Shown: piece by piece, positions 1 through 64,000 of the stretch
How the letters are laid out: the number at the start of each line of letters is the position of its first letter
How positions within the stretch are numbered: position 1 is the first letter of the stretch
Origin: Pseudomonas anguilliseptica
GTDB lineage: Bacteria > Pseudomonadota > Gammaproteobacteria > Pseudomonadales > Pseudomonadaceae
NCBI RefSeq assembly: GCF_900105355.1
Contig: NZ_FNSC01000001.1
Coordinates: 4,956,147 to 5,020,146 of the forward strand
Direction of reading: 5' to 3'
Length of the DNA: 64,000 nucleotides
Program-made: the position numbers and the translations under genes
Notes under the pieces: model-generated
Seen by the model: the letters and a program-made list of their open reading frames with translations, nothing else
What the model was told of the DNA's origin: nothing
The model's database searches: none

Positions 1-883
1 TCTTCACCCCCGCCTTATCAACACCGACAGTGAGGGTGACAGTTTTACCGGCAGCCAGATCCGCAGGTGCTTGAGCAGCAACCAGATCAATAGTTACCCC
101 TTCAAGGGCATCCTCAACGCGGTTGGTATCACGCACCAGCTGCAAGCCATCAATACTCAGCTTGGCCGATTGAGCCTTGGTAATAACCCCACCAGCACCG
201 GTGGTAGAACTGGGAGGTAGAAAAGCGTCGGAATTACCCGGATCAACGACCGGGGCAAAGTTTTGAGAAGTCAGCAGATTACTACCGCTGGTGACCCCAT
301 CCTCACTCGCGACAACCTGGATATCGTTGCCAGCACCACTCTTGGTAGAGCTCAGCACCAAACGCGAACCGGAGGCATCCGAAATAATAGTGGCGCTGAC
401 ACCGCTGTCCTTGCCAGCCTCATTGATTGCGTCGCGCATGCCTGCAAGCGTGTTGTTACTCGCAGTAATGTTGACATTGAAGCTTGAACTTCCCGCTGAA
501 ATGGCCAGCGTGCCGCTATTGAACGTGGCAGTGCTGCCACCCGCCACCGATTGCAAAGCGACTTTGCTGCTAGTGGCTAACTGCTCAACCTGAAGATTGT
601 AAGTACCTGCCGGAGCCGTGGCAGCAGCAGTTACCTTGAACACACTGGAGTTAGACGAGCTTGCCGTGCGCGATTCGAACAACGACACCTTGTTCAACGA
701 GTCGACGGCCGTCTTGAAGGTATTCAGTGCTCCAGTAAGAGAGCCGATTGCCGAGATGCGCGTGGTGGTGGTTTTCTCGAGACGGTCAAGCTGGTTGGTT
801 TTCGGTGCCCTTTCGGCATCAACCAAAGCTGCGACAATGCTGTCGATATTGATTCCTGAGCCAATGCCCGTAACCCCGGCCAT
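1..883 (-). CDS. fliD: Flagellar hook-associated protein 2 (filament cap) FliD, N-terminal part
   Basis: Reading leftward from the ATG at 881-883, the product begins MAGVTGIGSGINIDSIV and continues through the conserved coiled N-terminal region (LVDAERAP, LTGALNTFKTAVDSL) typical of FliD, the pentameric cap that folds flagellin at the filament tip. About 294 residues are visible; the gene runs off the left edge, so its C-terminal coiled coil cannot be judged. A GAGGTG ribosome-binding site lies about 6 bases upstream. The gene follows flaG by 74 bases in the order fliC-flaG-fliD that is standard in Pseudomonas. The identification is firm. Confidence 0.93.
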   Translation of the reverse strand, partial: MAGVTGIGSGINIDSIVAALVDAERAPKTNQLDRLEKTTTTRISAIGSLTGALNTFKTAVDSLNKVSLFESRTASSSNSSVFKVTAAATAPAGTYNLQVEQLATSSKVALQSVAGGSTATFNSGTLAISAGSSSFNVNITASNNTLAGMRDAINEAGKDSGVSATIISDASGSRLVLSSTKSGAGNDIQVVASEDGVTSGSNLLTSQNFAPVVDPGNSDAFLPPSSTTGAGGVITKAQSAKLSIDGLQLVRDTNRVEDALEGVTIDLVAAQAPADLAAGKTVTLTVGVDKAGVK

Positions 884-906
884 GCTTCACCTCGCCAAAA
901 TAATGA

Positions 907-933
907 CTATTAACACTACGCCAGTGTTAATAG
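907..933. repeat. Perfect 10-bp inverted repeat between flaG and fliD
   Basis: CTATTAACAC (907-916) and GTGTTAATAG (924-933) are perfect reverse complements around a 7-base loop, only 23 bases upstream of the fliD start. It could be a regulator site or an RNA hairpin in the flaG-fliD leader. On the minus strand it is followed by a short T-rich stretch, so weak attenuation is also possible. The symmetry is seen directly; the function is not known. Confidence 0.6.
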
Positions 934-957
934 GCAAAAGCCGCGCCAACCTTCTGG

Positions 958-1338
958 TCAGGTTTCGGCTTTGAATAACAGACTACGCACCTCCGAAAGG
1001 TTTTCTGCCAATTGCAGTGCCTCTTCAGAAGGTATTTGTCGAATCACATCACCCGACCCCGCATCTGTCACCTTAACCACTACACGCCCACTACCCTCTT
1101 CAAGGGAAAAATTCAGGCTACGACGAACCGTTTGGACAAAGTCCTGAATCGTCGCAACAGCCGCCTCAACCTCTTCACGAGAAGCCGGAGAGTCATTACC
1201 TACCTGCGCAGTGCTATTGGCAGCGTCTTCAGATGCTTGACGTTCAGCCTTAACAACCGCTGCCGGCAAGCTCTGCGCACGCTCCGTTTTAGCCACTGGA
1301 GCAGTAACGGGCGAACTTTGAATAGAACCAATGTCCAT
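958..1338 (-). CDS. flaG: Flagellar protein FlaG
   Basis: A 126-residue protein with a low-complexity N-terminus and a C-terminal FlaG domain (about residues 55-126), including the conserved NFSLEEGSGRVVVKVTDAGS and VIRQIPSEEAL segments. FlaG proteins are small flagellar accessory proteins that influence filament length in Pseudomonas and Vibrio. The start at 1336-1338 has a GAGGAG site 7 bases upstream. It lies just downstream of fliC, separated by a strong hairpin that may lower flaG expression relative to flagellin. Length and neighbours match the family. Confidence 0.93.
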   Translation of the reverse strand: MDIGSIQSSPVTAPVAKTERAQSLPAAVVKAERQASEDAANSTAQVGNDSPASREEVEAAVATIQDFVQTVRRSLNFSLEEGSGRVVVKVTDAGSGDVIRQIPSEEALQLAENLSEVRSLLFKAET

Positions 1339-1361
1339 AACTTTCTCCTCAGAATGAGGGA

Positions 1362-1392
1362 ACGGGGAGAAGAGCTAAGCCCTTCTCCCCGT
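1362..1392 (-). terminator. Strong hairpin between fliC and flaG (terminator or attenuator)
   Basis: ACGGGGAGAAG (1362-1372) pairs perfectly with CTTCTCCCCGT (1382-1392) around a 9-base loop, 18 bases after the fliC stop. On the transcribed strand no clear U-tract follows, and the flaG ribosome-binding site begins shortly after. It may therefore stabilise the fliC 3' end or attenuate read-through rather than act as a full terminator. Confidence 0.6.
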
Positions 1393-1410
1393 AGTCTAGC
1401 CCTTTTACCC

Positions 1411-3015
1411 TTAGCCAAGCAGGCTGAGTACAGCCTGTGGCAACTGGTTAGCCTGGGCCAGGATTGCGGTACCGGCTTGCTGCAGGATCTGGTTTTTAGT
1501 CAGCTCCGAAGTCTCGGCAGCGTAGTCAGTGTCGCGAATCCGGCTACGAGCAGCGGAAGCGTTCTCACCAATGTTCTGCAGGTTCGCAATGGTGTTCTCG
1601 AAGCGGTTCTGCACCGCACCGAGCTGGGCTCGCTGACTATCGATGTTGGAGATTGCCCCGCTGACGATACCCAGAGCGTTCTGCGCACCGACGGCAGTAC
1701 TCACATCAATTTCGGCAACCGAATCCAAGTTACTGAACACGCTGGCTGGCTGCACACCACCATCGATGGTGCTGAAGTTTTTCACTTCAAACGCATCCGG
1801 CGACTCGAAGCGCAGTTGCCCCACAACCGCAGCACCCAGATCGCTCGCAGCACCACCACCAGCACCACCAATAGCGACGGTAGCGCCAATATTGTCAGAG
1901 TTATCCGATGCCGACTGGTTATCACCTTCAAAACCGAGGGTTTGGATGTTACCCGCTACCTCAGTACCACTCGTACCGCCAGTGAAATTGGTGATTACGA
2001 TGTTGTCGCCACGTTCGCTGGTCAGTTCCAGGGTACCATCAGCATTGGCACGAGCAGTAACACCGGTCTTGCCCGCTTCCTTGTTGACCGCATCGGCAAC
2101 CGCCGAGAGATCGTTCCAGTCGGTGATGTTGGCCGAGATCGCTACCTTATCGTCGACATTGGCGTCGTTGGAACCATACAGGTTAAAGCTGAGGGTTTCA
2201 GCATTGGTAGTGGTACCACCAGTGATGTCAATTTTCGCTACGGTGCGAGCCTGGGCAGTGATGCCTGTTGCATCGGATACACCGTTCACGCCATTGGCCA
2301 CATCACGCGCCGAACCGTTCACTGCAAGGGCTACGGACGCAGTACCCAGCTTGCCTGCCAGGGTCAAACCAGCAGTAGTAGCAGGTGAGGAGGAATAACC
2401 AATAGTAGTGGTAGTCAAGGCAGCAAAATCACTACCGGCGACCGCAACTTTACCACCCTGGCTAGCATTGGCTGCACCCGCTTCAGCACTGCTGAAACGG
2501 TTGGCACCGATACGGGCCGCACCTGCAGCACCGATAGAAACGCTGATGGTTTCAAAGGCGTTGGCACCGACCTGGAAGCTCTGCGAGCCGAAAGTACCGT
2601 CAAGAATCTTGCGAGCACCGAAGCTGGTGGTCTCAGCGATACGATTCAGCTCTTGCTGCAACTGGGACACTTCACCCTGAAGGGCTGCACGTTCAGTTGC
2701 ACCGTTGGAACCGTTGGCCGATTGCAGCGCCAAGTCGCGCATACGCTGCAGGATCCCGGTGGACTGCTGCAGAGCGCCTTCAGCCGTCTGCGCCAGAGAG
2801 ATACCGTCGTTGGCGTTACGAGTGGCTACGCTCAGGCCATTGATCTGACTGGTCAGGCGGTTGGAAATTTGCAGACCAGCAGCGTCATCTTTGGCGCTGT
2901 TGATACGGAAGCCAGTGGACAGGCGCTGCAGGGATGTGTCCAGGCCTTTGGATGAAGTATTCAGGTTACGCTGAGTATTGAGTGACGCTACGTTTGTGTT
3001 GACTGTAAGGGCCAT
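1411..3015 (-). CDS. fliC: Flagellin (filament subunit)
   Basis: The product starts [19 protein letters not shown] and ends [11 protein letters not shown], the conserved D0/D1 terminal helices of Pseudomonas flagellins. A variable, Ser/Thr/Ala/Gly-rich D2/D3 centre lies between them (about residues 180-430). The length is 534 residues. The ATG at 3013-3015 has GGAGG 8 bases upstream. An in-frame TTG five codons earlier overlaps that site and is not the start. A sigma28 promoter lies about 100 bases upstream. The gene is adjacent to a glycosylation island between flgL and fliC, so its surface Ser/Thr residues are likely O-glycosylated (inference). Confidence 0.97.
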
Positions 3016-3050
3016 GGTGTTTGCCTCCAAAGGACCGTGCTACTGAGATT

Positions 3051-3088
3051 GTCTGAGCCTGCGAGCTTCGGGCCTGCTTTGCTCAGAC
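3051..3088 (-). other. Stem-loop in the fliC 5' untranslated region
   Basis: GTCTGAGC (3051-3058) is complementary to GCTCAGAC (3081-3088), with a 22-base loop. It lies between the sigma28 promoter and the fliC ribosome-binding site, so it would form in the flagellin leader RNA and might affect stability or translation. Only the complementarity is observed. Confidence 0.4.
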
Positions 3089-3115
3089 GCCCCATAAAGT
3101 TCGCATTCGATCTTT

Positions 3116-3142
3116 ATATCGGCGCTACCAGCAGCAACTTTA
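3116..3142 (-). promoter_or_regulatory. Sigma28 (FliA) promoter of fliC
   Basis: On the minus strand TAAAGTTG (-35, 3135-3142) is followed after exactly 11 bases by GCCGATAT (-10, 3116-3123). This is nearly identical to the FliA consensus TAAAGTTT-N11-GCCGATAA. The placement upstream of fliC agrees with late, FliA/FlgM-controlled flagellin expression. Confidence 0.9.
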
Positions 3143-3288
3143 GGCAGCTTTAGCAAGAAAATTCTCAGATTTTTTTCTACTTACCGATCAGTCAGTTAGG
3201 CTGCCAAACAGCAGCCAATACGACGTATTGATGGAAAACTTGACGCTTACAGCAACATTCACGCGCACACGCGGCGGACCTTAGAAGC

Positions 3289-4068
3289 TCAAGCCAGACG
3301 TTTCAGAAACCCATCCGGTGCCACAGTAATCAATAGCTTGTCCTGCATCGCCTGATCTATGACGAAAGCCTGACCAGCGTCTGTCTTGAGGAAAGCATGC
3401 ACGGCAGTCTTGGGGTTGTCGCCTGGCCCCCAGGGGCGATCCGGAAAGAAGTCGGCCGGCATGTCTTCGACCACCGTATCGAAGACCACGCAGTAGCTGC
3501 CTGGGCTGACCAGCGGACTGTACAACTCCAACTCACGCAGCACATGCGCGTGGGTATGGTTGGAGTCGAGAATCACCAGTACCCGCTGGGCACTGGCCGC
3601 CTCACACCGCACCTGGGCCATCACCTCGTCACCGATTGATGAGCCTTCGATTAGGCTGATCCGTGAGAACAGCGGATGCTCCTCAATAGCAGCTCGGTTA
3701 TGCGGACGAATTTCGATATCCACCCCAACCACTCGCCGTGGCGCAGCAGTGCGCCCTTCGCACAGATCGAGCAGAGCCAACAGCGACGCATTGAGGATCA
3801 GCGAGCCACCATGGGCGATACCGGTTTCGATGATCAGATCCGGCTTCACCGTCCACACCAGCTCCTGCAGAGCGACTATGTCCTGCGGATACTGGATGAT
3901 GGGGCGACCAAGCCAGGTGAAGTTGTAGGAATACTTGTGCTGGCAGCTGTGCACCAGCCAGTCAATCGACTTGGCCTGCAATGCGCTATCGGCGCCAGCA
4001 CCCTGAGCATTCTGTGCGCAATCATCGCGAAAAGTTTGATGTTGCGCCGCATAGTCCTGCTTAGCCAT
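3289..4068 (-). CDS. CmcI-like SAM-dependent methyltransferase (cephalosporin hydroxylase family)
   Basis: A 259-residue protein with a Rossmann methyltransferase core: LIIETGIAHGGSLI (SAM loop), VVGVDIEI (acidic residue after strand 2) and VLVILDSNHTHAHVLREL. This matches the CmcI / rhamnosyl O-methyltransferase family, which commonly O-methylates sugars in glycan clusters. The ATG at 4066-4068 has AAGGAG upstream and overlaps the end of the acyltransferase gene by 8 bases; a longer in-frame extension to 4188 is read within that gene and is unlikely. As the last gene of the island, it probably methylates a hydroxyl of the flagellin sugar. Substrate is inference. Confidence 0.8.
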   Translation of the reverse strand: MAKQDYAAQHQTFRDDCAQNAQGAGADSALQAKSIDWLVHSCQHKYSYNFTWLGRPIIQYPQDIVALQELVWTVKPDLIIETGIAHGGSLILNASLLALLDLCEGRTAAPRRVVGVDIEIRPHNRAAIEEHPLFSRISLIEGSSIGDEVMAQVRCEAASAQRVLVILDSNHTHAHVLRELELYSPLVSPGSYCVVFDTVVEDMPADFFPDRPWGPGDNPKTAVHAFLKTDAGQAFVIDQAMQDKLLITVAPDGFLKRLA

Positions 4069-4717
4069 CCAATGACTCCTTTTCAATCGGTTCATAACGA
4101 AGAATGCGGGCAGGATTGCCCACCACCACTGCGCCTGCCGGGACATCCCGAGTAACCACGGCTCCGGCACCAATAGTCGCCCAGGCACCGATGCGCAACC
4201 GCGGTAAAACTACCGCGCTGGCACCAACGAACACACCATCGCCAACCTCCACCTTGCCACACAGATTGGCCCCTGGTGCGATGAAAACAGAATCACCCAG
4301 ACGGCATTCATGATTGATGATGCTGCCGGCGCTGACACTGCAATTGCGCCCCAGACGCACATCGGCCTGTAAGACGGCGTACTGCTGCAGATAACTGCCC
4401 AACCCCAGTTCGACCATCCCCAGCTCAAGCTGCGGGTGAATAAACTGCCCAAGCTCGGCACCGGCCGCCAGCAACGCTCGGGTGGTCTGGTGACGGGTGC
4501 GAGTATCGCGGGTAATCAGATTGACCAGAAGGTGCTCGCCGATCAGCTCAGCCAACCGTTCGAAACCGCCAAACACCGGGAGACCGTGGAAATCCATACC
4601 GTGTTTTGCGGGATCATTGTCCAGCAGCCCCGCTACCGGTTGACCGGCACCGATAACCGCGCGCGCCTGGCCCACCAGTTCCGGGTTATTGGCACCGAGT
4701 AGCAACAGCGGTTTCAC
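4061..4717 (-). CDS. Sugar O-/N-acyltransferase, NeuD/PglD type with hexapeptide repeats
   Basis: A 218-residue protein. The N-terminal half is a PglD_N-like Rossmann domain (LLLLGANNPELVG, LLDNDPAKHG, FGGFERL). The C-terminal half is a left-handed beta-helix made of hexapeptide repeats (VRLGRNCSVSAGSIINHECR, VGDGVFVGASAVVLP, IGAGAVVTRDVPAGAVVVG). Relatives acetylate amino- or sialic-type nucleotide sugars. Next to a sugar aminotransferase it most likely acylates the new amine. It overlaps both neighbours, implying translational coupling. The acyl donor cannot be deduced. Confidence 0.85.
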   Translation of the reverse strand: MKPLLLLGANNPELVGQARAVIGAGQPVAGLLDNDPAKHGMDFHGLPVFGGFERLAELIGEHLLVNLITRDTRTRHQTTRALLAAGAELGQFIHPQLELGMVELGLGSYLQQYAVLQADVRLGRNCSVSAGSIINHECRLGDSVFIAPGANLCGKVEVGDGVFVGASAVVLPRLRIGAWATIGAGAVVTRDVPAGAVVVGNPARILRYEPIEKESLDG

Positions 4718-5829
4718 AGCTGCAACCCCTGCAATATGGCATCGACCACCCGCTGCTGGTCGACAGCCACGAGATCGTGATAGCTCGGCAGGTTGAAGGC
4801 TCGCAGGGCGAGGTCGTGCGCCCGCGGCGTACTGACCGGCGTCAGGTTGGCGAACACAGGGGTATCACTGAGCGGCTGGAAGAAGACTCGCGCATCGATG
4901 CCAGCCTGGCCCATATGCATCAGCACCCGATCACGCTGCCCGGCCAACTCCGATGGCAACACCAGAGTCGGCATCCAGTAACTGTTGCGGCAGTCCGCCG
5001 CTTCGGGGTTCATCCTGGTCCCCGGAATCGAGGCTAGCAAGCGCTCCTGGTAGAGGGCGAAGATTTCCCGCTTGCGCGCCACCAGCTCCTCGATACGTTC
5101 CAGTTGCGCGCAGCCCAGGGCCGCCTGCAAGTTGGAGATCTTGTACTTATGGCCCAACTCGGACGGCCAGAACTGGCGCATGTCGCCGGCTGCACGACCG
5201 TGGTTATTGAGCTGCTGAACGCGCTTGAGCAGAGTTTCATCGCGGGTCGCGAGCATGCCACCCTCACCAGTGGTCATGGCCTTGGTGCCATGGAAGGAGA
5301 ACACCGAGAAGGTCGAGCAGCTGCCGGCTTTCTGCCCGCGCCACTCTGAGCCCAACGCCTCGGCAGCGTCCTCGATCAGTGCCAGACCATGGCGCGCGGC
5401 CAGGGCCTGCAATTGTTCCAACGCAGCCAGATTGCCATACAGGTGCACGGCAATGATCGCCCGGGTGCGTGGCGTAATCGCACGCTCAACCGCCGCTGGA
5501 TCCAGGCACCATGAGTCCTCCAGCACATCGACCAGCACCGGGGTGGCCCCGACATAGAACACCGGCGCTGCCGAAGCGATCCAGTTTATGTCGGCGAGAA
5601 TCACCTCATCGCCCGACCCGATGTCCAAAGCACGCAGCCCCAGATGCAAGGCACCGGTACAACTCGAGGTGGCATGCGCATAGGGCACATTCAGATAGGC
5701 AGCGAACTCACGCTCAAAACGGTTGATGTAGTCATAACAATGCTCGCCCCAGCCATTACGGGCGGCATCCAGCACATACTCAACTTCACGGTCGCCGATA
5801 CTCGGCTTGGTATAGTGAATTTTGCTCAT
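4714..5829 (-). CDS. DegT/DnrJ/EryC1-family PLP sugar aminotransferase
   Basis: A 371-residue fold-type I aminotransferase. Visible motifs are TSSCTGALHLGLRAL (cofactor phosphate region), IEDAAEALGSEW (Asp that binds the PLP ring nitrogen) and SFHGTKAMTTGEGG with the Schiff-base lysine. That lysine makes it a true aminotransferase rather than a ColD/RfbH-type dehydratase, which has His there. The start at 5827-5829 overlaps the previous stop (ATGA). Its expected substrate is a nucleotide-linked 4-keto (or 3-keto) 6-deoxy sugar from the RfbF/RfbG pathway beside it; the position aminated is inference. Confidence 0.88.
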   Translation of the reverse strand: MSKIHYTKPSIGDREVEYVLDAARNGWGEHCYDYINRFEREFAAYLNVPYAHATSSCTGALHLGLRALDIGSGDEVILADINWIASAAPVFYVGATPVLVDVLEDSWCLDPAAVERAITPRTRAIIAVHLYGNLAALEQLQALAARHGLALIEDAAEALGSEWRGQKAGSCSTFSVFSFHGTKAMTTGEGGMLATRDETLLKRVQQLNNHGRAAGDMRQFWPSELGHKYKISNLQAALGCAQLERIEELVARKREIFALYQERLLASIPGTRMNPEAADCRNSYWMPTLVLPSELAGQRDRVLMHMGQAGIDARVFFQPLSDTPVFANLTPVSTPRAHDLALRAFNLPSYHDLVAVDQQRVVDAILQGLQL

Positions 5830-7049
5830 AGCACTTGCAGCTCCGGCACTGCCACCACAAAGTGTCCGCCCCACTCATAGATTCCGGCCTGCTGCTGAAT
5901 CACCTCGTCACGCAGATTCCACGGCAGGACCAATAAATAATCAGGCTTATCGACGGCAATGCGCGCCGGAGCAACCACCGGGATGCGACTGCCGGGGAGA
6001 AACTTGCCCTGCTTGTGCGGGTTGGCATCGGCTACCCAGGTCAGCAGATCGCTACGTACGCCGGCATAGTTGAGCAAGGTATTGCCCTTGGCTGCCGCAC
6101 CGTAAGCAGCAACTGTCTTGCCTTCGGCTTTGGCCTTGAGCAGGAAGCGCAGCAGCTCATGTTTGATGCGCTCGGCGGCAGGGGTCAGGGTCGAATAGAA
6201 GGCGGAGGTTCTAATGCCGGCCTGCTCTTCGCGCGCCAGCAACTCGGCCACGGCTGCAGAGGCGTCACGCTCACCGCCAACTCGCTGCGCATAGACCCGC
6301 AGCGAGCCGCCATGGGCTGGCAACTCCTCGACATCGAAAATATGCAGACCATTGCGCGCACACAGGCTCTGTACGGCCGTAAGCGACAGGTAGGAGTAAT
6401 GCTCGTGGTACAGGGTGTCGAACTGCTGCTCGGCCATCAACCGCAGCAGATGGGGAAACTCGAAGGTGGCCACACCGCTCGGCTGCAACAACGTGGCAAA
6501 GCCCTTGAGGAAATCATTGATATCCGGCACATGAGCCAGCACGTTGTTGGCCGCCATCAGGTCGGCACGCCAGCCCTCTGCTGCCAGGGCTGCAGCCGTA
6601 GCCTCGCCAAAGAACAGCTCACGAATCTGCAAGCCCTTCTCCCGCGCCGCACGCGCGGTGCTGGCAGTCGGTTCGACGCCCAGGCAGGGAATGCCGCGCT
6701 GCGCCACGTACTGCAGCAGGTAACCGTCATTAGCGGCGATTTCCACCACCCGGCTCTGGGCATTCAGGCCAAAACGCTCGACCATCTGCGTGACGTAACG
6801 CTGGGCGTGCTCCAGCCAGCTGCTGGAGTAGGAGCTGAAATAGGCATAGTCGGCATCGAACAGACTATCGGCAGAACGGTAATCCTCGGTCTGTACCAGC
6901 CAGCAGCTGTCGCACACCAGCACCCGCAGCGGCACCCATTGCTCGGCCTGATCAAGCTGATCGGCGCGCAGGTAGGCATTGGAAGGCGGCGCAGTACCCA
7001 GGTCTATCAGCGGCACATGCAGGCCGGCACCACAACCTCGGCACTTCAT
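5826..7049 (-). CDS. Sugar C-methyltransferase (TylC3/NovU/CloU type)
   Basis: A 407-residue protein with an N-terminal zinc-binding segment (CRGCGAGL at residue 3 and C..C near VLVCDSCWLVQ). A central SAM-methyltransferase domain (VVEIAANDGYLLQYVAQRGI, YHEHYSYLSL) and a C-terminal Rossmann-like domain (VAAYGAAAKGNTLLNYAGV) follow. This three-domain plan is that of nucleotide-sugar C-methyltransferases, which act at C3 of 4-keto-6-deoxyhexoses. It forms ATGA overlaps with both neighbours. A branched-chain sugar is therefore expected in this flagellin glycan. Confidence 0.87.
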   Translation of the reverse strand: MKCRGCGAGLHVPLIDLGTAPPSNAYLRADQLDQAEQWVPLRVLVCDSCWLVQTEDYRSADSLFDADYAYFSSYSSSWLEHAQRYVTQMVERFGLNAQSRVVEIAANDGYLLQYVAQRGIPCLGVEPTASTARAAREKGLQIRELFFGEATAAALAAEGWRADLMAANNVLAHVPDINDFLKGFATLLQPSGVATFEFPHLLRLMAEQQFDTLYHEHYSYLSLTAVQSLCARNGLHIFDVEELPAHGGSLRVYAQRVGGERDASAAVAELLAREEQAGIRTSAFYSTLTPAAERIKHELLRFLLKAKAEGKTVAAYGAAAKGNTLLNYAGVRSDLLTWVADANPHKQGKFLPGSRIPVVAPARIAVDKPDYLLVLPWNLRDEVIQQQAGIYEWGGHFVVAVPELQVL

Positions 7050-7606
7050 AACTCGACTCCCTGAAAATCAGTGGCCAACGGCGGATGCGCCGCGTCTCGG
7101 GCAGAAAGATTGCTGACTGGCAATGGCCAGGTGATCGCCAGACGCTCATCACAGGGGAATAAACCACCCTCATGTTCGGGGCTGTAATCCGCACTGTGCA
7201 GGTAGAGCAACTCGGCATCGTCACTCAGCGCCTGAAAACCATGGGCAAACCCCGGTGGCAGCAACAAGCTTCGGCCATCACCGGCCTCCAGGCGTTCGGC
7301 ATGCCAGTGCAGAAAGGTCGCAGAATCGCGGCGGAGATCCACCGCGACATCCCACACTGCACCACGCAGGCAGGTAATCAGCTTGGTTTCGGCATGCGGC
7401 GGATACTGGAAGTGCAGGCCACGCACGCTGCCACGCTGTGCGGTACGCGAATGGTTGATCTGGCGAATCTGCAATGGCTGCCCGAATGCAGCCAGACTGC
7501 CCTGACAGAACAACCGAGCAAAACGGCCACGTTCGTCTTCATGCACCTTGTGCTGCAGGCTGAATAGACCCGCCAGCGGCAGCACCCGCAGACTCAGCTC
7601 ACTCAT
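7046..7606 (-). CDS. dTDP-4-dehydrorhamnose 3,5-epimerase-like cupin (RmlC family)
   Basis: A 186-residue RmlC-type cupin. It has FSLQHKVHEDERGRFARLF, SVRGLHFQYPPHAETKLI (active-site His), GAVWDVAVDLRRDS and PPGFAHGFQALSD, the usual family signature order. Such enzymes epimerise C3 and/or C5 of nucleotide 4-keto-6-deoxy sugars. Because the partner enzymes are of the CDP type, it likely acts on a CDP sugar and may be a 3- or 5-mono-epimerase (inference). It overlaps rfbG by ATGA. Confidence 0.87.
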   Translation of the reverse strand: MSELSLRVLPLAGLFSLQHKVHEDERGRFARLFCQGSLAAFGQPLQIRQINHSRTAQRGSVRGLHFQYPPHAETKLITCLRGAVWDVAVDLRRDSATFLHWHAERLEAGDGRSLLLPPGFAHGFQALSDDAELLYLHSADYSPEHEGGLFPCDERLAITWPLPVSNLSARDAAHPPLATDFQGVEL

Positions 7607-8676
7607 GCGCCCCCCCTGTAGCCAGCCAGCTGAGCCAGGGTCAAGGCGCGCATATCCTCACCACGCTGCCAGGCTTGGTGCCAGTTCAGGGTCTGCTGCA
7701 GGCAGTTATCCAGCGACCAGCGCGGCGTCCAGCCCAACAGTTGGCGGGCACGACTGCTGTCCAGGCGCAACAATCCCGCCTCATGCAATTCACTGGGCTC
7801 GATCAGCAGGCCAGGCGCTTGCGGCCAGCGCTGCGCCAAACGCTCGACCACCTCACCGACCGTGCACATGTCGTTATCGCTCGGGCCGAAATTCCAGGCT
7901 CCGGCAAACGCGCAACCCTGCTCGAACAACCCCTGGGCCAACTGCAGGTAACCGGTCAGCGGCTCCAGGGCATGCTGCCAGGGGCGCACGGCCTGCGGGT
8001 AACGCAAGGTGACCGGTTCACCACGCGTCCAGGCCGCCAGAATATCGGGCACCAGACGCTCGGGGGCAAAGTCGCCGCCGCCTAATACATTGCCGGCGCG
8101 GGCCGTGGCCATGGCCAAGCCGTGCTCGGCATAACGCGCAGCGGGGAAATAAGAAGAGGCGAATGACTGCGCCAGCAGCTCGCAGCAGGCCTTGCTGCTG
8201 CTGTAAGGATCATGTCCACCGAGTGCTTCGTTCTCGCGATATGGCCATGCCCATTCGTTGTTGGCGTAAACCTTGTCGGTGGTGACCACCACGCATGCCT
8301 TGACCCCGCCCGTCTGGCGCATTGCCTCGAGCAGGTGCAACGTGCCCATGACATTGCTGGCGTAGGTGCCCAGCGGGTCCCGATAACCCTCACGCACCAG
8401 CGGCTGAGCGGCCAGGTGCAGCACAATTTCCGGTTTGACCTGGTCCATCACCTGCTGCAACGCGGGCAGATCGCGCAAGTCACCGATATGACTGTCGATA
8501 CCCTCCCCGATTCGCGCCAGCTCAAACAGGCTGGGCGAGGTGGAGGGGTGCAGCGAAAAGCCACTGACCTGAGCGCCCCAGCTCTGCAGCCACAGCGTCA
8601 ACCAGCCACCCTTGAAGCCGGTATGCCCGGTGAGCAGTACCCGCTTGCGGCGCCAGAACGCAGGACTCAGCTCCAC
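7603..8676 (-). CDS. rfbG: CDP-glucose 4,6-dehydratase
   Basis: A 357-residue extended SDR. The NAD-binding motif TGHTGFKGGWL is near the N-terminus, the catalytic YxxxK is in DPYSSSKACCE, and LRYPQAVRPWQHALEPL is characteristic of RfbG. It converts CDP-glucose to CDP-4-keto-6-deoxyglucose. The GTG at 8674-8676 gives the normal family length and overlaps the rfbF end by 10 bases; a longer reading to 8706 would add a poorly supported extension. It works directly after the adjacent cytidylyltransferase. Confidence 0.92.
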   Translation of the reverse strand: MELSPAFWRRKRVLLTGHTGFKGGWLTLWLQSWGAQVSGFSLHPSTSPSLFELARIGEGIDSHIGDLRDLPALQQVMDQVKPEIVLHLAAQPLVREGYRDPLGTYASNVMGTLHLLEAMRQTGGVKACVVVTTDKVYANNEWAWPYRENEALGGHDPYSSSKACCELLAQSFASSYFPAARYAEHGLAMATARAGNVLGGGDFAPERLVPDILAAWTRGEPVTLRYPQAVRPWQHALEPLTGYLQLAQGLFEQGCAFAGAWNFGPSDNDMCTVGEVVERLAQRWPQAPGLLIEPSELHEAGLLRLDSSRARQLLGWTPRWSLDNCLQQTLNWHQAWQRGEDMRALTLAQLAGYRGGA

Positions 8677-9440
8677 TGCTTCCAAGGGGCCTCCCCGCTC
8701 AACCACAGTTGTTCGAGGTAGTTCTTGTCGCGCAGGGTATCCATCGGGTGCCAGAAGCCCTGATGCTGGAAGGCCATCAATTGGCCTTCAGTAGCCAACT
8801 GGGTCAGCGGCTCGGCCTCCCAGGCAGTAGTTTCCTCGGCGATATAGGACAACACCTTGGGTGACAGCACAAAAAAACCGCCGTTGATCCAGCCACCGTC
8901 GCCACGGGGTTTCTCGATAAAACCTTTGACCTGATCGCCCTCACGCTCAAGGGCGCCGTAGCGGCCCGGCGGCTGTACTGCGGTGACCGTGGCATATTTG
9001 CCGTGGGCCTTGTGGAAGGCTACCAAGGCGCTGATATCCAGATCGGAGACGCCATCACCATAGGTGAAACAGAACTCCTCTTCTGCATCCAGGTAGCGCC
9101 CAGCGCTCTTCAGACGGCCACCGGTCATGGTGTCTTCGCCGGTGTCGACCAGGGTCACACGCCAGGGCTCGCTGTAGTTCTGGTGCACTTCCATTTTGTT
9201 GTTGCGCATGTCGAAGGTGACATCTGAGGTGTGCAGAAAGTAGTTGGCAAAGAAATCCTTGATTGCATAGCCCTTGTAGCCCAGGCAGATAACGAAGTCG
9301 TGGATACCATGGGCCGAATACTGCTTCATGATGTGCCAGAGAATCGGCTTGCCACCGATCTCGATCATGGGCTTGGGCTTGAGGTGAGACTCCTCACTAA
9401 TACGTGTACCCAGACCACCGGCCAGAATCACCGCCTTCAT
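8667..9440 (-). CDS. rfbF: Glucose-1-phosphate cytidylyltransferase
   Basis: A 257-residue nucleotidyltransferase starting MKAVILAGGLGTRISEE with KPKPMIEIGGKPILWHIMK, FCFTYGDGVSD and EPLTQLATEGQLMAFQHQGF, all typical of RfbF. It makes CDP-glucose from CTP and glucose-1-phosphate and so commits the island to CDP rather than dTDP sugars. The ATG at 9438-9440 shares one base with the stop of the upstream glycosyltransferase (TAATG), so translation is probably coupled. Confidence 0.94.
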   Translation of the reverse strand: MKAVILAGGLGTRISEESHLKPKPMIEIGGKPILWHIMKQYSAHGIHDFVICLGYKGYAIKDFFANYFLHTSDVTFDMRNNKMEVHQNYSEPWRVTLVDTGEDTMTGGRLKSAGRYLDAEEEFCFTYGDGVSDLDISALVAFHKAHGKYATVTAVQPPGRYGALEREGDQVKGFIEKPRGDGGWINGGFFVLSPKVLSYIAEETTAWEAEPLTQLATEGQLMAFQHQGFWHPMDTLRDKNYLEQLWLSGEAPWKQWS

Positions 9441-12262
9441 TACTGCTCTCCTTCTTCGCAATAGCGCTGCCACATTTCTCGGTACGTCAGCTCCATTCGG
9501 CGGGTGAAATCAGGGCCATTACACAGAGGAGAGGCCTGCATTTCTTCACGCAAACCCGCACGAAGCTTAGCCAGCGCCGGCACATCACTGGCCAGCGTCA
9601 CCAATTTATCCACGTATTGCGTTTCGTCATTGGCGATCCACTCGTCTCGCCCTACACCATGCAGGATGGTTGCGCCCACGCGCCCCATCGACGGCCGATC
9701 ACGCAAGGACACGAAAGGCAAGCCCATCCAGAGACTTTCAAATAACGTAGTGCCTGAGTTGTGCGGAAAGCAATCCAGAGCAATGTCTATTTTTTTCAGC
9801 ACCGCCGATACTGGCGAGGTAAAACCGATTACCAACCGGTGCGCAGGAATATCATTTTTGGCAAACTCGCTCCGATAGTAGTCACACAGGCTTGTATCCT
9901 GAAAAGAATGGCTATCGAGGATCAACTTGGAATTGGGAACTCGCTTTAACAACTCAGACCAAGCCCTGATAACTTTATAATTAACGCGAATGGGCCGCGT
10001 AAGGCTACCAAAGGTTATATAACCATTCTTTAGAGCTGGCAGATCAGACAACTCCGGCATGGCCACGCTGGGTTCATAGACTATCGCCGGGGCCGGCATG
10101 CGCCATAAGTTCTCGGCAAAAGAGGACTCACAACCAGGCGGCAACATCTGCTCGTCAGCGAGGAAATAATCCATCTGCTCAAGCCCTGAACCAAAAGCAA
10201 AGCCGACCCACCAGCTCACCTGAACCGGTGCAGGTTTCATTGCAAAGGCTTCCAGACGGTTATTCCCGGTATGCCCAGCCAAGTCAACCAAGATATCAAT
10301 CTGATCCGCATAGATCTGCTCGGCGATTGCTTCAGACGTCAGCCCGGTACAAAGCCGCCAATGATCGGCATACTTAACAAAGCGCTCAGTTACGTGATCT
10401 TCACGCTTAACCAGGGAGTAGGCAAAAATCTCGAAATTTTCATGATCATGGTTACGCATCAGCGGCTCAATAAAATACGAGCAGACGTGATGGCAAAAAT
10501 CTGGAGAAACATAACCTATACGCAACTTCCTCCCAGCTGAACGCTCGTTCTTATGGGAGAAATACTTGCGCTTCGGGAAATAACCATCAACCACTTCCCG
10601 ATAAACAGAAAACACTTCCGGGCCAGTCCAGTCCGGATGGTAATTAACCGTAAACAGTATATTGGTGCGCGCCAATGGGTTATCCAGAACCTGACGCAGC
10701 TGCTCGACTGCAGTATTGAAGTCGCCGAACTGTGACTCGATCCCGGCCAAGTTGACAAACACCTGCTTAAACTCAGGAGCAATTTCCAGCGCCTTCACAT
10801 AAGCCTTGTAGGCTTCACGCAAGCGTTTACGCGCCCCCAAGATATTGCCAAGGTTATTCCAGAGCACTGCCTCGTTCTGATTGATATCCAAGGCAACACG
10901 CATCACCTTCTCGGCCTCATCAAGCAACGAGGCATCCAGATAGGTATTGGCCAAGTTATTCCACGACAGCGATTGCTTCGGAGAAATCGCGATGGCCCGC
11001 ATAAAGCAGCCTTCCGCCTCATGCTGGCGTCCGACCGAGTGGTAGACCGCGCCGAGCATATTCCAGCCGAGCTGATAATCAGACTTAAGCTGTAAGCCCT
11101 GTAACAAATAGCCCAGGGCGGTTTGTGGATTCTGTTGATGCTGATACGACAGGCCCAACCAACAGAGCGCCTCGTGATGCTCTGGTTTCAGGCTCAGGGC
11201 CTTTTCCAGATAAGCCCTCGCCTCCTCCAGATTGGCCTCTGCGGTCACTGTCGACATACCCAGGTGACACCAGGCATCTGGATTTTCTGGGCACTTCTGC
11301 GTCCATTCCCGCATGGCCAGCAAGTCATCAGGCAAACGGTGATTCTTACGCAGAAGGGTACTCAGGCGCTGCCAAGCCAAATCGCACTGCGGGTTGTTGC
11401 GAATCAGCTCTCGCAGTATCGACTCGGCCTTTTCCAGCCGATTGGTTCTGGAGCAACAGGCCGATAACACCAGGTGAGCCAGCCATTGGCCAGGATCAAA
11501 CGCCAGTGCCAGGCTGGCCAGCGCTTCGGCCTCAGTCACATTGTGATCCAGCTCAAGATCGGCCAGTGCGGCAAGCACCTCTGGATCTTTGGGGAAGTTA
11601 CGCCTGGCCGCGACAACTAACGGATAGGCATCTGCGCGCTGCTCAAGGTGATAACGCGCCAACGCTTCAGCACGCTGATCCTGCGCCGTGGGCGTCAAAA
11701 TCTCACCGGCTAGCGAGATAACGCGTTCCCAGTCCTCGGCCTGCGATGCCTGTTCAAGGCACTGTTTGAGTATCTGCTGGGTATTGGTTTGCAGGCAGCA
11801 CTTCTTATATTTCAAACCACTGCCACACGAACAAGGTTCATTGCGCCCTGGTTGATAAGCGGCGACCTGACCGAGGACATGCAGGCGCTCCTGCAACTGT
11901 TCGACCAGAACAAGTGACTGGGCGGCCTCGCCATGCTCGGGCTCCAGCTCCAGCACCTGCTTGAATGCCGCAGCAGCGGCTACCCAATCCTGAATTTGCA
12001 GGTATGCCTTGCCTAGCTTCAACGCATGCTGGGCATTACCTGGATCCAACTCAAGCAATCGGTCAAATGTCTTGCATGCCACGGCTGCGTCATGACTGGC
12101 AAGCGCCGCATCGCCAAGCAAAGACAAGGCCTCGGGGTCGTCCGGCAACTCTTTGAGAACCCCCCGGCAGCTGTTGCGTGTGCGGGTGTAATCACCCTCT
12201 TCGAAGCCCAAACGAGCCTGTCGGCGAAAGAACTCAATGAGCCACGTAGAGTCAACCGTCAT
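9440..12262 (-). CDS. TPR / SEC-C / OGT-like glycosyltransferase, probable flagellin glycosyltransferase
   Basis: A 940-residue protein. Two or three TPRs (about residues 15-115) are followed by a SEC-C zinc motif (PGRNEPCSCGSGLKYKKCC, residues 138-156). A long TPR array (about 165-540) comes next, then a SPINDLY/OGT-type (GT41) catalytic region from about 580 (KLRIGYVSPDFCHH; DILVDLAGHTGNNRL; ALDCFPHNSGTTLFESLWMG). The TPR array likely holds the flagellin acceptor while the GT domain transfers sugar to Ser/Thr. It sits between flgL and the CDP-sugar genes, where flagellin glycosyltransferases lie in other pseudomonads. The SEC-C insertion is unusual. The ribosome-binding site is weak. Confidence 0.85.
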   Translation of the reverse strand: MTVDSTWLIEFFRRQARLGFEEGDYTRTRNSCRGVLKELPDDPEALSLLGDAALASHDAAVACKTFDRLLELDPGNAQHALKLGKAYLQIQDWVAAAAAFKQVLELEPEHGEAAQSLVLVEQLQERLHVLGQVAAYQPGRNEPCSCGSGLKYKKCCLQTNTQQILKQCLEQASQAEDWERVISLAGEILTPTAQDQRAEALARYHLEQRADAYPLVVAARRNFPKDPEVLAALADLELDHNVTEAEALASLALAFDPGQWLAHLVLSACCSRTNRLEKAESILRELIRNNPQCDLAWQRLSTLLRKNHRLPDDLLAMREWTQKCPENPDAWCHLGMSTVTAEANLEEARAYLEKALSLKPEHHEALCWLGLSYQHQQNPQTALGYLLQGLQLKSDYQLGWNMLGAVYHSVGRQHEAEGCFMRAIAISPKQSLSWNNLANTYLDASLLDEAEKVMRVALDINQNEAVLWNNLGNILGARKRLREAYKAYVKALEIAPEFKQVFVNLAGIESQFGDFNTAVEQLRQVLDNPLARTNILFTVNYHPDWTGPEVFSVYREVVDGYFPKRKYFSHKNERSAGRKLRIGYVSPDFCHHVCSYFIEPLMRNHDHENFEIFAYSLVKREDHVTERFVKYADHWRLCTGLTSEAIAEQIYADQIDILVDLAGHTGNNRLEAFAMKPAPVQVSWWVGFAFGSGLEQMDYFLADEQMLPPGCESSFAENLWRMPAPAIVYEPSVAMPELSDLPALKNGYITFGSLTRPIRVNYKVIRAWSELLKRVPNSKLILDSHSFQDTSLCDYYRSEFAKNDIPAHRLVIGFTSPVSAVLKKIDIALDCFPHNSGTTLFESLWMGLPFVSLRDRPSMGRVGATILHGVGRDEWIANDETQYVDKLVTLASDVPALAKLRAGLREEMQASPLCNGPDFTRRMELTYREMWQRYCEEGEQ

Positions 12263-12342
12263 AATTTCTCGCCATTTATCCAGAGACTTTTTGTATACCG
12301 CAAAGCAGCACGCAATTAATAAGCCAGAGCATCACAAAAATA

Positions 12343-14022
12343 TCAGCGCAGCTGATTAAACAGGTTCAGCCCGGCAATCTTCACATAACTCTGCTGCGCA
12401 GCCTCCAGAACAATGGTCTGAAATGACAACCGCGACAAGGCTTCGGCGTAGTCCAATTCACGCAGGTCGGCCTGTACTGCCTTGTTGACCAAGGTGACAT
12501 CCTCGTTGTCGATCTCGGTGGTGTCGATCAGGTTCAGGCGTGCGCCAATCTCGGTCTGCACCTCCAGCACCTGACCAATGCCGTTGTCCAGGTTGGTCAG
12601 GGCAATCGCCACCTCATCACGCACTCCCAGGTTGCCTGCGGGTGATGTCGGCGACGACTCCAGCGCCTGGCGCAAACGGCTGATGGTATTGAGGATGCTG
12701 CGCTGTTCCTGAAACTGCGGCTGCACCCCGAACTCATCACCGCCCGCCGCCGCCGCGGGTGCGGACATACTGAAGTCGGCACCGAAGACGCTGAATGTGG
12801 CCGGATACGGCCCCACCACAGCCCCCGTGGTCAGTACCGGACTTCCTGGCCCGACAGGCTGGGCATAGACTTCATAGTTGGTGGCGTCGGTAAAACGCAG
12901 AACAATCCCGGAGATTGGGAACTGGCTGTCGAATGTCGCCTGGTTGCTGATGCCACCCGGAGCAATAACGGCTGCCGAGTTGTTGGTCGATGAACGATTG
13001 GCGGCAAAGTCCGTCGGAGCCGATTGCAACGTAAAACTGTGGGTGTTGATGCCCGGCGTACCTGGGGTCGCGGTATTGGCCAGCAAGTTATCCAGATCCA
13101 GCTCGTTGTCGCCGGGCTGCAACACCACATCCAGCTGGAAACGCATGCCGCGAAAGTTGATGGTATTGCCGCCAGTGGCCAGCGGGTCGATCAAGCCGCC
13201 CCCAGGCACTTCGGAGGTCACGTCGGCCCCGGCGCTGTCGTAAATGCGGAATTCCTTGCCGCTGACAAAGGCCAGGGAGTAAGGCTCGCCCGCGCGAAAA
13301 TTGCTGTTGAAGGTCTGGTTGTCCTGCACCAGGCCGGGCGACATAAAGACCCGCTGATTGGCAGCCGGCAATGCAGGAATGGTGGTGGCGGGTAACGGTG
13401 GCGTCGGTAACGCAGGGTTATTGACACCAAGCGCATTGATAATCCGATTGGCATTACTTACGTCTTCAAATAACCGCTTGCCGTTGTCGTTGATCGCCAC
13501 GTTGCTCGAACCGGCTACCTGCAAACTGCGTTGGCCCTCATCGCCCTGATAGGAAAAGGTGCCATCGGGGTTGCGCAGAAAGGGCTCGGTCTTGCCGAGA
13601 AAACCACTGAACAGATATTCGCCACGGGCGTTGCGACTGTTCATCAGGTTGAGCAGTTCGCCCTCGCGCTCACTGAGCTCCTTGGCAATCGACTTACGGT
13701 CTTCAGCAGATAACGCACCGCCCCCAGCCTGTACCGCCAGCTCGCGAATACGCTGCAACACGTTGACCACCGAAGTAATGGTGGTTTCTTCCTGGGTCAG
13801 GCTGTTCTTGGCGGCAGTGAGGTTTTCCTTGTATTGCCCCAGCACGGCTTGCTGCTGCTCGAGTTGCAGCAGACGTACCGAAGCCACCGGATCATCGGCC
13901 GGAGTAAGAATACGGTTACCACTGCTGATCTGCTCCTGGGTGCGGATCACATTGGAATAGTTGCGCCCAAGGCCACTGACACCATTGTTGAACGCCTGGA
14001 TCGAAGAGATGCGCATAACCAT
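12343..14022 (-). CDS. flgL: Flagellar hook-filament junction protein FlgL (HAP3)
   Basis: A 559-residue protein starting MVMRISSIQAFNNGVSGLGR. It carries the flagellin-like N-terminal helix (QEQISSGNRILTPADDPVAS) and the C-terminal LDYAEALSRLSFQ and YVKIAGLNLFNQLR segments of FlgL. It is longer than the roughly 300-residue enteric form because of a large variable centre, common in Pseudomonas. The ATG at 14020-14022 has GAGG 8 bases upstream; an internal ATG at 14014-14016 is an alternative. Last gene of the flgFGHIJKL run. Confidence 0.95.
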   Translation of the reverse strand: MVMRISSIQAFNNGVSGLGRNYSNVIRTQEQISSGNRILTPADDPVASVRLLQLEQQQAVLGQYKENLTAAKNSLTQEETTITSVVNVLQRIRELAVQAGGGALSAEDRKSIAKELSEREGELLNLMNSRNARGEYLFSGFLGKTEPFLRNPDGTFSYQGDEGQRSLQVAGSSNVAINDNGKRLFEDVSNANRIINALGVNNPALPTPPLPATTIPALPAANQRVFMSPGLVQDNQTFNSNFRAGEPYSLAFVSGKEFRIYDSAGADVTSEVPGGGLIDPLATGGNTINFRGMRFQLDVVLQPGDNELDLDNLLANTATPGTPGINTHSFTLQSAPTDFAANRSSTNNSAAVIAPGGISNQATFDSQFPISGIVLRFTDATNYEVYAQPVGPGSPVLTTGAVVGPYPATFSVFGADFSMSAPAAAAGGDEFGVQPQFQEQRSILNTISRLRQALESSPTSPAGNLGVRDEVAIALTNLDNGIGQVLEVQTEIGARLNLIDTTEIDNEDVTLVNKAVQADLRELDYAEALSRLSFQTIVLEAAQQSYVKIAGLNLFNQLR

Positions 14023-14064
14023 AAAACTAACCTCGAAGTTCTAAACAGCACCCAATTGGGCGTG

Positions 14065-16104
14065 TCAGAACGTATTAATCAGTGTATCGAACAGGTTACG
14101 CGCAACTTGAATGATCTGCGCCGAGGCCTGGTAGTACTGCTCGAACTGAATCAATTTGGCCGCCTCCTCATCGAGATTGACCGCCGAAACCGAATCGCGG
14201 TTGTCGGTGGCCTGCTTGAGAATAGCCCCAGTGGCATCACCATCGACACGCGCCTGACTGGTCAGGGTACCGACCCGCTCGACCAGATCGCCATACGCAT
14301 CGCTAAAGCTGGAGCCCGTGGTAGCCGGGGCCAACGGGTTGATGCCAATCGTCGCGCGATTCTGCAGATCAATCAGCTTCAAGGCGTTACGGTTATCAGA
14401 CACCCCGTTGGTGTTAAAGGAAACCGAAAAATTATCGCCGGCTTGCGGCCGACCGCTGATGGTCACTTCGTAATCGAAGGGCACTGGTACCACAGGTGGG
14501 CCGGCTGTCGCCGGCACAGTGATGGTCAGGGTATTGTTCTGCCCCGGCACGATTACTCCGGTATCAATGACGTTGCCATTGATATCCACCACGTCATAGC
14601 CCTGAGTTGCCCCACCACCGGCCCCCATGACGATGCGCAGCGGCGGCGCATTGCGCAGACTGGTTTCCAGATCGGCTTGAGCTACCGGGTCATAGATATC
14701 GATGGCAGTGATCAGGGTTGGCTGACTGATCACACCGGTACCGATATTCGCCGGACTGGTCTGTGATTTCAGTGGCGCTGCAAACGCCAGCTCTTCAGGC
14801 TTTTTCATGTCGGCGCGAATAGACTCGCCGGCCGTGCGGGTTGGCATGATGCGAAAGCGATCACCAGCAGCAAAGGTACCGCTGGCCACATTTACCGAGA
14901 AGCCGTCCACTTCGGCGGCGGGTAGCACAGTGATATCGAACGGCCCGGAACTGGTGCCATCGCTGATGCGCCGCACGGTGTAGTTGGTCGCACTGGTGAA
15001 CTCCACCTCGTAATCGCTGGTGGTCAACTGCGTGGTGTCCTCAATCAGCACATTGAGGTTGGCCAAGGGATCACTGTTGCCAATCCGCGCCAGGCTGCGC
15101 TGCCCAATCAGAATGGGGTCATTGAGTTCACGAAACAGACCATTGCCGAACTGGCCATTGAGATCCAGGCCCTGACCCAGCTGACGGTTGACTTGATCGG
15201 TTACGGACAAGGCCAGACGCCCGACCGAATTCATCGTGGTGTCCAGCACATCTTCGCGGTAGCGGATCAGCCCCCCCATCTCGCCCCCGCTAATCAGCGA
15301 AGTGATGCCCTGACGGGCACTTCCGCTGACAAACTGCACCTCGCTGCGCAGCGGGTCGGACAACCCCGGAGTCACTTCCAGGCGCGCCGCCGTGCTACCC
15401 ACCACCAGCGGTTGGCCGGAGCCGATAAACAGGTTGTAGCTACTGTCATCCTGCGCCACCACCGTCACGCCAATAAAGGTCGACAGCTTGCGCACCGCTT
15501 CCTCGCGGGCGTCGAGCAGATCATTGGGCTGCTGCCCATTGGATGCGGCAATGGCGATGGCATCGTTATAACCGGCAATCGAGGTGGCCAACTGATTGAC
15601 CTGATCGGTCACTGCGGAGAGCTGCTTGTTGATAAAGGCGTTCTGCTCGTACAGGCGGTCGTACACCGTATTGAAGCGCTTGGCCAAGCCCTCGGCTTCG
15701 GACAGCACCAGCTGCCGTGCCGGGATATTGGCCGGATCCTCGGCCGCGGTTTGCAGCGCGGCAAATACCTTCTGCAGGCCAGGGTTGACCCCGGTGGTGC
15801 TACCGGCTAGCAACGAGTCGAGCTGATTGATCTGCCCCAGGTAGGACTGCACATCGCTGTTCAACGCCGTGCTGCTACGCACCTGGGTGTTGAGAAACTC
15901 GTTATAGATGCGTCGCACATCAACCAGCGTGGTGCCCGAGCCGATATAGCCCGCGCCACTGAACTGCGGAATACGCGTGGCCTGCACCGTCTCCTGGCGC
16001 GAGAAGCCCGGTGTATTGACGTTGGTGATGTTGTGGCCAGTGACTGCCAGCGAAGTCTTGTTCGCCGCGAGTCCGGACAGGCCAATATTGAGTAGGTCAG
16101 CCAT
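14065..16104 (-). CDS. flgK: Flagellar hook-associated protein FlgK (HAP1)
   Basis: 679 residues starting MADLLNIGLSGLAANKTSLA with the rod/hook N-terminal signature (TGHNITNVNTPGFSRQ). The C-terminal helix is SAVNLDEEAAKLIQFEQYYQ...LFDTLINTF. FlgK sits at the hook-filament junction with FlgL. The gene begins 6 bases after flgJ ends, consistent with co-transcription. Confidence 0.96.
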   Translation of the reverse strand: MADLLNIGLSGLAANKTSLAVTGHNITNVNTPGFSRQETVQATRIPQFSGAGYIGSGTTLVDVRRIYNEFLNTQVRSSTALNSDVQSYLGQINQLDSLLAGSTTGVNPGLQKVFAALQTAAEDPANIPARQLVLSEAEGLAKRFNTVYDRLYEQNAFINKQLSAVTDQVNQLATSIAGYNDAIAIAASNGQQPNDLLDAREEAVRKLSTFIGVTVVAQDDSSYNLFIGSGQPLVVGSTAARLEVTPGLSDPLRSEVQFVSGSARQGITSLISGGEMGGLIRYREDVLDTTMNSVGRLALSVTDQVNRQLGQGLDLNGQFGNGLFRELNDPILIGQRSLARIGNSDPLANLNVLIEDTTQLTTSDYEVEFTSATNYTVRRISDGTSSGPFDITVLPAAEVDGFSVNVASGTFAAGDRFRIMPTRTAGESIRADMKKPEELAFAAPLKSQTSPANIGTGVISQPTLITAIDIYDPVAQADLETSLRNAPPLRIVMGAGGGATQGYDVVDINGNVIDTGVIVPGQNNTLTITVPATAGPPVVPVPFDYEVTISGRPQAGDNFSVSFNTNGVSDNRNALKLIDLQNRATIGINPLAPATTGSSFSDAYGDLVERVGTLTSQARVDGDATGAILKQATDNRDSVSAVNLDEEAAKLIQFEQYYQASAQIIQVARNLFDTLINTF

Positions 16105-16110
16105 CTTTCA

Positions 16111-17283
16111 TCATCCGTTGGTGGACGGCGTACTGACGGCCGCAACCGTCTGATAGGTCTGCATCTGCCGCGCTACCTGGGCAATCTTGCGAGCATACTG
16201 CGGGTCGGTGGCGTAACCGGCTTTCTGCAACTCTCGGGCGAACTGCTCAGGCTTGTCGGTATTGGCCAGGGCCTTCTCGTAGCGGCCATTGCCCTGCAGG
16301 AAACTCACGTAGTCTTCAAAGCTGTGGGCAAAGGACTCATAAGCGCGGAACGAGGCCGCTTCTTTGACTGCCTTGCCACCCTTGAACTCAGTGGTGAGCA
16401 CCCGCGCCGAGTCACCTTCCCAGGCCTTGTGAGTCTTGATGCCGAACAGGTTGTGGCTACTGCTGCCGTCCTGCTGACGAATGATCGATTTGCCCCAACC
16501 GGTTTCCAGCGCGGCCTGAGCCACCAGGTAACGCGGATCGACGCCAATCTTCTCGGCAGCCTTCTCCGCCATTGGCAACATGGCAACAATAAACTCATCC
16601 TTAGAACCGAACGCGGCTTTGCCTGGCGCCAGTGGCGGCTGGGCAATACGCCGACCGGTGATCGCATCCATGCCGCTCAGACCCAGCGCGGTATCGGCGG
16701 GGGCGGCAAAGGCCTTGGCGGGAATCCAGTCGTTCTGTGCCAGAGGCTGGCCATCGGCGGCAGCAGCCGATGGCACGATGCCCGCCAGCAGACGATCAGT
16801 CAGCTTGCCCGGCAGAGCCAAACGTCGCTGGTTGATCAATAACGTATCGTCACGCGTGCTGTCGACCTTGGCCAGTGGCTTGCTCGGCGCATTCGGCACC
16901 GGCTCATTCACCTGGGCAAACGGATTGGGACGACTGTCCGCACTCTTGATCTTCGACATCTGCCGCACCAGCACATCGGCCAGGCCGATGCCGTTCTGGT
17001 GGTTGGACAGGGTCACGGACAACTGCTGGTCGTGCATGTCCTGATAGGTCTTGCTCTCGTTGCTGTTCATGAAGTTGCCTTCACCGAACACTTCGTTGGC
17101 CGAGCGCATGGCCTTGAGCATTTCATTGAGAAACAGCGACTCGAACTCCTGAGCCACCTTCTTGATGTTCTTTTCGCTGTCGCCGCCGACCTTGAACTGG
17201 TTGAGGCGATTGAGATCGTTATAGGCACCACTGTCGACAGTGCTGGTGCCGCCGAGCAAACCGGCTGAAAGGCGAGAGTCCAT
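16111..17283 (-). CDS. flgJ: Peptidoglycan hydrolase / rod-cap protein FlgJ
   Basis: 390 residues. The N-terminal rod-binding domain (about 40-110: AQEFESLFLNEMLKAMRSAN, QLSVTLSNHQNGIGLADVLV) is followed by a linker and a C-terminal GH73 glucosaminidase domain (about 220-375: LVAQAALETGWGKSIIR with the catalytic Glu, LFGIKTHKAWEG). It chaperones rod assembly and opens the peptidoglycan for the rod. It lies 13 bases after flgI. Confidence 0.96.
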   Translation of the reverse strand: MDSRLSAGLLGGTSTVDSGAYNDLNRLNQFKVGGDSEKNIKKVAQEFESLFLNEMLKAMRSANEVFGEGNFMNSNESKTYQDMHDQQLSVTLSNHQNGIGLADVLVRQMSKIKSADSRPNPFAQVNEPVPNAPSKPLAKVDSTRDDTLLINQRRLALPGKLTDRLLAGIVPSAAAADGQPLAQNDWIPAKAFAAPADTALGLSGMDAITGRRIAQPPLAPGKAAFGSKDEFIVAMLPMAEKAAEKIGVDPRYLVAQAALETGWGKSIIRQQDGSSSHNLFGIKTHKAWEGDSARVLTTEFKGGKAVKEAASFRAYESFAHSFEDYVSFLQGNGRYEKALANTDKPEQFARELQKAGYATDPQYARKIAQVARQMQTYQTVAAVSTPSTNG

Positions 17284-17296
17284 GGCGTGTGCTCCC

Positions 17297-18400
17297 TTAA
17301 ATCACGATCAGATCAGCCTGCAGAGCGCCGGCTTGCTTAAGCGCCTCCAGGATGGCCATAAGGTCGGAAGGCGAAGCGCCTACCTGATTCACCGCGCGGA
17401 CGATTTCATCCAGCGTGGTCCCCGGGCCGAACTTGAACATCGGCTTGGCTTCTTCATCAGCATTCACCCGCGAGCGCGGCACCACGGCGGTCTGACCGCC
17501 AGACAGTGCTTCCGGCTGGCTGACAATCGGGTCTTCGGTAATGGTTACGGTCAGGCTGCCGTGGGTCACTGCGGCAGGCTGCACGCGCACGTTCTGACCA
17601 ATCACGATGGTGCCGGTGCGCGAGTTGATGATGACCTTGGCCACAGCCTGACCGATTTCGACTTCGAGATTTTCCAGAATCGACAGGTAGTCCACCCGCT
17701 GCCCAGGATCGAGCGGCGCGCTAACCCGAATCGAGCCGCCATCGACGGCCTGGGCCACGCCAGGGCCAAGCAGCTCGTTGATATGGTCGACGATATTCTT
17801 GGCGGTGGTGAAATCCGGACGATTAAGGTTGAGGGTCAGGGTATTGCCCTGATCGAAACCGCTTGGCACCGGTCGTTCAACCGTCGCGCCGCCAGGAATG
17901 CGCCCAGCCGACGGTACGTTGACAGTAATCCGCGAACCGTCGCCGCCTTCGGCGTCAAAACCACCGACCACCAGATTGCCCTGGGCAATTGCGTAGACAT
18001 TGCCGTCGATACCCTTGAGCGGCGTCATCAGCAGGCTGCCACCGCGCAGACTCTTGGCATTACCGATGGAGGACACGGTGATGTCGATGGTCTGCCCGGG
18101 CTTGGCGAACGCCGGGAGGTCAGCATGGATCGACACTGCGGCAACGTTCTTCAACTGCACGTTGCCACCCTGCGGCACCTTGATGCCGAACTGCGCCATC
18201 ATGTTGTTGAAGGTTTGCACGGTGAACGGCGTCTGCGTGGTCTGGTCACCACTGCCGTTAAGACCAACCACCAGGCCGTAACCGATCAACTGGTTGGTGC
18301 GCACGCCCTGAATGCTGGCCAGGTCTTTGAGCCGCTCGGCCTGAGCCAGCGACGCCATCAGCAAGGCGGCTACAACCACTAGGTATTTGGGAAGCGTCAT
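17297..18400 (-). CDS. flgI: Flagellar P-ring protein FlgI
   Basis: 367 residues with an N-terminal Sec signal ([21 protein letters not shown]) followed by [17 protein letters not shown], the canonical start of mature FlgI. Further family motifs are [13 protein letters not shown] and the C-terminal [20 protein letters not shown]. The ATG at 18398-18400 has GAGG 9 bases upstream; the ATG at 18407-18409 directly abuts that site and is less likely. The protein forms the periplasmic P ring. Confidence 0.95.
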
Positions 18401-18411
18401 AGTGGCCATCC

Positions 18412-19131
18412 TCAGAACGGCCACATTGGGCTAAGAAAGAAACGACTCATCCAGCCCGGCTGACTGGCATCGGCAAAGGCGCCGGTACCCGAGTAGGTGA
18501 TGCGTGCATCGGCAATCCGAGTCGAAGACACGGTATTGTCGGTGGCAATATCATCCGCCCGCACCAGCCCGGCAATCCGCACCAGCTCATCGCCGGTGTT
18601 AAGGGTCATCCACTTCTCCCCGCGCACCAGCAGAATGCCGTTGGGCATCACTTCAGCCACCGAAACGGTGATCGAACCGGTCAGGCTATTACTCTGCCCG
18701 GCCTGACCAGAACCATCCGCCGAACGCGTGGCATCGAAGCTAGCATCCAGGCCCAGAGTGTCATTGGTCATGCCCAAGGCACTAAGGCCTGCCAGTGGGT
18801 TTTTCGGTGCCACCGTCATACCAAACAGATTGGGCACGCCGAGGTTGGCCGAGCTGTCTTTGCTGATCTGACTGTTGGTGTTCTTGCTGGCCTGGGTGCG
18901 CTCATTCAGAGTGATGGTGATGATGTCACCCACCCGATAAGCCTTGCGATCACCGAACAGACTATTCTCGAAACCGGCCTGATAGATCGAACCATTGTTC
19001 TGCGCCGCCGGCAGCGGAGTACGCGGCATCACCGGAGCGTAATAGGGATCATCCGGCTTAGGCGCGGGAGCCATGCAGCCGCTCAAAGCCAGGGGGCCAA
19101 GCAGTGCACTTATGATTATCAGCCGGTTCAT
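18412..19131 (-). CDS. flgH: Flagellar L-ring lipoprotein FlgH
   Basis: 239 residues with a lipoprotein signal ([19 protein letters not shown], lipobox LSGC) and FlgH motifs [40 protein letters not shown] and [13 protein letters not shown]. It forms the outer-membrane L ring. Order and spacing with flgI are standard. 121 bases without a gene separate it from flgG. Confidence 0.96.
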
Positions 19132-19252
19132 ATCTACTACCTCATGCGTTGTCTGGGGTGGTGCGTAACCTGAGTCACCAGCACCCGTTCAAGCGATTCC
19201 TTGCTGTATCCAAAGCCAGGCCAACCGCAGCGCGACTAACCGGCCTTACCTA

Positions 19253-20038
19253 TCAAAGATTCTGCGAAAGAAAACCGAGCATCTGGTCAGCAGTGGAAAT
19301 GACTTTGGAGTTCATTTCATAGGCGCGCTGGGTGGTGATCATGTTCACCAGCTCCTCGACCACGCTGACGTTGGAGTTTTCCAGAGTGTTCTGCAGCATC
19401 ACGCCCAGGCCATTCAAACCAGGCGTACCGACCTGCGGTGCACCGCTGGCGGCGGTCTCGAGGAACAGGTTGTTGCCGATCGCTTCCAGGCCCGCCGGGT
19501 TGATAAAGTCGGCGGTTTGCAGGTTGCCCACGATCTGCGGCTGCGGGTTGCCGGCGGTGGTCACCGATGCAGTGCCATCCTCGCCCACGATAAAGGTGCG
19601 TACCTCGTTAGGCAGCACGATGGCCGGCTCCAGGGCATAGCCATTGGACGTCACCACCTGGCCATCGGAGTTGAGGTGAAAACTGCCATCACGGGTATAG
19701 GAAACCGTACCGTCAGGCAGCAGCACCTGGAAGAAACCGCGACCGTTGATCGCCATGTCCAGCGGCTGCTCGGTGGTCTGCAGGCTGCCCTGGGTATGAA
19801 TCTTCTGCGTACCGACAATCCGCACCCCGGTACCCAATTGCAGGCCGGTAGGCAGCTGGCTGTCCTGACTGGACTGGCCACCAGGTTGGCGACGGATCTG
19901 ATACAGCAAGTCCTCGAACTCGGCGCGATCACGCTTGAAGCCGGTGGTCGAGACGTTGGCCAGGTTGTTGGAAATGGTGGTCAGGTTCATGTCCTGAGCG
20001 GACAGACCGGTCTTGCTGACCCACAGTGAAGGAAGCAT
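19253..20038 (-). CDS. flgG: Flagellar distal rod protein FlgG
   Basis: 261 residues, the usual FlgG length. It starts MLPSLWVSKTGLSAQDMNLT with the rod motif ISNNLANVSTTGFKRDRAEF and ends NVSVVEELVNMITTQRAYEM...MLGFLSQNL. GAGGAG precedes the ATG by 7 bases. It builds the distal rod. Confidence 0.97.
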   Translation of the reverse strand: MLPSLWVSKTGLSAQDMNLTTISNNLANVSTTGFKRDRAEFEDLLYQIRRQPGGQSSQDSQLPTGLQLGTGVRIVGTQKIHTQGSLQTTEQPLDMAINGRGFFQVLLPDGTVSYTRDGSFHLNSDGQVVTSNGYALEPAIVLPNEVRTFIVGEDGTASVTTAGNPQPQIVGNLQTADFINPAGLEAIGNNLFLETAASGAPQVGTPGLNGLGVMLQNTLENSNVSVVEELVNMITTQRAYEMNSKVISTADQMLGFLSQNL

Positions 20039-20084
20039 ATCGATTCTCCTCGGGCGTCGTTTTAACGACGCCGCGTGCTGATAA

Positions 20085-20825
20085 TTAGGTCATCTGCAAG
20101 ACGCGAGCCATCGCCGCCGAGTTGTCCTCGGCAGTACGCATCATCTTCACTTGCAGTTCGAATTGGCGGGACAGGGAGAGAATCGCGGTCATCTCTTCCA
20201 CGGCATTGACGTTGCTCGATTCGAGAAAGCCCGAGGTGACCTCCATATTGGCATCCGCCAACACCGGGCCCTGCCCCTTGAAGCGGATCATCCCGTCGAC
20301 GCCCTTCTCCATCTGCTTGGGATCGGGGTTGACCAGCTTCAAACGGTCAACCTCGGCCAGCACATTGGGGTCTTCGCCCAGGGCGCGAATGCTAATGGTG
20401 CCGTCCTTGCCGATCTCGATCTTCTGCTCTGGCGGCACGGCAATCGGCCCCGCGTTGCCCATCACCGGCAAGCCATTGCCGGTACGCAGCACACCCAGGG
20501 CGTCAACGTTCAGGCTGGCGGTGCGCACGTAGGCTTCAGTGCCATCGGGTGCCTGTACTGCCAGCCAGCCCTTGCCGCCAACCGCCACATCCAGATCGCG
20601 ACCGGTTTCCTGCAGCGAGCCAGGCGTGAAATCGGTACCCGGGCGCTCACTCATCGCATAGACCCGCGACGGATAACTGTCACCAAAGATCGGCATGGAG
20701 CGCGCCTGCTCGAAATCGCGACGAAAGCCGCTGGTCGAGATATTCGCCAAGTTGTTGGCGTGGGCACGCTGGGCCAGGGTGTTGTTGTGGGCACCAGTCA
20801 TGGAAACGTACAGCATCTTATCCAT
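20085..20825 (-). CDS. flgF: Flagellar proximal rod protein FlgF
   Basis: 246 residues from the ATG at 20823-20825 (MDKMLYVSMTGAHNNTLAQR), with GGAG 8 bases upstream. It has the rod-family ANNLANISTSGFRRDFEQAR and a C-terminal helix (NVNAVEEMTAILSLSRQFEL). First gene of flgFGHIJKL; a sigma54 promoter lies about 50-65 bases upstream. Confidence 0.96.
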   Translation of the reverse strand: MDKMLYVSMTGAHNNTLAQRAHANNLANISTSGFRRDFEQARSMPIFGDSYPSRVYAMSERPGTDFTPGSLQETGRDLDVAVGGKGWLAVQAPDGTEAYVRTASLNVDALGVLRTGNGLPVMGNAGPIAVPPEQKIEIGKDGTISIRALGEDPNVLAEVDRLKLVNPDPKQMEKGVDGMIRFKGQGPVLADANMEVTSGFLESSNVNAVEEMTAILSLSRQFELQVKMMRTAEDNSAAMARVLQMT

Positions 20826-20876
20826 GGTAATTCTCCGAGTTGGGCTTGCCGCCCGCTGCTCTATGCAGACTATGAA

Positions 20877-20891
20877 GCAATAGCTATGCCA
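20877..20891 (-). promoter_or_regulatory. Sigma54 (RpoN) promoter of flgFGHIJKL
   Basis: On the minus strand TGGCAT (-24, 20886-20891), a 5-base spacer and TTGC (-12, 20877-20880) match the sigma54 consensus TGGCAC-N5-TTGC at 9 of 10 positions. Predicted initiation is near 20865, about 40 bases before flgF. Pseudomonas class III flagellar genes are RpoN/FleR dependent, which fits. Confidence 0.8.
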
Positions 20892-20932
20892 CACTCGAAA
20901 AATAACCATAAGCAACTGATATTTATGAATTT

Positions 20933-20962
20933 TTAAAAAACAAAAGGCTCCCGAAGGAGCCT
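20933..20962 (-). terminator. Rho-independent terminator after flgE
   Basis: AGGCTCC (20945-20951), loop CGAA, GGAGCCT (20956-20962). On the minus strand this 7-bp stem with a UUCG loop is followed by TTTTGTTTTTT. It separates flgBCDE from flgFGHIJKL, supporting two transcription units. A GC-rich imperfect hairpin at about 20983-21003 lies between it and flgE. Confidence 0.85.
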
Positions 20963-21033
20963 CTGTACAACCTGAACGGCGTAGTCTTGCCGCCTGCGGC
21001 AGACGGCTTGCCTGCCGCAGACAACGCCACTTA

Positions 21034-22410
21034 TCAACGCAGGTTGATAATGGTCTGGGTCACCGCACTCTCGGTCTCGATGGTCTTGGCGTTGGCCTGA
21101 TAGTTGCGCTGCGCCACGATCAGGTTAACCAACTGATCCGACAGTTCGACATTGGAGTCCTCCAGCGCCCCCGACTGCAGCGCACCCAGGGTGCCACTAC
21201 GCGGTGTACCGACCACCGGCTCACCCGACTGGAACGACTGCACCCAGGCGGTCTTGCCAACCGACGTCAGCCCCTGCACGTTGGCGAAGTTGGCCAGTAC
21301 CACCTGCCCTTGCACCCGCGATTGACCGTTGGTGTAACGGGCAAAGATTACCCCGGTGTCGTCAATCTCCAGCCCTGACAGCTGGCCGGTGGTGTAGCCG
21401 TCCTGGCTGACGCTACTAACAGCAAAGGCACTGGCAAACTGCGTGGAACCGCGCACGTCGAAGGTAAAGCCGGCGGTGGCGCTGTCGGCCCCATTGGGCA
21501 CCAGGTTGCCGGTGACCGGGTCACGCTCGGCCGGAATCCAGTCAGCCTGGGCATAGGGAATCACGCCATTCACCGTACCCACCGGGATGGCCGGCGCATC
21601 CAGGGCGGCGTTGGGCGGGATGCCTGCCAGCGGGGTAAATGCCGGCGTCGCCAGCTGCCCCGCCGCGTCATATTTCAAGTCATAACTGAAAGGTCGCGTG
21701 CTGGTGGGGTCACGCGGGTTTACCCCGTCGATCAGCACATGCATGGTCCAGCTGTTGTTGGCCGGCGCCGCATCCTTGACGAAATACTGCGTCATGACAT
21801 GGGAGTTACCCTGACTGTCATAGATATTCAGCGAGGTCGAGGAGTTATAGGACAGCGGGTCGGTAGGATCGAAGGTCGGAGCGGCCATGGTGCCGGCATT
21901 GGTCGGCCGCACATTGGTCGAGTTGACGTTGAACGTCTGCAGGATGCTCTCGGTTGCACGCGGCTCCTGGCTGGCAGTCTGGATCTGCAGGTCATCGACC
22001 ACGCCGTTCTGCAGGTTGCCGCTGGCATCAACCGCATAGCCCTGCAGCCGGTAGCCGAAGTTGTTGACCATAAAGCCTTCACGGTCAGTGCCGAAGTAAC
22101 CGGCACGGGTGTAGCTGACCTCGCCATTGTTGCTGGTGACGAAGAAGCCATTACCGTTGATGGCCAGGTCCAGGGCGTTTTGCGTGTAATTGATATTGCC
22201 CTGATTGAACAGCTGCGACACATCCGCCAACAGCACGCCACTGCCCTGCGGGTTCGAGCCGGAACCCAGCACGGAGGCGGCATAAACATCGGCAAACTCG
22301 GCACGCGACTGCTTGAAACCGGCAGTCCCGGCGTTGGCGATGTTGTTACCGGTCACGTTAAGGTCACTGGTCGCCGCACGTAGACCGCTAAGACCGATAT
22401 TGAAACCCAT
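21034..22410 (-). CDS. flgE: Flagellar hook protein FlgE
   Basis: 458 residues starting MGFNIGLSGLRAATSDLNVT with GNNIANAGTAGFKQSRAEF. It contains the FlgE central region (NINYTQNALDLAINGNGFFV, SYTRAGYFGTDREGFMVNN) and ends NVELSDQLVNLIVAQRNYQA...VTQTIINLR. It is the hook subunit, last in the flgBCDE unit before a terminator. Confidence 0.97.
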   Translation of the reverse strand: MGFNIGLSGLRAATSDLNVTGNNIANAGTAGFKQSRAEFADVYAASVLGSGSNPQGSGVLLADVSQLFNQGNINYTQNALDLAINGNGFFVTSNNGEVSYTRAGYFGTDREGFMVNNFGYRLQGYAVDASGNLQNGVVDDLQIQTASQEPRATESILQTFNVNSTNVRPTNAGTMAAPTFDPTDPLSYNSSTSLNIYDSQGNSHVMTQYFVKDAAPANNSWTMHVLIDGVNPRDPTSTRPFSYDLKYDAAGQLATPAFTPLAGIPPNAALDAPAIPVGTVNGVIPYAQADWIPAERDPVTGNLVPNGADSATAGFTFDVRGSTQFASAFAVSSVSQDGYTTGQLSGLEIDDTGVIFARYTNGQSRVQGQVVLANFANVQGLTSVGKTAWVQSFQSGEPVVGTPRSGTLGALQSGALEDSNVELSDQLVNLIVAQRNYQANAKTIETESAVTQTIINLR

Positions 22411-22454
22411 GGAAGACTCCTTTGCCGGAAAGCCGGCGGCTAAAAACCTGCTAG

Positions 22455-23123
22455 TTACTGACCGATTACCTGGACTTGCGACATTGGCACGCTGCCAAGC
22501 CCAGCCAGGTTCAACATCAACTCCTTGCCACCCAGGGTCACGCTGTCGACGTTGGCCGGCAGCATGGTGTAGAGGCCCTTGGTGCCATCGGCGTAGGTGG
22601 CCTGCGCCTCGAACTTGTAAGTGCCGGGCGGCAACAGATTGCCGTTGGAATCCTTGCCATCCCAGATAAAGCTGACATTGCCGGCCGCCTGCTCACCCAG
22701 ATTGACGCGCCCTACCGCAGCGCCAGCCTTGTCATAGATATTGACGTAGACGTTGCTGCTGCTGACCGGCAATACCAGGCTGGCCTTGAAGCTCTCGCTG
22801 GTATCAACCACCGCCTTGTCGCTCGGGACAATTACCTTGCGCCCGACCAACGAGGACGCCTGCAGCGCCTGGGACGACTGATAGCCGGTCAGCAGCGAAC
22901 CCATGCTGGCGTTCAGCTTCTCGATCCCTTCTACCTGGCTGAACTGCGCCAGCTGGGCGATAAACTCACCATTGCCTTGCGGCTCCAGCGGGTTCTGGTT
23001 ATTCAACTGGGCCACCAGCAAGTTGAGGAACTCATTCTTGCCCAGGTCCTTGTTTGTCTTGGTCTCGTTCTTGATCTGGTATTGATCCAGTGCCGAACCA
23101 CTGACATCGCCAACAGTACTCAT
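22455..23123 (-). CDS. flgD: Flagellar hook capping protein FlgD
   Basis: 222 residues. The N-terminal FlgD signature is LGKNEFLNLLVAQLNNQNPL and GEFIAQLAQFSQVEGIEKLN. A C-terminal FLN/Tudor-like region follows (IWDGKDSNGNLLPPGTYKFE). It caps the growing hook during FlgE polymerisation. It lies 25 bases downstream of flgC. Confidence 0.97.
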   Translation of the reverse strand: MSTVGDVSGSALDQYQIKNETKTNKDLGKNEFLNLLVAQLNNQNPLEPQGNGEFIAQLAQFSQVEGIEKLNASMGSLLTGYQSSQALQASSLVGRKVIVPSDKAVVDTSESFKASLVLPVSSSNVYVNIYDKAGAAVGRVNLGEQAAGNVSFIWDGKDSNGNLLPPGTYKFEAQATYADGTKGLYTMLPANVDSVTLGGKELMLNLAGLGSVPMSQVQVIGQ

Positions 23124-23148
23124 GGGATTACACTCCTTTTCCGTTGGC

Positions 23149-23592
23149 TTACTGACCCAGGGTCAATACGCGCTGCATCATCTGCTTGGCTGTGTTCATC
23201 ATTTCCGTGTTGGTCTGAAAAGCCCGACTAGCAGAAATCATGTCGGCCATTTCTTCCACCACATTGACATTGGGGTAATACACGTAGCCGCCCGCATCAG
23301 CTGCTGGATGGTTAGGCTCATAACGCGGCATCAGGCTGCTTTGATCCTCGACCACACCGAGCACCTGCACGCCCACACCAGCGTTGTCCTGATCGGCAAA
23401 CAGCGAACCACGATCACCGTCCTGCGCCGACTGGTACACGGTGACAAACACCGGATGACGCGCGCGATAGGTCTGATCAATGCTCGAGGAAACCGTCTCG
23501 GCGTTGGCAATGTTGCTGGAGATAGTGTTCAGACGAGTGCTCTGCGCGCTCATCCCCATTCCGGCGATATTGAAAACACTGGCAAGTGACAT
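23149..23592 (-). CDS. flgC: Flagellar proximal rod protein FlgC
   Basis: 147 residues starting MSLASVFNIAGMGMSAQSTR with ISSNIANAETVSS, and ending NVNVVEEMADMISASRAFQT...MMQRVLTLGQ, the normal FlgC ends and length. It follows flgB by 15 bases. Confidence 0.97.
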   Translation of the reverse strand: MSLASVFNIAGMGMSAQSTRLNTISSNIANAETVSSSIDQTYRARHPVFVTVYQSAQDGDRGSLFADQDNAGVGVQVLGVVEDQSSLMPRYEPNHPAADAGGYVYYPNVNVVEEMADMISASRAFQTNTEMMNTAKQMMQRVLTLGQ

Positions 23593-23607
23593 GGCATCAG
23601 GCTCCTG

Positions 23608-24015
23608 TTATTCGCCGCGCAGGGCGTTGACCAGCCCTTTGAATTTGCTGTTGAGAAAGGTAAAGCTGGCCTGGAACTGCACCGAGTTCTCGGCGTAATT
23701 GGACTGTTCGATCTGCAGGTCGACGGTGTTCTGATCAATCGAGGGATGGAACGGGGTGCGATACGCCAAGCTGGCATCCCCGACGATCACGCCATCCGCA
23801 GGAATATGCTGGCTGTCAGTCCGATTCAGGCTCACCTGGCCGCGCTGGTTCTTCGCGTTTTGCTCAGCCAGCACAGTGGCGAACTGCAGATCGCGCGCCT
23901 TGTAGTGCGGCGTGTCGGCGTTGGCGATGTTGTTAGCCAACACCTCGGCACGCTGAGCGCGAAAGCCCAGTGCCTGTTCATGGATGCCGAGTGCCCGATC
24001 GAAACTGATGCTCAT
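23608..24015 (-). CDS. flgB: Flagellar proximal rod protein FlgB
   Basis: 135 residues from the ATG at 24013-24015: MSISFDRALGIHEQALGFRA, then EVLANNIANADTPHYKARDL and a C-terminal helix (FQASFTFLNSKFKGLVNALR). An upstream in-frame extension to 24105 would cross the sigma54 promoter and is rejected. First gene of flgBCDE. Confidence 0.96.
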   Translation of the reverse strand: MSISFDRALGIHEQALGFRAQRAEVLANNIANADTPHYKARDLQFATVLAEQNAKNQRGQVSLNRTDSQHIPADGVIVGDASLAYRTPFHPSIDQNTVDLQIEQSNYAENSVQFQASFTFLNSKFKGLVNALRGE

Positions 24016-24066
24016 GGCCAGAAACCTTTGCCGGTTGGTGTTGCTACTTTCCGTGCAAGACCATAT

Positions 24067-24081
24067 GCAACGCCTGTACCA
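24067..24081 (-). promoter_or_regulatory. Sigma54 promoter of flgBCDE
   Basis: On the minus strand TGGTAC (24076-24081), 5 bases, TTGC (24067-24070): one mismatch to TGGCAC-N5-TTGC. Predicted start is near 24055, 40 bases before flgB. An 11-bp inverted repeat lies directly upstream. Confidence 0.78.
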
Positions 24082-24095
24082 AAATATTTTCGCCT

Positions 24096-24123
24096 TATTT
24101 ATCAATAGCTTGATTGATAAATA
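24096..24123. promoter_or_regulatory. 11-bp inverted repeat upstream of the flgB sigma54 promoter
   Basis: TATTTATCAAT (24096-24106) and ATTGATAAATA (24113-24123) are perfect reverse complements around AGCTTG. The centre contains TCAAT...TTGA, resembling the FleQ half-sites GTCAAT/ATTGAC. It lies 15 bases upstream of the -24 element, a plausible site for a flagellar regulator. Binding is inference. Confidence 0.45.
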
Positions 24124-24302
24124 TCACGATAGGAGCGGCAAAGCGGCAAGCGCTTTCCGTCTTTGGGCAAGCAAGCGGCAAGCGGGTCTGGCCTAATTGC
24201 CGCTCACACGGAAGACCACAACTGCAAGCTATATGATCACCACGGCGCCAGCTCCTGCCCGCAACCGCCCGTCTGGCAATCCGCAATCATCCACACACAG
24301 CT

Positions 24303-24331
24303 TTGACAAGCATTCTCATTAACATTAGTAT
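24303..24331 (+). promoter_or_regulatory. bfd promoter overlapped by a Fur-like box
   Basis: TTGACA (24303-24308), 17 bases, TAGTAT (24326-24331) form a good sigma70 promoter 38 bases before bfd. The spacer (24305-24323), read on the minus strand as GTTAATGAGAATGCTTGTC, resembles the Fur consensus GATAATGAGAATCATTATC. Fur repression with derepression in low iron is the expected behaviour of bfd in Pseudomonas. Confidence 0.65.
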
Positions 24332-24368
24332 CCATCGCACGAACCACTGCCCTGCCACGAGCCTTAAT

Positions 24369-24587
24369 ATGTACGTGTGTCTCTGTGAAGGTGTTACTGA
24401 CGGCCAGATCCGCGAAGCCATCTACGAAGGCTGCTGCAGCTATCGTGATGTGCGCGCCACCCTCGGCGTTGCCAGCCAATGCGGCAAATGCGCCTGTCTG
24501 GCCAAGCAAGTGGTACGGGACACCCTGAGTGAAGTGCAGAGCAGCCAAGCGGCCATGGCCTACCCAGCAAACTTTGTTGCCGCCTAA
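24369..24587 (+). CDS. bfd: Bacterioferritin-associated ferredoxin
   Basis: 72 residues from the ATG at 24369: MYVCLCEGVTDGQIREAIYE then CGKCACLAKQV. The cysteines (C-x-C near residue 4 and C-x2-C near 38) bind the [2Fe-2S] cluster in the Bfd fold. Bfd reduces the bacterioferritin core to release iron. It is followed by its own terminator and then by bfr on the same strand, as in P. aeruginosa. Confidence 0.95.
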   Translation: MYVCLCEGVTDGQIREAIYEGCCSYRDVRATLGVASQCGKCACLAKQVVRDTLSEVQSSQAAMAYPANFVAA

Positions 24588-24605
24588 TATTTAGCGATAT
24601 AAAAG

Positions 24606-24631
24606 AACCGGACCTAGTGTCCGGTTTTTTT
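24606..24631 (+). terminator. Rho-independent terminator after bfd
   Basis: ACCGGAC (24607-24613), loop CTAGT, GTCCGGT (24619-24625), then a run of T to 24631. It ends the bfd transcript. The following 150 bases to bfr (24632-24784) are AT-rich and probably hold the bfr promoter, but no clear boxes were identified. Confidence 0.88.
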
Positions 24632-24784
24632 ATGCCTGAAATTCAATACCTTAACGCCCAAGCGTAGAACTTAAGCATTCGTATTCATATTAGTTTTAAC
24701 TTTAAATTCAAACACTTAGGTTTGACAGCCGAAAACCATCGGCCCAGAATTTGACGCTACCTCCCCTACAAGGCAGACGCAGAC

Positions 24785-25255
24785 ATGAAAGGCGACAAGA
24801 AGGTCATCCAGCATCTGAACAAGATCCTCGGTAACGAGCTGGTCGCGATCAACCAGTACTTCCTGCACGCACGCATGTACGAAGACTGGGGCCTGAAGAA
24901 ACTCGGCGAGCACGAGTACCACGAGTCCATCGACGAGATGAAGCATGCGGACAAGCTGATCAAGCGCATCCTGTTCCTCGAAGGCCTGCCTAACCTGCAA
25001 GACCTCGGCAAGATCCTGATCGGTGAAAACACCAAGGAAATGCTGGAGTGCGACCTGAAGATCGAACACAAGGCGCACATTGATCTGAAAGCGGCGATTG
25101 CCTATTGCGAAAGCATCGGCGACTACGCCAGCCGCGAACTACTGGAAGAAATCCTCTGCTCCGAGGAAGACCACATCGACTGGCTGGAAACCCAACTCAG
25201 CCTGATCGAAGCCGTGGGCCTGCAGAATTATCTGCAATCGCAGATGGACGAATAA
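24785..25255 (+). CDS. bfr: Bacterioferritin
   Basis: 156 residues: [20 protein letters not shown], with ferroxidase ligands visible in [20 protein letters not shown] and [20 protein letters not shown], and [14 protein letters not shown] at the end. Met-52 of DEMKHAD is the usual haem ligand, so this is a haem-binding bacterioferritin (BfrB-like). It forms the 24-subunit iron store emptied by Bfd. Confidence 0.96.
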
Positions 25256-25270
25256 GCCAAACACTTTCGC

Positions 25271-25313
25271 CATAAACAACAAACCCCGCACTTGGCGGGG
25301 TTTGTTGTTTATG
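25271..25313. terminator. 19-bp bidirectional terminator between bfr and grxD
   Basis: CATAAACAACAAACCCCGC (25271-25289) and GCGGGGTTTGTTGTTTATG (25295-25313) are perfectly complementary with a 5-base loop. The A-rich left arm and T-rich right arm let it serve both convergent genes. Confidence 0.9.
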
Positions 25314-25326
25314 CAGCCTGCTTAAC

Positions 25327-25653
25327 TTAGGCGTCGGCTTTCTGCACGGCATCTTTGATCAGGGTCTGCAGCTCACCCTTGTCAAACATTTCCGCGAGGA
25401 TGTCGCTGCCGCCGACCAGCTCACCGCCGACCCACAGCTGTGGGAAGGTTGGCCAGTTGGCGTATTTAGGCAGGTTGGCGCGGATTTCCGGGTTTTGCAG
25501 GATGTCGACGTAGGCGAATTTCTCGCCACAGGCCATCACAACCTGCGCAGCCTTGGAGGAAAAGCCGCACTGCGGAGCGTTCGGCGAGCCTTTCATGTAC
25601 AGCAGAACGGTATTCTTAGCGATCTGCTCTTTGATGGTTTCGATGATATCCAT
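25327..25653 (-). CDS. grxD: Monothiol glutaredoxin Grx4/GrxD
   Basis: 108 residues with the monothiol CGFS active site (LLYMKGSPNAPQCGFSSKAA), WPTFPQLWVGGELVGGSDI (glutathione-binding TVP-like region) and the usual short length. CGFS glutaredoxins carry [2Fe-2S] clusters for Fe-S assembly, consistent with the iron genes beside it. Confidence 0.96.
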   Translation of the reverse strand: MDIIETIKEQIAKNTVLLYMKGSPNAPQCGFSSKAAQVVMACGEKFAYVDILQNPEIRANLPKYANWPTFPQLWVGGELVGGSDILAEMFDKGELQTLIKDAVQKADA

Positions 25654-26090
25654 TGGGCACCTCAGGACTTAACTTCCCGACTCACGGGTCGGCACGGTGG
25701 CGGCATTGTAGCGAAAAGCCGAGCGCAATGCTCGGCCTTCCCAGGCACTTTCCTCAAGCCAGATAAGACCTGCTCAAGCAGCCTCAACCTGTACCGGCAC
25801 CCCGTTCAACGCCGCATTGCCGGACAGGACATCAAGTTGCCGCTCATCAGTCAGATCATTGGCACTGGCACCTGGCTGTTCACTGGCGATGCTCATCTGC
25901 ACACCGGGCCGCGCATGCCCCCAGCCATGCGGCAGGCTGACCACGCCGGCCATCATGTCTTCACTGGCGGCCACTTCCACTTCAATCACCCCGACCCGCG
26001 AACGCACGCGCACCAACTGGCCATCGGTCAGTCCGCGCTGGCTCAGATCCGCCGGGTGCATCAGCAGCTGATGGCGCGGCTTGCCTTTAA

Positions 26091-27282
26091 GGATGGTCTG
26101 AAAAAGACTTCCTGATTTTGGCAAAATATCCGCACTCCACCCGCCGAGTTTTCCGATGAAGCAGATGACCTTCGCCGACGCCGAGTACGCCGGCAAGCGC
26201 AAGCAGACCCGCAAAGAATTGTTCCTGATCGAGATGGATCGGGTAGTGCCATGGAAAGGGTTGATCGCTTTGATCGAGCCGCATTATCCAAAGGGTGAAG
26301 GCGGCCGACCGTCCTATCCGCTGATGGCGATGCTGCGAGTGCATCTGATGCAAAACTGGTTCGGTTACAGCGATCCGGCGATGGAAGAGGCGCTGTACGA
26401 GACCACCATCCTACGCCAGTTTGCCGGGCTGACTCTGGAGCGCATTCCTGACGAAACCACCATCCTCAACTTCCGCCGCTTGCTGGAAAAACACGAACTG
26501 GCTGCCGGCATCCTGGCCGTGATCAATGGCTACCTGGGTGACCGTGGTTTGTCGCTGCGCCAAGGCACCATCGTCGATGCCACGCTGATCAACGCGCCGA
26601 GTTCAACCAAGAACAAGAACGGTAAGCGTGACCCTGAGATGCACTCAACCAAGAAAGGCAATCAGTATTACTTCGGCATGAAGGCGCACATCGGGGTGGA
26701 TGACGAGTCTGGCTTGGTGCACAGCGTGGTGGGTACTGCCGCCAACGTGGCGGATGTCACCCAGGTCGATAAGCTGCTGCACGGCGAGGAAAACATGGTG
26801 GGGGCCGATGCCGGATATACCGGTGTCGAGAAGCGCCCCGAGCATGAGGGCCGTCAAGTGATCTGGCAGGTTGCAGCACGGCGTAGCACTTACAAGAAAC
26901 TCGGTAAGCGCAGCGCGCTGTACAAAGCCAAGCGCAAAATCGAGAAGGCCAAGGCCCAAGTGCGAGCCAAGGTCGAGCATCCGTTTCGGGTGATCAAGCG
27001 TCAGTTCGGTTATGTGAAGACGCGCTTCCGTGGCCTGGTCAAAAACACGGCGCAACTGGTGACTTTATTCGCGCTGTCAAATCTGTGGATGGCGCGCCGA
27101 CATTTACTGACGAATGCAGGAGAGGTGCGCCCGTAATGCTGGAAATGGCTGCCGCGAGGTGCTCGCGGCGGCTAAAAACACAGAAATGAGCCGGTAATCT
27201 GATCGTTTTTGATCGATTTATCACTTTCGAAATCAGCAGAGGCTGACGTCAGCCAGAAATGCATGGCTACTTCAGAGGATCC
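26091..27282 (+). mobile_element. IS5-family insertion sequence, type A, copy 1 (intact)
   Basis: 1192 bp with imperfect terminal inverted repeats: left GGATGGTCTGAAAAAGAC, right (reverse strand) GGATCCTCTGAAGTAGCC, 13 of 18 matching. It is flanked by the 4-bp target duplication TTAA at 26087-26090 and 27283-27286, fitting the YTAR preference of the IS5 group. It carries one transposase gene. The copy at 44691 appears identical in protein sequence. Confidence 0.95.
26156..27136 (+). CDS. IS5-family DDE transposase (type A)
   Basis: 326 residues: MKQMTFADAEYAGKRKQTRK, the N-terminal DUF772-type domain (YPLMAMLRVHLMQNWFGYSD), then the DDE domain. Catalytic Asp lie in GTIVDATLINAPSS and GADAGYTGVEKRPEH, and the glutamate in RAKVEHPFRVIKRQFG. 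It cuts and rejoins the IS ends. A full-length, apparently functional copy. Confidence 0.95.
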   Translation: MKQMTFADAEYAGKRKQTRKELFLIEMDRVVPWKGLIALIEPHYPKGEGGRPSYPLMAMLRVHLMQNWFGYSDPAMEEALYETTILRQFAGLTLERIPDETTILNFRRLLEKHELAAGILAVINGYLGDRGLSLRQGTIVDATLINAPSSTKNKNGKRDPEMHSTKKGNQYYFGMKAHIGVDDESGLVHSVVGTAANVADVTQVDKLLHGEENMVGADAGYTGVEKRPEHEGRQVIWQVAARRSTYKKLGKRSALYKAKRKIEKAKAQVRAKVEHPFRVIKRQFGYVKTRFRGLVKNTAQLVTLFALSNLWMARRHLLTNAGEVRP

Positions 27283-29387
27283 TTAACCAGGCGGTGGTAG
27301 TTGTGCATCCAGGAGTTATTGCTGCGCACATGACGTCGACCGATCAGCAGCAGCTCATCCGCCTTGGCCGTCGGCTGTTCAGCAAAGCGCTGCAGGTCGT
27401 CCATGATCACCGCTGGCGCCGCCTGAATTTGCTTGTTGGCAGTTTTCAGGCGACCCGCCAGGTTCGGCTTGAGCGCACCTAGGTCGAGACCATGCGGGTG
27501 CTCACGCAGCGTAGCCAATGACAGCTTATGCTCCGACTTGTCGCCGTAGCTGCCAAAGCGCAGGCCCATGTCGATCATCTGCTCAGGCGCCATGGTCGGT
27601 TTGAGTTCCACGCCAGTCTTGACAGCAAAGGCCTTGGCCAGGCCGACGAAAATTTCCCAGTCATGCAGCGTGCCGGCAGGCTTGGCCAGCACCGCTTCAT
27701 TGAAGCGAGTGACATTACGCACCGCGAACATATTAAAGGTGGTGTCGTAGTGGTCGTGTTCCAGCGGCCCGGTCGGCGGCAGGATCAGGTCAGCATAGCG
27801 GGTGGTTTCGTTGATGTAGAAGTCGATGCTGAGCATAAACTCCAGACCATACAACGCCTGTTCCAGCTGCCGACCGTTGGGGGTGGACAGCACCGGGTTG
27901 CCCGCCACCGTGACCAGCGCGCGCACCTGCCCTTCGCCCTCGCTGAGCATTTCCTCGGCCAGGGCCGACACCGGCAACTCGCCGCCGTATTCCGGCAAGC
28001 CGGACACCCGACTCTGCCAACGATTGAAATGCCCGCCAGACGTCGAGGCCACCAGGTCCACGGCCGGCTCGGTGCAGAGCACGCCGCCCACTCGATCAAG
28101 ATTGCCGGTGACCAGATTGATCAACTGCACCAGCCACTGACACAACGTGCCGAAGGCCTGGGTAGAAACACCCATCCGGCCATAACAAACAGCCGACTCG
28201 GCAGCGGCAAAGTCTCGCGCCAACTGGCGAATCGTCTGCGCTGGCACGCCGCAGCGGGTGCTCATAGCTTCGGCGGTAAAGCCGGCAATCGCCTGACGCA
28301 CGTCATCTAACCCATCGACGGTCAGATGACTGACGCGGCCAAGGTTTTCTTCAAACAGGGTATTGAGCAGGCCGAACAGCAGCGCAGCATCCTGGCCGGG
28401 ACGGACAAATACATGCTGGTCGGCAATCGCAGCGGTTTCACTGCGCCGCGGGTCAACCACCACCTGCTTGCCGCCGCGTTTCTGGATAGCCTTCAGGCGC
28501 TTTTCCACGTCCGGTACGGTCATGATGCTGCCGTTGGAAGCCAGCGGGTTGCCGCCGAGAATCAACATAAAGTCGGTGTGGTCGATATCCGGAATCGGAA
28601 TCAGCAGGCCATGGCCGTACATCAGGTGGCTGGTCAAGTGATGCGGCAGCTGATCGACCGAGGTGGCGGAATAACGGTTGCGGGTTTTCAGTTGGCCAAG
28701 GAAGTAGTTGCTGTGGGTCATCAGGCCGTAGTTGTGCACGCTCGGATTACCCTGATACACCGCCACGGCGTTCTGCCCATGCCGCGCCTGGATCGTGCTC
28801 AGGCGCTCGGCCACCAGTTCAAAGGCTTCATCCCACTCGATGGACTGCCACTCATTGCCCACCCGGCGCATGGGCTGACGCAGGCGGTCAGGATCGCTCT
28901 GGATATCCTGCAGTGCCACGGCTTTGGGGCAAATATGGCCACGGCTGAAGCTGTCCTGCGCATCGCCCTTGATTGAGCGGATCTGCGTGGAGCCGTCGTC
29001 CTGCAGTTCGGTCTCAATGGTCAGGCCACAGATGGCTTCGCAGAGATGGCATGCACGGTGGTGGAGGGTCTTGGTCATGGCCGGGCCTCTTGTTTTAACG
29101 CGATGCACTGAGCACCGTAAAAACATGACTATGGCGGCTGGTGCAGACCTGCGCCAGCAGGGTTCGCTACGTGAATTGCGCGGCATCAGGTCAGCAGATG
29201 AATGGTTCTCGCACCAATACCACGCGCCTGAAAGCAGCAGGCAATTTGCGCCTGATCGGCGTTTGCTTATAAGATCGCGACTTCCCCGTTTCGTCGCATA
29301 GTGCGGCCCCCCAGCCGCAGGTTCTGCCGTTTCTTCTATTTAATTAGGCCATTGAACCTGCGCCCAGCTGTCAAAAGGTAGTTAACG

Positions 29388-30308
29388 ATGAGCGCAAGAC
29401 ACTTTCTCTCGCTGATGGATTGCACACCGGACGAACTGGTGAGCCTGATCCGCCGCGGCATGGAGCTGAAGGACTTGCGCAACCGCGGCGTACTCTTCGA
29501 GCCGCTGAAGAATCGCGTACTGGGCATGATCTTCGAGAAGGCCTCGACCCGCACCCGCCTGTCGTTCGAAGCCGGCATGATCCAGCTTGGCGGCCAGGCC
29601 ATCTTCCTCTCGCCACGTGACACTCAGCTGGGCCGTGGCGAGCCGATTGGCGACGCGGCCATCGTCATGTCGCGCATGCTTGATGCGGTGATGATCCGCA
29701 CCTTCGCCCACAGCACCCTGACCGAATTTGCCGCCAACTCACGGGTCGCGGTGATCAACGGCCTGTCCGATGACCTGCACCCCTGCCAACTGCTGGCCGA
29801 CATGCAGACCTATCAGGAGCATCGCGGCAGCATCAAGGGCAAGACCGTGGCCTGGATCGGCGACGGCAACAATATGTGCAACTCCTATATAGAAGCGGCC
29901 ATGCAGTTCGACTTCCAACTGCGCGTCGCCTGCCCTGAGGGCTATGAGCCAAACGCCAAATTCCTCGCCGCAGCAGGCGACCGTGTGCAGATAACGCGTG
30001 ACCCGCTTGCCGCCGTTGCCGGCGCACACCTGGTAAGCACCGACGTGTGGGCCTCGATGGGTCAGGAAGACGAAGCCGCCGAACGCCTCAAGCTGTTCCA
30101 GCCCTACCAGGTCAACCGTGCACTGCTGGATGCCGCCGCCGACGACGTGCTGTTCCTGCACTGCCTGCCGGCTCACCGTGGCGAGGAAATCAGCGAAGAT
30201 CTGCTCGATGACCCGCGCTCGGCCGCCTGGGATCAAGCGGAAAACCGCCTGCATGTACAGAAGGCGCTGCTCGAGTTTCTGGTTGAGCCGGCGTACCACC
30301 ACGCATGA
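29388..30308 (+). CDS. argF: Ornithine carbamoyltransferase (anabolic)
   Basis: 306 residues with the carbamoyl-phosphate loop [13 protein letters not shown], the HPCQ motif ([16 protein letters not shown]) and the ornithine-site [13 protein letters not shown]. It forms citrulline from ornithine and carbamoyl phosphate in arginine synthesis. The order grxD...argF-ABC ATPase matches P. aeruginosa. The 309 bases from 29079 to 29387 hold the divergent promoters of argF and the oxidoreductase; no site could be assigned with confidence. Confidence 0.97.
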
Positions 30309-31411
30309 GCCAGCCGCTGCTGAACCTGCGTGACCTGAGCTGCGGCTACCCCGGACACAAGGTGGTGCAGAACCTCAATCTGCATCTGAATGCCGGCGAT
30401 ATCGGTTGCCTGCTCGGCCCTTCGGGTTGCGGCAAGACCACCACACTGCGTGCCATCGCCGGTTTTGAGCCGGTGCTGGAAGGCGAGATCCAGCTGGCTG
30501 ATCAGGTTATCTCCAAGGCCGGTTTTACCCTGGCCCCCGAGAAACGCCGAATCGGCATGGTATTCCAGGATTACGCGCTGTTCCCGCACCTGAGCGTGGC
30601 CGAGAACATCGGCTTCGGCATCCGCAAGCAAGCCAATTGCGAGCGGGTTACCCAGGAGCTGATGGAGCTGGTCAAACTTGGCCACCTCGGCAAACGCTAC
30701 CCGCACGAGCTGTCCGGCGGCCAACAGCAACGCGTAGCCCTGGCCCGCGCCCTGGCACCGGAACCACAACTGCTGCTGCTTGATGAGCCGTTTTCCAATC
30801 TGGATGGCGAGCTGCGTCGGCGCTTGAGCCATGAGGTGCGCGACATTCTCAAAGCCCGGGGCACCAGCGCGATTCTGGTGACCCATGACCAGGAAGAAGC
30901 CTTCGCCGTCAGCGATCACGTCGGCGTATTCAAGGAAGGCAAGCTGGAGCAGTGGGACACTCCATTCAACCTCTACCACGAACCGCTAACGCCCTTTGTC
31001 GCGAGTTTTATCGGTCAGGGCTACTTTATTCGCGGCCAGCTGCTCGGCCCAGACTCGGTACAAACCGAACTGGGCCTGATTCGCGGCAACCGGGCCTACA
31101 CCTGGCCCATCGGCAGCGCGGTGGACGTGCTGCTGCGCCCGGACGACATCGTCTACGACCCCGACAGCGCGCAAAAAGCCTTGATCGTCGGTAAAACATT
31201 CCTCGGTGCAGCAACGCTCTATCGCCTGCAACTGCCCACCGGCAGTCAGCTGGAATCGATCTTCCCCAGCCATGCCGATCACCTGCCCGGCCAGCAGGTC
31301 GGCATCCGTGTCGCTGCCGACCATCTAGTAGTATTCCCCGCCCCCGGCAGCATCGCCGCCCAGGTCAACCTGGGTGAATCCGGTGTGCGTCGCTACAGCA
31401 GCGACAGCTGA
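30305..31411 (+). CDS. ABC transporter ATP-binding protein, iron(III)/spermidine type (FbpC/PotA-like)
   Basis: 368 residues. Walker A is [18 protein letters not shown], followed by the Q-loop ([15 protein letters not shown]), signature [15 protein letters not shown] and Walker [15 protein letters not shown]-terminal TOBE-like regulatory domain follows (about 280-368). It overlaps argF by ATGA. No permease or binding protein is next to it, so it must pair with a transporter elsewhere or act as an orphan. The substrate cannot be told from the sequence. Confidence 0.9.
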
Positions 31412-31412
31412 C

Positions 31413-32213
31413 CTACTCCAACAGCAACCGGCCACTGGCGATCAACAACGCCTGGCCGGCGATCTGCACACGCTCACCGACCAGCTCACAATGCAACTCG
31501 CCGCCGCGCGCCGAACACTGGAAGGCGCTGAGCCGGGTCTTGTCCAGACGCTGCGCCCAGTAGGGGGTAAGGATGCAGTGGGTCGAACCGGTTACCGGGT
31601 CTTCATTAACGCCGATGGAGGGGGCGAAATAGCGCGAGACGAAGTCATGCTGCTCACCGGGGGCGCTGATCAGCAAGCCCAACCCCGGCAACGAGGCAAC
31701 AGCGGCCAGGTCCGGCTGATAAGCCCGCACCGCCGCCTCGCTAGGCAAAATCGCCAGCAGTTCCTGAATCCCCTGCCCCCCATGCAACGCCAGCACGCGC
31801 TCTACCGGCAAGCCCAGGGCCTGCTCAACTTCTGCGTGTAAGTCGCACGATTGCGCACGGCGCACAGGGAAATCCAGTACCAGCTTGGTACCTACGCGGC
31901 TGACCCGCAGCGCGCCGGACAAACAGGTGAAATCAAGCACATCACCCGGCTCACCGTAAACCTTGAACAGCACATGGGCACTGGCCAGGGTGGCATGGCC
32001 GCACAACGGCACTTCCGCCGCTGGGGTAAACCAGCGGATATGCCAGGCCGCCCCCTCCTTCACCACAAAAGCGGTTTCCGCCAGGTTGTGCTCGGCGGCA
32101 ATCTGCTGCATCAGCGCGTCGTCAAGCCAGCGGCCCAGGCGATAGACCATCGCTGGATTACCGGTAAATGGCTGCGTGGCAAAGGCATCGATCTGGTGAA
32201 ATTCAAGTTGCAT
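31413..32213 (-). CDS. PhzF-family isomerase-like protein
   Basis: 266 residues starting MQLEFHQIDAFATQPFTGNP. It has the PhzF active-site NLAETAFV (catalytic Glu), LCGHATLASAHVLF and the C-terminal GVNEDPVTGSTHCILTPYW. Relatives isomerise DHHA in phenazine synthesis or have unknown substrates; with no phenazine genes nearby the role is unknown. The ATG at 32211-32213 has AAGGAG 9 bases upstream. It converges on the ABC gene with one base between stops. Confidence 0.9.
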   Translation of the reverse strand: MQLEFHQIDAFATQPFTGNPAMVYRLGRWLDDALMQQIAAEHNLAETAFVVKEGAAWHIRWFTPAAEVPLCGHATLASAHVLFKVYGEPGDVLDFTCLSGALRVSRVGTKLVLDFPVRRAQSCDLHAEVEQALGLPVERVLALHGGQGIQELLAILPSEAAVRAYQPDLAAVASLPGLGLLISAPGEQHDFVSRYFAPSIGVNEDPVTGSTHCILTPYWAQRLDKTRLSAFQCSARGGELHCELVGERVQIAGQALLIASGRLLLE

Positions 32214-32554
32214 GGGGCGACACTCCTTATCGGTGATGGCGCAGAGCATGCCGCAGCACACCAACGCATGCCCACTACAGCGGCCGACGATTGCGCCAGT
32301 ACAGCTGCACTGTCCGAATGCGCGGCGGGCAGCGACAGTGCACAGGCTAATCGCCAAAGATTCTTAAAAATTCACTAATTCTTCAAAAGTCAGCAGCTTA
32401 TAAATCCTGGCACGCCGCCTGCTATGAGCCACCCCGGTCAGCACAACGGCGTGTCTGCCACTCAACCGACAACGACGTCATAGCACCCTCTCCTTTCGAG
32501 ACATGGGCGCTGTGGCGTTTTTTTTTGCGTTTTTTGGCTTACAGGAAGACCGCT
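32214..32554. other. Intergenic region between phzF-like gene and porin
   Basis: 341 bases with no gene. It holds the phzF-like ribosome-binding site, a candidate sigma54 promoter (32408-32422) and, just before the porin, a T9 run (about 32518-32526) followed by GCG and a T6 run. No other structure was recognised. Confidence 0.5.
32408..32422 (+). promoter_or_regulatory. Candidate sigma54 promoter for the porin gene
   Basis: TGGCAC (32408-32413), 5 bases, CTGC (32419-32422): one mismatch to TGGCAC-N5-TTGC, with the favoured G after TGGCAC. Predicted start near 32434 would give a leader of about 120 bases carrying the T-runs. Many Pseudomonas nutrient-uptake porins are RpoN dependent, but this is inference. 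Confidence 0.5.
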
Positions 32555-33784
32555 ATGCGCATGATGAAACTGTCTCTGCTGTCGCTGGCCATTGCCGGCA
32601 CCACCCTCAGCCACGCCGCCCTCGCCGAAGAAGACTTCAGCAAGCTGTTCAGCGAGGCCAAGCCGATTCTCGACGCACGCTACCGCTATGAGCATGTCGA
32701 CCAGGACAACGCCCTCAAGCACGCCAACGCCCAGACCCTGCGCACCCGCGTCGGCGTACAGAGCGGTAAGTGGTACGGCCTGTCGGCGCTGATCGAGGCC
32801 GACAACGTCAGCCGCATCGGCGACGCCAGCTACAACGAAACCCGCAACGGCCAGAGCGAATACTCGGTGGTCGCCGACCCGGATGGCAGCGAGATCAACC
32901 AGGCCCTGCTGCGCTACGACCACCAGTACGGCAGCGCGGTACTCGGCCGCCAGCGCATCAATCTGGACAATCAGCGCTTTATCGGCGGCGTGGCCTGGCG
33001 GCAGAACGAGCAGACCTACGACGGTGCCCTGGCTCAGCTCAAGCCGCTGGGCGGGCTGACCCTGACCTACGCCTATATCGACAACATCAACAGCATCTTC
33101 GGCCCCGGCAATGGTAAATACGACACGGCGGGCAACCCAGCCAATATCGAAGGCCACAGTCACCTGCTCAACGCTCAATACGTGCTCATGCCCGAGCTGA
33201 CAGCCACCGCCTACCAGTACCGTCTAGGCCTGGACAATTTGGCCGCCGGCAACCAGTCGAGCAAGACCACTGGCGTGCGCCTCAATGGTGCCGTCGCCGG
33301 CGTGAGCTACGTGCTGGAATACGCTCAGCAAACCGAGTACGCCGACAACCCCTTGGACTTGGACAGCGACTATTACCTGGCCGAGCTGGGCTACATCATC
33401 AAAGGCGTGACACTCAAGGGCGGCTACGAAGTACTGGGGGGCGACGAGGACCCAGGCAACCGCGCCTTCCAAACGCCGCTGGCGACCAAGCATGCGTTCC
33501 AGGGCTGGGCCGACATCTTTCTGCTGACCCCAGCCAACGGCATCAAAGACGCCTACGTCGGCGCCAGCGCGCCACTGCTGGGCGGCACCCTGGCGGCCTG
33601 GTACCACGACTTCCGTGCCGAAAAAGGCAGCAGCCAGTACGGCGAAGAAATCGACCTTTCCTATGCCCATCCGATCCCTGGTGTGAAGGGTTTGGTCGGC
33701 CTGGTCAAGTACGCCAGCTACGACGCCGACGACTTTGCCGTGGACACCGATAAGTTGTGGGTGCAGTTGCAATACAGCTACTGA
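32555..33784 (+). CDS. Outer-membrane beta-barrel porin (alginate-export-like family)
   Basis: 409 residues with a signal peptide (MRMMKLSLLSLAIAGTTL..., cleavage after AALA), then AEEDFSKLFSEAKPILDARY. Alternating beta-strand segments run throughout, and the C-terminus is an aromatic residue (LWVQLQYSY), as in outer-membrane barrels. The pattern LRTRVGVQSGKWYGLSALIE and GRQRINLDNQRFIGG resembles the alginate_export family of Pseudomonas porins. The ATG at 32555 has AGGAAG upstream; an in-frame TTG at 32525 is rejected. A terminator follows. Substrate unknown. Confidence 0.82.
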   Translation: MRMMKLSLLSLAIAGTTLSHAALAEEDFSKLFSEAKPILDARYRYEHVDQDNALKHANAQTLRTRVGVQSGKWYGLSALIEADNVSRIGDASYNETRNGQSEYSVVADPDGSEINQALLRYDHQYGSAVLGRQRINLDNQRFIGGVAWRQNEQTYDGALAQLKPLGGLTLTYAYIDNINSIFGPGNGKYDTAGNPANIEGHSHLLNAQYVLMPELTATAYQYRLGLDNLAAGNQSSKTTGVRLNGAVAGVSYVLEYAQQTEYADNPLDLDSDYYLAELGYIIKGVTLKGGYEVLGGDEDPGNRAFQTPLATKHAFQGWADIFLLTPANGIKDAYVGASAPLLGGTLAAWYHDFRAEKGSSQYGEEIDLSYAHPIPGVKGLVGLVKYASYDADDFAVDTDKLWVQLQYSY

Positions 33785-33819
33785 CGATCCTGGCCTCTGC
33801 AGGGGGCCTTTGCGCTATG

Positions 33820-33845
33820 CCCGCGGCGACTCAGCCGCGGGTTTT
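33820..33845 (+). terminator. Terminator after the porin gene
   Basis: CCCGCGGC (33820-33827), loop GACTCA, GCCGCGGG (33834-33841), then TTTT. The ribosome-binding site of the next gene follows at once, so some read-through into it is possible. Confidence 0.75.
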
Positions 33846-33858
33846 CAGGAGACTCATC

Positions 33859-34641
33859 ATGCTCAAACCCATATTCTTTGGCCTACTGCTTAGCCTAAGC
33901 CTGTTCAGCCCCAGCAGCTGGGCAGTTATCAGCGCCGCCGAATCAATGAACCTCTCGGGCATGCAGCGCATGCTTAGCCAGCGTATTGCCAAAACCTACT
34001 TGATGATCGGCGCCGAGGTTCGCCCCGAGCAAGCCGAACAGCAACTCGACCAAAGCATCGCCAAATTCGAGAGCAACTACCTCGCCCTCAGCGAATACGC
34101 ACCCACCGCGGACATTCGTGCGGCGTTGGATGACGCAGGACAAACCTGGCAGCGTTACCGTGAGCTGGCCCTGTCACGTCCGGACAAACAACAAGCGTTA
34201 TTGGTTCTGCAGTTGAGCGATCAACTGCTCGCGCAGAGTGAACATCTGGTGCTGCTATTGGAACGCCACAGCGGCGCCCAGAGCGCCGCCCTGATAAACC
34301 GTAGCGGGCGTCAACGGATGCTCAGCCAACGCATTGCCGCGCTGTATCTGGCCATGAGTTGGCACTTGCCGATTAGCAACCTGCAACAGAGCTTCGAGCA
34401 AGCTGTCAGTGAGTTTGATGTCGCGCTGCACGCGTTGCAGCAGGCCAGCCAGAACACCGCACAAATAAGCAAAGGCCTGAGCCAGGCCGAAGCACAATGG
34501 CGCTTTACCCGCGCCGGGTTCAACCTCGCGAACGACTCGCGCTATGTACCGACAATCATCTCCACCACCACCGAAACCCTGCTGTGGCAGATGCATGAAC
34601 TGACTAATCAATACGAAGGGGTGATGCTGGCAGGTTCCTGA
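33859..34641 (+). CDS. Secreted protein with two PilJ-type (NIT-like) sensory modules
   Basis: 260 residues with a signal peptide (MLKPIFFGLLLSLSLFSPSS...) and no later membrane span, so probably periplasmic. Two related helical repeats begin MNLSGMQRMLSQRIAKTYLM (residues 30-49) and NRSGRQRMLSQRIAALYLAM (147-166). This is the signature of the PilJ N-terminal domain usually found as the periplasmic sensor of chemoreceptors and of NarX/NarQ-like kinases. Here no signalling domain follows. It could be a soluble ligand-binding partner for a membrane receptor. The ATG at 33859 has AGGAG 8 bases upstream. Confidence 0.8.
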   Translation: MLKPIFFGLLLSLSLFSPSSWAVISAAESMNLSGMQRMLSQRIAKTYLMIGAEVRPEQAEQQLDQSIAKFESNYLALSEYAPTADIRAALDDAGQTWQRYRELALSRPDKQQALLVLQLSDQLLAQSEHLVLLLERHSGAQSAALINRSGRQRMLSQRIAALYLAMSWHLPISNLQQSFEQAVSEFDVALHALQQASQNTAQISKGLSQAEAQWRFTRAGFNLANDSRYVPTIISTTTETLLWQMHELTNQYEGVMLAGS

Positions 34642-34649
34642 TCCACCTT

Positions 34650-34695
34650 GTAGGAGCCAGCTGCCTTGCGTGATCGCCGGCAAGCGGGCTCCTAC
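34650..34695. repeat. REP-like hairpin between convergent genes
   Basis: GTAGGAGCC (34650-34658) pairs with GGCTCCTAC (34687-34695), with the inner GCCGGCAAGC characteristic of Pseudomonas REP sequences. It lies between the convergent PilJ-like and glpK genes and may stabilise or terminate both transcripts. Confidence 0.75.
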
Positions 34696-34704
34696 ACAAC
34701 AGAA

Positions 34705-36192
34705 TCAACCTTCGCTGCGCACCCTGTTCACCGCATCCAGCCAACCGTCATAGAGCTTGCTGCGGTGACTGTCAGCCATGCGCGGATCGAACCGCTGCTG
34801 ACGGTGCCAATGCCGGGCAATACTCGCCAAATCCTTATAAAGCCCGGCCTGCAGACCTGCCAGATAGGCCACGCCAAGCGCCGTAGTTTCCGTAACTTCC
34901 GGGCGTTCTACCGGTACACCAAGAATGTCGGCAAGAAACTGCATGACCCAGTTGTTTTCCACCATGCCGCCATCGACCCGCAGCGCACTCGGTTCGGCCG
35001 CGCCGTCCTGGCGCATGGCTTCGAGCAGATCACGGGTCTGATAACACACCGACTGCAAGCCGGCGGTGACGATTTCCTTGATCCCGGTATCGCGGGTCAG
35101 GCCGAAGATTGCACCACGGGCTTTCGGGTCCCAGTACGGCGCGCCCAGGCCGGTAAAGGCCGGCACCAGGTACACGCCGCAGGCATCACCGGTCTGCTCG
35201 GCCATCGCTTCGGTATCGCGGGCATGGCTGATCAGCTTGATGCCGTCGCGCAGCCACTGCACGGCGGCGCCAGCGACAAAGATACTGCCTTCCACCGCAT
35301 AGGTGACCTGGCCATTTAGCCGATAGCCCACGGTGGTAAGCAGGCGGTTTTTCGAGGTGACCGGTGTGTTGCCGGTGTTCTGGATCATGAAACAGCCGGT
35401 GCCATAGGTGCTTTTGACCATGCCGGGCTCGAAACACGCCTGACCGATCAGTGCCGCCTGCTGATCACCGGCCATGCCCAACACCGGAATGGCGGCGCCG
35501 AGCAAATTGGCTTCGGTAATACCGAAATCAGCGGCGCAATCAAGCACCTCCGGCAGCAGACTGGCGGGAATCTCGAACAGCTTAAGCAACTCTTCATCCC
35601 ACTGCTGGGTGTGGATGTTGAACAGCAGGGTGCGCGAGGCGTTGCTAGCGTCAGTCTTGTGCGACTTGCCACCGGTCAGGCGCCACAGCAGGAAGGAATC
35701 CACGGTGCCAAAGCGCAATTCACCACGCTCGGCACGCTCAAGGGCGCCAGGCACTTTATGCAGAATCCAGCGCAGCTTGGTGGCCGAGAAATACGGGTCA
35801 ATCAGCAGCCCGGTTTTTGCCGCCACGGCTGCCTCATGCCCGGCGTCTTTCAGTTCGGCGCAATAGTCGGCGGTGCGCCGGTCCTGCCAGACAATCGCCG
35901 GATGGATCGGTGTACCGGTCTGCGCATCCCACACCAGGGTGGTCTCACGCTGATTGGTGATGCCGATGGCCGCCACATCGCCGGCACTCAGACCGCTCTG
36001 CTTGAGCGCCTCACGGCAGACCTTGAGGGTGCTCAGCCATAGCTCTTCGCCGTCATGCTCAACCCAGCCATCCTGCGGGAAGTACTGTTTGAACTCCTGC
36101 TGCGCACGCGCCACGGGCAGCCCTTGGGCACTGAAGACAATCGCCCGGCTGCTGGTGGTGCCCTGGTCGATGGCAAGCAGGTAATGAGACAT
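34705..36192 (-). CDS. glpK: Glycerol kinase
   Basis: 495 residues of the FGGY family: [17 protein letters not shown] (phosphate loop), [35 protein letters not shown] and [20 protein letters not shown]. It phosphorylates glycerol to glycerol-3-phosphate. The ATG at 36190-36192 matches the family start; extension to 36252 is unsupported. It runs leftward while glpR and glpD run rightward beyond an IS cluster. No glpF facilitator gene is next to it. Confidence 0.96.
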
Positions 36193-36229
36193 GTAGATAT
36201 CCTTGTTTTTATAAGTTGTAGAGCGGCGA

Positions 36230-36700
36230 CTAGCCGCGACCAATAGGTGCAAACAACGCCTGGGTCAGCTGCGCCAGCACGCCGGCCTCCAGCTGTACCT
36301 CCAGGCCGCGCCGCCCGGCGCTGACGTAGATATTCGGGAAGTGCTGCGCCGATTCATCGATAAAGGTACGCAGGCGCTTCTTCTGCCCCAGCGGGCTGAT
36401 GCCGCCAAGCAGGTAACCGGTAGCGCGCTGCGCAGCAGCTGGGTCGGCCATATCGGCTTTCTTCACCCCGGCGGCATGCGCCAAGGCTTTCAGATCAAGC
36501 GTACCGGCTACTGGCGCCACCGCCACCAGCAACTCGCCCTTTTCACTGGCGGCCAGCAGTGTCTTGAATACCCGGGCAGGCTCAAGACTGAGCTTTTCCG
36601 CCGCTTCCAGGCCATAGGAAGCCGCCTTGGGATCGTGGTGATAACTGTGCACCTGGTGCGCAGCCTTGGCTTTTTTCAGCAGATCGATAGCAGGCGTCAT
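36230..36700 (-). CDS. ybaK: Cys-tRNA(Pro)/Cys-tRNA(Cys) deacylase YbaK/EbsC
   Basis: 156 residues starting [20 protein letters not shown]. YbaK-family motifs are [50 protein letters not shown] and the G-rich end. It hydrolyses mischarged Cys-tRNA(Pro) in trans. 37 bases separate it from glpK downstream. The nested IS begins 43 bases upstream of its ATG, so its native promoter may be displaced. Confidence 0.93.
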
Positions 36701-36867
36701 GTTCGAATGTGAAAACAATCTGACAAAGTTGGCGTACCTTAGGGATGGTCTGAAAAAGACTTCCTGATTTTGGCAAAATATCCGCACTCCACCCGCCGAG
36801 TTTTCCGATGAAGCAGATGACCTTCGCCGACGCCGAGTACGCCGGCAAGCGCAAGCAGACCCGCAAA

Positions 36868-38058
36868 GGAAACTCTGAATAAGACTTCCTGATTTTGGCA
36901 AAATGCCCGGACGCCACCCGCCGAGTTTTCCGATGAAGCAAATGACCTTCGCCGATGCCGAGTACGCCGGCAAACGCAAGCAGACCCGCAAAGAGTTGTT
37001 CCTGATCGAGATGGATCGGGTGGTGCCGTGGAAGGGTTTGATCGCACTGATCGAACCGTATTACCCCAAGGGTGAAGGCGGTCGGCCGGCCTATCCGCTG
37101 ATGGCGATGCTACGTGTGCACCTGATGCAGAACTGGTTCGGCTACAGCGACCCGGCGATGGAAGAAGCGCTGTACGAGACCACTATCCTGCGGCAGTTCG
37201 CCGGGCTGAGTCTGGAACGTATCCCCGACGAAACCACCATCCTCAACTTCCGTCGTCTGCTGGAGAAACATGAGTTGGCTGCCGGCATCCTGGCCGTCAT
37301 CAATGGCTATCTTGGCGACCGTGGCCTGTCGTTGCGCCAAGGCACCATCGTCGATGCCACGCTGATCAATGCGCCGAGTTCGACCAAGAACAAGGACGGC
37401 AAACGGGACCCAGAGATGCACCAGGCCAAGAAGGGCAACCAATACTACTTCGGCATGAAGGCGCACATTGGCGTGGATGACGAGTCGGGGCTGGTACACA
37501 GCGTGGTAGGCACGGCGGCCAACGTGGCGGATGTCACTCAGGTCGACAAGTTGCTGCACGGCGAGGAAAACGTGGTGTGCGCCGATGCGGGTTATACCGG
37601 CGTCGAAAAGCGCCCCGAACATGATGGGCGCGAGGTGATCTGGCAGGTTGCTGCCCGCCGCAGCACCTATAAGAAGCTGGGTAAGAGCAGCCCGCTGTAC
37701 AAAGCCAAACGCAAGATCGAGAAGGCCAAGGCCCAGGTGCGCGCCAAGGTTGAGCACCCGTTCCGGGTGATCAAGCGTCAGTTCAGTTATGTAAAGACAC
37801 GCTTCCGTGGCTTGGCCAAGAACACGGCGCAACTGGTGACGCTGTTCGCGCTGTCGAACCTGTGGATGGCACGCCGACATTTACTGACCAATGCAGGAGA
37901 GGTGCGCCTGTAATGCGGGAAATGGCTGCCGCGAGCTACTCGCGGCGGCTAAAAACACAGAAATGAATGGGTAATCTGATCGTTTTTGATCGATTTGCCG
38001 CTTTCAAAATCGGCGGGGCTGAAGTCAGCCAGAAATACATGGCTACTTCAGACCATCC
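36868..38058 (+). mobile_element. IS5-family type B, copy 1, inserted in a type A element
   Basis: 1191 bp. Left end GGAAACTCTGAATAAGAC, right end (reverse strand) GGATGGTCTGAAGTAGCC, 12 of 18 matching. The target duplication CAAA (36864-36867 and 38059-38062) interrupts the type A transposase after codon 20. CAAA departs from the usual YTAR target of the group. Confidence 0.94.
36933..37913 (+). CDS. IS5-family DDE transposase (type B)
   Basis: 326 residues from the ATG at 36933 (MKQMTFADAEYAGKRKQTRK); a possible 10-residue upstream extension begins at 36903. Catalytic Asp are in GTIVDATLINAPSS and CADAGYTGVEKRPEHD, and the Glu in RAKVEHPFRVIKRQFS. It is closely related to the type A protein but with many silent and some amino-acid differences, so a separate lineage. 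Full length. Confidence 0.94.
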   Translation: MKQMTFADAEYAGKRKQTRKELFLIEMDRVVPWKGLIALIEPYYPKGEGGRPAYPLMAMLRVHLMQNWFGYSDPAMEEALYETTILRQFAGLSLERIPDETTILNFRRLLEKHELAAGILAVINGYLGDRGLSLRQGTIVDATLINAPSSTKNKDGKRDPEMHQAKKGNQYYFGMKAHIGVDDESGLVHSVVGTAANVADVTQVDKLLHGEENVVCADAGYTGVEKRPEHDGREVIWQVAARRSTYKKLGKSSPLYKAKRKIEKAKAQVRAKVEHPFRVIKRQFSYVKTRFRGLAKNTAQLVTLFALSNLWMARRHLLTNAGEVRL

Positions 38059-39148
38059 CAAAGAATTGTTCCTGATCGAGATGGATCGGGTAGTGCCATG
38101 GAAAGGGTTGATCGCTTTGATCGAGCCGCATTATCCAAAGGGTGAAGGCGGCCGACCGTCCTATCCGCTGATGGCGATGCTGCGAGTGCATCTGATGCAA
38201 AACTGGTTCGGTTACAGCGATCCGGCGATGGAAGAGGCGCTGTACGAGACCACCATCCTACGCCAGTTTGCCGGGCTGACTCTGGAGCGCATTCCTGACG
38301 AAACCACCATCCTCAACTTCCGCCGCTTGCTGGAAACACACGAACTGGCTGCCGGCATCCTGGCCGTGATCAATGGCTACCTGGGTGACCGTGGTTTGTC
38401 GCTGCGCCAAGGCACCATCGTCGATGCCACGCTGATCAACGCGCCGAGTTCAACCAAGAACAAGAACGGTAAGCGTGACCCTGAGATGCACTCAACCAAG
38501 AAAGGCAATCAGTATTACTTCGGCATGAAGGCGCACATCGGGGTGGATGACGAGTCTGGCTTGGTGCACAGCGTGGTGGGTACTGCCGCCAACGTGGCGG
38601 ATGTCACCCAGGTCGATAAGCTGCTGCACGGCGAGGAAAACATGGTGGGGGCCGATGCCGGATATACCGGTGTCGAGAAGCGCCCCGAGCATGAGGGCCG
38701 TCAAGTGATCTGGCAGGTTGCAGCACGGCGTAGCACTTACAAGAAACTCGGTAAGCGCAGCGCGCTGTACAAAGCCAAGCGCAAAATCGAGAAGGCCAAG
38801 GCCCAAGTGCGAGCCAAGGTCGAGCATCCGTTTCGGGTGATCAAGCGTCAGTTCGGTTATGTGAAGACGCGCTTCCGTGGCCTGGTCAAAAACACGGCGC
38901 AACTGGTGACTTTATTCGCGCTGTCAAATCTGTGGATGGCGCGCCGACATTTACTGACGAATGCAGGAGAGGTGCGCCCGTAATGCTGGAAATGGCTGCC
39001 GCGAGGTGCTCGCGGCGGCTAAAAACACAGAAATGAGCCGGTAATCTGATCGTTTTTGATCGATTTATCACTTTCGAAATCAGCAGAGGCTGACGTCAGC
39101 CAGAAATGCATGGCTACTTCAGAGGATCCTTAGCCGAAAAAAACTGCC

Positions 39149-39214
39149 GGGAGCAGTTTTTAACGTCGCGAAGCGACGGCCCACAGGGTGGCCGCCATGG
39201 ATGGCAGGCCATAA
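39149..39214. repeat. Dispersed intergenic repeat, copy 1 (upstream of glpR)
   Basis: About 66 bp, near-identical to 41764-41829. It contains two nested palindromes, CGTCGCGAAGCGACG and GCCATGGATGGC, and the run TTTTTAACG. The two copies flank glpR-glpD. They look like members of a REP/BIME-type family. This copy lies in the glpR leader, 50 bases before the ATG. Confidence 0.75.
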
Positions 39215-39263
39215 ATGTTATAAACCAGCAGCCTATAATGGCGCGCACTTCCGAGGAGTTTTC

Positions 39264-40022
39264 ATGACCCTGCCGCCCCGCCAGCACGACATTCTCGAAC
39301 TCGCCCGCGAACGCGGCTATGTCAGCATCGACGAGTTGGCCCAGGCGTTTGCCGTCACCCCGCAAACCATCCGCCGCGACATCAATCAGCTCGCCGAGCA
39401 AGGCCTGCTGCGCCGCACCCATGGCGGTGCCGCCAGTGAAAGCTCCAGTACGCAGAACACCGCCTACAGCATGCGCGCCGGGCAGATGCGCGATGAAAAA
39501 CAGCGCATCGCTGCCGCCATCGCCACACAGATCCCCAACCACGCCTCGCTCTTCATCAACATTGGCACCACCACCGAAGCCATTGCCCGTGAGCTGCTTG
39601 GCCACAAGGGCCTGAAGATCATCACCAACAACCTGCATGTGGCGGCCCAGCTCAGCGCCAAAGCCGACTTCGAAGTACTGCTGGCCGGCGGTACGGTGCG
39701 TAGCGATGGCGGTATCGTCGGCCAGGCGGCGGTGGATTTTATCCAGCAGTTCAAGGTCGACTTCGCCCTGGTCGGCATCAGCGGCATCGATGAAGACGGC
39801 AGCCTGCTCGACTTCGACTACCAGGAAGTACGGGTCTCCCAGGCGATTATCAACAATGCGCGCCATGTATTTCTGGCCGTCGACTCCAGCAAGTTCGGCC
39901 GCAACGCTGTGGTGCGCCTGGGCTCAGTCGCCCTGGTCGATCGAGTATTTACCGATGCTGCGCCGTCCACTGCGATCAACCGCCTGCTCGCCGAACACAA
40001 AGTACACCTCGACCTGGTGTAA
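39264..40022 (+). CDS. glpR: DeoR-family glycerol-3-phosphate regulon repressor
   Basis: 252 residues. The N-terminal DeoR HTH is [20 protein letters not shown], with [17 protein letters not shown]. The C-terminal sugar-phosphate sensor domain ([47 protein letters not shown]) matches GlpR. It represses glp genes and is released by glycerol-3-phosphate. The ATG at 39264 has GAGGAG 6 bases upstream. Confidence 0.95.
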
Positions 40023-40137
40023 GAGCGCCAGCACTCGCCTGGCACCAGCCTGGCCGACATCCCACCACCAACTCCTCACAACCGCTGGGCGCGAAAGCGC
40101 ACTTCGGGGTGGCGAAGCCGTGCATATTCGACTAGCA

Positions 40138-40157
40138 TATTTTCGAAAGTGAACATT
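40138..40157 (+). promoter_or_regulatory. GlpR operator upstream of glpD
   Basis: TATTTTCGAAAGTGAACATT matches the E. coli GlpR consensus WATGTTCGWTAWCGAACATW at 16 of 20 positions. It lies 30 bases before the glpD start, where a repressor would block transcription. A weaker half-site (ATATTCGACT) lies just upstream near 40124. Confidence 0.7.
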
Positions 40158-40187
40158 TTAAGTTCAATACTGACTTTCGGTGCCGCC

Positions 40188-41729
40188 ATGTCTACTCGTC
40201 CCGCCAGCAACACCCCACTCGCTGAAGTCTATGACCTTGCCGTGATCGGCGGCGGCATCAATGGTGTCGGGATTGCCGCCGATGCCGCGGGACGTGGCCT
40301 GTCCGTGTTCCTTTGCGAAAAGGACGACCTGGCGCAACACACCTCGTCGGCCAGCAGCAAGTTGATCCACGGCGGCCTGCGCTATCTGGAGCACTACGAA
40401 TTCCGTCTGGTGCGCGAAGCCCTGGCCGAGCGTGAAGTGCTGCTGAATAAGGCCCCGCATATCGTCAAACCCATGCGTTTTATCCTGCCGCACCGCCCGC
40501 ACCTGCGGCCGGCCTGGATGATCCGTGCCGGGCTGTTCCTCTATGACCACCTGGGCAAGCGCGAGAAGCTGGCAGGCTCGCGCAGCCTGCGTTTCGGTGC
40601 TGGCAGCCCGCTGCAGGCCGAGATCACCCGCGGTTTCGAATATTCCGATTGCTGGGTCGATGACGCCCGCCTGGTGGTACTCAACGCCATGGCTGCCCGC
40701 GAGCAAGGCGCTCACGTGCACAGCCGCACCCGCTGCGTCAGCGCCCGGCGCAACAAAGGCTTGTGGCATATCCATCTGGAGCTCAGCGACGGCAGCCTGT
40801 TCTCGATTCGTGCCCGCGCGCTGGTCAATGCCGCCGGCCCTTGGGTCGCGCGGTTTATTCGCGAGGACCTAAAACAGGAATCGCCCTACGGCATTCGCCT
40901 GATTCAGGGCAGCCATATCGTCGTGCCGCGCCTGTTTGATGGCGAGCAGGCCTACATTCTGCAGAACGAAGACCGCCGCATTGTCTTCGCCATTCCCTAT
41001 CAGGAGCGCTTCACCCTGATCGGTACCACGGACCGCGAATACCAGGGCGACCCGGCCAACGTGGCGATCACCGATGAAGAAACCGACTACCTGCTGAACG
41101 TGGTCAACGCCCACTTCAAGCAGCAACTGCAGCGCAGCGATATCCTGCACACCTACGCTGGCGTACGCCCGCTGTGCGACGACGAGTCGGACGACCCATC
41201 GGCGGTCACCCGCGACTACACCCTGTCACTCTCTGGCCACCCCGGCGAAGCACCGCTGCTCTCGGTGTTCGGCGGCAAGCTCACCACCTACCGCAAGCTC
41301 GCTGAGTCGGCGCTGGCGCAACTGGCGCCGTTCTTTCCCAAGATGGGGCCAAGCTGGACCGCCAGCAGCCTGCTACCTGGCGCGGAGCAACTGGACAGCC
41401 AGAGCGCCTTGGTGGAAGCGCTGTGCGCCCGCTTCGGCTGGCTGCCCACCTCTCTCGCGCGGCGCTGGGCCAGCAGCTATGGCAGCCGCAGCTGGGTGAT
41501 GCTCAAAGGCGTGAGCAACCTTAGCGACCTTGGCGAACACCTGGGCGGCGGCCTCTACAGCCGTGAAGTCGACTACCTGTGCCAGGAAGAATGGGCCATG
41601 CAGGCAGATGACATTCTCTGGCGGCGCAGCAAACTCGGCCTGTTCACTACTCCGGCGCAGCAGGCCAAACTCGACAGCTACCTGCGCATCGAATCACCGC
41701 GCAGCCCGGAAGATGCGCACGCGGCGTAA
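40188..41729 (+). CDS. glpD: Aerobic glycerol-3-phosphate dehydrogenase
   Basis: 513 residues. The FAD-binding motif is DLAVIGGGINGVGIAADAAG near the N-terminus, followed by SSASSKLIHGGLRYLEHYEF, VNAAGPWVARF, FTLIGTTDREYQGD and a C-terminal DAO_C domain. It oxidises glycerol-3-phosphate to DHAP at the membrane, feeding electrons to ubiquinone. The ATG at 40188 gives the usual length; the ribosome-binding site is weak. It is preceded by a GlpR operator. Confidence 0.96.
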   Translation: MSTRPASNTPLAEVYDLAVIGGGINGVGIAADAAGRGLSVFLCEKDDLAQHTSSASSKLIHGGLRYLEHYEFRLVREALAEREVLLNKAPHIVKPMRFILPHRPHLRPAWMIRAGLFLYDHLGKREKLAGSRSLRFGAGSPLQAEITRGFEYSDCWVDDARLVVLNAMAAREQGAHVHSRTRCVSARRNKGLWHIHLELSDGSLFSIRARALVNAAGPWVARFIREDLKQESPYGIRLIQGSHIVVPRLFDGEQAYILQNEDRRIVFAIPYQERFTLIGTTDREYQGDPANVAITDEETDYLLNVVNAHFKQQLQRSDILHTYAGVRPLCDDESDDPSAVTRDYTLSLSGHPGEAPLLSVFGGKLTTYRKLAESALAQLAPFFPKMGPSWTASSLLPGAEQLDSQSALVEALCARFGWLPTSLARRWASSYGSRSWVMLKGVSNLSDLGEHLGGGLYSREVDYLCQEEWAMQADDILWRRSKLGLFTTPAQQAKLDSYLRIESPRSPEDAHAA

Positions 41730-41763
41730 ATCCCCTTCACAAATCCAGGCCATAAAAATGGTC

Positions 41764-41829
41764 GGGAAACATTTTTAACGTCGCGTAGCGACGGCCCGCA
41801 GGGAAGCTGCCATGGATGGCAGGCATAAA
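41764..41829. repeat. Dispersed intergenic repeat, copy 2 (downstream of glpD)
   Basis: Aligns along its length with 39149-39214, including TTTTTAACGTCGCG, AGCGACGGCCC and GCCATGGATGGCAGG. It is followed at once by a hairpin terminator. No gene lies in 41730-41925. Confidence 0.75.
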
Positions 41830-41832
41830 AAA

Positions 41833-41850
41833 GGGCGACCTAAGTCGCCC
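41833..41850 (-). terminator. Terminator for the small membrane protein gene
   Basis: GGGCGAC (41833-41839), loop CTAA, GTCGCCC (41844-41850). On the minus strand a T-run (TTTTTT) follows the stem, so it terminates the leftward transcript. The same stem could also serve glpD on the plus strand. Confidence 0.75.
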
Positions 41851-41925
41851 AAATTGCCTTGCGTGCCCCTTCGAACCGATTCAAAGCCTGCTGCACGGGC
41901 CTTGAATCGATCCTTCCCAGCAGAA

Positions 41926-42042
41926 TCAGCCCTGCTTGCGCTTGTGCGAATCCTGCCAGATGAAATAACCGACACCGGCGAAGAAGGCGACCATCAGACC
42001 GACGGTGCCGATACCGGCGAGAACTACGACATCGATAAACAT
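41926..42042 (-). CDS. 38-residue single-span membrane protein under ANR/DNR control
   Basis: The ATG at 42040-42042 has AGGAGG 6 bases upstream. The product is MFIDVVVLAGIGTVGLMVAF... then FAGVGYFIWQDSHKRKQG, one hydrophobic span (about residues 5-29) with a basic C-terminal tail, so an N-out/C-in topology is likely. The size and layout recall small subunits of respiratory oxidases (CcoQ, CydX), but no match could be named. It has its own promoter with two ANR/DNR boxes and its own terminator, so it is monocistronic. The strong RBS, promoter and terminator support a real gene. Confidence 0.78.
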   Translation of the reverse strand: MFIDVVVLAGIGTVGLMVAFFAGVGYFIWQDSHKRKQG

Positions 42043-42082
42043 GGTTGCCTCCTGCTATGAAGCCTGTGTGGGTATGGCTTCA

Positions 42083-42123
42083 AATTAACAGGGGCTGCAG
42101 GGGCGCCATTGATCCAGATCAAC
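42083..42123 (-). promoter_or_regulatory. ANR/DNR-dependent promoter (proximal box plus -10)
   Basis: TTGATCCAGATCAA (42110-42123) is a perfect FNR/ANR box (TTGAT-N4-ATCAA). A minus-strand TAATTT (42083-42088) fits a -10 element. The predicted start near 42076 places the box centre at about -41, the class II FNR position. It drives the 38-residue membrane protein, whose ATG is 34 bases further on. Confidence 0.82.
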
Positions 42124-42160
42124 AAGCGGCGGACGCTGGCGGGATGAGGTTTTGATTAGC

Positions 42161-42174
42161 TGATCCAGATCAAC
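42161..42174 (-). promoter_or_regulatory. Second, distal ANR/DNR box
   Basis: CTGATCCAGATCAA differs from the perfect box by one base. Its centre is 51 bp upstream of the proximal box, about five helical turns, putting it near -92. Tandem boxes on the same face can give synergy or upstream repression. The small basic protein gene ends only 24 bases beyond. Confidence 0.7.
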
Positions 42175-42198
42175 TATTCAGCCTATGCCAGAACAGCC

Positions 42199-42360
42199 TC
42201 AAGGCTTTTTCGGTTTGCCCTTGGGCTTTTTCTTGCCCTTGGGCAGCGGCAGTGCCTGCTCGAAGGCATCGCGCATTTCATTGAGTTTCTTGTCGCGCAG
42301 GTCATGGATGCGCTTGTCGCGCTCGGCGGCGAAATCAATCAGCTTGTCGTCTTTGCTCAT
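42199..42360 (-). CDS. Small lysine-rich conserved protein
   Basis: 53 residues: MSKDDKLIDFAAERDKRIHD, then LRDKKLNEMRDAFEQALPLP and a very basic tail rich in Lys, Pro and Gly (KGKKKPKGKP). The ATG at 42358-42360 overlaps the alkB stop (ATGA), so the two are co-translated. The helical N-terminus and basic tail suggest nucleic-acid or ribosome contact, but no function is known. Confidence 0.72.
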   Translation of the reverse strand: MSKDDKLIDFAAERDKRIHDLRDKKLNEMRDAFEQALPLPKGKKKPKGKPKKP

Positions 42361-42974
42361 GGTCTCGACTTGATCAAACGAAAGGTCAGATTCAGACGTG
42401 GCGCGCAGGGGCTGCGCGTCTTCGCCACTTGATGCTGGGTTGGCCCGCGCATGACCAGCAGCGAACCATGTTGCAGCGGCAACGAATGCGCGATGCGGCT
42501 CTGCCCTTTGCGGCGCAGATCGAAGCGCCGCGTGCCGCCCAGATTCAGCGAGGCGATCAGCGGATTAGCGCCCAGCTCCGCCTCGTCATCACTGTGCCAA
42601 CCCATCGAGTCCTGGCCATCGCGGTAATAGTTGAGCAACACGCCATTCAGTGACTGCCCCACCGCCTGTTCCACCTGCGCACGAATCAGCGCCAGCAGCG
42701 GCGGCCAGGGCAACGGTTGATGGGTCAACCCGGAATAGCGATAACTGGCCTCGGCATCGCCATACCAGGCCACCAATCGCGGCACCGGCAGTTGCCGCCC
42801 ATAAATCTGCACCTGCGGCTGCTGCCAGGGTGTCTGCGCCGTCAGTTCAGCCAACCAGCGGTCAGCCGTTGCAGCATCCAGCCACTGTACATGCAACTGC
42901 AATTCGGCATCGGGCAACTGCAGGGGGCTGTCGGCAAATAGATCCACGAAACAAGACTCGAACAGGCGGAGCAC
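42357..42974 (-). CDS. alkB: AlkB-family 2-oxoglutarate/Fe(II) dioxygenase
   Basis: 205 residues. Family motifs are PRLVAWYGDAEASYRYSG (substrate loop), VLLNYYRDGQDSMGWHSDDE (HxD iron ligands), IASLNLGGTRRFDLR, and LLVMRGPTQHQVAKT with RLNLTFR (2OG-binding Arg). It probably reverses alkylation damage to nucleic acids. The GTG at 42972-42974 is the best start, with a weak ribosome-binding site. It resembles the short AlkB homologues common in Pseudomonas rather than Ada-linked AlkB. Confidence 0.88.
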   Translation of the reverse strand: MLRLFESCFVDLFADSPLQLPDAELQLHVQWLDAATADRWLAELTAQTPWQQPQVQIYGRQLPVPRLVAWYGDAEASYRYSGLTHQPLPWPPLLALIRAQVEQAVGQSLNGVLLNYYRDGQDSMGWHSDDEAELGANPLIASLNLGGTRRFDLRRKGQSRIAHSLPLQHGSLLVMRGPTQHQVAKTRSPCAPRLNLTFRLIKSRP

Positions 42975-42988
42975 CTAGTGTGCCCAGC

Positions 42989-43288
42989 TCAGACCTCCAC
43001 ATCCACCCACAAGCCCTGACGCGGCAGTTCACTGACCACCGCCTCGTCGGCCTCGGCCACTTCGCCTTCGGCCAGTTCTTCCGGTGTGTAGCCATGACGG
43101 CGCTGGCGCCGGCGCTGCTCTTCGCGCAACAGCATCTCTGCTTCCTGCGGGTGGCGTTTATCGAGGCTTACGCCACTTTCCTTGGCGCTTTCCGCAGATG
43201 CTGTAACCGGCGGGATTTCCGGGCGCGGCTTGACCACGTCCTGCTGGACGGTTACGGGAACCAGACTGTGGGGGATCGGCGGCAGCAT
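42989..43288 (-). CDS. Conserved hypothetical protein
   Basis: 99 residues, hydrophilic: MLPPIPHSLVPVTVQQDVVK, a central charged stretch rich in Arg/Glu (EMLLREEQRRRQRRHGYTPE) and an acidic C-terminus. AGGAGG lies 8 bases before the ATG. It precedes alkB by 14 bases and may share its transcript. No domain recognised. The chimeric IS starts 83 bases upstream of its start. Confidence 0.7.
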   Translation of the reverse strand: MLPPIPHSLVPVTVQQDVVKPRPEIPPVTASAESAKESGVSLDKRHPQEAEMLLREEQRRRQRRHGYTPEELAEGEVAEADEAVVSELPRQGLWVDVEV

Positions 43289-43370
43289 CTATTAGCCCTC
43301 CTTTGGTCAGACTGTCGGCCAGCCAAGCCGCGACTTGAGCCTAGCCTCGCTACACTTTCGATCTACCTAA

Positions 43371-44686
43371 GGATGGTCTGAAAAAGACTTCCTGATTTTG
43401 GCAAAATATCCGCACTCCACCCGCCGAGTTTTCCGATGAAGCAGATGACCTTCGCCGACGCCGAGTACGCCGGCAAGCGCAAGCAGACCCGCAAAGGAAA
43501 CTCTGAATAAGACTTCCTGATTTTGGCAAAATGCCCGGACGCCACCCGCCGAGTTTTCCGATGAAGCAAATGACCTTCGCCGATGCCGAGTACGCCGGCA
43601 AACGCAAGCAGACCCGCAAAGAGTTGTTCCTGATCGAGATGGATCGGGTGGTGCCGTGGAAGGGTTTGATCGCACTGATCGAACCGTATTACCCCAAGGG
43701 TGAAGGCGGTCGGCCGGCCTATCCGCTGATGGCGATGCTACGTGTGCACCTGATGCAGAACTGGTTCGGCTACAGCGACCCGGCGATGGAAGAAGCGCTG
43801 TACGAGACCACTATCCTGCGGCAGTTCGCCGGGCTGAGTCTGGAACGTATCCCCGACGAAACCACCATCCTCAACTTCCGTCGTCTGCTGGAGAAACATG
43901 AGTTGGCTGCCGGCATCCTGGCCGTCATCAATGGCTATCTTGGCGACCGTGGCCTGTCGTTGCGCCAAGGCACCATCGTCGATGCCACGCTGATCAATGC
44001 GCCGAGTTCGACCAAGAACAAGGACGGCAAACGCGACCCAGAGATGCACCAGGCCAAGAAGGGCAACCAATACTACTTCGGCATGAAGGCGCACATTGGC
44101 GTGGATGACGAGTCGGGGCTGGTACACAGCGTGGTAGGCACGGCGGCCAACGTGGCGGATGTCACTCAGGTCGACAAGTTGCTGCACGGCGAGGAAAACG
44201 TGGTGTGCGCCGATGCGGGTTATACCGGCGTCGAAAAGCGCCCCGAACATGATGGGCGCGAGGTGATCTGGCAGGTTGCTGCCCGCCGCAGCACCTATAA
44301 GAAGCTGGGTAAGAGCAGCCCGCTGTACAAAGCCAAACGCAAGATCGAGAAGGCCAAGGCCCAGGTGCGCGCCAAGGTTGAGCACCCGTTCCGGGTGATC
44401 AAGCGTCAGTTCAGTTATGTAAAGACACGCTTCCGTGGCTTGGCCAAGAACACGGCGCAACTGGTGACGCTGTTCGCGCTGTCGAACCTGTGGATGGCAC
44501 GCCGACATTTACTGACCAATGCAGGAGAGGTGCGCCTGTAATGCGGGAAATGGCTGCCGCGAGCTACTCGCGGCGGCTAAAAACACAGAAATGAATGGGT
44601 AATCTGATCGTTTTTGATCGATTTGCCGCTTTCAAAATCGGCGGGGCTGAAGTCAGCCAGAAATACATGGCTACTTCAGACCATCC
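43371..44686 (+). mobile_element. Chimeric IS: 125-bp type A left end joined to a complete type B element
   Basis: 43371-43495 equals the left 125 bp of type A; 43496-44686 is type B copy 2, differing from copy 1 by one silent base. The 1316-bp unit is flanked by CTAA at 43367-43370 and 44687-44690, a target duplication for the hybrid as a whole. Its outer ends, GGATGGTCTGAAAAAGAC and GGATGGTCTGAAGTAGCC, match at 15 of 18 positions, more than in type A (13) or B (12). The rest of the type A element expected after IS-B is absent. Confidence 0.9.
43561..44541 (+). CDS. IS5-family DDE transposase (type B, copy 2, in the chimeric IS)
   Basis: 326 residues, identical in protein sequence to the copy at 36933. 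All DDE residues are present. It is preceded by the truncated type A start (ATG at 43436), which would make a 24-residue peptide ending in the IS-B end. This enzyme or a type A enzyme supplied in trans could have moved the chimera. Confidence 0.94.
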   Translation: MKQMTFADAEYAGKRKQTRKELFLIEMDRVVPWKGLIALIEPYYPKGEGGRPAYPLMAMLRVHLMQNWFGYSDPAMEEALYETTILRQFAGLSLERIPDETTILNFRRLLEKHELAAGILAVINGYLGDRGLSLRQGTIVDATLINAPSSTKNKDGKRDPEMHQAKKGNQYYFGMKAHIGVDDESGLVHSVVGTAANVADVTQVDKLLHGEENVVCADAGYTGVEKRPEHDGREVIWQVAARRSTYKKLGKSSPLYKAKRKIEKAKAQVRAKVEHPFRVIKRQFSYVKTRFRGLAKNTAQLVTLFALSNLWMARRHLLTNAGEVRL

Positions 44687-44690
44687 CTAA

Positions 44691-45882
44691 GGATGGTCTG
44701 AAAAAGACTTCCTGATTTTGGCAAAATATCCGCACTCCACCCGCCGAGTTTTCCGATGAAGCAGATGACCTTCGCCGACGCCGAGTACGCCGGCAAGCGC
44801 AAGCAGACCCGCAAAGAATTGTTCCTGATCGAGATGGATCGGGTAGTGCCATGGAAAGGGTTGATCGCTTTGATCGAGCCGCATTATCCAAAGGGTGAAG
44901 GCGGCCGACCGTCCTATCCGCTGATGGCGATGCTGCGAGTGCATCTGATGCAAAACTGGTTCGGTTACAGCGATCCGGCGATGGAAGAGGCGCTGTACGA
45001 GACCACCATCCTACGCCAGTTTGCCGGGCTGACTCTGGAGCGCATTCCTGACGAAACCACCATCCTCAACTTCCGCCGCTTGCTGGAAAAACACGAACTG
45101 GCTGCCGGCATCCTGGCCGTGATCAATGGCTACCTGGGTGACCGTGGTTTGTCGCTGCGCCAAGGCACCATCGTCGATGCCACGCTGATCAACGCGCCGA
45201 GTTCAACCAAGAACAAGAACGGTAAGCGTGACCCTGAGATGCACTCAACCAAGAAAGGCAATCAGTATTACTTCGGCATGAAGGCGCACATCGGGGTGGA
45301 TGACGAGTCTGGCTTGGTGCACAGCGTGGTGGGTACTGCCGCCAACGTGGCGGATGTCACCCAGGTCGATAAGCTGCTGCACGGCGAGGAAAACATGGTG
45401 GGGGCCGATGCCGGATATACCGGTGTCGAGAAGCGCCCCGAGCATGAGGGCCGTCAAGTGATCTGGCAGGTTGCAGCACGGCGTAGCACTTACAAGAAAC
45501 TCGGTAAGCGCAGCGCGCTGTACAAAGCCAAGCGCAAAATCGAGAAGGCCAAGGCCCAAGTGCGAGCCAAGGTCGAGCATCCGTTTCGGGTGATCAAGCG
45601 TCAGTTCGGTTATGTGAAGACGCGCTTCCGTGGCCTGGTCAAAAACACGGCGCAACTGGTGACTTTATTCGCGCTGTCAAATCTGTGGATGGCGCGCCGA
45701 CATTTACTGACGAATGCAGGAGAGGTGCGCCCGTAATGCTGGAAATGGCTGCCGCGAGGTGCTCGCGGCGGCTAAAAACACAGAAATGAGCCGGTAATCT
45801 GATCGTTTTTGATCGATTTATCACTTTCGAAATCAGCAGAGGCTGACGTCAGCCAGAAATGCATGGCTACTTCAGAGGATCC
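44691..45882 (+). mobile_element. IS5-family type A, copy 3 (intact)
   Basis: 1192 bp with the same ends as copy 1. It is flanked by CTAA at 44687-44690 and 45883-45886, and the left CTAA is shared with the chimeric IS. The two elements therefore lie in tandem, CTAA-chimera-CTAA-A-CTAA. It is oriented toward rapA, whose ATG is 96 bases away. Confidence 0.95.
44756..45736 (+). CDS. IS5-family DDE transposase (type A, copy 3)
   Basis: 326 residues, identical in protein sequence to the transposase at 26156. DDE residues are in GTIVDATLINAPSS, GADAGYTGVEKR and RAKVEHPFRVIK. The identity indicates recent copying. Confidence 0.95.
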   Translation: MKQMTFADAEYAGKRKQTRKELFLIEMDRVVPWKGLIALIEPHYPKGEGGRPSYPLMAMLRVHLMQNWFGYSDPAMEEALYETTILRQFAGLTLERIPDETTILNFRRLLEKHELAAGILAVINGYLGDRGLSLRQGTIVDATLINAPSSTKNKNGKRDPEMHSTKKGNQYYFGMKAHIGVDDESGLVHSVVGTAANVADVTQVDKLLHGEENMVGADAGYTGVEKRPEHEGRQVIWQVAARRSTYKKLGKRSALYKAKRKIEKAKAQVRAKVEHPFRVIKRQFGYVKTRFRGLVKNTAQLVTLFALSNLWMARRHLLTNAGEVRP

Positions 45883-45977
45883 CTAATTACACAAAGTGCC
45901 CGATGCGTAGCAATGCGCCTTTGGCCACGGCCCGACGCTGCGTTAACATAGTCGGCTTTTTCACGCGGGAGACAAGC

Positions 45978-48821
45978 ATGGCGCAGTATGAACCGGGGCA
46001 ACGCTGGATCAGTGACAGCGAAGCGGAGCTGGGGCTGGGAACCGTTCTGATGCAGGACGGCCGCATGCTCACCGTGCTCTACCCGGCCACCGGCGAAACT
46101 CGCCAGTACGCCCTGCGCAATGCGCCATTGACCCGCGTACGCTTCTCACCGGGCGATGAAATCACCCATTTCGAAGGCTGGAAGCTGACCGTACAGGAAG
46201 TCGACGATATCGACGGCCTGCTGGTCTATCACGGCCTCAATGCCCAGCACGAAAGCGTCACCCTGCCGGAAACCCAGCTGTCGAACTTTATCCAGTTCCG
46301 CTTGGCCAGTGATCGCCTGTTTGCCGGGCAGATCGACCCGCTGCCCTGGTTCGCCCTGCGTTACCACACCCTGGATTACACCAGCCGCCAATTGCAATCC
46401 AGCCTCTGGGGCCTGGGCGGTGTGCGTGCGCAACCAATTGCGCACCAGCTGCATATTGCCCGCGAAGTCGCCGACCGCATCGCCCCGCGTGTATTGCTCG
46501 CCGACGAAGTGGGTCTGGGCAAAACCATCGAAGCCGGCCTGGTAATCCACCGCCAGCTTCTGTCCGGACGCGCCAGTCGGATGCTGATCCTGGTGCCGGA
46601 AAACCTGCAGCACCAGTGGCTGGTGGAAATGCGCCGACGCTTCAACTTGGATGTTGCGCTGTTCGATGAAGAACGCTTTATCGAAAGTGACGCCAGCAAC
46701 CCGTTCGAAGACTGCCAACTGGCGCTGGTCGCTCTGGAATGGCTGTGCGAGGACGAAAAGGCCCAGGACGCGCTGTTTGCTGCCGGCTGGGACCTGATGG
46801 TGGTCGACGAAGCGCACCACCTGGTCTGGCACCCCGAGCACGCCAGCCCCGAGTACGCGCTGGTTGAACAATTGGCCCAGGTCATCCCTGGTGTGCTGCT
46901 GCTCACCGCCACCCCGGAACAGCTTGGCCAGGACAGCCACTTCGCCCGTCTGCGCCTGCTCGACCCGAACCGTTTCCATGACCTGACCGCCTTCCGCGCC
47001 GAAAGCGAACACTACAAGCCGATTGCCGAAGCCGTGCAGGAGCTGCTCGACCAGGGTCGCCTGTCGGATGCGGCGCACAAAACCATTCACGACTTCCTCG
47101 GCGCCGGCGGTGAAGAGCTGCTGGCCGCCGTCAATGCCGGTGACAGCGAAGCCTCGGCGCGCCTGGTGCGCGAGTTGCTGGATCGCCATGGCACCGGCCG
47201 CCTGCTGTTCCGTAACACCCGCGCCGCCGTGCAGGGCTTTCCGGACCGTGAAGTACACCCCTATCCGCTGGCCAGCCCTGACGAATACATGGAGCTGCCG
47301 ATTGGCGAGCACGCCGACCTCTACCCGGAAGTCAGCTACCAGGCGCAGCCGGATGTCGATGAAGAGCAGCGCTGGTGGAAATTCGACCCGCGCGTAGAGT
47401 GGCTGATCGACACCCTGAAGATGCTCAAGAAGTTCAAGGTGCTGGTGATCTGCGCCCATGCCGAGACCGCCATGGACCTGGAAGACGCCCTGCGCGTACG
47501 CAAAGGCATCCCGGCTACGGTGTTCTATGAAGGCATGAGCATCCTGGAACGCGACCGCGCCGCCGCCTACTTCGCTGATGAAGAATTCGGCGCCCAGGTG
47601 CTGATCTGCTCGGAAATCGGCTCGGAAGGCCGCAACTTCCAGTTCGCCCACCATCTGGTGCTGTTCGACCTGCCGGCTCACCCGGATCTACTTGAGCAAC
47701 GCATCGGCCGCCTTGACCGTATCGGTCAGAAGCACCGTATTCAACTGCACGTGCCGTATCTGGAAAACAGTCCGCAAGAGCGCCTGTTCCAGTGGTATCA
47801 CCAGGCGCTGAATGCCTTCCTCGCTACCTGCCCAACCGGCAACGCTCTGCAGCACCAGTTCGGCAGCCGCCTGCTACCGCTACTGGAAAGCGGCGACGAC
47901 GGTGAGTGGCAGGCCCTGGTTGACGAAGCCAAAGCCGAACGTATTCGCCTGGAAGGCGAGCTGCACGCCGGTCGCGACCGCCTGCTGGAGCTCAACTCCG
48001 GCGGTGCTGGCGAAGGCGAGGCATTGGTTGAGGCGATTCTCGAGCAGGATGACCAGTTCGCCCTGCCGATCTATATGGAGCAATTGTTCGACGCTTTCGG
48101 CATCGACAGCGAAGACCACTCCGACAATGCCCTGATTCTGCGCCCCAGTGAAAAAATGCTGGATGCCAGCTTCCCCCTGGGCGACGACGAAGGCGTGACT
48201 ATTACCTACGACCGTGACTTGGCCCTAGCCCGTGAGGACATGCAGTTCCTCACCTGGGAACACCCCATGGTGCAAGGCGGCATGGACCTGGTGCGCTCAG
48301 GCTCCATGGGCAACACCGGGGTGGCGCTGATCAAGAACAAGGCGCTGAAACCCGGCACCGTGTTGCTGGAACTGCTGTATGTCAGCGAAGTGGTGGCGCC
48401 ACGCACCCTGCAACTGGGCCGCTACCTGCCACCGATCGCCCTGCGCTGCCTGCTGGATGCCAACGGCAACGACCTGGCCAGCAAGGTCTCGTTCGAGAAG
48501 CTCAACGAACAGTTGGAGCCTGTGCCACGCGCTAGCGCCAACAAGTTCGTTCAGGCCCAGCGCGACAGCCTCAACCCGCTGATCAACGCCGGCGAAGGCA
48601 AGGTCGCCGAACGCCACACGGCACGCGTCGACGAAGCCAAGCGCCGCCTGGCCGCCGAAACCGATGAAGAGCTGGCCCGCCTGATCGCCCTGCAAGCGGT
48701 CAACCCCAGCGTGCGTGACAGCGAACTCAACGCCCTGCGCCAGCTGCGCGAGCAAGGCCTGGCCATGCTCGACAAGGCGGCGTTGCGTCTGGAGGCTATT
48801 CGCGTACTGGTAGCTGGCTAA
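45978..48821 (+). CDS. rapA: RNA polymerase-associated ATPase RapA (HepA)
   Basis: 947 residues. N-terminal Tudor-like domains ([20 protein letters not shown]) are followed by a Swi2/Snf2 ATPase with Walker [21 protein letters not shown] box VVDEAHHL and helicase-C motifs [17 protein letters not shown] and [12 protein letters not shown] RapA-specific C-terminal region follows. It recycles RNA polymerase. The ATG at 45978 gives the family start; extension to 45903 is not supported. The 91 bases between the IS and the ATG must hold any native promoter. Confidence 0.96.
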
Positions 48822-48836
48822 CATAAGCGCACGCAG

Positions 48837-48922
48837 GTAGGTTGGCGCTGAGCGCAGCGAAGCCCAACAGGCATTGACTGGTGTCGTTGGGCTTCGTCAC
48901 GTTGCTCCTCAACCCAACCTAC
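48837..48922. repeat. Long imperfect inverted repeat (intergenic MITE/REP-like)
   Basis: The outer arms GTAGGTTGG (48837-48845) and CCAACCTAC (48914-48922) and the inner arms CGAAGCCCAAC (48858-48868) and GTTGGGCTTCG (48886-48896) are complementary, giving a long stem-loop. GTAGGTTGG/GAAGCCCAAC-type repeats are common between Pseudomonas genes. It lies just after rapA and may end its transcript. Confidence 0.75.
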
Positions 48923-48996
48923 GTCGAGGTGCACTCCAGACGGGCTGCTAGAGTCAGAAGCATTACTTCTGTCACTCCAGCCCACAGGAGCTCACA

Positions 48997-50844
48997 GTGC
49001 CTGCACGCGCCGCCTCGCGCCGGTTTCGCCATAGCCTCGGCGGGCTCTTCCTGCTGGCGTTGCTCCTGCTTCCTCTGCTGCATCTGTGGCCCGCACTCAA
49101 CGGCTTGAACAACGCCCACCTCGACTGGCTGATCCGCCAGCGCGCCGTCGAACAAGCGCCCGACCCACGCCTGCTGCTGATAGATATCGACGACCTGAGC
49201 CTGCAAGTGCTGGCCAGTGAAGCCGGAAAATGGCCTTGGCCGCGCTCGCTGCACGGCGAACTGCTGGAGTACCTGCTCAGCCAACACCCCAAGGCCGTGG
49301 CCTTCGACATCCTGTTCAGCGAACCCGACCAGTTCAACCCGGACGCCGACAGCTACTTTGCCGAAGTGCTGCAACGCAGCGCCAACACCTACCTCGCAGC
49401 CCTGGTCCAGCAAGCCGACGAAGGCAGCCAGCCGCCACTGCTGCGCGACTATCCTGCGGCAACCTGGCAAGCACCCGGGCAACGCGGCGCCGACGATCAA
49501 CGCGGGCTACTCCTGCTGCCCAACGCCTTCCCCAGCGAGCTGTGGCGCCTGGGCAGCATCAACTTTCGCCCCGATGCCGACGGCATCGGTCGGCGCTATG
49601 AGCTGTACCGCAGCTTTGCCGACTGGCGCCTGCCCAGCATGCCTGCGCGTATCGTGCATGACCTGACCGGCAACTTGCCGCAGCAGCAGAGTCTGCTGCT
49701 GGACTGGCCCGGCACCAGCCGCTTGCCCTATCCGCGCCTACCCTACGCCGCCGTGCTGGCGGCGGCACGCAATCAGGGCGAGCCGCTGGCAGCCGAGCTG
49801 TTCAAAGACCGCATCATCGTGATCGGCACCACCGCCGCCGGCCTGCACGACCTGCGCCCCACCCCGCTGGATACCCTCTATCCAGCGCCGTTTATCCTGA
49901 TGACGGCCATCGACAACCTGCTCAACAACAACCAGTTGCACGAAGCCGAGAGCTGGCTAGAGTTGCTCGGCCCGCTGCTGCTATTGCTCGGCTTGAGTGG
50001 ATTGCTGCTGCGCGAGCAGCTACCGGCGGCGTTCACCCTGTGCCTGCTCGGCAGCCTGGTGCTGTTTGCCGGCAGTTACTGGCTGGCCTTGCAGGGCACG
50101 CTGCTTGGCGTGCTGCCGGGGCTGATCTGCCTGTGGCTGCTGCTGGCGGCGGCACTGGCACTGTTCTATCTACGCCGGCGCCAGCAATTGCAGGACACCA
50201 TTCGCCTGTTCAGCCGATTTATGGACCCGGTGGTGGTCAACCAACTGGTATCGCGCGACGACCCGGAAGCCTTGCTGGCGAGCAAGGAGTGCCAGCTCAC
50301 CGTACTGTTTTCCGATATCCGCAGCTTTACCACCCTCTCTGAGCAACACACACCGAGCGAAATCGTGCACCTGCTCGAAGGCTATTTCAGCAGCCAGGTG
50401 GAGGTGCTGTTCAAACATCAGGCGACCCTCGACAAGTTTATCGGCGACGCCATCATGGCCTTCTGGGGCGCACCGCTGGACAACCCACAACAGGCCGACC
50501 AGGCGATTCTGGCGGCCATGGAAATGCTCGATAACCTCGACGCCTTTCGCCGCGACTACAACTGCCCGGATTTCGACATCGGCATCGGCCTGCACACGGG
50601 ACCAGCGGTCGTCGGCCTGGTCGGCGCAAAGCAGCGCTATGACTACACTGCAATAGGCGACACGGTGAACCTTGCCAGCCGCATCGAAGGGCTGACCAAG
50701 GGTCGCGCCCATCTGCTGATTTCTGCCGCCACCCGTGAGACCTGCACGCTCGATCTGGACTTCGTGCCCCAGGGCGAACACCAGGTAAAAGGTCGCGCCG
50801 AAGCCGTAATGCTCTATGAACCGCGAAGGAGACATGATGAATAA
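48997..50844 (+). CDS. CHASE2-domain adenylate cyclase (class III)
   Basis: 615 residues from GTG (AGGAG 6 bases upstream). TM1 is about 14-35, and a periplasmic CHASE2 sensor spans about 36-320 (LLLIDIDDLSLQVLASEAGK, AVAFDILFSEPDQFNPDADS). Three TMs follow (about 325-405), then a cyclase domain (about 430-610). The metal Asp are D440 (LFSDIRSFTTLSEQ) and D484 (KFIGDAIMAFWG), with DYTAIGDTVNLASRIEG for base and transition-state binding. The K...T pair suggests ATP use. It overlaps the next gene by 11 bases. The stimulus is unknown. Confidence 0.9.
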   Translation: MPARAASRRFRHSLGGLFLLALLLLPLLHLWPALNGLNNAHLDWLIRQRAVEQAPDPRLLLIDIDDLSLQVLASEAGKWPWPRSLHGELLEYLLSQHPKAVAFDILFSEPDQFNPDADSYFAEVLQRSANTYLAALVQQADEGSQPPLLRDYPAATWQAPGQRGADDQRGLLLLPNAFPSELWRLGSINFRPDADGIGRRYELYRSFADWRLPSMPARIVHDLTGNLPQQQSLLLDWPGTSRLPYPRLPYAAVLAAARNQGEPLAAELFKDRIIVIGTTAAGLHDLRPTPLDTLYPAPFILMTAIDNLLNNNQLHEAESWLELLGPLLLLLGLSGLLLREQLPAAFTLCLLGSLVLFAGSYWLALQGTLLGVLPGLICLWLLLAAALALFYLRRRQQLQDTIRLFSRFMDPVVVNQLVSRDDPEALLASKECQLTVLFSDIRSFTTLSEQHTPSEIVHLLEGYFSSQVEVLFKHQATLDKFIGDAIMAFWGAPLDNPQQADQAILAAMEMLDNLDAFRRDYNCPDFDIGIGLHTGPAVVGLVGAKQRYDYTAIGDTVNLASRIEGLTKGRAHLLISAATRETCTLDLDFVPQGEHQVKGRAEAVMLYEPRRRHDE

Positions 50845-51340
50845 AGGCCTCTGCAGTGCCCTTGCGGCGCTGATATTCAGCTTCTACTGCTTCTCGGCGC
50901 TGGCCGAAGTACGCCAGGCGCATACCCTGCAAGACAGCGCTCTGCGCGCCGAACCCAGCGCCTCGGCCTCCAGTGTCGGCCAGGTCGGCAAACAGGCGCA
51001 GGTGCTGGTACTGGAGCGTCAAGGCGGCTGGTATCAGGTGGAAACCTCCAGCGGCCAGCGCGACTGGCTGCCACTGCTCAGCCTGCGCTTTGCCAAGGAT
51101 GCCCAGGCCAGCCGCAGCAATAACCTGGGTAGCCTGCTCAAACTCGGCAACCAGTCCTCCCCCGCCAGCGGCGTAGCCACCGGGATTCGCGGCATCAGCG
51201 ATGAAGAACTGCGCAGCGGCAGTGCCAACACCTCGGCCAGCATACAGAACCTGGACGCCTTCGCTGCCAGCCCGAGCGAGGCGCGCAGTTTCGCCCAGCA
51301 AGGCGGCCTGCGCAGCCAGAACCTGCCCTACGCCCGCTAA
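50834..51340 (+). CDS. Exported bacterial SH3-domain protein
   Basis: 168 residues with a signal peptide (MMNKGLCSALAALIFSFYCF...LAEV). An SH3b domain follows (about 30-95: LRAEPSASASSVGQVGKQAQ, GGWYQVETSSGQRDWLPLLS), then a Ser/Asn-rich tail. SH3b domains often bind peptidoglycan or proteins. AAGGAG lies just upstream of the ATG at 50834. It is translationally coupled to the cyclase and followed 20 bases later by an M48 peptidase, so the three probably form one unit. Confidence 0.85.
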   Translation: MMNKGLCSALAALIFSFYCFSALAEVRQAHTLQDSALRAEPSASASSVGQVGKQAQVLVLERQGGWYQVETSSGQRDWLPLLSLRFAKDAQASRSNNLGSLLKLGNQSSPASGVATGIRGISDEELRSGSANTSASIQNLDAFAASPSEARSFAQQGGLRSQNLPYAR

Positions 51341-51360
51341 CACGCCGAGAGGAGAGCGAC

Positions 51361-52260
51361 ATGCAAACAACCGTATTACTCAAATGCGCCAGCCAACTCG
51401 GCCTGATTGTCAGTCTCAGCGCCTGCCAGGGCCTGGAAGGCATGCAGATTCAGGGCGTCGACCTGGGCAAACTGGCCAGCGCCGGCCAGCACCTGACCAA
51501 TATGGGCCAGAAAAGCGTCGATGAAGAGCGGGTGATCGGGCAGAACACCGCCTCTATCCTGCTCAACAAGGCCGCCGTGCTCAACAACCCGCCACTGCAG
51601 ACCTATGTCAACCGCGTCGGTCTGTGGGTCGCCCAGCACAGCGAGCGTCCCGACCTGCCCTGGCGTTTCGTCGTGCTCGACAGCCCGCAGGTGGCCGCCT
51701 ACGCCGCCCCGGGCGGTTACGTATTTATCACCAGCGGCATGCTCACACGGATGAACAGCGAGGCCGAATTGGCCGGCGTACTGGCCCATGAAGTGGCCCA
51801 TGTGGTGCAGCAGCATCACCTCAAGGCCATTCAGCAACAGGCACAAACCGACCTGCTGACTGACCTCGCTACCCTCGCCGTGCAGGCGGGGGCCGCCGAC
51901 AAGGGCGGTAGCCAGGCCGGCGAGCTGACCGACCGCTTTACCCGCAGCGTCAGCGACCTCTACAGCCGCGGCCTGGACCGTGGCGATGAGTACGAAGCCG
52001 ACGCCATGGGCGCGGTCATCGCCACCCGCGCCGGCTATGACGCCTACGGCCTGGCCGGCGTGCTACAGACCCTTGGCACCACCCGGCAGAACGATGCAGC
52101 GCTCACCAGCTTCCTCAAGGTGCACCCAGGTATCGACGATCGCCTGCAACGCCTGCAACGCCTGCAACCGGTCTATCTGTATATCGAGAAGAACGCCAGC
52201 GGCCAGACTCAAAGCCTGGATACCCGCTATCAGCAGGCACTTAGGGATCCTCTGAAGTAG
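51361..52260 (+). CDS. M48-family zinc metallopeptidase lipoprotein, 3' end altered by an IS
   Basis: 299 residues with a lipoprotein signal (lipobox LSAC near residue 21). The M48 domain has AAPGGYVFITSGMLTRM, H143E..H147 in VLAHEVAHVVQQHH and the third zinc ligand in YEADAMGAVIATRAGYDAYG. It is a BepA/LoiP-like outer-membrane quality-control peptidase. The IS inserted at 52241-52244 changes the last residues: the IS reading ends LRDPLK, whereas joining the flanks would end LRSK. The domain is otherwise intact, so function is probably kept. Confidence 0.88.
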   Translation: MQTTVLLKCASQLGLIVSLSACQGLEGMQIQGVDLGKLASAGQHLTNMGQKSVDEERVIGQNTASILLNKAAVLNNPPLQTYVNRVGLWVAQHSERPDLPWRFVVLDSPQVAAYAAPGGYVFITSGMLTRMNSEAELAGVLAHEVAHVVQQHHLKAIQQQAQTDLLTDLATLAVQAGAADKGGSQAGELTDRFTRSVSDLYSRGLDRGDEYEADAMGAVIATRAGYDAYGLAGVLQTLGTTRQNDAALTSFLKVHPGIDDRLQRLQRLQPVYLYIEKNASGQTQSLDTRYQQALRDPLK

Positions 52261-53436
52261 CCATGCGTTTCAGGCCGACTTCAGCCTCCGCTGATTTTGA
52301 AAGCGGAAAATCGATCAAAAACGATCATATCATCCGCTTATTTTTGTGTTTTTAGCCGCCGCGAGCACCTCGCGGCGGCTATTGCCCATATTACGGGCGC
52401 ACCTCTCCTGCAGTTGCCAGTAAATGTCTGCGTGCCATCCACAGGTTCGACAGCGCAAACAGCGTGACCAACTGCGCCGTGTTCTTGGCCAGGCCGCGGA
52501 AGCGCGTCTTCACATAGCCGAACTGCCGCTTGATCACCCGAAACGGGTGCTCGACCTTGGCGCGCACCTGGGCTTTGGCCTTCTCGATCTTGCGCTTGGC
52601 TTTGTATAGCGCGCTGCGCTTATCGAGTTTCTTGTAGGTGCTGCGGCGTGCCGCCACCTGCCAGATAACCTTCCGACCCTCATGCTCCGGACGCTTTTCC
52701 ACACCGGTGTAACCTGCGTCGGTACAAACCACGTTCTCGTCGCCATGCAGCAGCTTATCCACCTGGGTGACGTCCGCCACGTTGGCCGCCGTGCCCACCA
52801 CGCTGTGCACCAGTCCAGACTTGTCATCCACACCGATGTGGGCCTTCATGCCGAAGTAGTACTGGTTGCCCTTCTTGGTCTGGTGCATCTCCGGGTCGCG
52901 TTTACCGTCTTTGTTTTTGGTCGAGCTGGGCGCATTGATCAACGTCGCATCGACGATGGTGCCCTGGCGCAGGGACAGGCCGCGATCCCCCAGGTAGCCG
53001 TTGATCACAGCCAAGATGCCAGCCGCCAGTTCGTTTTTTTCCAGTACGCGACGGAAGTTGAGGATGGTGGTTTCGTCAGGGATACGCTCCAGGCTCAACC
53101 CGGCGAACTGCCGCAGAATGGTCGTTTCGTACAGCGCCTCTTCCATCGCAGGATCGCTGTAACCGAGCCAGTTTTGCATCAGATGAACACGCAGCATCGC
53201 CATCAACGGGTACGCCGGGCGACCGCCTTCACCCTTGGGGTAATGTGGATCGATCAGGGCAATCAAGCCCTTCCACGGCACCACCCGATCCATCTCGATC
53301 AGGAACAACTCTTTGCGGGTCTGCTTGCGCTTGCCGGCGTACTCGGCATCGGCGAAGGTCATCTGCTTCATCGGAAAACTCGGTGGGTGGCGTCCGGGCA
53401 TTTTGCCAAAATCAGGAAGACTTATTCAGAGTTTCC
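52245..53436 (-). mobile_element. IS5-family type C, inserted in the M48 peptidase 3' end
   Basis: 1192 bp, opposite in orientation to the other copies. Its left end (minus strand) GGAAACTCTGAATAAG resembles type B; its right end GGATCCTCTGAAGTAGCC equals type A. The target duplication is TTAG (52241-52244 and 53437-53440). The transposase is a third sequence type. Confidence 0.94.
52391..53371 (-). CDS. IS5-family DDE transposase (type C)
   Basis: 326 residues from the ATG at 53369-53371. It has the same architecture as types A and B, with distinctive changes (LMQNWLGYSD, FRRVLEKNELA, VDDKSGLVH, CTDAGYTGVEKRPEHE, KKLDKRSALY, LLATAGEVRP). DDE residues are intact. Confidence 0.94.
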   Translation of the reverse strand: MKQMTFADAEYAGKRKQTRKELFLIEMDRVVPWKGLIALIDPHYPKGEGGRPAYPLMAMLRVHLMQNWLGYSDPAMEEALYETTILRQFAGLSLERIPDETTILNFRRVLEKNELAAGILAVINGYLGDRGLSLRQGTIVDATLINAPSSTKNKDGKRDPEMHQTKKGNQYYFGMKAHIGVDDKSGLVHSVVGTAANVADVTQVDKLLHGDENVVCTDAGYTGVEKRPEHEGRKVIWQVAARRSTYKKLDKRSALYKAKRKIEKAKAQVRAKVEHPFRVIKRQFGYVKTRFRGLAKNTAQLVTLFALSNLWMARRHLLATAGEVRP

Positions 53437-53517
53437 TTAGAAGCAAGTGACAGAGGCAGACAGCCATTTCAGAACCTGTTTTGGATTTCGCGAGCTAAAG
53501 CGAGACAAGGCAGGTTC

Positions 53518-55476
53518 TCAGTGGGTGTGGGGATGTTCGCGGGTGCAGGACGGCTCGTAATCGCACACATGGTGGTTAAACGGTGAGGTGGTGTGCGAAC
53601 CCGGCGCGCCCGTCACCTGAAAGCAGCGGCTGGCGATAAACAGCTGCACCAGCTCGGCGTCAAGCAAACCGCTCTGCGCCTCACTCTTGAGAATATCCAG
53701 CGCCCGCTCCAGCGGCATTGCCGGTTTGTAGGGGCGATCCGCCGCAGTCAAGGCATCGTAGATGTCGCAGATGGTCATGATCCGCGAAGCGCAGGGAATC
53801 GCATCGCCAATCAAGCCTTTGGGGTAACCACTACCATCGAGTTTTTCGTGGTGCGCCCCGGCAATATGCGGCACGCCCTGCAGATCCGGAGTCCAGGGAA
53901 TCAGGCTGAGAAACTGCTGGGTGTGTACCACGTGCCGCTCGATTTCTTCGCGCTCGGCCGTGGTCAGGCTGCCCTTACGCACGGCCAGGGCGCTGAACTC
54001 ACCCTCGCTGAGCAGGCTGACCAGACAATTGCCAGGCGCCTTGACCAGCTCGCCTTGCACTTCCTGCAGATGCTGAAAATCCCCTTCACTGAGCATGCTC
54101 GGCTCGTTGGCCTGGATGATGTTGTTGAGGTAACGCTCCAGCCGCTCGCACTCATAGGCCAGCTCGGCTTCCATTTGCAGGCGCCGCTCATCACTCAGAC
54201 CGCCTTTATGACGGTAAGCATGCAGCATCTTGCGCAGGGTCTGGTTGCGCAGATTTTCCTGGGCCAGGGCAACGCGATAGCGCAGGTTTTCCAGCACAGG
54301 CTCGGCGAGCTTCTTGGCTTTTACCAGTACATGTTCGCGAACCCCAACCTTGCCGAAGTCATGCAGTAAGGCGGCGTAGCGCAGCTCGCGCAAACCATCG
54401 ACGCTTAGCGCCTGCTCGCGCAAACGGGCTTCTGGGGCATGGGGTAACTGGTTGGCCAGGGTCAGACACAGCTCAGCAACCCGGAAAGAATGACCACTGG
54501 TGGTCGGATCACGCTGCTCGATGGCAAACACCGAGGCCTGCACGAAGCCGTCGAACAACCGGCTGATGTCATCCAGCAACTGGCGATTCTCGATTGCCAC
54601 TGCCGCCTGGCTGGCCAATGCACGCAAAGACACGGCGGTTTCTTCATCGAAGGCAATCAGCTCAGGCTCAAGCTGCTCGCTGCCCTTGCGCTGACGGTTG
54701 ATAAACTCCAGCACGCCGACCACTTCATGGCGATGGTTGCGCATGGGAATCGCCAGGATCGACATGGTGCGATAGCCCATCTGCAGGTCAAAGGAGCGGT
54801 TGAAGCGATACGGCGCATCCCCGGCAATCGCGTACACGTCCTCGATATTCAGCTCGGTGCTGGTCAGCGCGACGTAGCCGGCAATCGAGGCCTTGCTCAG
54901 CGGCATGCGCTGGTCCTGAAAGCTGTTCTGGCTAAGCGTGCCGTTCTGGGTCAGCTTGAAGATCAACTGCGCCAGCGCATCCGGGCGGCGGCTGACCAGA
55001 AACAGCGAGGCGGCGTCGCTGTTGGACAAGCGCCGCCCTTCGATAAGAATTTTTTCCAGCAAGCGGTCCAGATCACGCTCGGCCGACAGCGCCAGACCCA
55101 CGTCCACCAACTTGCTCAGATCATCATGCTTGCCCGCCAGGGCGGCGGCCAGTTGCTCGGTCTGATGGCGTAGGCTGTACTGCTCGCCGGCAAAACGCAG
55201 CAGCGCCGACAATTCCTCGGCACTGGCATGCGGCGGCAACGGCAATACGCCAGGTTGATCCATGCAGCCCATCAGAATCGCGCCGCAATCCAGCCAGTCG
55301 GTCAACGGCTGCAGCGCCAGTAACCGTTCGTCAAGCAGCACCAGCGCCAGGTCATCCGGCAACTCGTCAGGCACGTCAATCGCCTGCAAAGTCAGCGGGC
55401 ACTGAGCCAATACGTTGCACAGGGGATGCGCGCCAAGCGCATTACTGTGGCCCAGCACAAGGCGGGAAGTGCCCAT
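53518..55476 (-). CDS. GAF / HD-GYP cyclic di-GMP phosphodiesterase
   Basis: 652 residues. The N-terminal 130 residues are of receiver-like character with no clear phospho-acceptor recognised. A GAF domain (about 150-320: LVDVGLALSAERDLDRLLEK, GYRTMSILAIPMRNHRHEVV) is followed by an HD-GYP domain (about 345-640) with H372D373 in LLHDFGKVG and HHEKLDGSGYPKGLIGDAIP near 545-555. An inserted stretch of about 75 helical residues separates the HD and GYP parts. It is expected to degrade c-di-GMP in response to a GAF ligand. The ATG at 55474-55476 has GAGG 8 bases upstream. Confidence 0.9.
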   Translation of the reverse strand: MGTSRLVLGHSNALGAHPLCNVLAQCPLTLQAIDVPDELPDDLALVLLDERLLALQPLTDWLDCGAILMGCMDQPGVLPLPPHASAEELSALLRFAGEQYSLRHQTEQLAAALAGKHDDLSKLVDVGLALSAERDLDRLLEKILIEGRRLSNSDAASLFLVSRRPDALAQLIFKLTQNGTLSQNSFQDQRMPLSKASIAGYVALTSTELNIEDVYAIAGDAPYRFNRSFDLQMGYRTMSILAIPMRNHRHEVVGVLEFINRQRKGSEQLEPELIAFDEETAVSLRALASQAAVAIENRQLLDDISRLFDGFVQASVFAIEQRDPTTSGHSFRVAELCLTLANQLPHAPEARLREQALSVDGLRELRYAALLHDFGKVGVREHVLVKAKKLAEPVLENLRYRVALAQENLRNQTLRKMLHAYRHKGGLSDERRLQMEAELAYECERLERYLNNIIQANEPSMLSEGDFQHLQEVQGELVKAPGNCLVSLLSEGEFSALAVRKGSLTTAEREEIERHVVHTQQFLSLIPWTPDLQGVPHIAGAHHEKLDGSGYPKGLIGDAIPCASRIMTICDIYDALTAADRPYKPAMPLERALDILKSEAQSGLLDAELVQLFIASRCFQVTGAPGSHTTSPFNHHVCDYEPSCTREHPHTH

Positions 55477-55585
55477 GGTGGTTGTCCTCAGTCGCAGTTG
55501 CGTGACAGCAGTGCGACAGAGTATTGCACAGGATCCAGCCGTTGCCCGGCCATCCGGCGCATGCCGAACGGCCGGGTAAAACGGC

Positions 55586-56923
55586 TTAGGTGGCGGGCTG
55601 CAACTGCATGCCCTGCTGCATTTTTGCGGCATCGACAACGAAGCAGCGCGAGGCCTGCAGCAGCGCCAGCATGGTCAGCATCAAGGCCACCGGGATCAGA
55701 TACATGGCGTTATGCAGGCCGACAGCCTTGAAGGTTTCGTTCATTTCACTGGCCCCGGCGGCGAGCATTGCCGCGTGGGAGTAGTGATCCGACAGCATGC
55801 CCACCGCCAATGGGCCAAGGCCGCCGCCGAGCAGGTACAGACCAGCGAAGAACAACGCCATGGCGGTAGCACGCAGACGTGGCTCGATCACATCCTGAAT
55901 CGCGGTATAGACGCAGGTGTAGAAGTTGTAGGCAAACAGCCAGCCGATGCTGAACAGCGCCACGAACACGGCGATTTCAATTCGTCCGGCCAGCAGGGCG
56001 TAGCCCGTGGCGACAGAAGCAATCAGCATGCTCAGTGCGGCAAACAGCAGGCGGCCGCTCTGCCAGCGTTGGTGGATCTTGTCCGCCAGCCACCCCCCCA
56101 GGGTCAGGCCGACCAGGCCGGTCAGGCCAACGATCACCCCGGTGGCCATAGCCGCCTGCTCCAGCGGCATCAGGAAGTAGCGCTGCAGCATCGGCACCAT
56201 GAACGAATTGCAGGCATAGGTGGCGAAGTTGAAAGCCAGGCCAGCCATCACCAACCACCAGAAGGTGCGGATCGCCAGCACCTTGCGCAGCGGTTTATCC
56301 ACTGGCGTGGCGCGCGATTGCACCAGTTCGGCCGCACCGCGCTTGGGCTCGTTGATAAAGAACATAAACAGCGCCAGGATCAGCCCCGGCACCGCGGCAA
56401 TAAAGAACGGTGCGCGCCAGCTGTCGAACGCCTTGACCATCGCACCGATGGTGAAAAAGGCCAGCAGCAGACCAATCGGCAGGCCAAGCATAAAGATGCC
56501 CATGGCACGCGCGCGCTTGTGCGCCGGGAACAGATCACCGATCAGCGAGTTGGCCGCCGGCGCATAGCTGGCCTCGCCAATGCCGACGCCCATGCGAATC
56601 AGCAGGAAGCTCCAGAAGTTCCAGGCCAGGCCGTTGACCGCCGTCAGCCCGCTCCAGACTGCCAGCCCCCAGCCCATGATCTTGCGCCGCGCGCCGGTGT
56701 CAGCCATGCGCCCCAGTGGAATGCCGGCAATCGCATAGACAATGGTAAAGGCGGTACCGATCAAGCCCAGCTGCAGGTCACTGAGATCCCATTCCATGCG
56801 GATCGGCTCGATGATGATCGCCGGAATGGTGCGGTCGAAGAAGTTGAACAGGTTGGCGAGAAAAAGCAGGAACAGAATGCGCCAGGCATTCGCCGCTTGT
56901 AGGGACTGCTGCATGGAATCCAT
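55586..56923 (-). CDS. Major facilitator superfamily transporter (Spinster-like)
   Basis: 445 residues, about 12 hydrophobic spans. Visible motifs are LFLANLFNFFDRTIPAIIIE (TM1), the MFS loop GRMADTGARRKIMGWGLAVW, and GVGIGEASYAPAANSLIGDL with FPAHKRARAMGIFMLGLPIG, which resemble Spinster-type and hexuronate/organic-anion carriers. The substrate is unknown. The start may be at 56923 or at the ATG at 56914; neither has a strong ribosome-binding site. Confidence 0.88.
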   Translation of the reverse strand: MDSMQQSLQAANAWRILFLLFLANLFNFFDRTIPAIIIEPIRMEWDLSDLQLGLIGTAFTIVYAIAGIPLGRMADTGARRKIMGWGLAVWSGLTAVNGLAWNFWSFLLIRMGVGIGEASYAPAANSLIGDLFPAHKRARAMGIFMLGLPIGLLLAFFTIGAMVKAFDSWRAPFFIAAVPGLILALFMFFINEPKRGAAELVQSRATPVDKPLRKVLAIRTFWWLVMAGLAFNFATYACNSFMVPMLQRYFLMPLEQAAMATGVIVGLTGLVGLTLGGWLADKIHQRWQSGRLLFAALSMLIASVATGYALLAGRIEIAVFVALFSIGWLFAYNFYTCVYTAIQDVIEPRLRATAMALFFAGLYLLGGGLGPLAVGMLSDHYSHAAMLAAGASEMNETFKAVGLHNAMYLIPVALMLTMLALLQASRCFVVDAAKMQQGMQLQPAT

Positions 56924-57224
56924 CTCTATTTGTTGTTATCGAAGCGGGTCGGAGGCGCATGGCCAACCGCCGTATCCAGCATGTGCAGGCGCAATCTAGA
57001 GCCTTGCGTCTATGCTGTCTGTGACTATTTGTTGTGTGTATGCCGGGTAATGGGCGTCCGAGCAAGCACCCAGGTCACAAAGCGCACCGGAAAAACTGCG
57101 GATATGCCTCAGTAAAACCGGGTGAAACAGCGAGATTTTCTATTTTTCATGCTACAAACAAGCCTGTTGAGCGAAACATGGCCATTTGCCGCTCCACCCT
57201 CGTTAGCAGCCGGAATGTCTCTAA
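56924..57224. other. Divergent intergenic region, MFS gene / tubulin-like gene
   Basis: 301 bases holding the divergent promoters. No repeat, RNA or recognisable operator was seen. The sequence just before 57225 has only a weak GGA ribosome-binding element. Confidence 0.4.
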
Positions 57225-59423
57225 ATGAAAACAAAAAAAGACGCTGTGACCTCCCCCGCGACCGAAGCCACACTGGCTGACCTGGCTGATACCCTGCTCG
57301 CTCCAATCGAGCGACTGGCCCCTCTACCGCCGCCAATGCGCTTGGATAGCAGCGGCGAGCAGTACATGTATTTCACCGAGCGCGACATCGATCGCATCCT
57401 CGATAACCTCGACGGCCTGCGCAGCCTGGTGTTTCCCCCAGCCCCGCAGGATGACGACAACGAACGGCGGGTGCAGCACTTCCCCTCTGTTTGCCTGATC
57501 GGCCTTGGCCGATGCGGCTCGAACATCGCATTGGATGTTGCATCGCTGGTCTACAACGCCCGGCAGTTCTACCTGAGCGAATTCAACAACGAAGAAAAAA
57601 CCGTTGCCGAACAGGATTTTCGCCCCACCCGTTGGATTCGCAGCAACCTGCTGCGTGCTCCGAGCAAAGACAGCAAACCGGTATTTCTGATCGAGCCACT
57701 GGTGATGCTCGGCGACCTGGACAAGGACATCGAGGGACGCATCCGCTTCTCGCGCAAGGGCGAAACCAGCGGGTTCCTCAGCGACTACAGCAAGATGAAA
57801 ATCATGGACCTCTCCGAGGTGCATGCCGGCGGCGCCGGTAACGCGCCGATCCTCGGCCAATACCTGGCCAAGATCATCCTTAACAAGGACACCCAGCGCT
57901 TCACCAACGAAGACTGGAAATTCATTCACAGCTACCTGATCGATTCGTGCGGCATCAAGGCCAACCAGTCGCGCCTGTACTTCTACATCTTCAGCGCCGG
58001 TGGCGGCACTGGCTCGGGCATGGCTTCAGAGTTCGGCCTGGCGCAGCAGTTCGCCTACATGAGCAAGACCTTCGACACCAAGAACTTCGAGGAAAGCCCG
58101 GAGAACCGTGACCACAGCTTCGTCTTCGAGCCAATCTTCACCAGCGGCATCTGCATCCTGCCGAACATCTCCGACCAGCGCAGCGAGATGTCCGAAGCCC
58201 TGCATATCAACGCCGGCCGCCTGCTGTGCAAGTACCTCGCCGAGGAGTGGGACTTCTCCTACAACTTCGACAATGAAGAGAACAGCGAAGAAAGCGTGAT
58301 GCGCCGCATCCGTCCATGGAACGCCATGATGCTGATCTCCAACGACATCATGCGTTACGCCGAAGAAAGCGATGACGGCAATATCCAGAACATCGACGTC
58401 AACGCCATGGAGCGTCACGCCAACCAGTACATCTCGCAGCAGATCTTCAACATTCTCACCGCCCAGGCAGTGACCACCGACTACGACCAGAACTACTTCC
58501 GCCGCGCCGGCATCGACATTGGTGAAACCATCCGCCTGGACGCCAACGACCTGTTTATGAGCCTGGCCGGTCCGGTGGCCGTGGCGTATGCCGAATCGGT
58601 GGTGCCGGAGCAGAGCGCCGCAGCGCTGGACAAGTTCCGCGTGCTGGACAAGGAACCGTCGCGGCTGAACATCGACGACCTGTTCTTCCGCTCCATCGAC
58701 CTGCCGCACTTCAACAAGGTCACCCAGGCCATCGAAGGCATCAGCCTGCTGCCGATCGAGTCCAAGCGTTATCGCGAAGCGCTGGATGAGTACAAAAAGT
58801 CCGATTACAACGCCGCCAAACTCAGCGACCTGCACTTCTTCAAGAACTGCTCCTCGGTGGTATCGATCGTCTCGCTGCCGAAAGACTACAAGCTGTCCTA
58901 TATGGATCTGAACCGGCTCAAGACCCACCTCAACAGCCTGTTCCCCAACACCACGCTGAAGCGCTATGCACTGGTGATTGGCGCCTCGGCCAACCTGTCA
59001 CTGACCACCCTGATCGCCAAAAGCCCGTGCCTGTCGGATGACTTCCTGACCCTGATCGTGGCCTTTATCAAGCGCTGCTTTGCCCGCGACCCGCACCGCT
59101 TCGACGAAAGCCTGGACAACGCCATTCTCGATTTCATCATGAGCGATGAGTTCGATGAAGTGCGGGTCGACGCCATGCTCAACGAGTTTGAGAACCCGGC
59201 GAAGATCCTCGATACCAACTGGTACGCGATCAAGCCGATGTACGAGAAGAAGTACCGCGAGCTGATCCACGATCAGGACAAATTCGTCTCGATCAACGAT
59301 ATCCGTCTATCCCGTGAAAGCGTGAAAAAGGCGATCAAGTACCTGCGCGAGATCTACCGCCACCGTATCGGCAAGACCCGGGTTATCTCGCTCAACAAGT
59401 ACCACGAAAGCCCGCAAGAATAA
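57225..59423 (+). CDS. Tubulin/FtsZ-superfamily GTPase-like protein (not FtsZ)
   Basis: 732 residues. After about 85 hydrophilic residues, a GTPase domain begins at SVCLIGLGRCGSNIALDVAS (T1-like loop, about 88-107). AGGAGN follows at 201-206, and FYIFSAGGGTGSGMASEFGL carries the tubulin/FtsZ signature GGGTGSG (259-265). An N-x-D-D (N482-D485, LNIDDLFF) could be the T7 catalytic loop. The remaining 240 residues are an unassigned helical C-terminal region. Family relatives are implicated in membrane remodelling or filament formation; none is well characterised in Pseudomonas. It is monocistronic, with no partner gene visible. Polymerisation is inference. Confidence 0.8.
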   Translation: MKTKKDAVTSPATEATLADLADTLLAPIERLAPLPPPMRLDSSGEQYMYFTERDIDRILDNLDGLRSLVFPPAPQDDDNERRVQHFPSVCLIGLGRCGSNIALDVASLVYNARQFYLSEFNNEEKTVAEQDFRPTRWIRSNLLRAPSKDSKPVFLIEPLVMLGDLDKDIEGRIRFSRKGETSGFLSDYSKMKIMDLSEVHAGGAGNAPILGQYLAKIILNKDTQRFTNEDWKFIHSYLIDSCGIKANQSRLYFYIFSAGGGTGSGMASEFGLAQQFAYMSKTFDTKNFEESPENRDHSFVFEPIFTSGICILPNISDQRSEMSEALHINAGRLLCKYLAEEWDFSYNFDNEENSEESVMRRIRPWNAMMLISNDIMRYAEESDDGNIQNIDVNAMERHANQYISQQIFNILTAQAVTTDYDQNYFRRAGIDIGETIRLDANDLFMSLAGPVAVAYAESVVPEQSAAALDKFRVLDKEPSRLNIDDLFFRSIDLPHFNKVTQAIEGISLLPIESKRYREALDEYKKSDYNAAKLSDLHFFKNCSSVVSIVSLPKDYKLSYMDLNRLKTHLNSLFPNTTLKRYALVIGASANLSLTTLIAKSPCLSDDFLTLIVAFIKRCFARDPHRFDESLDNAILDFIMSDEFDEVRVDAMLNEFENPAKILDTNWYAIKPMYEKKYRELIHDQDKFVSINDIRLSRESVKKAIKYLREIYRHRIGKTRVISLNKYHESPQE

Positions 59424-59430
59424 GGCCGTA

Positions 59431-59470
59431 GCGCCTGTTTTCCGCTGCAGTCGTTGCGAAAAACAGGCGC
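59431..59470. terminator. Hairpin between convergent tubulin-like gene and hyi
   Basis: GCGCCTGTTTT (59431-59441) pairs with AAAACAGGCGC (59460-59470), 11 bp, loop 18 bases. It lies between the two convergent stop codons and probably terminates one or both transcripts, although no long T-run follows outside the stem. Confidence 0.6.
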
Positions 59471-59490
59471 ATCCTTTAGGCGAGCATTGC

Positions 59491-60278
<788 letters not shown>

Positions 60279-60282
<4 letters not shown>

Positions 60283-61184
60283 GGCTGTGATTCTTGAGGC
60301 TGCGGCGCCCGATAGAGCTGAACCAGGGTCGCAGGGTCACGCTCCAGATTGCCCTGGCTGCCGTGCTGGCGCATCAGCTGCGCCGCCAGGCCGCTGACCG
60401 GCGTGGCCGAGCCGATCTACTGCGACAGCTTGACCGCCGTATCGAGATCCTTGAGCAAGGTGCGCACATGCCATTTGACCGGCTCGAACTGACTCTCGGC
60501 CATCTGTGGCGCAAGAATCTGCAGCGGCTTGGAGTCGGCAAAACCGCCGGCCAGCGCGGGTGCAATCAGGCTGGCATCGACCCCGGCCTGCTCGGCCAAC
60601 GCCACCACCTCAGCGATCACCAACGCGTTACAGGCGACGATCATCTGGTTGCACACCTTGGTCACCTGGCCTGCGCCAACGTCACCCATGCGCGTCAGGC
60701 GTTGCCCCAGATGTGCAAGGATCGGCCTAACCCGTTCGATATCCTCAACCCGGCCACCGGCCATGATCGCCAGTGTGCCGTTGGCCGCGCCCGGTGTGCC
60801 GCCGGAAACCGGCGCATCTACCCAGCGCATGCCACAGCGAGCATGCAGTTCAGCAGCCATTTCACGGGTGGCGGCCGGCTCCAGGCTGGAGAAATCCACC
60901 AGTACCTGCCCCGGCTTGCCCATTTCCACAATGCCGCCGGGACCGAATACCACCTCGCGCACTACATCGGTGTTGGCCAGGCAAAGCATGACGACATCGG
61001 CCTGAGCACAGAGCTGCGCCGGGCTGGCCACCGCTTGCGCGCCCAACGCCTGCAATGGCGTGCACTTATCAGGGGAACGATTCCACACGCTCAGCGGATA
61101 GCCAGCGGCCAACAGGCGCTGGCTCATGGGCAGGCCCATAAGGCCAATACCAGCAAATGCCAAAGCAGGACGGGAGGTGGACAT
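60279..61184 (-). pseudogene. glxR: 2-hydroxy-3-oxopropionate (tartronate semialdehyde) reductase with an internal amber codon
   Basis: From the ATG at 61182-61184: MSTSRPALAFAGIGLMGLPM (NAD-binding GxGxMG), DFSSLEPAATREMAAEL, WVDAPVSGGTPGAANGTLAI (signature) and GAGQVTKVCNQMIVACNALV with the catalytic Lys. An in-frame TAG at 60417-60419 follows KDLDTAVKLSQ. The frame then continues with the conserved GSATPVSGLAAQLMRQHGSQ and ends at the ATGA overlap with hyi. Without readthrough the last 45 residues are lost. The overlap shows the intended end. Mutation and sequence error cannot be told apart here. Confidence 0.82.
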
Positions 61185-61268
61185 AGGCAGACTCCGACTC
61201 ATTGATGGTCGCCATCTTAACCCAGCGGAGCCAGAACCTGTCCCGCCAGTCAACGCCCGTACAACACC

Positions 61269-61635
61269 TTACAGACCGTCCTTCTCCAGATGATCGAGAT
61301 TGACCGGCTCGCCGCTGTGCGCACCAAGCTTGGCGCGAATGTCTTCGAACATCAGGTCGTACTCGGCGTGGCTGCGCATGATCAGGCTGCTGTTGGTCGG
61401 TAGCCCATGCTTGTGTGCCAGCCGCGTGGCCACACTGGCGAAGTTGTAGGCAGTATCGCGGTGCAGTTCGAAGACTTCTTCAAACGCCTTGCCGTTCACC
61501 TGGCCGTGCATGCGCATATGCAACATCGGCCTTCGCCGGGTCCTGGCGGACTTCGTAATGAAGGTCGACGCTAAACAGCGGCGTATCGGCGGAGGCCAAG
61601 GTATTGGCGCGATGCAAATGTCCGGGTTCAAACAT
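61269..61635 (-). pseudogene. Small conserved protein (DUF5064-like), frameshifted
   Basis: Two overlapping frames make one protein. Frame 1 from the ATG at 61633-61635 reads MFEPGHLHRANTLASAD... to HYEVRQDPAKA. Frame 2 resumes PMLHMRMHGQVNGKAFEEVF and continues through NFASVATRLAHKHGLPTNSS to LDHLEKDGL. The shift lies at about 61527-61545. The composite resembles the Pseudomonas-specific DUF5064 family, function unknown. One base change restores it. Confidence 0.65.
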
Positions 61636-61709
61636 GCTGGCAGCTCCTGCAATCAGTCCATGGTGCTGCCAGCATAGTTGCTCAAGATGACCGAGGTGCA
61701 CGCGCCAGA

Positions 61710-62023
61710 TCAGTGCAGCGGCGTGCGCGGAGTGCGTTCCTGAGCCAACACCCAGGGGGCTACAACCACCGCCCACAGCTCTGGATTACGGTTTAGCAGG
61801 TCTTCGGCGCGGCTGTCGTCAGCCTTGCTCAAGATCCCGGCAGCCAGGCGGCGACTTTTTCCTGGTCGTTCAGCGCCACAGCCTGCGCCACTTCGATCAG
61901 ATCCTGAGTGCCGTCGACCAGCAGCAAGGCGCCACGGGCGAAGAAAGGTTGCAGCTCCTGCCAGGTAATAGCTGCAGTTTCACCAAGCAGCTTGGCATAG
62001 AGGGTGCTAGGTTGTTCTGTCAT
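61710..62023 (-). pseudogene. DUF2288-family small protein, frameshifted
   Basis: The first frame from the ATG at 62021-62023 reads MTEQPSTLYAKLLGETAAIT and ...LNDQEKVAAWL. The other frame continues AAGILSKADDSRAEDLLNRN, PELWAVVVAPWVLAQERTPR, TPLH and stops at 61710. The shift is at about 61840-61848. The joined sequence fits DUF2288, a conserved gamma-proteobacterial family of unknown function. As written the frame ends early at 61829. Confidence 0.72.
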
Positions 62024-62331
62024 GGATTGCCCTGTCATTGGTGAGCGCTTTTTAGTCGGCCGCCATGATAGCGTCGACCTGCCCGCTGGCAAATTCGCAA
62101 CGCTGTTCGCGACGTTACCAACGGCGATCAAGACACGCCGTTTTTCTATACGTTTATTACGTTAAAGCGACACCCCAGGGTTTTGCCCCCAGCAAGCCGC
62201 TTTTCAAGCCGCAAAGCCGCGCTCTACACTGCACCGGTACAGTTGCCGGGGGGATGACCGGGGAAACAACCCGGTTCTGCAGCTTTGGCCGCCAGAACTA
62301 CAACAATCAAAACCAATAAGAGCGGAGCACT
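62024..62331. other. Divergent intergenic region upstream of braC
   Basis: 308 bases with no gene. The last bases hold the braC ribosome-binding site (GCGGAG). An AT-rich segment near 62140-62165 is the likeliest promoter area, but no confident -35/-10 pair was found. Confidence 0.4.
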
Positions 62332-63447
62332 ATGAACAAGGCTACTAAGCAGATTTCCAAACTGTTTGCCGCCATGGCCATGGCTGGCGTTGCCAGCTAC
62401 TCGGTAGCGGCTGACACCATCAAAATTGGCCTGGCAGGCCCAGTCACCGGCGCCGTCGCGCAATACGGTGAAATGCAGTTCATCGGTGCCAAGATGGCCA
62501 TCGAGCAGATCAACAAGGCCGGCGGGGTGAACGGCGCAATGCTCGAAGGTGTGGTCTATGACGACGCCTGTGATCCGAAGCAAGCCGTTGCCGTAGCCAA
62601 CAAGATCGTCAACGACGAAGTTAAATTCGTGGTTGGCCACTCTGCTCCAGCTCCACTCAGCCAGCGTCCGACATCTACGAAGACGAAGGCATCCTGATGG
62701 TCACTGCCGCGTCCACCAGCCCGGACATCACCTCGCGCGGCTACGAGGTGTTCCGCACCATCGGCCTGGACAGCCTGCAAGGCCCAACCGCGGGCAACTT
62801 CATCGCTGACCACGTCAAGCCAAAAGCCGTTGCAGTAATCCACGACAAGCAGCAGTACGGTGAAGGCATTGCCACCGCGGTCAAGCAGACCCTGGAAAGC
62901 AAAGGCACCAAGGTTGTTCTGTTCGAAGGCATCAACGCCGGCGACAAGGACTTCTCCGCAATGGTCGCCAAGCTCAAGCAAGCCGGCGTGGACTTCATCT
63001 ACTACGGTGGCTACCACCCAGAACTGGGCCTGCTGCTGCGTCAGTCGGCTGAGAAAGGCCTGAGCGCCAAGTTCATGGGCCCAGAAGGCGTAGGCAACAA
63101 GGAAATCTCGGCCATCGCCGGCCCAGCTTCCGAAGGCCTGCTGTTACCCTGCCGAAGTCGTTCGACCAGGACCCACGCAACCAGGCGCTGGTTGATGCGT
63201 TCAAAGCCAAAAATGAAGACTCCAGCGGTCCATTCGTGTTCCCGGCTTACGCCGCAGTACAAGTGATCGCCGAAGGCATCACCAAGGCTGGCGATACCGA
63301 CACCGCTAAAGTGGCCGCAGCCCTGCGTGCCAGCAGCTTCGACACCCAACTGGCACCCTGGCCTTCGACGAGAAGGGCGATCTGAAAGACTTCAGCTTCG
63401 TCGTCTACGAATGGCACCAGGACGGCACCAAGTCCGAAGCCAAGTAA
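62332..63447 (+). pseudogene. braC: Branched-chain amino acid ABC transporter substrate-binding protein, three single-base deletions
   Basis: The signal peptide MNKATKQISKLFAAMAMAGV... and IKIGLAGPVTGAVAQYGEMQ start a LivJ/BraC-type periplasmic protein. The frame breaks at about 62640 (expected [15 protein letters not shown]), 63143 (expected [15 protein letters not shown]) and 63344-63347 (expected SFDTPTGTLAFDEKG). Adding one base at each (a C, a G and a C, next to identical bases) restores a continuous protein ending WHQDGTKSEAK at 63447. Three losses beside identical bases suggest sequencing errors rather than true decay. It is followed by a terminator and braD. Confidence 0.85.
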
Positions 63448-63464
63448 GCTCTTAGCCTGAACCC

Positions 63465-63500
63465 AAAACCCACTGCTCCGGCAGTGGGTTTTGTTTATTA
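63465..63500 (+). terminator. Terminator/attenuator between braC and braD
   Basis: AAAACCCACTGC (63465-63476), loop TCCG, GCAGTGGGTTTT (63481-63492), then a T-rich tail. It would raise braC output over the membrane components while allowing some read-through. Confidence 0.88.
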
Positions 63501-63564
63501 GAAGAATTCCGGTTGCATGCTGCGCCAAAAGCGCTGCCTTGCGTGACAACCCAGGAGTTAGGCA

Positions 63565-64000
63565 ATGCCTGATCTTTATCACTACCTGCAACAGCTGGTT
63601 AACGGTCTGACCGTTGGCAGCACCTATGCCTTGATTGCCATCGGCTACACCATGGTTTACGGCATTATCGGCATGATCAACTTCGCCCATGGCGAGGTTT
63701 ACATGATTGGCTCGTACGTAGCCTTCATTGTGGTCGCCGGCCTGGCCATGTATGGCCTGGACAGTTTACCCATCGTGATGATTGCGGCCTTCGCCGCCAG
63801 CATCATTGTCGCCAGCGCCTATGGCTACAGCATCGAACGGGTCGCCTACCGCCCTCTGCGCGGCGGCAACCGTCTGATTCCGCTGATTTCCGCCATCGGC
63901 ATGTCGATCTTCCTGCAGAACCAGGTGCTTCTGGCGCAGGACTCCAAGGACAAATCGATCCCCAACCTGCTACCAGGCAACTTCGTCTTCGGCGAGAGCG
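63565..64000 (+). CDS. braD: Branched-chain amino acid ABC transporter permease, LivH type (partial)
   Basis: From the ATG at 63565 (AGGAG 8 bases upstream): MPDLYHYLQQLVNGLTVGST, YALIAIGYTMVYGIIGMINF, AHGEVYMIGSYVAFIVV and ERVAYRPLRGGNRLIPLISA, the conserved LivH/BraD N-terminus. About 145 residues are seen before the window ends. It pairs with braC upstream. Confidence 0.93.
   Translation, partial: MPDLYHYLQQLVNGLTVGSTYALIAIGYTMVYGIIGMINFAHGEVYMIGSYVAFIVVAGLAMYGLDSLPIVMIAAFAASIIVASAYGYSIERVAYRPLRGGNRLIPLISAIGMSIFLQNQVLLAQDSKDKSIPNLLPGNFVFGES

Follow-up and report, generated by a model that had tools for sequence, protein, structure and literature searches.

How a new insertion sequence (IS) can come into being is the question raised by a locus of Pseudomonas anguilliseptica in which the left 125 bp of one IS, called here IS-A, are fused to a complete copy of a related one, IS-B. 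The window, by which we mean the whole stretch of 64,000 nucleotides that was analysed, holds this fusion twice, once as a free element and once inside an IS-A. An earlier note on the same DNA proposed that the nesting of IS-B in IS-A had created a hybrid, which then transposed as a single unit. We think that this proposal is very probably correct in its main part: comparison of the sequences argues, with a probability that we put at about 0.94, that the hybrid moved in one piece to four sites and that it derives from a nest in which the left end of IS-A was paired with the right end of IS-B.

The free hybrid and the nested copy in the window

The free hybrid is 1316 bp long and occupies positions 43371-44686 of the window. 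Its first part (43371-43495, plus strand) equals the initial 125 bp of an intact IS-A at 44691-45882 and closes with CAAA, the site at which IS-B had once entered IS-A. It is followed on the same strand by a complete IS-B of 1191 bp (43496-44686) with the ends GGAAACTCTG...CAGACCATCC, and the fusion described in the earlier note is thereby confirmed. Within IS-B, the list of open reading frames contains an intact transposase frame of 336 aa (43531-44541, plus strand), or 326 aa when counted from the ATG that is common to IS-A. The product matches the IS5 family transposase model of NCBIfam, NF033581 (E 1.1e-106, 356.4 bits against a cut-off of 140), and the Pfam domain DDE_Tnp_1 (PF01609, E 3.5e-37). 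The DDE transposase, the short terminal inverted repeats and the 4-bp duplication by which the IS5 family is recognised are all present; target duplications in this family have a 4-bp, YTAR-like consensus. The IS-A piece retains a truncated reading frame of 24 aa (43436-43510, plus strand), the translation of which stops just inside the left end of IS-B. Scans for promoters and terminators over 43300-44800 returned no site of either kind.

The hybrid is bounded on both sides by CTAA (43367-43370 and 44687-44690), just as the earlier note had it. The intact IS-A has the right copy as its own left flank. This IS-A, 1192 bp long and on the plus strand, stands in tandem to the hybrid and is followed by a third CTAA (45883-45886), giving the order CTAA-hybrid-CTAA-(IS-A)-CTAA. 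The two elements were most likely inserted successively, the second one into the CTAA beside the first. Elsewhere in the window there are a further IS-A with TTAA on both sides (26091-27282, plus strand) and a third isoform, whose left end is GGAAACTCTGAATAAGTC and which has CTAA on either side (52245-53436, minus strand).

The nested copy spans 36743-39129 and is read as TTAG-(IS-A 1-125)-(IS-B)-(IS-A 122-1192)-TTAG, where CAAA borders IS-B on either side. All three parts lie on the plus strand: the first 125 bp of IS-A, whose last four bases are CAAA, at 36743-36867, the IS-B at 36868-38058, and the rest of IS-A, which begins with the second CAAA and is identical to intact IS-A at 1070 of 1071 positions, at 38059-39129. 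The outer copies of TTAG lie at 36739-36742 and 39130-39133. TTAG outside and CAAA inside form the double signature of an insertion into an insertion. A 78-bp direct repeat with 81% identity (39132-39209 and 41747-41824) was also observed in this region, which is possibly a dispersed intergenic repeat.

According to the earlier note, the free hybrid is built exactly as in the nested copy. The structure is indeed the same, but the sequences are not identical, with 1315 of 1316 positions equal between 36743-38058 and 43371-44686. The exception is hybrid position 664, within IS-B, which is G in the nest and C in all four free hybrids of the genome. The IS-A of the nest carries the combination 98C and 400C, which is absent from the 50 full IS-A copies (400C occurs in five of them, always with 98T). 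With these two differences, the role of unmodified parent that the nested copy was thought to have is not borne out. It could be, then, that the hybrid did move, in agreement with the preferred explanation, and that the nest of the window is not the parent but a sibling, or a copy that conversion rebuilt. In favour of this are base 664 and the 98C/400C haplotype, as well as the finding that the nest's G (IS-B position 539) is common to three of the 22 free IS-B copies for which a base-by-base comparison was made (seven copies of 1192 bp and five others were left out of this comparison). On the other hand, the nest is the only junction copy that lies inside an IS-A, and its G could be explained by a later mutation in the nest, after which IS-B would have moved out to three sites. 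We see in a nest that is not the parent a real possibility, somewhat short of an even chance. Conversion may have altered the parent to give the present nest, which could otherwise be a sibling, and IS-B alone may also have left it.

A whole second nest, or a unit formed by IS-B and the rest of IS-A, was not found elsewhere in the fetched loci. Two contexts of the join between the right end of IS-B and CAAAGAATTG were considered as other products of the nest and discarded, the three loci that hold this join being one nested copy cut at different lengths.

Four free copies and uninterrupted sites in relatives

The genome comprises 5.23 Mb in three contigs, one of which, C1, has 5.02 Mb. A search of it for the A/B junction, with up to two mismatches allowed, returned five occurrences, all exact: two in the window (one nested, one free) and one each at C1:231273, C1:1450960 and C1:3720578. 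By this search, the left piece of IS-A abuts IS-B in the five hybrids only. The copy of the window nest is the one that lies inside an IS-A; the other four are free and mutually identical over 1316 bp. Their flanks read CTAA/CTAA (in the window), TTAA/TTAA, CCAG/CCAG and ACCAA/CAAGG, the last one being that of C1:231273, where the duplication is of 3 bp (CAA), or of 4 bp (CAAG) if the element lost one terminal base. Equal 4-mers are found at three of the four sites, two of these three being YTAR; two sites (CCAG, and CAA or CAAG) fall outside the usual set of CTAA, TTAA, CTAG and TTAG, in what are small numbers. The flanks of the five junction copies are unrelated, with 45-62 of 200 positions equal in the ungapped comparison of every pair. 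The three free hybrids outside the window have duplications of their own and no IS-A in the flank.

Judged by RapA, Pseudomonas peli DSM 17833 is the closest relative that bears a name (99% in the best segment), and a locus of 18.8 kb there matches the window with 87-93% identity in the longer DNA blocks. An empty CTAA site between 43366 and 45887, of the kind that the earlier note proposed to look for, is present there: the hybrid site is uninterrupted and has a single CTAA. The site of the nested IS-A is uninterrupted as well, with a single TTAG. The hybrid at C1:231273 interrupts a upp-like gene (locus C1:229773-234091), which we take to be uracil phosphoribosyltransferase-like, and in the three relatives in which this site was read, P. 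peli and two others, it is uninterrupted; a fourth relative matched the flank in pieces. The hybrid at C1:3720578 lies in a small prophage-like region, where it splits a gene for a phage-type integrase; the site is uninterrupted in P. peli, with one target base different. For C1:1450960, where the gene is presumably that of an OprD-like porin to judge from the translation, no counterpart was found in the four relatives searched, one of which has two weak off-site hits (<100 bp). Empty counterparts are available, in all, for three of the four free hybrid sites and for the nested site.

Beyond this genome, the exact 39-base junction was found in no record of genome_contigs, a collection that may leave out this genome's own records, and in none of 397 further genomes of the genus, which were taken from a larger group. 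The one match in these 397 genomes, at the limit of three mismatches, is probably not an A/B junction, because CTAA precedes its left end. In Viral_contigs there is one exact match, IMGVR_UViG_2687453785_000002, which probably belongs to the same strain, because its hybrid and the compared flanks are identical to the site at C1:3720578. All hybrid copies have, in consequence, a single assembly as their source, together with this record, probably of the same strain. The expectation of the earlier note that the unit would occur with other target duplications holds in its own genome, at three more sites, but not in other genomes, which gave no exact match.

A rival history of the window site is that the hybrid at 43371 was left by a deletion within a longer tandem IS-A(IS-B)-IS-A array, which the earlier note had itself set against its proposal. 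An intact IS-A follows directly, with CTAA on both sides, and recombination between the right ends is conceivable, given that IS-A and IS-B have the last four bases, ATCC, in common and 45 of the last 60 bp equal. However, such a recombination could only lie inside the final 4 bp, and separate events would be needed at four unrelated loci, three of which lack IS-A in the flank. Such a deletion is largely refuted by the other free copies and by their uninterrupted sites in a relative, and we consider it highly improbable. Misjoined repeats might also give rise to structures of this sort in this genome, in which the IS group numbers about 160 copies, since 161 right-end matches in 5.23 Mb make for a hard assembly. 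Against an artefact, the sites lie on one 5.02-Mb contig, there is a duplication at each of the four, the flanks at three of them run on unbroken in P. peli, and the hybrid site at C1:3720578 recurs base for base in IMGVR_UViG_2687453785_000002, although this record is probably of the same strain. Misassembly is therefore very hard to believe.

Movement of the hybrid as a unit is the reading that we prefer because the four free copies are identical, lie in unrelated flanks, have their own duplications and, in three cases, correspond to an empty site in P. peli. The nest, the four copies, the duplications and the three empty sites are read directly from the sequence, and in our opinion they lend good support to the course proposed in the earlier note, that is, nesting and then movement of the hybrid.

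Ends, recombination and stacked elements

The match between the two ends of each element over 18 positions was recounted, with the same figures as in the earlier note: 15 for the hybrid (the first 12 all equal), 13 for IS-A and 12 for IS-B. The earlier note has a better-matched pair of ends precede the transposition of the hybrid; a driving role for the match is not supported by the present comparison. The left ends of IS-A and IS-B are homologous, with 33 of the first 37 bases equal, and their transposases are identical in 311 of 326 residues. On this basis, the formation of the hybrid most likely ran as follows. An IS-B, of the IS5 family, entered a related IS-A at CAAA, both elements pointing the same way, which gave the row of ends A-left, B-left, B-right, A-right. 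A transposase of the group would then have paired the outer A-left with B-right, instead of B-left with B-right, and the 1316-bp segment so defined would have inserted at four places, with its own target duplications of 3-4 bp. Such a segment could be self-sufficient because the intact IS-B transposase gene lies inside it. We infer that it was IS-B's own transposase that acted on the hybrid, and that of IS-A could act in trans; the nest presumably came first and the hybrid after. A same-orientation nest would allow four end pairings, corresponding to IS-B alone, the hybrid, the whole nest, and IS-B with the rest of IS-A. The pairing of the hybrid was certainly used, at least once, and a second pairing in the nest was possibly used.

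The better-matched ends of the hybrid are the rarer ones, with four free copies against 34 for IS-B (39 exact left ends, five of them in the hybrids) and 55 for IS-A (62 left-end matches minus five hybrids, one mosaic and one other isoform), in a comparison that does not control for the ages of the elements and so does not weigh on the role of the match. A massive expansion of this one IS5 group was observed, with 62 IS-A left ends and 66 B/C-like left ends in the genome. The hybrid query had two matches in the draft genome of P. peli, with the reservation that drafts can collapse repeats. The 62 left-end matches of IS-A correspond to 62 distinct copies in the fetched DNA: 50 full ones (1192 bp), one of 1191 bp, the five hybrids, one further isoform (C1:4559406, with an A-type left end, a B-type right end and TTAG on both sides), one mosaic and four without a right end recognised by the script, three of which are IS-A over 1189-1192 positions and one over the first 582. 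The full IS-A copies are flanked by equal 4-mers in 39 of 50 cases and by unequal ones in the other 11; 2000 shuffles gave 7.6 equal cases on average and never more than 15. The left flank belongs to the set of CTAA, TTAG, TTAA and CTAG in 36 of the 50, and off-consensus targets such as CAAA, CCAA and CTGA occur. Both ends are readable in 30 of the 34 free IS-B copies, 24 of which have equal 4-mers.

The variation among these copies points to recombination as a likely process in this genome. At the IS-A sites 98/715 and 98/1011, all four combinations are present among the 50 copies (ten further rows of the test, involving site 1175, were dropped as a product of its third allele), although recurrent mutation may be behind them instead. 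The mosaic is located at C1:1208584 (in C1:1208000-1210400) and has 1191 bp, with an IS-A left end on an IS-B body, the switch falling between positions 47 and 73, and with the flanks CTAA/CAAA. It may be a recombinant of IS-A and IS-B, or a hybrid collapsed by internal recombination; its left flank has no match in four relatives.

Given that recombination seems common, as indicated by the four-combination sites, the 11 unequal flanks and the mosaic, one could conceive that each of the four sites formerly had an IS-A or an IS-B, which gene conversion replaced with hybrid sequence. However, if IS-A had been converted, the tract would have to end in the last 4 bp at every site, and conversion of IS-B cannot add 125 bp of IS-A beyond the end of IS-B without shared flank. 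We give this process next to no credence; in-place conversion is rejected, as are deletion from a tandem array and misassembly, on the four independent free copies.

Apart from the nest, elements of this group are found in tandem pairs (right end, 4 bp, left end), of which there are at least nine in the genome, counted in the fetched loci, which cover part of the IS group. The same 4-mer occurs three times in seven of the nine, the window pair of hybrid and IS-A among them, which is to be expected if one element enters the duplication next to another. The ninth pair, at C1:2658192, reads TTAA-CTAA-CTAA and looks rearranged. One pair of 2387 bp, B-CTAG-C, is identical at two places, C1:3344637 (in C1:3343500-3348500), with CTAG three times, and C1:4512105 (in C1:4511000-4516000), with CTAA on both outer sides and CTAG inside. 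In the simplest reading, this pair probably moved as a unit, but two separate tandem insertions, together with mutation or conversion of the inner spacer, may also account for it. As its ends are the ordinary B-left and C-right, improved end matching would not be needed for such events, which suggests that ordinary ends may suffice for the movement of stacked units. We lean, with some reserve, to the wider view that the ends of the isoforms are interchangeable and that IS stacking repeatedly yields longer mobile units, of which the hybrid and B-CTAG-C would be two cases.

Relation to known mobile elements and significance

IS-A and IS-B are ordinary members of the IS5 family, and the movement of an IS with adjacent DNA is already known. 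The ISPst7-like IS5 elements of Pseudomonas and Stutzerimonas have, like the hybrid, an NF033581 transposase; they are about 1.19 kb long and their 4-bp duplications are mostly CTAA, CTAG, TTAA and TTAG. The hybrid differs from them in its 1316 bp and in having two left ends in direct order. Matches were found in 807 plasmid records, and those listed, 30 of the 807, have 86-91% identity to the hybrid query, which they match in two pieces; the annotation of many of these 30 is ISPst7, ISAch1, ISPa16 or ISPpu18 family. In none of the 807 does the best place reach 95% identity to the hybrid.

Three other kinds of mobile unit can be compared with the hybrid. In transposable modules (TMos, e.g., ISPme1 and IS1247), one IS copy mobilises an adjacent DNA segment, as stated in two papers (PMC4133298, PMC3281130). 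By that definition, the hybrid resembles a TMo in that a complete IS and DNA outside one of its ends move as a unit, and differs in that the extra DNA is 125 bp of another IS, which supplies a homologous left end, and in that the hybrid has a regular end pair and reached four sites in one fixed form. A study of Paracoccus marcusii reportedly deals with a mosaic of ISPmar4 and a TMo driven by IS1247a. The transposase of ISEcp1, an element of another family, pairs the proper end with a surrogate (alternative right) end and carries the DNA between them, the surrogate ends being poor matches to its own end. In contrast, the surrogate end of the hybrid is a homologue, equal in 33 of 37 bases. Composite transposons also use the outer ends of two neighbouring ISs, and B-CTAG-C at C1:4512105 would fit such a description. 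The hybrid keeps 125 bp of one IS, with no second transposase gene or cargo, whereas a composite transposon has two complete ISs flanking a segment.

A literature search, to which most subscription journals were out of reach, gave no description of an IS formed by nesting, nor of a hybrid that, in one fixed form and with an end borrowed from another IS, has spread as a new element while a nest of the parental type is present in the same genome. We think that the value of this case lies in the steps of the origin of a new IS being readable in one genome, with a nest of the parental type, the empty sites of a relative and the offspring at four sites. With its four pairs of left and right ends, the nest offers natural substrates for studying end choice in the IS5 family. 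Moreover, the hybrid shows how an IS can become longer and change one of its ends without point mutations.
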